IMG/VR virus record: IMGVR_UViG_3300027806_000149
Span: 1-24,526 of that record
Length of the DNA stretch: 24,526 nucleotides
From: a virus
Reading direction: 5' to 3' (one strand)
Below the pieces are notes generated by a model. The model worked only from the letters and a program-made list of their open reading frames with translations. It was not told where the DNA came from and searched no databases. Below, piece after piece: positions 1 to 24,526 of the stretch; within the stretch, counting starts at the first letter, position 1, and each line of letters starts with the position of its first letter. The translations under genes and the position numbers were made by a program.

Positions 1-1
1 G

Positions 2-217
2 AACCTCGACATCACCGTCCACACCCTCAAGTACCCCAACACCCCCACGGCGCAGGAGGTCACGAAGGGGCCCTTCACGGTGTCGGCCGGAACCCAGAAG
101 ATCGACCTTCGGGTCAGGGGTCGCCACGCATACTATCGCATCGATGGGGATGGTGTCAACACATCTTGGAGGCTGGGCGCGCTGCGCTTCCGCGTGGCTC
201 CCGATGGTGAACGATGA
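2..217 (+). CDS. Virion structural protein, C-terminal end only (5' truncated by window)
   Basis: This is an open frame from the window edge to a TGA at 215-217; 71 residues are visible and the start lies outside. The visible end contains the stretches GTQKIDLRVRGRHAYYRI and SWRLGALRFRVAPDGER. A terminal 'RGR...WRLG.PR....PDG+R' signature is one I associate with a large virion/tail protein of podovirus-like phages that precedes a small partner gene, which matches the layout here. The family name is from memory and only moderately certain, but the reading frame is secure. The stop overlaps the next start through ATGA at 214-217, implying translational coupling. Confidence 0.7.
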   Translation, partial: NLDITVHTLKYPNTPTAQEVTKGPFTVSAGTQKIDLRVRGRHAYYRIDGDGVNTSWRLGALRFRVAPDGER

Positions 218-477
218 GGCCGATCTTCCCCCTTGCACCCTACAGCTTCCAGCCTGACGAGGCTCAGGCGTGGAACGAGATGGTGCGCGTCCTCACCCTC
301 TACCACACCCAGGTGGTGACGGGGCCTGGGGTGACAGGCTACGCAGTTTCTGGTACAATTCCCACGAGTGCCACCCTCGACCTCGGCAGCATCAACGTTA
401 CTGCGGTAGCCTACACGGTGGCGAAGCTCCTCAAGGACCTGGAGACCAAGGGCCTCCTGAAGGTGGACAAGTCATGA
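214..477 (+). CDS. Small phage structural-region protein, 87 aa, function unknown
   Basis: Starts at an ATG overlapping the previous stop (ATGA) and ends in an ATGA overlap with the next gene, so it sits in a tightly coupled operon. The protein is 87 aa with no membrane segment. Its second half contains TIPTSATLDLGSINVTAVAY followed by a helix ending in LKDLETKGLLKV. Small proteins with a 'T..a.Tl.L......A..va.L+.DL...G.L' ending commonly follow the structural protein described just upstream in podovirus-like genomes. That is recollection and gives no function. It is probably a minor virion or assembly component. Confidence 0.75.
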   Translation: MRPIFPLAPYSFQPDEAQAWNEMVRVLTLYHTQVVTGPGVTGYAVSGTIPTSATLDLGSINVTAVAYTVAKLLKDLETKGLLKVDKS

Positions 478-1511
478 ATCCTTTCTTTCCCATGCCTGGC
501 TTCCAGTCCCTGCAGGGGCAGCGCCCCGCCATGGAGCCTGGCCCCATCTACCAGCCTCAAGCTTCGGGCTACATGGGTGTCTACGGGAGGGATCCCGAGA
601 AGGTGTCCCCTGCCGTATCCCCGGTCCTCGAAGGGTTGCGGGAAGGGGAACGCTACAACGAAAGCGGGGAAGGGGGAAGGGGATATTCATCCACGTCCTA
701 CGCCGCCCCGGGCACAAGCTTCGATGCGCTGGGCCGCGTGGGTACCGCTGCCGGGCTTGCCACGGGCATCTCGGGCCTGGGTGCCCTCGGAGGTGCGGCA
801 GGTGCATACGCCGCCAACCAGACCCTCTCAGGGCTGGGGCTGCCCGCCAACGTCTCCTATGGGCAGAGCATGCTCTCGGCGGCCCTCGGTCCCGTGGGTG
901 GACTCCTGGGCGCGCAGTCTCCCCAGGCACAGTTCGATGCTGCCCTTGCGCGGGGCATCGAGCGCGGCATCCCTGCAGAATCCATGATGGGTATGCTGGC
1001 TTCAATGCAGGGCCCCAGCATTGCCCAGCAGTATGGGGCGCAGATATCGTCGGGGCAGATGAGTCCTGAGATGGGGTTCTTCAGCTCCGTCAACGACCTC
1101 AACACGGTGGGCCAGCTCGGGGAAGTCCTGGGATCCATGGACCAGTCCTCGGCTCCTTCGGCCGAGGAGGGATCCTCCAATCCTTCGGGCGACATGCCTG
1201 GGGGCCAGCCCGGTGAAGGTCCATCTCCGGGGTGGGCCGAGGGCGGCTACATCCCCGGTGATAGCGGGGGCATGGACGACGACGTACCCGCCATCATCGA
1301 TGGGAAGGAGCCTGCCCGCCTCTCCTCGGGGGAGTTCGTCTTCGATGCCGCGACGGTGGCCGCCCTCGGGGATGGCAACAACCAGGCGGGGGCCAAGAAG
1401 CTCGACGGCCTGCGCAAGGCCATCCGCAAGAAGGCCTACGGCCATGAGCGCCAGCCGCCCCAAAACTACAGCCTGGGGGATCTCGTGAGGGCCTATGATC
1501 GAGATCGCTAA
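474..1511 (+). CDS. Virion-associated protein with C-terminal 'SGEFV' module
   Basis: 345 aa from the ATG at 474, which overlaps the preceding stop; the open frame extends upstream to 270, but that part lies inside the previous gene and was not used. Residues 1-85 are rich in Pro, Gly and Gln. About residues 89-115 are a Gly/Ala-rich hydrophobic stretch (VGTAAGLATGISGLGALGG). From about residue 255 there is a compact module: GGYIPGDSGGMDDDVPAIID, then ARLSSGEFVFDAATVAALG, then AGAKKLDGLRKAIR. This resembles the 'SDsIPArLSnGEFVi.A..V..lG...ga..L..l+..ir' element found at the C-termini of many phage virion proteins, including tape-measure-like ones. Its role is unknown; the low-complexity N-terminus and Gly/Ala segment suggest a structural or internal protein. 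The 3' end overlaps the GNAT gene by 17 bases. Confidence 0.8.
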   Translation: MNPFFPMPGFQSLQGQRPAMEPGPIYQPQASGYMGVYGRDPEKVSPAVSPVLEGLREGERYNESGEGGRGYSSTSYAAPGTSFDALGRVGTAAGLATGISGLGALGGAAGAYAANQTLSGLGLPANVSYGQSMLSAALGPVGGLLGAQSPQAQFDAALARGIERGIPAESMMGMLASMQGPSIAQQYGAQISSGQMSPEMGFFSSVNDLNTVGQLGEVLGSMDQSSAPSAEEGSSNPSGDMPGGQPGEGPSPGWAEGGYIPGDSGGMDDDVPAIIDGKEPARLSSGEFVFDAATVAALGDGNNQAGAKKLDGLRKAIRKKAYGHERQPPQNYSLGDLVRAYDRDR

Positions 1512-1929
1512 GGAGATGGACATCCCCGAGATGGGGGCCCTCCTCCTGGAGATGCACCACACCTCACCCATGCGCCTACCCCCAGTGGCCCCCCACAAGG
1601 TGGAGGCTGCGCTGCGCCAGTGCCTCCGGGAGGGCCGCGTCTTCGTTGCCCGCCGGGGTAGGATTGTGGGCATCCTCGCCCTCCAGGCGGTGGAACAGTG
1701 GTACAGCCACGAGAAATTCCTGGGTGACCTGGTCTTCTACGTGAGCCCATCCTCGAGGGTTTCCCGCGTGGCCTCCAAGCTGTTGCGCGCCGCCACCGAA
1801 TATGCTACAATGCGGGAACTCCCCCTCCTCATGGCCGTGGTTCACGGAGAGGACGTGGAGCGCAAGGACCAGTTCTACGTGCGCCACGGATTTTCCCGCG
1901 TGGGCGGTGTATACAGTAGGGGTTTCTGA
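1495..1929 (+). CDS. GNAT-family N-acetyltransferase
   Basis: 144 aa, ATG at 1495 inside the end of the previous gene. The fold order looks like GNAT: an N-terminal helix pair (residues 9-46), a strand pair with VFVARRGRIVGILAL (49-63), a central strand GDLVFYVSP (77-85), a helix SRVASKLLRAATEYA (90-104) in the acetyl-CoA-binding position, and a C-terminal FYVRHGFSRVGGVYSRGF typical of the last GNAT strands ('Fy.+.GF...g..y'). The pyrophosphate loop is degenerate, with no clear Q/RxxGxG/A, so activity is not certain. Phage genomes often carry a GNAT among virion genes, where it could acetylate a virion or host protein; the substrate cannot be told from the sequence. Its stop overlaps the next start as TGATG at 1927-1931. 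Confidence 0.82.
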   Translation: MIEIAKEMDIPEMGALLLEMHHTSPMRLPPVAPHKVEAALRQCLREGRVFVARRGRIVGILALQAVEQWYSHEKFLGDLVFYVSPSSRVSRVASKLLRAATEYATMRELPLLMAVVHGEDVERKDQFYVRHGFSRVGGVYSRGF

Positions 1930-2879
1930 TGGGTTCACTTTGTACCTCCAAAGCCAATCCTGTACCCACCACTACGGTACAGTCCTCCGCTTTCCCGGCG
2001 TGGTACGAGGATGCCCTCAAGCGCCTGACGGACGCCGGAGAGGCTGAGGTCCGGGCCACCCCCTACGAGTACTACGACCCCCAGGAGCGCGTCGCCCCCC
2101 TGAGTGCTACGGAGCAGGCCACCATCGGGCAGGTTCCCGTCGCCGCTGGGGCCTACATGCCGGGCCTTGCCGCTGGCTTCGAGAGTGCCGCCCTAGGTTC
2201 CAGGGGCGTGGGGGACATCGACTACTCCTCCTACATGAATCCCTACACGCAGTACGTCACCGACATCGCCAAGCGTGAGGCGGTGCGCGACTACGACAAG
2301 AGGCGTGGGGAGATGGGCTTCCAGGCCTCCCGCCAAGGTGCATTTGGTGGGGCGCGCTACGGGGTGCAGGAGGCTGAGGGTGAGCGCAACCTGGGCCAGC
2401 GCCTCGCTGACATCCAGCAGACCGGCCTCGAGCGGGCCTTCACGGCGGGCACCGGACTCCAGCAGCAGGAGGCCCAGCGCCAGTTGCAGGCAGCGCCCAT
2501 GTTCTCCTCCATGGGTGCCCAGGCCCAGCAGTTGGGCCTCGGGGGCCTCGACGCCATCATGAAGTCCCAGGCACTGCCGCGCCAACTCGAGCAGCAGCAG
2601 CGTGACCTCGCCTTCGCTGAGTACCAGCGCGGCCAGGGTTACGGGATGCAGCAGCTTGGCCAACTTGGTGCCCTCCTGAGGGGAACCCAGCCTGGTGCCA
2701 CTACCACTACGCAGGGCCAGACCTTGGTCCCCCAGCAGTCTCCCCTGCAAATGGGTGCTGGCCTCGGACTCACAGGTGCCTCCATCTACAACCTGATGGG
2801 CTACGGCAACTCCGGGGCTTCCCCCGCATCATGGGCTACATCCATGAGTGCCCGGGCTCTTGGGCTCCCGGGGTTCTGA
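1929..2879 (+). CDS. Putative internal virion / structural protein, Gln-rich helical
   Basis: 316 aa, started at the ATG overlapping the GNAT stop by one base. Residues 20-45 form a short amphipathic helix. A conserved-looking core includes DIDYSSYMNPYTQYV (96-110) and SRQGAFGGARYG (134-145). The following region to about 245 is Gln/Ala-rich and predicted helical, and the tail is Gly-rich. The 'yMNPYt..V.d.a...a.Rd......a..aGafGgsR..' type of sequence is common in virion proteins encoded just before large internal proteins in podovirus-like phages. This is family recollection, not a search. No enzymatic motif is visible. It probably belongs to the internal or ejection apparatus together with the three downstream genes. 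Confidence 0.78.
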   Translation: MGSLCTSKANPVPTTTVQSSAFPAWYEDALKRLTDAGEAEVRATPYEYYDPQERVAPLSATEQATIGQVPVAAGAYMPGLAAGFESAALGSRGVGDIDYSSYMNPYTQYVTDIAKREAVRDYDKRRGEMGFQASRQGAFGGARYGVQEAEGERNLGQRLADIQQTGLERAFTAGTGLQQQEAQRQLQAAPMFSSMGAQAQQLGLGGLDAIMKSQALPRQLEQQQRDLAFAEYQRGQGYGMQQLGQLGALLRGTQPGATTTTQGQTLVPQQSPLQMGAGLGLTGASIYNLMGYGNSGASPASWATSMSARALGLPGF

Positions 2880-2880
2880 C

Positions 2881-4317
2881 ATGGCAGACAATCCTCTTCG
2901 GTCATACAGTTTCAATGAGCTGCGCGAGCTGGACAACCTGCGCAAGGCAGGTCAGCTTACGGACCAAGCCATTCGGGATCTTGGGCTGGATCCTTCTTCG
3001 TTCAATGCCAACATTCGCGTGGCCTTGGAAGAGAAGAGGTCTGGTCCGGGAGGTCGGGATGAACCTCCCAGCATTCGTGTTCCGGCGAGTAGAATTTCCG
3101 AACCTGAAAATATCGCTCCCCGTGATTTGGGTCAGGCCATTGCGCGGTCCATCCTGCCCACGCCGGAACTTCCTCCGGCGCAGGGATTTGGTGAGGAGCG
3201 CAGGCGACCCCTGTCCGGGCCCAGCGTCGATTTCCTGAGGAGTACCGAAGAGGGTCCGCCCCAAGTTGGCCAACCCGCATATCCCCAGGTGACTCCCCCC
3301 GCCGCCGCCCCCGACCGGGTAGATCCCCTCGGCGCGGTGCGTAACTACTTGGGCAACCCCATGCCGGGCGGAGGCATGCCGGGGCCCACGAAGTTCACCA
3401 TGCCTACGCGCCCCGCAGACATCAACGAAGAGGATGCCCGACGCAAGCTCCTCGCGGGGCTGCCCGCCGAGCGTGAAGCCCAGGAGACGTACAAGGCCGA
3501 CCCCTACATGACGATGCTGCAGACTGGCCTGCGCATCCTTTCGGCCAAGCCCGAGCTGGGACAGAACGCCATCTCCACCATTGCCGGTCCTGTCGCGGAG
3601 GGCACCGAGAAGTACATGGCGGAGAAGGAGAAGGAGCGCACCAGCAAGCGTGAAGAGGCGAAGGAGGCCCGCGAGGAATCCTACCGTCGCTTCGGCGCGC
3701 AGCGTGAAGTCTCCTCCAAGCTCCTCGACCTTGGGGAAGCCGCCAAGAACCGCGACATCCAGTTCCAGAACCTCAGGAACCAGGTGGAGCGGGGGATCAG
3801 CGAGGACGCCTACAAGAGGGCCGAGCTTGGTATTCGTGGCTCCGAAGCTGCCATGCGCCGGGCCGAGCTGGAGATCAAGCTGCTTGCGGAGCAGGGCAAG
3901 ATCCCGCAGCGTGAAGCCTTCGAGATCACGCAGCGCCTCGAGAACCAGGCCCTGGCCATCGAGCGCATCCCTGAAGAGCAGCGCACCCAAGAACAGAATG
4001 CCCAATTGGAGAGCCTGCGTCGCCAGCAGGCCGCAGTCATGCGCGCCACCGGAGCTTACGTCACCGGGGAGTTCCGCCAGAGGGCTGCTGCCGGACCAGC
4101 GGATGCTGCGCAGGCTAGGGCGTTGCAGGTACAGGCGGAAACCATCCGCAGGAGGATGCTCGATATCCAGAACTCCTACAAGAATGCCGCTGATCCAGAG
4201 GGCTTCCGGCGCGACCCCGAATACCTCCGGTACTTGGCGGAACTGGAGCGCCTGAACCTGGGTGGCGAGACTCAGCCCCCCAACATGAACCTGGCTCCCC
4301 CAAGGCCTTCGCGGTAA
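2881..4317 (+). CDS. Putative internal virion protein with long helical / coiled-coil region
   Basis: 478 aa from the ATG at 2881, one base after the previous stop; an upstream in-frame ATG at 2848 lies inside the preceding gene and is less likely. Residues 1-150 are Pro-rich and low in complexity. From about residue 180 the protein is strongly helical; residues 243-272 are a highly charged Lys/Glu/Arg run suitable for a coiled coil, and Gln/Glu/Arg-rich helices continue to about 440. No catalytic motif was found. Size, composition and position next to two huge proteins fit a podovirus internal core or ejection protein. The first 250 bases are visibly less GC-rich than the rest. It ends in tandem stops, TAA then TAG (4315-4320). 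Confidence 0.75.
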   Translation: MADNPLRSYSFNELRELDNLRKAGQLTDQAIRDLGLDPSSFNANIRVALEEKRSGPGGRDEPPSIRVPASRISEPENIAPRDLGQAIARSILPTPELPPAQGFGEERRRPLSGPSVDFLRSTEEGPPQVGQPAYPQVTPPAAAPDRVDPLGAVRNYLGNPMPGGGMPGPTKFTMPTRPADINEEDARRKLLAGLPAEREAQETYKADPYMTMLQTGLRILSAKPELGQNAISTIAGPVAEGTEKYMAEKEKERTSKREEAKEAREESYRRFGAQREVSSKLLDLGEAAKNRDIQFQNLRNQVERGISEDAYKRAELGIRGSEAAMRRAELEIKLLAEQGKIPQREAFEITQRLENQALAIERIPEEQRTQEQNAQLESLRRQQAAVMRATGAYVTGEFRQRAAAGPADAAQARALQVQAETIRRRMLDIQNSYKNAADPEGFRRDPEYLRYLAELERLNLGGETQPPNMNLAPPRPSR

Positions 4318-4323
4318 TAGCGC

Positions 4324-7300
4324 ATGGCAACTCCCAGCAAGATGGAGTGGGATGAGGCCAGAGAACAGTGGATCCCCGCCACTGGCCGCCCCGGTGCATC
4401 CTTCATTCAGTGGAATGGGGTAAGCTGGGACGAAGGCAAGAACCCTGAGGGTCCGGGGGCATTTCGCCGGGGCCTTGAAACTGGCTGGGAAAGCACGAAG
4501 GGGCTAGCCTTCGACGTTCTTCCCGCCATGATCCAGAGTGCCTTTGGCTACGAGGAGGCATCCCAGCGCAACCTCGATGCCTACAAGAAGAGGATGGACG
4601 AGCTGCAGGCCAAGGGACTCCTGGCTCGCACCACCTACCAGGATGTCCAGGATGTTTCCTCTCTCGGCTCCTACGTAGGGGAGGCAGTAGGTGAGGCCAT
4701 TCCCTCCCTTGCCACTTCCCTCCTGGGTGGCCTCGGCATTGGTGCGGCGGCAACGCGCCTGGGTGCGGGCAAGATGCTCACCCAGCAGGTCGCCAAGAGG
4801 GCTGCGGCCCTCGAAGCGGAGGCTGCCGCCACTGGCACCACCCTGGGGCGCGAAGCCGCCATCAAGGCAGCCACCTCCGAGGTGAGCCGCAACGTGGGCA
4901 TCGCAGCGGGTGCTTTCGGCGGCAGCGCCCTCCAGAACATTCCCGAGTCCTTCGCCTCCCTTGCGGAGGAAGGCCAGCAGAGCCTGGGGGCCGCCTTCGT
5001 GGTAGGCTCCCTCAAGAGTGCCCTCGATGCCCTGGGCCCCGTGCGCCTCCTCAGCAAGACCCGGGGAACCGACTTCTCCGACAAGCTGACGGATGTCCTC
5101 AGTGCCCGACTCCTCAAGGGAAGGCCGGGGGCCGCAGGTGCCCTGGGTGGTACCCTCGAGACCGTGGCCCTCGAAGGTCTCACGGAGGGTACCCAGCAGC
5201 TCCTCGATGAGACTGCCAAGGTCATCCTCGCGGACAAGTCCGTGGACTGGACCCAGGTCATCGACGCGGCCCTCAAGGGCGGTATTGGTGCGGCCCCTGC
5301 AGGTGGTGTTGCCGGAGCCCTGGGTGCCCGCAGCAAGGCTGCCGCCGAGGAGACCCGGGCCAAGCAGATCGATGAGTACCAGCAGAAGCTCGCCGCCGAG
5401 AGGGAACTTGCGGAGAAGGGACGCCTCGCCGCAGCGGAGCGCGAGAAGTGGGAGCGTGAGCGCGCCGAGGCCGAGCAGGACTACATCAACAAGCGCATGA
5501 CCGGGGAGATCGAGGTTCCTCCCCGCGAGCGGGCCGACATCGACTACTTCAAGGATGCGCTGCGCGAAGTCGAACAGGCCACGGGAATCCGGGTCACCAT
5601 GCGGACCCGCAAGGACAAGGAGGGCAACGTCCTTGTCGAGAAGGCTGACCTCCTCCCCATGGGCATCCGCAAGGGCGACCAGGTCATCCAGAAGGATTCT
5701 ACCGGAGCCCCCGTCCTCCAAGTGAACCAGGAAGACGTGATGCGCCGGGCCCAGGAGTTGGCGCAGCAGAAGGTCATCGATCCCAGTACGGGCAAGCCCT
5801 TCACCGTAGCCTCCGCTCGCAATGCCCTCCAGAAGGCTGCGATCTTCGAGGTGCAGCGTACCGCCCAGCGGATGCGCAGCGACGACCAAGCCGAGAAGGA
5901 TGGGGAGTACGCCCTGAAATTCTTCGGCCAGACTTCTGCCGAAAACGTTGCGACACAGGGTCCCACGCAGCTTCAGGGCAGGGAGTATCAACTCCAGAAG
6001 GCGCGTCAACTCGTTGACGAAGTGCGGGCCGACCCGGAGTCCCTCGACCTGGTCCCGGGCCTGCGCCAGCAATTCGAGCAAGCCCAAGCCCTCTTGGAGG
6101 AGAAACGCTGGGGTGACTACGACGCCCGGATGGAAGCCCAGAAGCAGGAACGGGCGGAAGAGCGCGAGCTGGGTCCCCTTGTGGGCAAGCCCTTCACGGG
6201 CAGCGGTGCCCTCACGGTGGAGCGGGAGACCCCGCAGATCACCCCCGAGCAGCGAGATGCCCTGCTCGATGCCGGGTACCGCCTCGACCAGATTGCCCAG
6301 ATGCCCCCCGAGAGGGTGCAGGCCATCCTCATGGATCGCCAGCAGGAAGAGGTGGCAGCCCCCCAGATTGGGCAGCAGCAGCGCCTCGCCCTCGAAGGTG
6401 TGCTGGGCAGGGTGCAGAGGGGCGAGCAGGTTTCCATCCCCGCCGTCCAACAGGCCCTCGGGGAGACTGGCCTCGACCTGACCCCCGCACAGACCCGGCA
6501 GGTCCTCCAGGCCTATGCCCCCGAGAGGGCCACCACCCGAGGCATCGGGATGCAGGTGGTTGACCCCGCGTACCGTCTCGAGGAGAGGGACGGCACCTTC
6601 TTCAAGGCCAAGAGGGGCGAGACCAAGGAGCCCTACGTGGCCCCCGAGGTCGAGGAGCAACCCCGTCGGGGTGTGGAGCGCAGGCCCGCCGACCTTCCCA
6701 CCGAGTCCACCCAGACCTCCCGACCCATCACGGAGGTGCAGGGCGGCCTGCAGAATCCCCCCGCAGGCTACGACCGAAGGGATTTTGCCGTCCTCCACAA
6801 CGCCATCGTGAGGCGCGGCTCCTCCAAGATACTCACCCGCAACGACCTCGAAACCGTGGCGCAGCGAGAGTTCGACTCCCCCAGGGAAGTTGCCTCCGTC
6901 TGGGAAGGCCTGGTCAAATCCGGGGCGGTGCGCAAGGAGGGGCTGGGCTACCGCGTCCTCAAGGATGCCCCTGTCATCTCCGAGTTCCAGGCGGAAGACG
7001 TGGGGACCACCACCACCAAGAAGCCCACCGAGGTGGCGGAGGAGCCTTCCAAGTATACCCCACCGAAGACCAAGGTGTCCAGGGAGAAAAAGCCTGAGGC
7101 TACCAGAAAGCCGGAGTCCAAGACTTTCCCGGCTGACTCTCTCAATGAATCTAAGATCTTCAAGACTTGGGATGATCTCCAGAAGCACATTGATTCTGGC
7201 ATGGATATCATAGTCTACCGAGGAGTGCGGTGGAACGTGGATCCCGATGAATCCGATCCCAGGAAAATGGCCAAGAGGGAGACTACCCAGTACGGATACT

Positions 7301-7905
7301 TTTGGTCCCCGTCCTATCCTGTAGCATCTCAATACTCGCGGGGCCTCGGTCAAGCATTTGGAGAGCGTGTCAATGATGGCGAAGTCTACGCCATGCGAAT
7401 TCCTGCCAAGACAATGGCTGAAGCTGTTCGCACAGAGCAGGAAATTCCCCTGCAGCAGATCAAGCGCCTCACAGCTCTACGTCAAAACATACTTGCAGAC
7501 GAAGGCATTGAATTTGTAATTCCGCCAAGGCTGCATGGAAAGAGGATCAAGCTTTCTGCAGACCTTGATTTTTCTGAACTCAACAAGGCTGTGCGCAAGC
7601 TCGAAAATGCCGAGCCCGTCACCAGCAAGATTGAGCCCATTTCTTCCAAGCTGCGCTACGATCTCTTTAACGAAGGTCTAACCAGTTCTCAGATTTCCGA
7701 ACTGACTGAAACTGAAGCTCGGGAATATTTGCGCAACGCTCAGAAAACCAGTCCAAAGACCCCGGGCCCTTCCAAGATTGGTCGGACGGTCGTACCTGAT
7801 GATGCGCCCCCCGAGATTCGGAAGAACGTGGAGGCGGCCCAGAACATGATGGATCGCCAAGAGAAGATCAACGATGCCAACCCCGACGACTATTCCTGCA
7901 GGTAA
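4324..7905 (+). CDS. Large internal (ejection-type) virion protein with ART-like insert, 1193 aa
   Basis: ATG at 4324, six bases after the previous stop; the ribosome site is weak. Visible architecture: residues 1-110 start with a MEWDEAREQWIPATG-type segment; about 113-150 is a Gly/Ala hydrophobic, possibly membrane-active stretch (AIPSLATSLLGGLGIGAAA); a second Gly/Ala stretch lies near 315-340; a long charged coiled coil spans about 335-395; Gln-rich helices follow. About 823-880 resembles a winged helix (NAIVRRGSS to EGLGYRVL), and a Pro/Lys/Thr-rich linker precedes an ADP-ribosyltransferase-like region (about 945-1090, annotated separately). Very large, Ala/Gln/Glu-rich proteins with membrane-active stretches are typical of podovirus proteins ejected with the DNA. 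No lytic transglycosylase motif was seen. It ends at a TAA directly followed, in the same frame, by the next large gene. Confidence 0.8.
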   Translation: MATPSKMEWDEAREQWIPATGRPGASFIQWNGVSWDEGKNPEGPGAFRRGLETGWESTKGLAFDVLPAMIQSAFGYEEASQRNLDAYKKRMDELQAKGLLARTTYQDVQDVSSLGSYVGEAVGEAIPSLATSLLGGLGIGAAATRLGAGKMLTQQVAKRAAALEAEAAATGTTLGREAAIKAATSEVSRNVGIAAGAFGGSALQNIPESFASLAEEGQQSLGAAFVVGSLKSALDALGPVRLLSKTRGTDFSDKLTDVLSARLLKGRPGAAGALGGTLETVALEGLTEGTQQLLDETAKVILADKSVDWTQVIDAALKGGIGAAPAGGVAGALGARSKAAAEETRAKQIDEYQQKLAAERELAEKGRLAAAEREKWERERAEAEQDYINKRMTGEIEVPPRERADIDYFKDALREVEQATGIRVTMRTRKDKEGNVLVEKADLLPMGIRKGDQVIQKDSTGAPVLQVNQEDVMRRAQELAQQKVIDPSTGKPFTVASARNALQKAAIFEVQRTAQRMRSDDQAEKDGEYALKFFGQTSAENVATQGPTQLQGREYQLQKARQLVDEVRADPESLDLVPGLRQQFEQAQALLEEKRWGDYDARMEAQKQERAEERELGPLVGKPFTGSGALTVERETPQITPEQRDALLDAGYRLDQIAQMPPERVQAILMDRQQEEVAAPQIGQQQRLALEGVLGRVQRGEQVSIPAVQQALGETGLDLTPAQTRQVLQAYAPERATTRGIGMQVVDPAYRLEERDGTFFKAKRGETKEPYVAPEVEEQPRRGVERRPADLPTESTQTSRPITEVQGGLQNPPAGYDRRDFAVLHNAIVRRGSSKILTRNDLETVAQREFDSPREVASVWEGLVKSGAVRKEGLGYRVLKDAPVISEFQAEDVGTTTTKKPTEVAEEPSKYTPPKTKVSREKKPEATRKPESKTFPADSLNESKIFKTWDDLQKHIDSGMDIIVYRGVRWNVDPDESDPRKMAKRETTQYGYFWSPSYPVASQYSRGLGQAFGERVNDGEVYAMRIPAKTMAEAVRTEQEIPLQQIKRLTALRQNILADEGIEFVIPPRLHGKRIKLSADLDFSELNKAVRKLENAEPVTSKIEPISSKLRYDLFNEGLTSSQISELTETEAREYLRNAQKTSPKTPGPSKIGRTVVPDDAPPEIRKNVEAAQNMMDRQEKINDANPDDYSCR
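7141..7590 (+). other. ADP-ribosyltransferase-like domain inside the 1193-aa virion protein
   Basis: Three motifs occur in the order expected for the R-S-E class of ART fold. First, an arginine on a hydrophobic strand, DIIVYRGVRW with Arg966. Second, YGYFWSPSYPVASQYSRG with Trp994-Ser995-Pro996-Ser997, in the place of the 'F-x-S-T-S...A..Y' motif. Third, DEGIEFVIPP with Glu1060 and Glu1063, in the place of the catalytic 'E...lpP' strand. A strand EVYAMRIPAKTM lies between the second and third, as in ART folds. By eye, 60-base lines across 7141-7740 are about 42-53% GC, against 68% for a line counted at 6121-6180. Motif reading only; the domain could be a degenerate or different YRG-containing fold. 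Confidence 0.55.
7900..7902 (+). promoter_or_regulatory. Ribosome-binding core selecting the start of the 929-aa gene
   Basis: AGG within GCAGGTAAGTGATG lies six bases before the ATG at 7909, a normal spacing. This favours ATG 7909 over the adjacent GTG 7906. It also supports independent, translationally coupled initiation after the TAA at 7903-7905 rather than obligatory readthrough. Confidence 0.5.
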
Positions 7906-7908
7906 GTG

Positions 7909-10698
7909 ATGGCCGTCTGTAATCCCTCCAAGTCTGGCATCCTCCATCCGGCACTTCAGCGCGCCCACATGCTGCGCCAATCCCTCGAGGCTACGCGGCG
8001 CAGCGACGACCCCGTGCGCCAGATGTCCACGTGGCAGAGGTGGGGCACCTCCTTCAGCGGCATCGACTCCATCGCCACCACCTGGAAGGAGCTGGTGCCC
8101 TACGTGCGGGCGCTCGAGTCGGGGGAGGAGATCCGCAGCACCCTCAACATGGAATACAGCAAGACCATGCGGAAGGTGGCCGATCTCGATACCGACAAGG
8201 TGCGGTCCCTTACCCGCATCATGGAGGTGGAGGATGCCGAGGGCAGGCTTGCGCAGGAAAATGCTGATGGCAGCGCCACCATCACCGCCCAGAAGGATCA
8301 CGTGGGGGTAAAGAAGGGGGAGACCGTCACCCTCCCCAAGGCCCTCAACGAGACCCGCAAGGAGATGCGCGAAGTCATTGACTCCATCTACTCGCGCATG
8401 ATAGATGCCACCAAGGCCGCCATGGGGTATGGGCCCAACGATACTCCCAGCAAGGAGGACGCCAAGCTCCTTGCCCTCATGGAGAACTTCCGCAAGGAAG
8501 GCTACATCCCCCACATCCGCGTGGGGCGGTGGGCCCTGCAGTACACCCTCGGGGGCCAGAAATACTTCGAGAGCTACGGCTTCGATGTCCGTAGGGGATT
8601 CAAGGGAAGCGGGCGCAACATCGCGGAGGAGCGCAAGAAGGAGCTGGAGAAGCAGGGGGCGCAAGTCTCCAATGTCCTGGACATGCAGGCTCGCTCCAGC
8701 ATGCTCCAGAAGTACCTGCCCACCCTCAACACCCTCTCGAAGATGGATCTCCTCTTCCAGAGCATCCTCACCCCCAAGAACAAGGGGGCGGCCCAGGAGG
8801 TCAAGGAGATCATTGATCAGTTGCGCAAGGAGGCCCAGGCCCCCAATGCGCGCCTGCGCAAGCGCGACGACATCAAGGGGTGGCTGCGCCCCGACAACTA
8901 CGACACGTACCTGCGCAGCGTCTTCTCGCCCTTCGTAGCCTCCACCAGCGACTGGATCGCCAACAAGGCCACCGAGCCTACGCGCCAGCAGGCCATCTCC
9001 TCCATCAAGGATGACAACGTCCGCCAGATCGCGGAGAACCAGGAGGAGTACCTCCACAGCGACGAGTCGAAGATTGCCCAGATGAAGAGCCTGGCCTTCT
9101 TCTACACGCTGGGGGGCAACCTGTCCTCGTCCCTCGTCAACTTCACCCAGCTTCCCCACACTGCCCTCCCCTTCCTGGGTGGTGCCGGGGGTGCTGGCAG
9201 GGCAGCGGCGGCCCTCGTCAAGGCGGTGCGCGACATCTCCGGGGGTGGGCGCGCCACCATGGATCCCGACCGCGTCTTCGACATCGACAAGATGAACATC
9301 TCCCAGGACGAGAAGCAATTCCTCAAGGAGATGTACAATAGGGGCGTGGCCGAGGCCCTCCTCACCCGCGACCAGGCTCCAGCCTACATGAGCAAGAGCC
9401 AGATCAAGGAAGTCTATGCGGTGGGCCAGGTCCTTGGCCGCATCATGGAGGCGTCCTCCCTCGCCTTCACCATGGTGGAGCAGGTCAACCGTCTCAGCAC
9501 GGGGCTCGCCGCCTACCGCATGGCGAAGGACCAGAAGACCCTCGAGAGCTTCCAGCGGATGGCGGCCAACGTCAACCAGGAAGTGAAGGACCCCACCGAA
9601 GCTGCCATCTTCGCCGTCAAGGAGACGCAGTTCGTCACCTCCAAGCCCTTCCGCGCCCGCGCCATGCACGGGATGCTGGGCGGCGTGGGCCTCCAGTTCA
9701 TGGCCTTCCCCATCAAGATGCTGGGGTTCTTCCGCCGCGCCTTCAAATACTATGGGGGCGGCAAGCTCCTCGAGACCCCCGAGGGCAAGAAGATGTCGAG
9801 CCTGCTGGTGCTGGGCATCTTCGCCACGTCGGGGATCTGGGGCCTCCCCTTCATGGTTCCCGCCACCGAACTGTTCGACTTCCTCACGAAGCACCTGGGC
9901 AAGGAGCTGGGCATGACGCCCACCGCCACCAAGGTGTACCTGCGCGAACTCCTCAAGGATGTCTACAAGGAGCTGCCCATCCTCAATGCTGCGGGGACCC
10001 CCGCAGAGCTGGCGGACATGACCATCAACGGGCCGTTCCGCGCCACTGGGGTGGACATCTCGAAGAGGACGGCCCTCGACATCGTCAACTTCAATCCGCT
10101 CTCCTTCGACATCTTCAACTTTGGTCCCCTCGGCGGGGCAGTCTTCGGGGGCATCCGAGACTTCTTCGCCTATCGCAGCAAGGGGGAGGACCTCATGGCC
10201 ATCGCCTCCCTCATGCCCATCGCGGTGCGCAACATCGCCCGCTCCTACACCATGCAGGAATCCGGCTACATCAGCCCGGGCAAGATGGAGCCCGCCCTCC
10301 CCGCCAAGGAAGTGAGCGAGCCGGGGGATGTCCTGCGCGTGGCGGTGGGCTTCACTCCCACCAAGGTGGCAAGGGCCCGCGAAGCCCTCGAGGAAACCAA
10401 GCAGTTGCAGGAGAGGACCGACGACATCCGCAAGTCCTACAGCGACCGCATCGCCACCGCCATCATCAAGTACCGCAATACGGGAGACTCCGAGCATATG
10501 GCGGAGGCCCAGCGCCTGCGCAACGAGGTCATGGAGAGGGACGTGGGCAAGTCTCCCCAGGATCGCATCGTGCGCGACGGCGAGTCCTTCAACTCCTCCA
10601 TCGCGGAGAAGGTGCGGGCGGGCATGCGCCCCCAGAGTGGCGACGCGGTATCCCCGCAGTTCCGCTCCTACTACCGGGAGCGAGTCAAGGGCGAGTGA
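7909..10698 (+). CDS. Second large internal (ejection-type) virion protein, 929 aa
   Basis: Starts at ATG 7909 (or GTG 7906) right after the stop of the previous gene and in the same reading frame. The N-terminal ~390 residues are helical and charged. Hydrophobic, possibly membrane-active stretches lie at about 394-441 (starts SLAFFYTLGGNLSSSLVNF), 589-608 (MLGGVGLQFMAFPIKMLGFF), 630-656 (SSLLVLGIFATSGIWGLPFM) and 734-752 (rich in Gly and Phe). The 'GNlSSslVNftQlP' element followed by 'fvtskpfRarAm...G..G....F' resembles the C-terminal part of large polyvalent or ejected phage proteins (PLxRFG / LPD type in my recollection). The C-terminal ~120 residues are again charged helices. No catalytic residues recognised. 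With the upstream 1193-aa protein it probably forms the trans-envelope DNA-ejection apparatus. Confidence 0.78.
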   Translation: MAVCNPSKSGILHPALQRAHMLRQSLEATRRSDDPVRQMSTWQRWGTSFSGIDSIATTWKELVPYVRALESGEEIRSTLNMEYSKTMRKVADLDTDKVRSLTRIMEVEDAEGRLAQENADGSATITAQKDHVGVKKGETVTLPKALNETRKEMREVIDSIYSRMIDATKAAMGYGPNDTPSKEDAKLLALMENFRKEGYIPHIRVGRWALQYTLGGQKYFESYGFDVRRGFKGSGRNIAEERKKELEKQGAQVSNVLDMQARSSMLQKYLPTLNTLSKMDLLFQSILTPKNKGAAQEVKEIIDQLRKEAQAPNARLRKRDDIKGWLRPDNYDTYLRSVFSPFVASTSDWIANKATEPTRQQAISSIKDDNVRQIAENQEEYLHSDESKIAQMKSLAFFYTLGGNLSSSLVNFTQLPHTALPFLGGAGGAGRAAAALVKAVRDISGGGRATMDPDRVFDIDKMNISQDEKQFLKEMYNRGVAEALLTRDQAPAYMSKSQIKEVYAVGQVLGRIMEASSLAFTMVEQVNRLSTGLAAYRMAKDQKTLESFQRMAANVNQEVKDPTEAAIFAVKETQFVTSKPFRARAMHGMLGGVGLQFMAFPIKMLGFFRRAFKYYGGGKLLETPEGKKMSSLLVLGIFATSGIWGLPFMVPATELFDFLTKHLGKELGMTPTATKVYLRELLKDVYKELPILNAAGTPAELADMTINGPFRATGVDISKRTALDIVNFNPLSFDIFNFGPLGGAVFGGIRDFFAYRSKGEDLMAIASLMPIAVRNIARSYTMQESGYISPGKMEPALPAKEVSEPGDVLRVAVGFTPTKVARAREALEETKQLQERTDDIRKSYSDRIATAIIKYRNTGDSEHMAEAQRLRNEVMERDVGKSPQDRIVRDGESFNSSIAEKVRAGMRPQSGDAVSPQFRSYYRERVKGE

Positions 10699-10714
10699 AA
10701 TTTGTTGCAGGGTA

Positions 10715-10739
10715 GCCCCACTCCATCCTAGAATGGGGC
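10715..10739 (+). promoter_or_regulatory. Stem-loop just upstream of the glycosyltransferase start
   Basis: GCCCCA at 10715-10720 pairs with TGGGGC at 10734-10739, immediately before the ATG at 10740. An alternative stem pairs CTCCAT (10721-10726) with ATGGGG (10733-10738), leaving a six-base loop. It lies in one of the few real gaps in the + strand block (10699-10739). There is no T tract, so it is not a classical terminator. A TAGAAT at 10729-10734 could be a -10 element, but no well-spaced -35 is present. It could mask the start of the glycosylation genes or stabilise mRNA; this is inference. Confidence 0.35.
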
Positions 10740-11501
10740 ATGCTGCACATCTTCATTGGCTATGACTCTAGGGAGGACATCGCCTACAAGGTAGCCGCGC
10801 ATAGCATCAAGCGGCATTGTAGCGTCCCCTGTGTCATCACCCCCCTCAAGCTTGATAGCTTCAAGGCTGCAGGGAAGTATTGGCGCACATCGTACAGGGA
10901 AGGCAACCAGATGATCGACGTGGCGGACGGCAAGCCGTTCTCCACGGAGTTCTCCTTCTCGCGCTTCCTCGTGCCTCACATTGCGGGGAGGCATGACATA
11001 CGAGATCTTGTCGTTTTCGTAGACTGCGACTTTCTCTTCTTCGATGACATCAAGAAGATGCTCCAGTTCTGCGATCCCGATGTGGCGGTCTCGGTGGTGA
11101 AGCACCAGTTTGTCCCCAAAGAAACCGTCAAGATGGACGGGGTTGCGCAGACGCAGTACCAGCGTAAACTGTGGTCCTCCCTCATGGTTCTGAATCCCCT
11201 GCACCCCGACTGCCGGAAGCTGGACCTCGAAGCTGTCAACACCAAGAAGGGGTCGTACCTCCACGGCTTCGAGTGGACGGACAGTATCGGTGAGATTGAC
11301 GAGACCTGGAACTGGCTTCCATATCACAGTCCCACCACGCGCTACTCCTACGAGAGCCCGAAGGCTGTGCATTTCACTGACGGTGGGCCCTGGTTCTCCG
11401 GCTACAAGGATGTCCCCTATGCCGCCGCATGGAATGCGGAGAAGGCCTTGGTGGAACATGAGTTCTTCAACTGGCAACATGTGGTGGACCTCTACAAATG
11501 A
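10740..11501 (+). CDS. GT-A fold glycosyltransferase (GT8-like)
   Basis: 253 aa, ATG at 10740. The N-terminus, MLHIFIGYDSREDIAYKVAA, matches the opening of GT8-like phage and bacterial glycosyltransferases ('ifIGyDsrE..Ay.v...Si'). The nucleotide-sugar and metal-binding DxD motif is VVFVDCDFLFFDD with Asp95 and Asp97, preceded by a FSRFLVP helix as expected in the family. Length is close to the minimal catalytic domain, and there is no signal peptide or membrane helix, so it should act in the cytoplasm. The donor sugar and acceptor are not predictable. It overlaps the following glycosyltransferase fusion by four bases (ATGA), so the two are coupled and likely act on the same target, either a virion protein or host glycan. 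Confidence 0.82.
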   Translation: MLHIFIGYDSREDIAYKVAAHSIKRHCSVPCVITPLKLDSFKAAGKYWRTSYREGNQMIDVADGKPFSTEFSFSRFLVPHIAGRHDIRDLVVFVDCDFLFFDDIKKMLQFCDPDVAVSVVKHQFVPKETVKMDGVAQTQYQRKLWSSLMVLNPLHPDCRKLDLEAVNTKKGSYLHGFEWTDSIGEIDETWNWLPYHSPTTRYSYESPKAVHFTDGGPWFSGYKDVPYAAAWNAEKALVEHEFFNWQHVVDLYK

Positions 11502-13657
11502 GAATCGTTACATCATGGGGGCCGAAGGGCTGGGACCTTTACGGCAAGAACTTCATCGAGTCCACGCGCCTGTGGGACCCCGGTATCTCCCTCACCGTCT
11601 ACGTGGACGGGATGGATCCGGGCGCAGTGTCAGGCCCCCGACCCGTCACTGTCAAGAGGCTTGAGGAGGTGGAAGGTTTCACCGCCTTCCGCACCGCGAA
11701 CGCGGACAAGAATGGGGAAACCCCCGAGGGCTACAACTACCGACTGGACGCCCTGAAGTTCTGCGCCAAGGTCTTCGCCCTCCACGATGCCGCCCTCGAC
11801 CCCGAGCCCTTCGTGTGGCTCGACGGGGATGTCATCACCACCAAGCCCCTCACCCTGGAGTGGCTGCAGGGAATGTGCCGAGGCCAGGTCACCCACCTCG
11901 GCCGCAAGGGCATCAACTACAGCGAGACCGGCTTCATCTACTTCGCAGGTAACGAGGCTCGCACACTCATCGCTGACATGTACGACCTCTACATGACCGG
12001 GGAGATCTTCAACTACAGCGAGTGGACCGACGCCTTCATCTTCGAGCGCGTCCTCCAGATGCACAAGCTGCACGGACTCGAGGCCGTCAACCTCGTGGAC
12101 CCCGACTACGTGGGGCTCGATGCCTTCGAGAACAGCCCACTCAAGGAGGTCTTCACCCACCTCAAGGGCGCTCGAAAGAACAAGGTGGTGGCCGGTCTCA
12201 AGACCCGCTACGACCAGCTCCTCGCCCTCGTGCAGCACTACATGCCCCAGGTGATCCTCGAGACCGGGACGTGGAACGGGGACCGTGCCGTGCAGATGGC
12301 GCAGGTTGCGCTGGGGAAATGGGACCACGTTGTCTACCACGGCTATGACCTCTTCGAGGATGCCTCGGCTGAGAGCGACGCCAAGGAACACAACATCAAG
12401 AAGCACCACAGCCTCGAGGAAGTCAAGGGGAAGCTGCAGGCCTTTGCCGACGCCATGCGCGCCAAGGGCAAGCACTTCGAGTTCCATCTCACCAAAGGTG
12501 ACACCAAGGATACTCTCAAGGAGGTGCCCGTCTCGGATTTCGCGTGGCTCGACGGGGGGCACAGCGACGCCACCATCGCGCACGACTGGGAGATGTGCAA
12601 GCCCATTCCGGTGGTGGTCTTCGATGACTACTACACTGCAGACGCCGAGGGCAGGATCCCCGAGTTCCGTGGGGTCGAAAAGGTCTTTGCCGCTATCCCC
12701 CGCGCCAAGAAGCTCTACGTGAGCAAGGATGCGGTGGTGGGCGGGGGCATCGTCAACATTGCCGCCGTGGGTGACGGGCTCCCCGATCTCCCCGATGCTG
12801 GCATGGGCGCGGTGCCCATCAAGGTGACGGCCCAGGACTGCATGCCCAAGGATCACATCGTGGGCAACGTGCAGGAGAACCTGACCCTCCTGCGGAAGTG
12901 GGTGGGCAAGGCTCGCCCCCATGACCGCAGCCTGGTCATCGTCTCGGCGGGCCCCAGCATCCACCGGATGAAGGACAAGATCATCAAGATGTGGAAGGAG
13001 GGTGCGGACATCGCGGTGGTGAAGCACTCCCTCCCCACCGTGGTGGGCTGGGGCGTTGACCCCGAGTACCTCATCCTGCTGGACCCGCGCCCCGTCGAGG
13101 GCATCAGCACCCATGGGGTGCGCCGCTCCGATCTCCTCGAGGATATCCCACCCTCCACGAAGGTGCTGGTGGCCTCGATGTCGGACCCCTCGGTGACGCG
13201 CCACATCCTGGGCAGGACGAAGAACGTGTGGGGCTGGCATGCCATGACGCAGGCCCTCCTCAAGAGCGAGGTGTTCCCCGTGGACTCCCTCCTCATCAAT
13301 GGGGGTACGTGCGCTGCGTGGCGCATGGTGAGCGTGGGCCAGGCCCTGGGCTACCGTGAGTACCACCTCTTCGGCTTCGACTTCTGCTACCCCGAGGGGC
13401 AGATCGACAAGGCCGCGAAGGACGAGCAGGGCCGCCCCAAGTACATGCAGGTGACGGTGGGCAAGGGAGGCCCCCGCTTCTGGAGTACGGGGGAGCTGAT
13501 CGCAGCCTCGCAGGACGCCCAGTACTTCTTCGAGAATGCGAAGATGATGGGGATCCGCATCTACTGCCACGGGGAGGGAATGGGTCCCGCCATCTGGCGC
13601 GCCATCCTGGGCGGCAAGCAGCAGGAACTGCCCACCCTCAAGGAGATCTTCAAGTGA
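11498..13657 (+). CDS. Three-module fusion: glycosyltransferase + methyltransferase-like + DUF115 (Maf-like)
   Basis: 719 aa from the ATG at 11498. Module 1 (about 1-215) is a GT-A-like glycosyltransferase with FVWLDGDVITTKPL carrying a DGD motif at 109-111. Module 2 (about 230-430) looks like a class I SAM methyltransferase of the Methyltransf_24 type: glycine motif VILETGTWNGDRAVQMA from residue 252, and DFAWLDGGHSD at 347-357. Module 3 (about 470-710) matches DUF115 as I know it from MptE-like and flagellin glycosylation Maf proteins: SLVIVSAGPSIHRM from 478, YLILLDPRP near 529, and LINGGTCAAWRMVSVGQALG near 597. DUF115 is linked to nonulosonate or flagellin glycosylation and to pterin pyrophosphorylation. 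The combination suggests building or transferring a methylated glycan, possibly onto phage tail or capsid proteins. No membrane segments. It overlaps the downstream gene by GTGA. Confidence 0.78.
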   Translation: MRIVTSWGPKGWDLYGKNFIESTRLWDPGISLTVYVDGMDPGAVSGPRPVTVKRLEEVEGFTAFRTANADKNGETPEGYNYRLDALKFCAKVFALHDAALDPEPFVWLDGDVITTKPLTLEWLQGMCRGQVTHLGRKGINYSETGFIYFAGNEARTLIADMYDLYMTGEIFNYSEWTDAFIFERVLQMHKLHGLEAVNLVDPDYVGLDAFENSPLKEVFTHLKGARKNKVVAGLKTRYDQLLALVQHYMPQVILETGTWNGDRAVQMAQVALGKWDHVVYHGYDLFEDASAESDAKEHNIKKHHSLEEVKGKLQAFADAMRAKGKHFEFHLTKGDTKDTLKEVPVSDFAWLDGGHSDATIAHDWEMCKPIPVVVFDDYYTADAEGRIPEFRGVEKVFAAIPRAKKLYVSKDAVVGGGIVNIAAVGDGLPDLPDAGMGAVPIKVTAQDCMPKDHIVGNVQENLTLLRKWVGKARPHDRSLVIVSAGPSIHRMKDKIIKMWKEGADIAVVKHSLPTVVGWGVDPEYLILLDPRPVEGISTHGVRRSDLLEDIPPSTKVLVASMSDPSVTRHILGRTKNVWGWHAMTQALLKSEVFPVDSLLINGGTCAAWRMVSVGQALGYREYHLFGFDFCYPEGQIDKAAKDEQGRPKYMQVTVGKGGPRFWSTGELIAASQDAQYFFENAKMMGIRIYCHGEGMGPAIWRAILGGKQQELPTLKEIFK

Positions 13658-14400
13658 ACATCCTTGTCCTCCCCGACTCCCACGCCAGGCCGGGGGTCAA
13701 TCCCCGCCGCTTCCGCTGGCTCCTCCAGTACCTGAAGGATACTTCCCCCGACATGCTCCTGTGCCTGGGGGATCTGGCCGACATGCCCTCCCTCAGCAGC
13801 TACGATGGGAGTTCCCTCACGGGGAGCGGGAAGCGCAAGGCCTCCTTCGATGGGCGCACCGTGGCTGCCGACATCGAGGCTGCCAACGTGGCCCTCCGCA
13901 TCATGGGGGAGTGGAAGGGCAAGAAGGTCTTCCTCATGGGGAATCATGAGGCCCGCATCGACCGCGCCCTCGACAACGTCCCCGAGCTGCAGGGTACCCT
14001 CGGCACATCCAACCTCTTCCTGCAGGGGTGGGAGGTAGTCCACTTCCTCGAGGAGTACGAGGTGAAGGGGATGGCGGCCTCCCACTACTTCGTCACGGGC
14101 GTGATGGGGAAGAGCGTGGGTGGGGAGTACCCGGCGGCCACCCTCCTCAAGAAGCAGTACCGCTCCTGCATCATGGGCCACTCCCACATCTGGGACGTGG
14201 CGGTGCGCAAGGGCAAGCACAAGATGATGGGGCTGGTGGCCGGGTGCTATCTTGACCCCCAGCAAAAAGAAGGGTATGCTGGACCTGCCCAGGGTATGTG
14301 GACTTCCGGCCTGACCCTGCTCAAGGGCGTGTCCGGGGGGTTCCCCCAGGATGGCTGGGAGTTCATCAGCACCCGCAGCTTGGAGCAGGCATATGGCTAA
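13654..14400 (+). CDS. Calcineurin-like metallophosphoesterase
   Basis: 248 aa starting at GTG 13654, which overlaps the previous stop (GTGA at 13654-13657); no better start is visible. The full set of family metal-binding motifs is present: D8-S-H10 (LVLPDSH), G39-D40 (LLCLGDLAD), G96-N97-H98-E99 (FLMGNHEARID) and G175-H176-S177-H178 (IMGHSHIWD). It is therefore probably an active di-metal phosphoesterase acting in the cytoplasm. The substrate could be nucleic acid, a cyclic nucleotide or a phospho-sugar; phage members are often annotated as DNA repair-like but the sequence does not decide this. Its position after the glycosyltransferase fusion could also suit sugar-nucleotide processing. 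Confidence 0.88.
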   Translation: MNILVLPDSHARPGVNPRRFRWLLQYLKDTSPDMLLCLGDLADMPSLSSYDGSSLTGSGKRKASFDGRTVAADIEAANVALRIMGEWKGKKVFLMGNHEARIDRALDNVPELQGTLGTSNLFLQGWEVVHFLEEYEVKGMAASHYFVTGVMGKSVGGEYPAATLLKKQYRSCIMGHSHIWDVAVRKGKHKMMGLVAGCYLDPQQKEGYAGPAQGMWTSGLTLLKGVSGGFPQDGWEFISTRSLEQAYG

Positions 14401-14650
14401 GACACCCGCGTGGCAGCGCGCCGAAGGCAAGAACCCCAAGGGGGGTCTCAACGAGAAGGGCCGCGCCGCCTACAACAGGGCCAACCCTGGCAAGCCCGGT
14501 CTCAAGGCACCGCAGCCCGAGGGTGGTCCCCGCCGCGATAGCTTCTGTGCCCGCATGAAGGGGTTAAAGAAGAAGTTAACCTCCTCAAAGACAGCAAACG
14601 ATCCTAATTCCAGAGTCAATAAATCTTTGAGGGCATGGCGGTGCAATTGA
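14393..14650 (+). CDS. Small basic phage protein, DUF6321-like
   Basis: 85 aa from ATG 14393, overlapping the end of the phosphoesterase by eight bases; an upstream in-frame ATG at 14351 lies inside that gene. Key stretches: AKTPAWQRAEGKNPKGGLN, GRAAYNRANPGKPGLKAP, and RDSFCARMKGLKKKLTSS followed by KTANDPNSRVNKSLRAWRC. This matches my memory of DUF6321 ('spAWqRkEGkNp.GGLn.kGraSy...SFCaRM.GmkkKlTs.kta.DP.SRiNkaLRkW.C'), a common small protein of aquatic phages with unknown function. The high Lys/Arg content suggests nucleic-acid association or a packaged protein. Codon use in the last third turns AT-rich compared with neighbours. Confidence 0.85.
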   Translation: MAKTPAWQRAEGKNPKGGLNEKGRAAYNRANPGKPGLKAPQPEGGPRRDSFCARMKGLKKKLTSSKTANDPNSRVNKSLRAWRCN

Positions 14651-14739
14651 AGAGAGATTGGGGACCTACCCCCAAGACTCCAAACGTCGAAGGAAAGTTT
14701 CGTTGCAGTAGTTGCAAGAAAGTGGAACTGCTGACATGA
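14635..14739 (+). CDS. Tiny 34-aa protein with one CxxC zinc-knuckle-like pair
   Basis: ATG at 14635 inside the end of the DUF6321-like gene; the stop at 14737-14739 overlaps the next start (ATGA). The peptide has a KRDWGPTPKTP segment and then GKFRCSSCKKVELLT. The single C-x2-C pair resembles half of a zinc ribbon, so it could bind metal as a dimer or with a partner. The exact overlap at both ends supports a real gene. Its region (about 14570-14740) is clearly richer in A/T than the surrounding operon. Function unknown. Confidence 0.6.
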   Translation: MAVQLKRDWGPTPKTPNVEGKFRCSSCKKVELLT

Positions 14740-14903
14740 AGTCCACCCCCAAGAACCCTAAGCTTTGGGCTGCCACGAAGGCTGCCGCCAAGCAGAAGTT
14801 CGATGTGTACCCCAGCGCCTATGCCAATGCGTGGGCCGCCAAGGAGTACAAGAAGAAGGGCGGGAGCTGGGGAGGCGCGGATAATCGCGTGAAGAAGAAG
14901 TGA
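14736..14903 (+). CDS. Tiny basic phage protein, 55 aa
   Basis: Starts at ATG 14736 in an ATGA overlap and ends in a GTGA overlap with the next gene; an upstream in-frame ATG at 14712 lies within the previous small gene. Sequence features: NPKLWAATKAAAKQKFDVYP, then SAYANAWAAKEYKKKGGSW. The pattern 'P.lW..ak..ak.kF.vyPSAYAN.wA.k.YKkkGG.W' recurs in small proteins of many environmental phages, usually beside the family encoded next. Lys makes up more than a fifth of the residues. No enzymatic motif; a DNA-binding or virion-packaged role is possible but unproven. Confidence 0.78.
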   Translation: MKSTPKNPKLWAATKAAAKQKFDVYPSAYANAWAAKEYKKKGGSWGGADNRVKKK

Positions 14904-15124
14904 AGGGCGGCCTCGGCAAGTGGTTCGGTGAGAAGTGGGTTGACGTAAAGACGGGCAAGGCCTGCGGCCGGAGTGGGGCCGAGAAGTCCCGGGGCTACCC
15001 CGCCTGCCGTCCCGCTGCCGCCGCAGCCAAGATGTCTCCCTCGCAGAAGGCCACCATGGCCCGCAAGAAGACTGGTCCTGCCAGGAAGAGCTGGCCCGTG
15101 AGCCCCTCCGGGGAAAGGAAGTAA
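14900..15124 (+). CDS. Small basic phage protein, 74 aa (DUF5872-like as recalled)
   Basis: Starts at GTG 14900, overlapping the previous stop as GTGA. It contains GLGKWFGEKWVDVKTGKACG, then KSRGYPACRP, MSPSQKATMARKKTGPARK and a terminal SPSGERK. 'GlgkWf.EkWVDvktGK.CGR....K..YPaCRP' is a recognisable small-protein family of phages and some bacteria, which I recall as DUF5872, though the number is not certain. It has two conserved-looking cysteines and is strongly basic. It usually accompanies the 'PSAYAN' protein encoded just upstream. Function unknown. One base separates it from the holin start. Confidence 0.8.
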   Translation: MKGGLGKWFGEKWVDVKTGKACGRSGAEKSRGYPACRPAAAAAKMSPSQKATMARKKTGPARKSWPVSPSGERK

Positions 15125-15125
15125 G

Positions 15126-15521
15126 ATGCTGCCCCTCGTCACTGCCCTGCTCCCCATGCTGGGGGGCCTCCTCGACAAGCTGATCCCCGACAAGTCGCAG
15201 GCTGAGAAGGCCAAGGCCGAGATGCAGGTGCGCCTCCTCGAGATGGCGCAGCAGGGTGACCTCGCCCAGATCGAGTTGAACAAGGTGGAGGCAGGGAGCG
15301 ACGGCATCTTCAAGGGCGGGTGGCGTCCCTTCATCGGCTGGGTATGTGGTGCTGCCCTCGCCTACCAGTTCCTCGCGCGGCCCCTCCTCCCGTGGGTGCT
15401 GGGTGCTGCCGGGGTGCAGGTGCCCCCGATGCCCGGCCTTGATGGGATGCTGTGGGAGTTGGTCTTCGCCATGCTGGGCATGGGCGGCCTGCGCAGCCTC
15501 GACAAGCGTCTAGCCTCTTAA
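15126..15521 (+). CDS. Holin, 3-TM type
   Basis: 131 aa from ATG 15126 with a good ribosome site (AGGA at 15115-15118 region, about seven bases upstream). A hydrophobic N-terminal segment is at 2-20 (LPLVTALLPMLGGLLDKLI). A charged helix follows (22-55). KGGWRPFIGWVCGAALAYQF at 63-82 then opens a second hydrophobic region to about 92, and a third lies at 106-122 (DGMLWELVFAMLGMGGL). The 'GWRPfiGWvcg.al.Y.f...P' signature is characteristic of the holin_3TM family. It should form lesions in the inner membrane that release the endolysin encoded 41 bases downstream. Confidence 0.85.
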   Translation: MLPLVTALLPMLGGLLDKLIPDKSQAEKAKAEMQVRLLEMAQQGDLAQIELNKVEAGSDGIFKGGWRPFIGWVCGAALAYQFLARPLLPWVLGAAGVQVPPMPGLDGMLWELVFAMLGMGGLRSLDKRLAS

Positions 15522-15562
15522 CACGTTCCCCCGACACGTACAGAAATCGAGGATCTCTTAAC

Positions 15563-16081
15563 ATGAAGGACAACTTCGAGGCCTGTCTCGTGGAGGTCCT
15601 CAAGCACGAGGGCGGCTGGGCCGACCACCCCAAGGATCCCGGTGGGGCCACCATGAAGGGGGTCACCATCGGTACCTACTCCACCTGGCTGGGCCGCGAG
15701 GCTACCAAGGAGGAGTTGCGCAACATCCCTGATGACCACCTGCGCCAGATCTACAAGCCGTGGTACTGGGACAAGGTGCGGGGGGATGAGCTACCCAGGG
15801 GGGTGGACCTCTGCCTCTTCGACTACGCCGTGAACTCCGGCCCGAAGAGGGCGGTAGTTGCGGTGCAGGAAACCCTTGGGGTTACTGCCGATGGGGCCCT
15901 GGGTCCCAAGACGTTGTGGGCCATCCAGAAGACGGATGCCCCCACCCTCGTGGGTGCGCTATGCCAGCGCAGGCTGGACTTCCTGAAGTCCCTCTCCATC
16001 TGGGGTACCTTCGGCGGGGGCTGGGAGAGGCGCGTCAAGCAGGTGGAGACGATGGGGAGGAAGATGTGCGCTACGTCCTAG
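15563..16081 (+). CDS. Endolysin: GH108-type muramidase with peptidoglycan-binding tail
   Basis: 172 aa from ATG 15563, with GAGGA at 15549-15553 nine bases upstream; an open frame extends further 5' but that part lies in the holin gene. The N-terminus FEACLVEVLKHEGGWADHP carries the H-E-G-G catalytic motif (Glu16) of glycosyl hydrolase family 108. Next come DPGGATMKGVTIGTY, YWDKVRGDELPRGVDLCLFD and YAVNSGPKRAV, all expected in GH108. The C-terminal half (VTADGALGPKTLWAI onward) fits the short PG_binding_3 domain. No signal peptide, so release depends on the holin. It cleaves the glycan backbone of peptidoglycan. The stop overlaps the next gene by 16 bases. Confidence 0.92.
   Translation: MKDNFEACLVEVLKHEGGWADHPKDPGGATMKGVTIGTYSTWLGREATKEELRNIPDDHLRQIYKPWYWDKVRGDELPRGVDLCLFDYAVNSGPKRAVVAVQETLGVTADGALGPKTLWAIQKTDAPTLVGALCQRRLDFLKSLSIWGTFGGGWERRVKQVETMGRKMCATS
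16054..16060 (+). promoter_or_regulatory. Strong ribosome-binding site fixing a GTG start
   Basis: GGGGAGG at 16054-16060 lies five bases before GTG 16066, inside the end of the endolysin gene. It selects the GTG start of the small secreted protein over the longer open frame that begins at 15916. Confidence 0.65.
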
Positions 16082-16317
16082 TCATCCTGGGGGTGCTGGT
16101 GCCGGGGCTGGCGTGGGCCAACTGCGGGCCCGCCTCCAAGGTCGCCTCCTTCCTGCTTGACAATTTCGGGGAGAGGCCTCAGGTTACCTTCATCGCGCCC
16201 GAGATCGCCTACACCCTCTACGCCAGCTCCTCGAGCTGGACCCTCGTGGGGGTGAAGGGCGACGTGGCCTGCATCGTCACCGAAGGAAAGGCTTGGAAGT
16301 TCCATGGCACACTTTAA
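16066..16317 (+). CDS. Small secreted two-cysteine protein in the lysis region
   Basis: 83 aa, GTG start at 16066 chosen on the strong ribosome site. The N-terminus RYVLVILGVLVPGLAWANCG is a clean signal peptide with a likely cut after AWA. The mature protein would be about 66 residues, beginning NCGPASKVASFLLDNFGERP, with a second cysteine in DVACIVTEGKAWKF. The two cysteines could form a disulfide in the periplasm. Similar short exported proteins with a 'CG....v...L...yGE' start and an 'aC.v..G..W' end occur in alphaproteobacterial phages by recollection. Position after the endolysin suggests an accessory lysis role such as spanin substitute or envelope modifier, but no spanin lipobox or coiled coil is present. 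Function unproven. Confidence 0.78.
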   Translation: MRYVLVILGVLVPGLAWANCGPASKVASFLLDNFGERPQVTFIAPEIAYTLYASSSSWTLVGVKGDVACIVTEGKAWKFHGTL

Positions 16318-16495
16318 TGAGAGCTGGGACCTGCCCCCGCTGGTAGGTAGCTGCTACATGTACGGGCCCAACGCCGGGGTGTCGGAGCATGACCTCCGCG
16401 CTACGGTAGAATCCTACCTTGCCTTGCACCCCGAGGACAGGGGGGCCATCGTCGGGTTTGCCCGCGCCATGGGTTGGACAAGTGAAGGCGGGTGA
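16304..16495 (+). CDS. Hypothetical protein, 63 aa
   Basis: ATG at 16304 within the end of the secreted-protein gene. The protein has a SCYMYGPNAGVSEHDLRATV segment followed by a helix ESYLALHPEDRGAIVGFARAMGW. The 'gvs..dl..tV..YL..HPe.R..i...a.A' pattern faintly recalls the C-terminal half of Rap1a/Tai-like proteins, but it has no signal peptide of its own and the match is too weak to name. It overlaps the next gene by 14 bases. Function unknown. Confidence 0.6.
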   Translation: MAHFNESWDLPPLVGSCYMYGPNAGVSEHDLRATVESYLALHPEDRGAIVGFARAMGWTSEGG

Positions 16496-16736
16496 CCTCT
16501 ACTACCTGGAGTGGGTGGACGCCGCGACCCTCGGGGGTCACGAGTGGCGGGAGAAGCGCGAGATCGATTCGCTGCAGGCCCCCCATATCAAGACGGTGGG
16601 CTGGGTCCACAGGATCACAGATACGAGTGTCCTCATCGTCAGTACGATGGACCTCCACGATACCAATGACCCCAGCTACTGGGGGGAGATGATGATCCCC
16701 CTGGGCTGCATCACCAAGAAGAGGAAGTTGCGATGA
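16482..16736 (+). CDS. Small beta-rich phage protein, 84 aa, function unknown
   Basis: Start set at GTG 16482, giving VKAGDLYYLEWVDAATLGGH; a longer open frame begins at 16419 but that part lies inside the previous gene. Strand-like segments alternate with turns: IKTVGWVHRITDTSVLIVST and SYWGEMMIPLGCITKKRKL. The pattern of a 'kvGD...v.W.Da' start and a 'p.GcI...~kl' end is typical of small phage proteins predicted to be SH3-like beta barrels. This is pattern memory only. The stop overlaps the next ATG through ATGA (16733-16736). Confidence 0.7.
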   Translation: MKAGDLYYLEWVDAATLGGHEWREKREIDSLQAPHIKTVGWVHRITDTSVLIVSTMDLHDTNDPSYWGEMMIPLGCITKKRKLR

Positions 16737-16864
16737 CCATCTCCCGCGCCCAGATCGCGCAGCAGGTATCGAAGCCCCCCATGAAGAAGAAGATGGCGCA
16801 GGGCAAGCCCAAGAACCTGAGTGCCCAGGCCAAGAAGATGCTGAAGGAGATCAAGCGTGGCTGA
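16733..16864 (+). CDS. Tiny basic protein, 43 aa
   Basis: ATG at 16733 overlaps the previous stop; the gene ends at a TGA at 16862-16864, overlapping the next gene by eight bases. The sequence runs MTISRAQIAQQVSKPPMKKK, then a Lys-rich tail with SAQAKKMLKEIKRG. Tiny phage proteins starting 'isRaqm.qQv..pp.kkkm' are frequent in environmental phages near the lysis or structural region. The net charge is strongly positive. No function can be given; the overlaps on both sides and the resemblance support coding. Confidence 0.65.
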   Translation: MTISRAQIAQQVSKPPMKKKMAQGKPKNLSAQAKKMLKEIKRG

Positions 16865-17117
16865 CATCGTGGACTTCCGGGGGAAGAAGATCCCCGAAGG
16901 GATGCGCCCTGCAGCGGAGGGCGACACCGGCATGCCCGAGATCATGCAGGCCCTCGCAGAGCTGCAGAAGATTGCCCAGGAGGGGAAGCTGGAAGGCTTC
17001 GTGGTGGTGGGCGTGACGAAGGACAACGACTCCTTCGGCTCCATCGCCGGTCTCATTTCCCCCGTGCATATGGCCGGGATCCTCGAGTCCGTGAAGCTGC
17101 AGATTTTGCTGGGCTAG
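16857..17117 (+). CDS. Hypothetical protein, 86 aa, last gene of the + strand block
   Basis: GTG start at 16857 giving MADIVDFRGKKIPEGMRP. A helix with ALAELQKIAQEGKLEGF leads into a strand VVVGVTKDNDSFGSIAGL and a C-terminal helix MAGILESVKLQILLG. The layout of helix, hydrophobic strand 'gfvvVgvt.d', and final 'laGiLe.lk..ll' matches a small family frequent in alphaproteobacterial phages by recollection. Function unknown. Its last 65 bases are also coding on the opposite strand, where the - strand block ends. Confidence 0.75.
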   Translation: MADIVDFRGKKIPEGMRPAAEGDTGMPEIMQALAELQKIAQEGKLEGFVVVGVTKDNDSFGSIAGLISPVHMAGILESVKLQILLG

Positions 17118-17367
17118 CCTTCACCTTTCGGATGTAGGAATCTACCAGTTTCCGTAGCTGGAAGAGATCGATGAGGACCTCCCGGGAATAGCCTCCGCCC
17201 CGATAGAACTCGTGCATGTCCAGGTGTTCCTGCAGGAGGGAGTCGAGGGAGACGATGGCTCGCGCCGCCTCGCAACCCCCCACTTCCAAACTCACGCTAA
17301 TCGCACCGCCCGAAATAAACACGCTGGTGCGCAGGGGGACCGGGACATTCACGGAGGCTATCTCCAT
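17053..17367 (-). CDS. Hypothetical protein, 104 aa, last gene of the - strand block
   Basis: ATG at 17367 with GGAG seven bases upstream; an in-frame upstream extension to 17412 lies inside the neighbouring gene and is not needed. Residues 1-75 look like a folded domain (VPLRTSVFISGGAISVSLEV, CEAARAIVSLDSLLQEHLDM, EVLIDLFQLRKLVDSYIRK). The last ~22 residues are a basic tail rich in Ser, Arg, Ala and Lys, encoded antisense to the final codons of the + strand block. The protein has no recognisable catalytic motif. The stop of the upstream nuclease gene overlaps its start by ten bases. Confidence 0.65.
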   Translation of the reverse strand: MEIASVNVPVPLRTSVFISGGAISVSLEVGGCEAARAIVSLDSLLQEHLDMHEFYRGGGYSREVLIDLFQLRKLVDSYIRKVKASPAKSAASRTRGSRPYARGK

Positions 17368-17786
17368 TGGATCTCTCCATACTCGAAGGGCTTGAGGGTG
17401 AGGATGTCCCACGGTTCTAGCGAGAAAGGTTCGCCGCCGTCAAGGTTCTTGTAGATCTGGCAGAAGGACAGGGGGCGTCCAGCGAAGATGCGCTGCAGGG
17501 CCTCCCCGTATACTTCGCGGAGCTTCTTCTCCACGGGGCGCTTGCGCGTCAGCTTGACCTCCACCACCACCACGGGCCCCTTCAGGGGGATGACGATGAT
17601 GTCGGGCTGGCACACGGCCTTGTCCCAGTAGATCCACTGCCCATGGATGATGAAGGTGGAGAGGTCCCCTTCCTCCACGAGGTGGCGCACCACCTTCTTC
17701 TCGTAGAGGAGGCCTTTGCGCTGGATGCGCGTGGGCTTGCCGTCGCGGAGGAAGGTGGGCCTAGGCCCCAGCGTTGGCGAGGACAT
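17358..17786 (-). CDS. PD-(D/E)XK family nuclease, 142 aa
   Basis: The core motif set is visible: Glu29 on the first helix (GLLYEKKVVRHLVEEG), the P-D pair with Asp62 in QPDIIVIPLKG, and E76-V-K78 in PVVVVEVKLTRK, followed by the helix YGEALQRIFAG. This is the E..PD..ExK arrangement of restriction-endonuclease-like nucleases. The size fits a Holliday-junction-resolvase or VRR-NUC-like enzyme rather than the large RecB exonucleases. ATG 17786 was chosen; it overlaps the TSCPD gene by 26 bases and has GGGAG upstream. As part of the replication block it probably acts on DNA junctions, ends or host DNA; the choice among these is open. Confidence 0.75.
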   Translation of the reverse strand: MSSPTLGPRPTFLRDGKPTRIQRKGLLYEKKVVRHLVEEGDLSTFIIHGQWIYWDKAVCQPDIIVIPLKGPVVVVEVKLTRKRPVEKKLREVYGEALQRIFAGRPLSFCQIYKNLDGGEPFSLEPWDILTLKPFEYGEIQWR

Positions 17787-18087
17787 CGAGGACGGCTCCC
17801 ACGATCTCGACGGGGTTCCCCTCCTTGTCACGGAGGGCAGCCTCGCGCATCACTTCGAGGGGCACCCCATGCTGCAGGGCGAGGGACACCAGGGTGGCGG
17901 CGGTGCAGCATATGGCGTAGAGGTCGGTGCCTGCCCGGGGACCCGAGATGAAGATCTCCCACACCTTTCCCCCGAGGGTGGAGTAGGAGATGTGGTAGCG
18001 TTCCCCATTGAAGTAGAGGTCCTCGATGGTGGACTCACGCCTGTTGGGGAGGCGGAAACGTGTGGAGGAGATTGCTGCGGACGACAT
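17761..18087 (-). CDS. Stand-alone TSCPD-domain protein (NrdJ-related)
   Basis: 108 aa from ATG 18087, with GAAGG eight bases upstream; the longer upstream frame to 18264 is antisense-like and lies in other genes. The sequence contains TRFRLPNRRESTIEDLYFNG, YHISYSTLGGKVWEIFISG, then DLYAICCTAATLVSLALQHG and PLEVMREAALRDKEGNPVEI. This is the pattern of the TSCPD domain at the C-terminus of class II (B12-dependent) ribonucleotide reductases and of free-standing relatives ('R.rLPnRR....~~~~.g..y......g.i.Eif.s........a.....sla~qhG...e.i...l'). Stand-alone copies are known in alphaproteobacteria. No reductase catalytic domain is in the window. It may modulate nucleotide metabolism or a reductase encoded elsewhere. 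Confidence 0.72.
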   Translation of the reverse strand: MSSAAISSTRFRLPNRRESTIEDLYFNGERYHISYSTLGGKVWEIFISGPRAGTDLYAICCTAATLVSLALQHGVPLEVMREAALRDKEGNPVEIVGAVLDVLANAGA

Positions 18088-18211
18088 ACAGGGTACCTTC
18101 CTTCTCGACCCAGACCTGGGGCTCCAGCCCCTTCTTGCGCCAGTAGGCGCGGACGGTAGCGGCCAGGCGCTCACTATGGAACTTGCTTGCCAGGTAGTCA
18201 GGCGAGTCCAT
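18035..18211 (-). CDS. Small protein, 58 aa, between polymerase and TSCPD genes
   Basis: ATG at 18211 overlaps the polymerase stop by 14 bases; the stop at 18035-18037 lies inside the start of the TSCPD gene. The peptide contains SERLAATVRAYWRKKGLEPQ followed by VWVEKEGTLYVVRSNLLHTF. A helix ending 'i..YW.+.G' and then two strands ending 'y.vRS+l..g.P' is a frequent small family in alphaproteobacterial phages and prophages, by recollection. Function unknown; the two-strand/helix build suggests a small regulator. Confidence 0.65.
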   Translation of the reverse strand: MDSPDYLASKFHSERLAATVRAYWRKKGLEPQVWVEKEGTLYVVRSNLLHTFPPPQQA

Positions 18212-19586
18212 CCGGGTTGTCCTTCTTCTTCTTGCCCCAGTTCATCCCGACCTGGGACTCCCATGGGATCGTCATCTCCCTGATGTTACCCCATATGTCC
18301 TTGACCTGCAACGGGTATGTTAGGGTCTCGATGATGCGGGGGAGCAGCTCATCCTTCATGTGGATGGGGATCTGCCCGAAGGCCGCATCGTGGATGTTGT
18401 TGAGGACTTGCACGTCGGGGAGGTTCTGGTGCAGGGCAAGGAGTCCCCGAGAGGTGAGGTCACCAACCGTACTCTGGGGGACGAAGGCGATGGCCGCCCG
18501 GATGGTGGCGTCATCCCTGGGGTTGTCCCAGAAGTTGCGGACCCGCCCGAAGGGGGTGACCAGTTGGCGGAGGGTCTGCACCTGCTGCGCCACCCACACC
18601 TGCCACTTGTGGAGGTTGGGGAAGGTGCGGAAGTACTTGCGCTGGAAGTCCTCGATGATCTTGATCTCTACCTTGAGGACGCCAGCAATCGTGCGAGCGG
18701 TGCCCCCATAGTTGCTGCCATGAGCCGCTCTCTTTGCGATGTCGCGAAAGGACATCTCGCGATAGTATTTGCGATCCGCCAGCTCTCGCCTAGGTTCAAA
18801 GCCGAAGACCATAGCGGCCACCATGGTATGGACATCCCCAGATTCGACGGCCTTGATGTAAGCATCGTCTCCGGCCAGGTACCCCACGACGCGGGCCTCT
18901 GCGCCCTGCTGATCGCAATTGAAGAAGATGTGGCCCTCGTCCGGTATGAATATGCGGCGGACGTAATCGTCAAGGTTCTGAAAGTTAGATCCCCAACCAA
19001 ATGGATGGCTAGAAGACGACCAACGTCCGGTATCAGTTCCTGCAATGTTGAAGTTGGCATGCCACCGAGAGGCGGGGGAGAGCTTCTTGGTAAGGGCATC
19101 AATGGTCTTCTCCAGGTCACGGATGCGCAGGAGGTGCTGCGCGAAGGGGCGGGCCCTCACGTAGTCGCGGCCCAACCTCTCGAGGGCATCGCGGTCGGTG
19201 CTGACTTTCTTCTCCCCCTTCTTGGAGGAGATGACCTCGGGCAGGTACAGCTTCTTGTAGAGGAGGTCCTGCATCTGGAGGTAGCTGCGGGGATTGATCT
19301 TGGTGTTCCAGAGGGTGGCACACAGGTAGTCGAACCCCTTGAGGACCTTGGCCAGGCGGGCCTCGAGGTGCTGCACCATCTCGTCGCGGCGGCCAGTATC
19401 CACGAGGATGCCCCGCTCCATCATGGTAAGGGCGAGGGGCACGAGGCTGCGCTCGAACTCGTAGGTGGGGGTGTGGGGGATGGCAGCATCCACCTCAAGG
19501 GTGAGCATCCCATCGAGCCCATTGTAGATCATCTGCTGGAGGGCAGGATCCATGGAGGGGAGGTTATCGGTCGCGATTGTCCGCAA
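18198..19586 (-). CDS. Family A DNA polymerase, polymerase domain (lacks most of the exonuclease domain)
   Basis: 462 aa. The TTG at 19586 has GGAG at 19595-19598, eight bases upstream, and was preferred; ATG 19553 is the alternative. Motifs: TDTGRWSSSSHPF near 184-196; motif A FFNCDQQGAEARVVGYLAGD with Asp225; motif B RDIAKRAAHGSNYGG with Arg281, Lys285 and Tyr293; motif C LNNIHDAAFGQIP with His399-Asp400. Odd points: the position matching E. coli Pol I Phe762 is His289, and motif C reads H-D-A, not the usual H-D-E. Near the N-terminus MIYNGLDGMLTLEV looks like the ExoIII motif (Y-x3-D), whose partners ExoI and ExoII are in the protein at 20041-21018. The protein thus starts near the end of a proofreading domain. 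It should be the phage replicase, probably paired with that protein. Confidence 0.9.
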   Translation of the reverse strand: MRTIATDNLPSMDPALQQMIYNGLDGMLTLEVDAAIPHTPTYEFERSLVPLALTMMERGILVDTGRRDEMVQHLEARLAKVLKGFDYLCATLWNTKINPRSYLQMQDLLYKKLYLPEVISSKKGEKKVSTDRDALERLGRDYVRARPFAQHLLRIRDLEKTIDALTKKLSPASRWHANFNIAGTDTGRWSSSSHPFGWGSNFQNLDDYVRRIFIPDEGHIFFNCDQQGAEARVVGYLAGDDAYIKAVESGDVHTMVAAMVFGFEPRRELADRKYYREMSFRDIAKRAAHGSNYGGTARTIAGVLKVEIKIIEDFQRKYFRTFPNLHKWQVWVAQQVQTLRQLVTPFGRVRNFWDNPRDDATIRAAIAFVPQSTVGDLTSRGLLALHQNLPDVQVLNNIHDAAFGQIPIHMKDELLPRIIETLTYPLQVKDIWGNIREMTIPWESQVGMNWGKKKKDNPDGLA

Positions 19587-19749
19587 GGTGGTGGCTCCAT
19601 TCGATGGCGTCCGCCAGTTGCCCGAGGAGGGCGAGGGCGTGGCGGCGGGTCAGCGGGATCTTGGTGAGTACACCACCCAGCATGACGTTGGCAATGATTC
19701 CTTCGGGCGTGTTGGTGATGAAGAGGAGGGCGGGGGGTTCATACTTCAC
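19564..19749 (-). CDS. Small hypothetical protein, 61 aa
   Basis: GTG start at 19749 reads VKYEPPALLFITNTPEGIIA; a longer open frame to 19773 lies in the preceding gene. It contains GGVLTKIPLTRRHALALLGQ followed by LADAIEWSHHLADNRDR. A strand-rich first half and one helix follow the pattern of small phage proteins with '...~pL....a..Ll.qLa..i'. It overlaps the polymerase start by 23 bases and the upstream gene by 11. It is one of two small genes that stand between the two parts of the polymerase-exonuclease. Function unknown. Confidence 0.62.
   Translation of the reverse strand: MKYEPPALLFITNTPEGIIANVMLGGVLTKIPLTRRHALALLGQLADAIEWSHHLADNRDR
19595..19598 (-). promoter_or_regulatory. Ribosome-binding site supporting a TTG start for the polymerase
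   Basis: On the - strand GGAG is followed by eight bases and then TTG at 19586. No comparable site precedes the in-frame ATG at 19553, which is preceded by a C/T-rich run. This supports the TTG start and retention of the 11 extra residues before the ExoIII-like motif. Confidence 0.5.
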
Positions 19750-20041
19750 GGCGCAAGGTCCTCCCCTCCGCAATCATCTTCCTTACACCTCGGGCCAGGT
19801 AGTCGGGGTCTATGTCGAGGAGCAGGCACATGTCCTTGAGGGGGGTGGCCGACGACGTGAAGAGGACGCTGCGCGCCTGGTCCCGCACGATGCCTGGCTT
19901 GAGGGAGGTGGCATCCTCCACCGCCTGCATGATGATGGCGAGGAAGAGCCTCTCCTCGGGGCGGAGGGTCTTGCTCTCCTCCGACAGGTCAAAGGCGTAG
20001 CCTGTCGAATCCCATTCCTTCGACAGCAATTCCTGTGGCAT
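19739..20041 (-). CDS. Hypothetical helical protein, 100 aa
   Basis: ATG at 20041 overlaps the stop of the exonuclease gene as TGATG; an adjacent GTG at 20044 is less likely. The protein has RPEERLFLAIIMQAVEDATS, then RDQARSVLFTSSATPLKDMC, and LLLDIDPDYLARGVRKMIAE. The pattern 'l..eE.l..aiilQA..Da......r..A..~l.......~vC.l.glDP.~vr' recurs in a helical protein family of alphaproteobacteria and their phages, by recollection, with unknown role. Together with the 61-aa gene it separates the exonuclease gene from the polymerase gene. Confidence 0.68.
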   Translation of the reverse strand: MPQELLSKEWDSTGYAFDLSEESKTLRPEERLFLAIIMQAVEDATSLKPGIVRDQARSVLFTSSATPLKDMCLLLDIDPDYLARGVRKMIAEGRTLRREV

Positions 20042-21018
20042 CACTCATCTTTCTTGTTCCGGTCCTTCACCTTGCCAACGCGCATGTTCTTCCATGACTT
20101 CTCGTTGCAGTAGATGCTACCCAGAAAGCCCAAGGATTTCAACCACTCGATCTCGTTGGAGTGGGACTTGAGCATGGTGTCATCGACGGGGAAGCACACC
20201 TTCAACCCCATCGCCCTGAGGTAGGTGAGGTCGTAGACGGAGTTGTGCGCCACCTTGCGCAGCGGGGAAGCCATCAGCTTCTGGACGCGCAGCCACATCT
20301 GCACCTCGGTCTCCTCGTCCCAGAAGTTGTGGGAGTGGAACCAGAAGGGCAGGACGAATGTATTGGTGGGGCTGTTGGCAAAGCAGATCATGGTGACCTG
20401 GCCCCGGGCCGTCTCGATGTCGAAGGCGAACTGCTCCCCCTTGAGGATGGCGGAGACCGCGAAGTCCATGTCCCGCAGGGACTCGATGATGTGGATGCGG
20501 CGGGAAGGGAATACGCTGCGCTCCTTGAGGGATTCCTGCCACGCCTTCTTCAGGTCCATGGAGAGGATGGGCAGGAGGGACTGGTCCTTCACCAGGGCGC
20601 GCGGGTTGTGGGTGGGGATTACCCTCACTCCCTCGGGAGTGTAGAGGGTGGTACCCCGGTGATCTTGCAGCTTCTCACCTGTGAGGGCCCAAAGGGCAAG
20701 GTCACCCAGAGCAAGTACGAGTCGGGCAGACCTGCAGCGTTCACGTACTCGATGGTAATGAGGGAGGAGGTCCCCCCGGAGGTATCCGTACTTAGGGTGT
20801 AGGGGGTTTCCCACTGCGTCATTGGGACAGTCCTTTCGTGGATGGAAGAAGGAGGAGGGGTTGCCGAAGCGCGGGGTCTCGGGGAGGAACGTGTCCATCT
20901 CGAGGGGGCCGCACCCGGCGTAGCGCGTTGCTATCCCCAGGAGGGCGGCGGGGTAGCCGCTGACATGCCGCCCCTCCTTGACATCCTGCACCGAGGGGTA
21001 ATCGAAGAGGGCAAGCAT
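20041..21018 (-). CDS. UDG-like domain fused to the N-terminal part of a 3'-5' exonuclease
   Basis: 325 aa from ATG 21018, one base after the preceding stop. Residues 1-160 look like the uracil-DNA glycosylase fold: SARLVLALGDLALWALTGEK at 97-116, DHRGTTLY at 119-126, VIPTHNPRAL at 133-142, and a Pol-like spacing to DLKKAW. The first UDG motif (GxxPG) is absent and the third reads HNP. Residues 176-325 are a DnaQ-like exonuclease start: ExoI FAFDIETARGQVTMICFAN (Asp200, Glu202) and ExoII KVAHNSVYDLTYLRAMG (Asp263), then DDTMLKSHSNEIEWLKSLGF. The typical ExoIII Tyr-x3-Asp is missing before the stop but appears at the start of the family A polymerase gene. It probably works as the proofreading and accessory half of the replicase. 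Confidence 0.78.
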   Translation of the reverse strand: MLALFDYPSVQDVKEGRHVSGYPAALLGIATRYAGCGPLEMDTFLPETPRFGNPSSFFHPRKDCPNDAVGNPLHPKYGYLRGDLLPHYHRVRERCRSARLVLALGDLALWALTGEKLQDHRGTTLYTPEGVRVIPTHNPRALVKDQSLLPILSMDLKKAWQESLKERSVFPSRRIHIIESLRDMDFAVSAILKGEQFAFDIETARGQVTMICFANSPTNTFVLPFWFHSHNFWDEETEVQMWLRVQKLMASPLRKVAHNSVYDLTYLRAMGLKVCFPVDDTMLKSHSNEIEWLKSLGFLGSIYCNEKSWKNMRVGKVKDRNKKDE

Positions 21019-21019
21019 G

Positions 21020-21199
21020 TCAGGGCAGGTAGTTCCAGGCCAGTATCCCTACGGACGCCAGCATCAGGACCACCCCGAGAATCAAGCAGATCGCTACTAC
21101 CAATTCCAACAGGGAACCTGCGTGGTAAATTGGCCGGTACACAATCTGGATGGCAATCCATGCGGCGATGAAGAGAATTATGCCTGCTGTGAAAATCAT
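21020..21199 (-). CDS. Small membrane protein with two TM helices, 59 aa
   Basis: ATG at 21199 with a strong AGGAG site at 21206-21210, six bases upstream, so this start is preferred over the open frame reaching 21247. TM1 is about residues 3-20 (FTAGIILFIAAWIAIQIV) and TM2 about 30-55 (LELVVAICLILGVVLMLASV and beyond), joined by a short YRPIYHAG loop. No family recognised. It is the first gene after the structured gap at 21200-21374 and is followed one base later by the exonuclease gene. It could be a membrane-acting early protein such as an anti-host, superinfection-exclusion or replication-anchoring factor; none of these is proven. Confidence 0.72.
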   Translation of the reverse strand: MIFTAGIILFIAAWIAIQIVYRPIYHAGSLLELVVAICLILGVVLMLASVGILAWNYLP

Positions 21200-21229
21200 G
21201 GGGGACTCCTGAGGGAAGGTGCGGCAGAT

Positions 21230-21313
21230 GGCTGGAGACTCACCCATGGAGGCCGCAGTGCGAGTCTCCAGCCTTGAGGATGCTGCCGCTCACCCCCCAT
21301 CGCGCACTGCGGC
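21230..21313 (-). ncRNA. Candidate structured RNA: two interlocking inverted repeats (H-type pseudoknot geometry)
   Basis: This lies in the largest non-coding gap of the window (21200-21374). Repeat 1 is GGCTGGAGACTC at 21230-21241 with its exact complement GAGTCTCCAGCC at 21262-21273 (12 bp). Repeat 2 is GCCGCAGTGCG at 21252-21262 with its exact complement CGCACTGCGGC at 21303-21313 (11 bp). One arm of repeat 2 sits in the loop of repeat 1, so the order is A-B-A'-B', with B and A' abutting (sharing base 21262). That is the layout of a pseudoknot with coaxial stems, or of two mutually exclusive hairpins. On the - strand it would sit in the 5' leader of the membrane-protein / exonuclease / polymerase genes. 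A DNA-level role (origin, protein site) is equally possible. Confidence 0.5.
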
Positions 21314-21327
21314 TAGGGGAATAGGGT

Positions 21328-21343
21328 GGGGGTTGCCGCCCCC
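21328..21343 (-). repeat. GC hairpin in the non-coding gap
   Basis: GGGGG at 21328-21332 and CCCCC at 21339-21343 enclose a six-base loop (TTGCCG on the + strand). It lies between the end of the ssDNA-binding gene and the pseudoknot-like repeats. No T tract follows on either strand, so it does not look like an intrinsic terminator. It could still pause polymerase or form part of the same structured leader. Confidence 0.4.
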
Positions 21344-21362
21344 TCGCTCACCACTGGGCAGG

Positions 21363-21377
21363 TGACGCCAGGTGTCA
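21363..21377. repeat. Imperfect palindrome at the end of the ssDNA-binding gene
   Basis: TGACGCCAGGTGTCA at 21363-21377 is a 15-base near-palindrome: outer TGAC/GTCA arms and CC/GG pairs, one G-T mismatch pair, and a central A. It overlaps the stop codon of the gene ending at 21375. The size and symmetry suit a dimeric protein-binding site; there is no direct evidence for one. Confidence 0.25.
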
Positions 21378-21791
21378 GGCCGGGAGCTTCCAACGGGAGA
21401 CGTTGAGGTACTCCTTGCCGGTCTGCTTGTTCTTCTCCGCGAGGTAGTCGAACTCCACCTCGGTGCCGACGATGGACTCGGCCGCGTCAGCGGGCGAAAT
21501 GCTCGCGGACTTGATGGCAGGATTGGCTCGCTCGATGGCGGTCCAGAACTGCGAGATGGCCTTGTCGCTGAGGTAGAAGCGCCTCGAGTTGAGTTCGCGG
21601 TTCAGCTCCACCCCCTTGAGATCCTGGCCCGAGAGACCATCGCGAGCCTTGAGGGTGAACTGGATGTACTCGGTGCCGGTCTGGGCAGTACCGTTCTCCC
21701 AGCCCGTGATGTAGCCGACGTAGCGACCGGGCGGGTGGTACCGCTGGGTCTCGATCTCTTCCGGGGTGAACACCTTGTGAAGCATGGACAT
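21375..21791 (-). CDS. Putative ssDNA-binding / recombination accessory protein (DUF669-like position)
   Basis: 138 aa from ATG 21791 with GGA about eight bases upstream; the open frame reaches 21833 but that part overlaps the ATPase gene. The sequence has a TPEEIETQRYHPPGRYVGYI start, a strand-rich middle (TEYIQFTLKARDGL, LNRELNSRRFYLSDKAI) and a C-terminal VGTEVEFDYLAEKNKQTGKE followed by YLNVSRWKLP. Placement directly after a Sak4-like ATPase and the beta-rich build with a final 'v..y...k.......yl.v..w' strand fit the DUF669/SSB-like proteins that partner phage RecA-like ATPases. That is inference from context and pattern. It probably coats single-stranded DNA during replication or recombination. 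Confidence 0.6.
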   Translation of the reverse strand: MSMLHKVFTPEEIETQRYHPPGRYVGYITGWENGTAQTGTEYIQFTLKARDGLSGQDLKGVELNRELNSRRFYLSDKAISQFWTAIERANPAIKSASISPADAAESIVGTEVEFDYLAEKNKQTGKEYLNVSRWKLPA

Positions 21792-21804
21792 GATGATTTT
21801 CCTT

Positions 21805-22557
21805 TCAGTTTTCGATCTGCTTGAAGACGGCACCCAGATCGAACGGTGCCTCTGCCGCCACCTTGTGGGGTGCGCTGCATTTCAGGTAACCCATATCACG
21901 GGTGGTTTGCGTATGCAAGACCGGCTTGCCATCCTTGCGGGTAGCGAGCCAGACGTTGTTCATGTAGCGAGCCACCACGTTGGGGAGTTGTTGGCCGAGG
22001 AAGGAGGGGAAGGCGCGCATCACGCCGCCCGTCTTCTTGTTCTCGATCATGCGGATGTGCGAGATGAAAATCAAGTGGAATTTGTATCGGTCGCTGGTGA
22101 GGCGCGCCACCTGGTTCTCGAACCGCTTGGACATGACGCCCCACAGGGACTGGTCGAACCCAGCCTTGTCGTCCGCGACGTTGTTCTCCTTGAGGACCGT
22201 GGCCATGCACGTGTCGTTCCAGAAGGTGGCGCTATCAACGACGAGGACAGTGTTGCTATCCCACGTGGTGAGATCCCCAAGGTCTTCGTCGGGCAGCTTC
22301 CACTGCGTGGTGATGGCGATGGACTTCTTCCACGACTCCGGGTCCTTGGTGGGGATGGAGTAGTAGGAGATGTTGTCCGCCTTGCCCTTCTGCAGGTAGG
22401 CCGAGAGGATCGCCAGGTTGTTGTCGAGGTCCACGATGCGAACCTTGTAGTCGCTGTTGGCGAGGGTTGCGAGGAGGCCGGTCTTGCCGGCGCCCGGATC
22501 CCCTACCAGCAGGAGCTTCACTCGCTTCTGGTTGGGGTGTTGGGAGAAGGTTGGCAT
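21805..22557 (-). CDS. Sak4-like RecA-fold ATPase (AAA_24 type)
   Basis: 250 aa from ATG 22557 with GGAG six bases upstream. Walker A is LLLVGDPGAGKTGLL (19-26 for GDPGAGKT). Then come VRIVDLDNNLAILSAYL (39-55) and Walker B NTVLVVDSATFW with Asp108. A sensor-like strand is HLIFISHIRMIE with His167. The C-terminal part contains GGVMRAFPSFLGQQLPNVVA and a strand TTRDMGYLKC. Order and spacing fit the Sak4/AAA_24 group of phage single-strand annealing or recombinase ATPases, related to RecA/Rad51. It likely promotes strand annealing or replication-linked recombination together with the SSB-like protein just downstream and the nucleases of this block. Confidence 0.85.
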   Translation of the reverse strand: MPTFSQHPNQKRVKLLLVGDPGAGKTGLLATLANSDYKVRIVDLDNNLAILSAYLQKGKADNISYYSIPTKDPESWKKSIAITTQWKLPDEDLGDLTTWDSNTVLVVDSATFWNDTCMATVLKENNVADDKAGFDQSLWGVMSKRFENQVARLTSDRYKFHLIFISHIRMIENKKTGGVMRAFPSFLGQQLPNVVARYMNNVWLATRKDGKPVLHTQTTRDMGYLKCSAPHKVAAEAPFDLGAVFKQIEN

Positions 22558-22718
22558 TCATCACTCCATTCGATTTCATAATCGTAGGCCCACGACATCG
22601 TCCCGTCAGGGAGGATGATATCGTAGGAGGGGACTAGCATGTCGGGGCGAACCTCGTCAACCGTCTTGACAGGGGTGCCGGGGGGAAACTTGTTGATGGT
22701 CGCCTTGAGCGTGGGCAT
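22518..22718 (-). CDS. Hypothetical protein, 66 aa
   Basis: ATG at 22718 overlaps the preceding small gene's stop as TGATG; the 3' end overlaps the ATPase start by 40 bases. The sequence MPTLKATINKFPPGTPVKTV leads to DEVRPDMLVPSYDIILPDGT and a Trp/acidic stretch, SWAYDYEIEWSDE. It looks beta-rich, and no family is recognised. It is probably a small accessory protein of the replication block, translated together with the ATPase. Confidence 0.55.
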   Translation of the reverse strand: MPTLKATINKFPPGTPVKTVDEVRPDMLVPSYDIILPDGTMSWAYDYEIEWSDECQPSPNTPTRSE

Positions 22719-22825
22719 CAGAAGATCCTGAGGATGAAGTCGATGGTGATTGCCGCCTGCATCAGGATGTAGCAGACGATGAGTGTGGGCAGCAGGACAT
22801 CGAGGTTAAAAATCGCAGCGTACAC
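22718..22825 (-). CDS. Tiny membrane peptide, 35 aa (tentative)
   Basis: GTG 22825 gives VYAAIFNLDVLLPTLIVCYI followed by LMQAAITIDFILRIF, essentially one long hydrophobic helix. It starts inside the end of the deaminase gene and its stop overlaps the next ATG as TGATG (22716-22720), the coupling used throughout this block. The ribosome site is poor and the frame is open further upstream, so the start is uncertain. A real small TM protein is plausible. Confidence 0.4.
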   Translation of the reverse strand: MYAAIFNLDVLLPTLIVCYILMQAAITIDFILRIF

Positions 22826-23231
22826 CTGCTTCGCGCAGGATGTAGCGGCTGTGATCGACTTCCTCGCACCATCGCGAAGAAAAGTCGGGAGACATTGGAG
22901 ATGATACCACACGATAGATTCCTTTCGTGATGATGGAGAGGGCGCAGTTGCAGCAGGGTGGATGGGTGACGTAGAGGGTGGCACCTATCGTGGGGAAGGT
23001 GGCGTTGTCAAGCACGTTGCGCTCCGCATGCTGCATGAGGCGCAACTTGGTGGCGCGATCCTTCAGGCGGTGGGGAGCATCCTGGATACCCGGGGGGAAC
23101 CCGTTGTAGCCGAGGGCTACCTGCCTCTTGTCCGGGCCCACGAGGACTGCGCCCACCTTGGTGGATGGGTCCTTGCTCCACTGCGAGACATGGTGGGCAA
23201 GGTCGAGGAAGCGTCGATCCCACGGGGTCAT
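22806..23231 (-). CDS. dCMP / cytidine deaminase family protein
   Basis: 141 aa, ATG at 23231 in an ATGA overlap with the preceding gene. Zinc-binding and catalytic motifs are complete: H68-A69-E70 in LRLMQHAERNVLDNA and P92-C93-x2-C96 in HPPCCNCALSI. The N-terminus has SKDPSTKVGAVLVGPDK and GYNGFPPGI, characteristic of deoxycytidylate deaminases. It converts dCMP to dUMP, feeding dTMP synthesis, a common phage function in nucleotide supply. The C-terminal third (WCEEVDHSRYILREAGV) is typical of the family. The length is at the short end but complete. The UDG-like domain encoded downstream would be relevant if dUMP enters DNA. Confidence 0.92.
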   Translation of the reverse strand: MTPWDRRFLDLAHHVSQWSKDPSTKVGAVLVGPDKRQVALGYNGFPPGIQDAPHRLKDRATKLRLMQHAERNVLDNATFPTIGATLYVTHPPCCNCALSIITKGIYRVVSSPMSPDFSSRWCEEVDHSRYILREAGVRCDF

Positions 23232-23419
23232 GGGATGTCCTTGTCATAGTTGATGCCAAGGAAGGACTCGGCGGCGGTGACCATGTCGGTGAACCGAGTG
23301 TAGTACTCGAGGGCGGTCTGCTCGTCAGAAGTCCTCACTTCGAGGCGGCCCCTCACGATGGCGTTGACCATGAAGAGGTTGAGGGCTTCGATGTGGGCTG
23401 CGATATCTACGGGGTTCAT
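23228..23419 (-). CDS. Hypothetical helical protein, 63 aa
   Basis: ATG at 23419 in an ATGA overlap; the stop overlaps the deaminase start in the same way. The sequence NPVDIAAHIEALNLFMVNAI, then RLEVRTSDEQTALEYYTRFT, indicates two or three helices; no membrane span and no recognised family. The clean overlaps on both sides support coding. Confidence 0.6.
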   Translation of the reverse strand: MNPVDIAAHIEALNLFMVNAIVRGRLEVRTSDEQTALEYYTRFTDMVTAAESFLGINYDKDIP

Positions 23420-23505
23420 TTCTTTCTCCGGTTGAGATGGTCAACGACGAGTGTTGCTATCTCCTCGCAGAGTGAAGGTCGAGCCTCCACTGCCACGAGG
23501 ATCAT
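23416..23505 (-). CDS. Very short ORF, 29 aa (tentative)
   Basis: ATG 23505 encodes MILVAVEARPSLCEEIATLV and VDHLNRRKK, stopping at 23416-23418 in an ATGA overlap with the next gene. It overlaps the end of the 97-aa gene by 65 bases. The frame is open up to 23640, but upstream codons look like a shadow of the other gene. The coupling with the downstream start is the main support; the ribosome site is weak. Confidence 0.3.
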   Translation of the reverse strand: MILVAVEARPSLCEEIATLVVDHLNRRKK

Positions 23506-23734
23506 CAACTGTCGGGACCCCTTGAAGATCGAACCCCCAATGTGCGTGTGCCTTGAAGCACTCGTGGAGGACGACCTTCGCCGGGGGGTGGAAGGCTGCG
23601 CGCATTCGTCGGGCGACTGCCTGGCATTCCTGGTAGCCATGGGTTACCTCATGGTAGCCGCTGCATATGCGGTCGATGGTCAGGGTTTCGAGGTTGGGCT
23701 GGAGGTAGCAGATGAGGAGGGCGAGGACTGTCAT
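23441..23734 (-). CDS. Hypothetical protein with hydrophobic N-terminus, 97 aa
   Basis: ATG at 23734, overlapping the preceding gene by 86 bases. The N-terminus MTVLALLICYLQPNLETLTI is hydrophobic and may be a weak signal or membrane anchor. The core IDRICSGYHEVTHGYQECQA followed by a helix ARRMRAAFHPPAKVVLHEC has several Cys and His residues. The last ~25 residues are low in complexity and overlap another possible ORF. No family name can be given. A metal- or disulfide-stabilised small protein is possible. Confidence 0.5.
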   Translation of the reverse strand: MTVLALLICYLQPNLETLTIDRICSGYHEVTHGYQECQAVARRMRAAFHPPAKVVLHECFKAHAHWGFDLQGVPTVDDPRGSGGSTFTLRGDSNTRR

Positions 23735-24002
23735 AGCGAAGGGTTCCCATCAGCCGGGCTAGGTGCTTCTCTGGATCCTTGGGGAGGGGAGTGCGCACCA
23801 CCGTGTAGATGGTGACAGTCCCGTGGGCATTGGCTCCCCTCAGGCGGGCCACCGTCTCCACCTTCCCCTCCTTGATGAGGAGGGCTAGCTGCGCCTGCAC
23901 ATCGGGGAGGGAGAGGATGGGAAAGTCACGGCACACCGACTGCGCCGTGAACTCAGTGACCTGCATGAGGATGGCGGCCCGCGCCTTCTTACTCCTCAAC
24001 AT
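23649..24002 (-). CDS. Putative winged-helix-like protein, 117 aa
   Basis: ATG at 24002 overlaps the end of the upstream nuclease by 14 bases; the open frame to 24185 is antisense-like and lies within that gene. Residues 1-65 resemble a winged helix: KKARAAILMQVTEFTAQSVC, then a recognition-helix-like LSLPDVQAQLALLIKEGKVE and a wing GTVTIYTVVR. A Pro/Arg/His-rich tail follows, overlapping the next gene. Such small HTH proteins in phage early regions are often transcription regulators. No operator was identified. Confidence 0.55.
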   Translation of the reverse strand: MLRSKKARAAILMQVTEFTAQSVCRDFPILSLPDVQAQLALLIKEGKVETVARLRGANAHGTVTIYTVVRTPLPKDPEKHLARLMGTLRYDSPRPPHLLPPAQPRNPDHRPHMQRLP

Positions 24003-24525
24003 GGGTGCGGGTGGGGTCGGCCTGCCACTGCGGGCAGAAGGAGGCGACGCTGCAATACTTCTGGCAGCGCAGGTAGGAGCCGGGCCTCTCCTCAAGGTAG
24101 AGGTAGCGGGCGTCGGTGGCACTGGCGATGAAGGCGGCGGCGTCCTCCCTCGTGTCGAAGAGCTTGATGGCAGACTTGCGCCCATTCTTCATGACGGCAA
24201 ACTTAGGGGGGCGGTGCCACCGCTCCTCGTCGGTGCAGGGCTGGGGACTGTCATGCTCCTTGACGCGCTGCGAGATGCGACGTTCTGCCTCCTCGGGAGA
24301 CCAGAGGGGGATGTCCACCACTTGCACCATGAGGGTGGGGTAGTCGAGGTTGCGGGTGTTCCACTCCATCCAGTCACGGAGGATGGCAACCACCTGCAAA
24401 GACTTGATCTCCATGCCGTGGCGGCGCAGGAGGAAGGCGTAGGTGTTGAGCTGCTGCTCCCACTCGGCCTCCCCCTTCTGGTGGTTGAAGCGGGCAACGC
24501 TGGTAACCTTGTAGTCCTGGATGGT
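23989..24525 (-). CDS. Cas4/RecB-like PD-(D/E)XK exonuclease, C-terminal part (5' cut by window)
   Basis: The open frame runs from the window edge to a stop at 23989; 178 residues are visible and the true start is outside. An internal ATG at 24414 is not the start, because the upstream codons are clearly coding. The visible fragment opens with TIQDYKVTSVARFNHQKG, carrying the D-Y-K active-site motif (residues 4-6) of RecB-family nucleases. It continues with WEQQLNTYAFLLRRHG, the Q-x3-Y motif. Four cysteines follow: C97 in QPCTDEERWH, then C154, C158 and C164 in RCQKYCSVASFC. A Cys...Cys-x3-Cys-x5-Cys arrangement fits an iron-sulphur cluster as in Cas4/AddB-like exonucleases. It likely resects or degrades DNA ends for recombination with the Sak4-like ATPase. 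Confidence 0.85.
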   Translation of the reverse strand, partial: TIQDYKVTSVARFNHQKGEAEWEQQLNTYAFLLRRHGMEIKSLQVVAILRDWMEWNTRNLDYPTLMVQVVDIPLWSPEEAERRISQRVKEHDSPQPCTDEERWHRPPKFAVMKNGRKSAIKLFDTREDAAAFIASATDARYLYLEERPGSYLRCQKYCSVASFCPQWQADPTRTHVEE

Positions 24526-24526
24526 G

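Follow-up and report, generated by a model that had tools for sequence, protein, structure and literature searches.

A low-GC cassette exchanged among polyvalent-type virion proteins of phages, probably encoding an R-[ST]-E ADP-ribosyltransferase-like domain

The record analysed, virus IMGVR_UViG_3300027806_000149, comprises 24,526 bases; this whole stretch is referred to as the window. It contains an open reading frame for a 1193-aa protein, the N-terminus of which matches PHROG 6958, a virion structural protein (1.1e-7). This gene and its surroundings comprise the following features:

1929-2879, plus strand: gene of a DNA-ejection-protein PHROG (phrog_4287, 5.7e-11), upstream of the host gene by two genes
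4324-7905, plus strand: host gene of the module described below, an ORF of 1193 aa for a polyvalent-like virion protein, with orthologues in other loci
4324-5373, plus strand: conserved N-terminal part of about 350 aa, with ~48-56% identity to the more distant of the intact orthologues
6751-6963, plus strand: putative small winged-helix-like domain, assigned by eye from the sequence pattern
7036-7125, plus strand: Pro/Lys/Thr-rich linker preceding the module
7126-7746, plus strand: horizontally exchanged low-GC cassette (aa 935-1141), with a GC content of 49.6% versus 65.7% in the preceding part of the gene and an identity jump to the orthologue in L005
7645-7746, plus strand: small helical motif LRYDLFNEGLTSSQISELTETEAREYL, present too in the module-free locus L009
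7906-10698, plus strand: next gene, encoding a PLxRFG / tail-700 domain protein (NF032893, 6.6e-48) of a DarB-like PHROG (PHROG 11358 and 10089)

From gene context and the PHROG labels, we infer that the 1193-aa protein may be an ejection protein. Its extreme C-terminus (D-[YI]-[SD]-C-[GR]-stop; window 7880-7915) is kept in orthologues, and the corresponding codons overlap an apparent ribosome-binding AGG of the next gene, which begins GTGATGGCC; this overlap may in part account for the conservation. Further downstream, at 11498-13657, a 719-aa protein combines a methyltransferase-24 domain with an MptE-like domain, and its N-terminus resembles hypothetical proteins from other phages.

Intact orthologues of the 1193-aa protein have in common an N-terminal part of ~350 residues and a short stretch at the C-terminus, and differ in their middle and tail domains. 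Domains found in the orthologues of L040, L043, L044 and L047 include Sigma70_r1_1, FtsK_gamma (two copies in L044), HATPase_c_3 and a WLM metallopeptidase; FtsK-gamma, sigma-1.1 or TrmB-like domains occur in some relatives of the host gene. By eye, a ParB-like stretch was seen in L036 and L046, and an HSHP (JAB-like) motif in L047. The gene family thus carries unrelated enzymatic and binding domains; in the window's own protein, the ART-like module is the only recognised one. Such a pattern of varied domains, with PLxRFG/DarB-like and DNA-ejection neighbours, is that described for polyvalent proteins (PMC5512222), and by these sequence features the host gene is assigned to a polyvalent-protein-like family with exchangeable domains.

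The base composition of the gene changes abruptly near its 3' end. Positions 7138-7758 form the lowest-GC 621-bp segment of the whole record, with 49.3% against a record mean of 62.5% (sliding-window SD 3.2%) and a lowest value elsewhere of 55.6% at the same segment length; GC3 is 0.53 within the low-GC stretch versus 0.80 outside. The initial annotation had noted the same contrast in single 60-base lines (about 42-53% between 7141 and 7681, about 68% at 6121), and a recount yielded 41.7% for the line at 7141, 53.3% at 7201, 50.0% at 7441, 45.0% at 7501 and 46.7% at 7681, as against 68.3% at 6121. It had also described a Pro/Lys/Thr-rich linker flanking the motif series, which is found ahead of the motifs, and had delimited the stretch as 7081-7770, close to the exchanged block of ~7110-7746 that is set by comparison with L005.

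L005 (viral contig IMGVR_UViG_3300011113_000749) encodes an orthologue of the 1193-aa protein. Its module has 91-93% protein identity and ~91% DNA identity to that of the window, as opposed to 38-66% protein identity of the orthologue outside the module and ~60-68% DNA identity of the surrounding gene. Along the alignment of window and L005, DNA identity rises sharply at ~7110-7145 and drops at ~7746. Between the two, dS is 0.39 for the module and 0.75-1.5 for the flanks, and dN/dS is 0.085 for the module and 0.27-0.70 for the rest of the gene; on account of these lower values, the module is considered younger in shared history than its surroundings and strongly constrained, its dN/dS being that of a domain under purifying selection. 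The corresponding gene of L009 (IMGVR_UViG_3300042691_044433) has no module, yet its flanks are 96-97% identical to L005, with 97% DNA identity over 1222 bp at the start of the gene and 156 bp at its end. Of this region, only the small helical motif downstream of the module is left in L009. As a separate observation, L005 carries an additional ORF among its ejection-type genes (L005:893-1834), which by eye is lytic transglycosylase-like and for which no window counterpart was recognised.

A scan with the neighbouring PLxRFG gene yielded 15 loci, among them L037, which brings the known module copies to three (window, L005, L037). In L037, aa 1363-1480 of an orthologue of 1950 aa form a divergent copy, at a position unlike that in the window; 59 of 127 ungapped residues (46%) are identical to the window module (43% by BLAST), and the copy is likewise low in GC (45-50%). 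In L035 and L039, close relatives of L037, the module is absent and the site empty, while the DNA flanks of the site are 91-98% identical between L037 and L039. The L037 module sits between direct repeats of ~21 bp that encode IPQAMSS and are present in single copy in L039 and L035:

L037:6036-6059 and 6657-6680 (aa 1298 and 1505): (G/D)IPQAMSS linker repeats, ~21-bp direct repeat
L036 and L046, aa 892, and L039 and L035, aa ~1201: (G/D)IPQAMSS linker, single in the module-free L039 and L035

In L036 and L046, the IPQAMSS sequence stands ahead of a different module, and judging by the sequences the (G/D)IPQAMSS linker is likely a recombination seam.

The module is accordingly a cassette that is exchanged among phages whose surrounding gene has diverged, that is present or absent in close relatives, and that varies in position between proteins. 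The suggestion of the initial annotation that it was recently acquired as a discrete domain is borne out by the identity jump to L005, by presence and absence in relatives, and by its being the lowest-GC stretch of the record. That this part of the gene was inherited vertically and owes its low GC to local compositional noise or a local codon bias is a very remote prospect: low-GC patches do occur elsewhere in such genes, for example in the C-terminal part of L037, but the identity jump to L005, the absence of the module from L009, L039 and L035, and its insertion between repeats in L037 speak against it, and the pattern of presence and absence already contradicts it.

For the nature of the encoded domain, the three copies were aligned, and the following features were assigned in the window:

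7144-7578, plus strand: ART-like domain core (aa 941-1085), conserved in L037 (three-copy alignment)
7219-7221, plus strand: R966 in VYRG, predicted NAD-binding Arg, invariant (alignment and profile)
7306-7308, plus strand: S995 in FWSPS (T in L037), predicted S/T position of the R-S-E signature (alignment, spacing)
7435-7443, plus strand: E1038-Q-E1040, predicted ExE catalytic motif (EKE in L037; profile alignment, spacing)
7501-7527, plus strand: EGIEFVIPP block (E1060, E1063), strongly conserved, with the catalytic candidate of the initial annotation (alignment)

Across the three copies, 58 residues are invariant, including R966, E1038, E1040, E1060 and E1063, and the conserved motifs are VYRGVR, YFW[ST]P, GxVxAMxIP, E1038-x-E1040 and NILAxEGxEFVIPPxxHGK. 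VYRG (R966), FWSPS (993-997) and EGIEFVIPP (1060-1068) all lie at the residues originally quoted. Conservation of the R...S...E series in homologues, proposed at that stage as a check, holds in L037 for R966, the S/T position and E1063, but not for the second Ser of FWSPS: the S-x-S motif reads FWSPS in the window and L005 and FWTPD in L037, with the first position retained as S/T and the second not.

With the L037 copy as query, the sole match in a phage collection was the MuF protein of Streptococcus phage Javan636, at an E-value of 6, which is not significant alone. The matched C-terminal domain of this protein is an ART by Pfam (PF03496, 1.3e-19), and the YRG, the S/T position and VVxxxxPxxT are in register between module and Javan636 ART. 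A test profile was built from other MuF/Alt ARTs, with the discovery sequence Javan636 left out, and compared using hhalign. The three-sequence module profile aligned to this leave-one-out profile over 84 columns with a P-value of 8.4e-5 and a probability of 60%, statistics that are not fully independent because the ART group was picked after turning up as a match. All 191 real-protein decoys scored lower, be it for the three-sequence profile, the window alone or L037 alone, and 150 shuffles all stayed below the score obtained with the MuF profile; upon removal of the Alt-like Ac42 sequence, P was 0.01, still above all decoys. By its profile, the module resembles the MuF/Alt-like ARTs of phages, and the key motifs fall in register (STATISTICALLY).

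The same profile alignments place E1038-Q-E1040 (EKE in L037) on the E-x-E motif. With E1040, the S-to-E spacing is 45 in the window and 42 in L037, as compared with 41-48 in MuF ARTs; with E1063 it is 68 and 65, respectively, outside the MuF range and inside the Alt/Mod range of 61-74. We therefore rather favour E1040 of E1038-x-E1040 as the predicted catalytic Glu over E1063, which the initial annotation had put forward. E1063 is invariant and stays a candidate, since its block is the best conserved.

Family searches of the module in Pfam, NCBIfam, PHROGs and PADLOC, and against PDB sequences, returned nothing significant, with no Pfam ART family up to an E-value of 10. Run directly on the record, PF18760 (ART-PolyVal), PF03496, PF01129, PF08808 (RES) and PF13151 (DUF3990) gave no match; nor did T4 Alt, ModA and ModB profiles match the module significantly. 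As no family HMM matched at threshold, the module is not filed as a member of PF03496. Membership in ART-PolyVal was discarded on the grounds that there was no PF18760 match up to an E-value of 10 and that the residues are R-[ST]-E and not H-Y-D.

Structure prediction and fold comparison had been suggested in the initial annotation. AlphaFold models computed from two near-identical sequences had a pLDDT of 45 (209 aa) and 61 (145 aa) and an order of helix, strand (VYRG), strand (YFWS), helix, strand (VYAMRI), helix and later strands. Searches of PDB and viral folds with these two models returned no ART and nothing credible, the models being too weak to exclude an ART. With low-confidence models and no ART from the fold searches, the ART fold of the module is putative. 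Of the ART-like domain as first proposed, the R-S-E signature conserved in L037 and the alignment to MuF/Alt ARTs above all decoys stand, while fold comparison lends it no match; by sequence, the module is probably, though not provenly, an R-[ST]-E ART.

The low-GC stretch is thus best read, with reasonable confidence, as a mobile effector cassette in a polyvalent-type virion protein that most likely encodes an R-[ST]-E ART-fold domain (R966, S995, E1038-x-E1040). That the mobile cassette instead encodes an effector or structural module with a fold other than ART, perhaps a different enzyme, and that its R-S-E likeness arose by short-motif convergence, appears unlikely but deserves weight: there is no curated family match, the models are of low confidence and without fold match, and the alignment to MuF ARTs does not take in the best-conserved block, NILAxEGxEFVIPPxxHGK. 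Against convergence, three motif blocks follow the order and register of real ARTs, at a score that no decoy matched once Javan636 was left out, and the predicted succession helix-strand-strand-helix-strand would suit one half of an ART. We regard as distinctly improbable that the domain has an ART fold but no catalysis and now has a binding or structural role in the virion protein; the change from FWSPS to FWTPD in L037 and a Gly at -2 of the EGxE block would fit such a loss, but R966 and the E-x-E pair are invariant over ~54% divergence, and the dN/dS is low.

Among known systems, Alt/VIP2-family ARTs fused to MuF have been described in a later survey (PMC9503650). MuF-fused R-S-E ARTs (PF04233 + PF03496; Streptococcus phage Javan636, Enterococcus phage AE4_2) likewise have a D-[LI]-x-x-YRG strand and the S/T position, and share with the module the GxVxxxIPxxT strand, an E-x-E at the same S-to-E spacing and a virion-type carrier. 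They differ in that the carrier of the module is not MuF and the module is below every family threshold; F-STS in these ARTs corresponds to FWSP[SD] in the module, which has NILAxEGxEFVIPPxxHGK in addition.

T4 Alt is an ART that is packaged in the virion and injected. With T4 Alt, ModA and ModB (Alt/VIP2 clade, R-S-E), the module would share the three-residue logic, Alt serving as a works-like model, whereas the carrier differs, there is no significant profile match, and nothing points to an RNA polymerase target for the module. By the precedents of T4 Alt and of polyvalent proteins, the 1193-aa protein is probably packaged in the virion and would enter the host along with the DNA. Early in infection, the module would then bind NAD+ and either put ADP-ribose on a host macromolecule or hydrolyse NAD+, an outcome of which would be to favour phage takeover or blunt a host defence; its variation in presence and absence would fit an arms race.

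ART-PolyVal (PF18760, Tox-ART-HYD2 clade) is an ART domain in multi-domain phage polyvalent proteins with H-Y-D residues (PMC5512222). The module shares this type of carrier but has R-[ST]-E instead. ARTs in polyvalent proteins are thus known, those described being H-Y-D, and an R-[ST]-E module on a polyvalent-like carrier is probably new. Like the polyvalent proteins of phages and conjugative elements (PMC5512222), the host gene encodes a long protein of virion type whose unrelated domains can be interchanged, and its neighbour is a PLxRFG/DarB-like gene; here, cassette exchange is seen directly as presence and absence, once with repeat-flanked seams. In the current view, polyvalent proteins serve phages as exchangeable weapon racks injected at infection, and module exchange is usually inferred from distant comparisons. 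In the present genes it shows directly, in flanks that are nearly identical whether or not they enclose the module and in an insertion bordered by repeats. If the module is an active ART, it would add an R-[ST]-E branch to polyvalent-protein ARTs and offer an early effector against host machinery or defence that can be tested. We put forward tentatively, at somewhat less than even chances, that it represents an undescribed family of R-[ST]-E ART-like effectors, with ~600-bp cassettes circulating among polyvalent virion proteins and moving in and out at short repeated linkers, as in polymorphic toxins but inside injected phage proteins.

Phage and plasmid collections, searched with the window module for further copies, gave nothing meaningful, and scans of genome contigs that used the module or the neighbour protein as query turned up no relative. 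Apart from the known copies, degenerate DNA patterns based on FWSPS..A..YSRG and EGIEFVIPP retrieved a single chance match, L011, which was rejected as a module copy. A Caulobacter phage match (H25) spans tRNA/hypothetical genes and was dropped. A weak match in Vibrio harveyi plasmid p3 (H71; L051:1156-1827) encodes a 223-aa hypothetical protein without a match in a Pfam search; it has an R-S-E-like series, YRG...WSTDFS..A..FA...ESEVVL, and is perhaps distantly related to the module.

Follow-up and report, generated by a model that had tools for sequence, protein, structure and literature searches.

Enzymes of the Pol I type carry all three of their exonuclease motifs on a single chain. In the window analyzed here (the whole stretch of 24,526 nucleotides in virus record IMGVR_UViG_3300027806_000149), these motifs are divided between two genes of a family A polymerase, and the locus raises the question of how such a divided proofreading site has arisen and how it could be completed. 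The initial annotation had offered two answers: completion in trans by two subunits, or splitting of the gene by insertion of two small ORFs. Its placing of ExoI and ExoII in a 325-aa ORF, of YNGLD in the 462-aa polymerase and of two small ORFs between them was reproduced (Table 1), the lengths of the small ORFs depending on the start codon. We consider it very probable that the two proteins would form an obligate two-subunit replicase, which derives from an old gene fission and has its proofreading site completed in trans.

Table 1. Positions of the polymerase genes, their motifs and the genes of the gap in the window.
Feature	Position	Strand	Evidence
Exonuclease subunit, 325 aa: UDG-like domain and 3'-5' exonuclease core carrying ExoI and ExoII but lacking ExoIII	20041..21018	-	
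Family-4 uracil-DNA-glycosylase-like (SPO1-polymerase-like) N-terminal domain, residues 1-166	20521..21018	-	Structure and profile matches
ExoI, D200-I-E202	20413..20421	-	D and E unchanged in 48/48 rows
ExoII, N259 to D263 (motif stretch H258-N-S-V-Y-D263)	20230..20244	-	N259 and D263 unchanged in 48/48 rows
C-terminal tail W309-E325 (WKNMRVGKVKDRNKKDE), conserved, reaching the split point	20044..20094	-	
p101, 101 aa (GTG start) or 100 aa (ATG start); first gap gene, overlaps exonuclease stop codon (TGATG)	19739..20044	-	
p69, 69 aa (TTG start) or 61 aa (inner GTG start); second gap gene	19564..19773	-	
Polymerase subunit, 462 aa, family A, starting with the ExoIII helix	18198..19586	-	PF00476, 1.7e-38
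ExoIII, Y21-N-G-L-D25, on a helix (residues 14-35 in the model) at the N-terminus of the polymerase subunit	19512..19526	-	
Polymerase motif A, catalytic D225	18912..18914	-	44/44 rows that reach D225
Polymerase motif B (R281-K285-H289-Y293); site at which some relatives have an intein	18708..18746	-	
Polymerase motif C, H399-D400	18387..18392	-	H in 37/37 and D in 36/37 rows reaching motif C

The 325-aa protein carries the ExoI DxE and ExoII N..D patterns expected of a Pol I-type DEDDy 3'-5' exonuclease, but no Y-x3-D follows ExoII in this ORF, so that a complete site would require a complex with the polymerase subunit. Its Pfam exonuclease score of 0.013 is under the cut-off of Pfam, while the profile of the exonuclease subunit matches Klenow at 5e-8, family-4 UDGs at 4e-17 and 1vk2 at 5e-17. 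In the UDG-like domain, the GEGPG stretch of 1vk2 is aligned with a dyPs stretch in the subunit family, and UdgX is a structure match of this domain in the exonuclease model (Z 15.8). The 462-aa subunit is likewise assigned to family A DNA polymerases (Pfam DNA_pol_A, 133 bits against a cut-off of 34.3), and the motif A Asp, the motif B Arg, Lys and Tyr and the motif C His-Asp are all present; exceptions among the rows reaching these motifs are one F at position 293 (L173) and one A at position 400. The ORF starts with TTG, where ATG is used by several relatives.

That the two proteins correspond to adjoining parts of one enzyme is seen both in profiles and in models. In phrog_17 (DNA polymerase), the 325-aa protein matches profile positions 568-798 and the 462-aa polymerase the adjoining positions 807-1238. 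Klenow residues 325-490 (1d8y) are covered by residues 172-325 of the exonuclease model (Z 11.6), and residues 474-928 by residues 4-462 of the polymerase model (Z 34.5). In the exonuclease model folded alone, confidence drops from about residue 281 (blocks of 45-54), the tail W309-E325 included, and the ExoIII helix is among the weaker parts of the polymerase model folded alone (76-78); such low values are as expected if these segments need a partner.

A fused version, which the initial annotation had proposed to look for among relatives, was found in the single-chain UDG-Exo-Pol (SPO1-polymerase-like) polymerases. On the profile of these fused relatives, the exonuclease profile occupies columns 10-347 and the polymerase profile columns 353-805, with a gap of only five columns. 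The three domains, and their order, are shared by the fused family A polymerases of MW202489 and Microcystis phage Mel-JY34. The enzyme of the window resembles this family in having a family-4-UDG-like domain ahead of the exonuclease, but differs in that its domains are encoded by two genes, whereas the fused enzymes are one chain, unbroken before ExoIII. PDB 9qhs (phiLo polymerase), a chain of 1122 residues of which residues 48-348 match the exonuclease model, is probably a further fused member; no publication on this polymerase was found in the accessible part of the openly licensed PMC literature.

The same split is present in at least 47 other representatives, with identity down to 28-33%, taken from the best 80 of 176 and the best 80 of 456 matches of two surveys. 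The window itself (L060) brings the number of rows to 48; clustered by identity of the exonuclease, they fall into 38 groups at 90% and 11 groups at 50%. L214 was left out, being a cellular Pol I whose two frames overlap (gap -237 nt). In 48/48 rows, the ExoI D/E and ExoII N/D are on one protein and the ExoIII Tyr and Asp are on the other, the polymerase subunit, and no protein of the 325-aa type with its own ExoIII was seen among the matches listed. Only 15 of 156 columns of the exonuclease domain are invariant, and the only invariant positions in residues 1-40 of the polymerase are Y21, D25 and T29. A chance match of the motifs was also considered and was ruled out by these conservation counts. 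Conserved residues are evidence of constraint, not of activity or assembly; that the subunits bind each other, that they have exonuclease activity and that proofreading depends on their complex is inferred. Completion in trans is the best-supported of the proposals, since the motifs are on separate chains in every row and the two proteins fit end to end onto the fused relatives.

The members are mostly metagenome contigs, so that the split might be suspected to be an error of assembly or sequencing, or to mark a pseudogene. However, the same break is found in independent contigs, in the cultured Caulobacter phage Kuura, a plaque-forming phage according to the available text of PMC9959647, and in one bacterial genome bin (Acidobacteria). 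The dN/dS values of 0.14-0.39 for both exonuclease and polymerase genes and the intact catalytic residues also oppose this explanation, whose probability we regard as negligible.

The split rows of the polymerase tree, 36 in number, are united in a single clade (SH-aLRT 99.7), with fused relatives next to it. As this tree was built quickly and its fused rows have long branches, the clade is firmer than the identity of its sister group, and fused members inside the split clade could have been missed since the surveys kept the best 80 matches of 176 and of 456. In eight split-bearing records searched for polymerase genes, PolA was found in 8/8 and PolB and PolIII alpha in 0/8 each, so that the split family A enzyme is the sole polymerase found in all of them. 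An ancient gene fission is the best reading of these sequences.

A different possibility is that the halves are joined at the RNA or protein level, by an intron, trans-splicing, a split intein, a frameshift or readthrough, and that one chain is finally produced. Introns are known in phage polymerase genes, and inteins are present in the polymerase of the split clade itself, at motif B. An intron has also been proposed for the split PolA of phage MEP401 by its authors (available text of PMC10580990). Against joining, Rfam, which covers described families only, gave no intron match in the window stretch or at 17 loci: nothing reached the gathering level at the latter, and the former gave one chance-level snoRNA match outside the gap. 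No intein end motifs were seen in the sequences at the new ends. The exonuclease gene ends with TGA, TAG or TAA depending on the row, and codons of its tail change synonymously (15 rows); three stop codons are thus in use while the tail is conserved as protein. In addition, the gap between the genes measures 182-1255 nt and always has at least one ORF, of variable kind. Joining is therefore very unlikely, and two separate proteins remain the preferred reading. A point against the two-subunit enzyme is that the split chains have extra residues at both new ends, 13-17 after WK and 17-24 before the ExoIII Tyr.

The gap genes also bear on the proposal that the two small ORFs of the window had split the gene by their insertion. 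This is unlikely because the split is old and clade-wide, homologues of p69 were found only in near relatives among the matches listed, and gap genes differ by lineage, being ThyX, an endonuclease, DUF3310 or a pyrophosphatase in some relatives. A homing endonuclease may have started the split, as suggested by endonuclease ORFs within the gaps of L105 and L173; the window has none. Since gap genes vary, they are not generally needed, with the exception of the tightly linked p101. A homologue of p101 is within the gap in 40/47 representatives, its dN/dS is below 1, and it was present once per record in 14/14 records and in 0/25 others (18 records without the split and 7 with the split but without p101 in the gap). 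The help in assembly that the initial annotation suggested for the gap proteins is possible for p101 and unlikely for p69. It is conceivable, though rather improbable, that p101 is a dedicated third subunit clamping both halves and that proofreading is switched by loading and release of the exonuclease/UDG subunit.

It should also be considered that the exonuclease subunit is active alone, or that proofreading has been lost, with ExoIII of the polymerase being only a relic or structural. A free-standing exonuclease of the same fold, ExnV1 (PDB 7r0t), is known, and H286 and E291, invariant in alignment A5, are imaginable as a substitute. ExnV1, however, has its own ExoIII equivalent (available text of PMC9629493), which the exonuclease protein of the split family does not have. 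As for a relic, it would hardly be expected to keep its Tyr and Asp, together with T29, as the only invariants of polymerase residues 1-40 at identities down to 28-33%. We regard this explanation as unlikely.

In the two-subunit reading, a single-chain UDG-Exo-Pol (SPO1-like) family A gene would have undergone one ancient break, within the loop that joins the exonuclease core to the ExoIII helix, so that one compact operon would now give two separate proteins. The ExoIII helix, with its Tyr and metal-binding Asp, would be supplied as the N-terminus of the polymerase subunit, which would dock on the exonuclease subunit supplying ExoI and ExoII. This docking would restore a single DEDDy proofreading site at the interface of the two chains, and the UDG-like domain would travel with the exonuclease subunit.

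A large phage clade, widespread but little studied, has thus kept its exonuclease motifs on two chains over long evolution. Should the two subunits cooperate as proposed, proofreading could be added or removed by protein mixing, the link between polymerase and exonuclease would become directly testable, and a natural polymerase subunit without the exonuclease core would be at hand. It would also be a clean case of a broken essential gene becoming a stable two-subunit enzyme. Exonuclease subunits of split polymerases have been missed by annotation; that of Kuura, for example, is annotated as "hypothetical protein".

Comparison with other phage enzymes draws on the available portions of the papers cited. 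No case of a break between ExoII and ExoIII appears in those of a survey of phage polymerase swapping (PMC11348598) or of a jumbo phage survey (PMC7824862), the latter describing a split PolIII alpha, and no report of a family A polymerase split there was found in the accessible openly licensed PMC literature, which is weak evidence. ExnV1, a PolA exonuclease domain that comes from a viral metagenome and is encoded as a separate polypeptide, has a complete site, unlike the split family, and is viewed by its authors as the product of a truncated gene (PMC9629493). PolA of the OM43 phages MEP401 and MEP402 is also in two ORFs with a small uncharacterised gene between them (PMC10580990); there, however, the break lies within the palm, immediately ahead of motif A, and the exonuclease is whole on the first ORF. 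Two further parallels come from studies on T4 phages by Petrov and by Friedrich, taken here from a review (PMC2988022). In the T4-like Aeromonas phages 25 and 44RR, the replicative polymerase is encoded by two genes, as here, and the products gp43A and gp43B co-purify and are active, but this enzyme belongs to family B and the present one to family A. The ribonucleotide reductase NrdA of Aeh1, a different enzyme, is encoded by genes in pieces that function as separate chains, a gene fission as proposed here; its linked HNH endonuclease is still in place, whereas in the split-polymerase clade only some members have an endonuclease.

The two genes of the divided polymerase and the two genes between them lie on the minus strand of the window with overlapping ends, and the coordinates are listed in the table. 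The last of these, pol (462 aa), which begins just before ExoIII, belongs to family A (PF00476, 1.7e-38), and exo (325 aa), which carries ExoI and ExoII, is weak in Pfam and matches the same PHROG as pol on an adjoining stretch of the profile (568-798 for exo and 807-1238 for pol). Because exo consists of a family-4 uracil-DNA-glycosylase (UDG)-like domain in its N-terminal half and an exonuclease core of Pol I type in its C-terminal half, the pair is a UDG-Exo-Pol polymerase in two pieces. Genes for a DUF669/ssDNA-binding-like protein, an AAA_24 ATPase, and a dCMP deaminase, located upstream of exo on the same strand, mark the region as a replication module. The gene after pol has a TSCPD domain match (3.5e-5), a domain occurring in some ribonucleotide reductases. 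At H289 of pol, the position matching residue 762 of E. coli PolA, His was found in all 41 rows reaching it; Phe, Tyr, or Leu at this residue is described as a sorting criterion in a virioplankton PolA survey (PMC6302109).

Coordinates of features in the window and in two compared loci
Feature	Locus	Positions	Strand	Order
exo	window	20041-21018	minus	first
p101 (first gap protein, 100/101 aa)	window	19739-20044	minus	second
p69 (second gap protein, 61/69 aa)	window	19564-19773	minus	third
pol	window	18198-19586	minus	last
Gene after pol	window	17761-18264
pol H289	window	18720-18722
ThyX and dATP/dGTP diphosphohydrolase domain	L114	3047-4001
Zinc-ribbon-like ORF	L229	2902-3135

In profile-profile comparison with three fused relatives, exo and pol corresponded to columns 10-347 and 353-805, and AlphaFold2 models, each subunit folded separately, covered residues 325-490 and 474-928 of the Klenow fragment (1d8y), respectively. 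The Klenow exonuclease residues are described as D355, E357, D424, Y497, and D501 (PMC9629493), and D424 and Y497 flank the break point. The new end of exo lies 13-17 residues beyond an invariant WK, and that of pol 17-24 residues ahead of the ExoIII Tyr. The pLDDT was 85.9 for exo (45-54 in blocks from residue 281 onward) and 88.1 for pol (about 76-78 in helix 14-35, where Y21 and D25 are located). The best Foldseek match to the exo model was 9qhs, a family-A polymerase from a phage that is 1122 residues long; the full-length rmsd is high (18.1) because domain placement differs.

By tblastn and HMM scans, using the best 80 of 176 and the best 80 of 456 matches, 224 loci were collected (184, 19, and 21 with exo and pol in separate frames, in one frame, and with a single half, respectively). 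The 184 loci, many of which overlap on the same contigs, include that of the window (L060) and a false case (L214); separate-frame loci were collapsed by shared k-mers into 47 representatives, with L262 and L263 added. The 19 one-frame (fused) loci are 18 cellular Pol I and phage MW202489. When 13 of the 2318 phage-collection records matched by the polymerase were opened, the exo/pol split was found in the cultured Caulobacter phage Kuura (L001) alone, the 12 others being fused or broken elsewhere, and the genome-contig scan gave one split case among 20 relatives (L205, an Acidobacteria bin).

In the alignment of the window and the 47 representatives, the residues D and E of ExoI, N and D of ExoII, and Y and D of ExoIII were each kept in all 48 rows, with the first two motifs on exo and the third on pol. 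The division of the proofreading domain between two ORFs, as first annotated, is real. Clustered by exo identity, the rows fall into 38 groups at 90% and 11 at 50%, and identity to the window is as low as 28% for exo and 33% for pol. Only Y21, D25, and T29 are invariant in pol residues 1-40, as are 15 of 156 columns in exo residues 170-325. Since a polymerase by itself is not known to use a DEDDy Tyr and Asp, their constancy points to a site shared with exo. In the exo tail the codons vary but the protein sequence is conserved, and the stop codon is TGA, TAG, or TAA (15 rows for both). The dN/dS was 0.17-0.39 for exo, 0.14-0.36 for pol, and 0.12-0.71 for p69 (six sequences each), and 0.04-0.83 for p101 (five sequences), and these ranges show p69 and some p101 pairs to be less constrained.

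A maximum likelihood tree was built by quick search from the polymerase part, with 70 rows and 445 columns (rows with too incomplete a polymerase left out). In this tree, all 36 split rows were on one side of a branch with an SH-aLRT of 99.7, and split versus fused required one change of state, indicating that the split arose once. The split clade adjoins the fused Mel-JY34/MW202489 group, and its exact sister is not certain because several fused rows are long branches. The polymerase was divided long ago, and selection maintains the division.

The gap between the two genes is 182-1255 nt long and holds a p101 homologue in 40 of the 47 representatives. It is absent from the gap in L001, L173, L182, L188, L205, L262, and L263, and L262 and L263, where gap boundaries are not delimited, gave no p101 match anywhere. 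Since 13 of the divergent gap proteins went into the wide p101 model, its matches to them are partly circular; a narrow model, made from near relatives, matched eight divergent gap proteins at 2e-6 or better, whereas its matches to L185 and L176 were weak (0.003 and 0.066). Among whole records, p101 was found once in each of the 14 whose loci are outside the query alignment, and in none of 25 others (7 split without p101 in the gap and 18 without the exo/pol split). The p101 of the window has no Pfam name and a PHROG match at chance level only; an unnamed PHROG was matched by one of 19 family members. Further genes located between exo and pol include endonucleases in L105 and L173, DUF3310 in L121, a pyrophosphatase in L188, and ThyX with a dATP/dGTP diphosphohydrolase domain in L114. 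The gap thus holds mostly ordinary cargo, with p101 as the sole candidate partner. The genes between the polymerase halves of L114 suggest nucleotide-pool cargo. Polymerase motif B (AHG|SNYGG) of L048-L051, L056, and L114 is interrupted in frame by inteins of about 294 and 150 aa (pol residue 291 in L048-L051 and L056), which were recognised by terminal motifs and gave no intein match in Pfam.

The same enzyme is broken at other points. In L229 the break follows ExoIII, a third break point, and the zinc-ribbon-like ORF lies between the ExoIII-bearing exonuclease and its polymerase. A palm break just ahead of motif A is repeated in L226, L250, L254, L255, L256, L261, and L265 with differing intervening genes, and PolA of the more distant MEP401 is also broken in the palm before motif A. 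In L253 and L259, where the break is between UDG and ExoI, an HNH endonuclease lies in the gap (endonuclease PHROG match, 2.6e-22), and their near relatives L238 and L240 are fused. This resembles a recent fission through insertion of an endonuclease gene, and lends support to a similar origin that may apply to the ancient exo/pol break too.

The best reading, which we consider very probable, is that the proofreading site is assembled in trans from exo and pol. Split phage polymerases are already known, namely T4-like gp43A/B, described as co-purifying and active (PMC2988022), and MEP401 (PMC10580990); the present case differs in that a family-A enzyme is divided within its exonuclease active site, and in that this holds throughout a clade.
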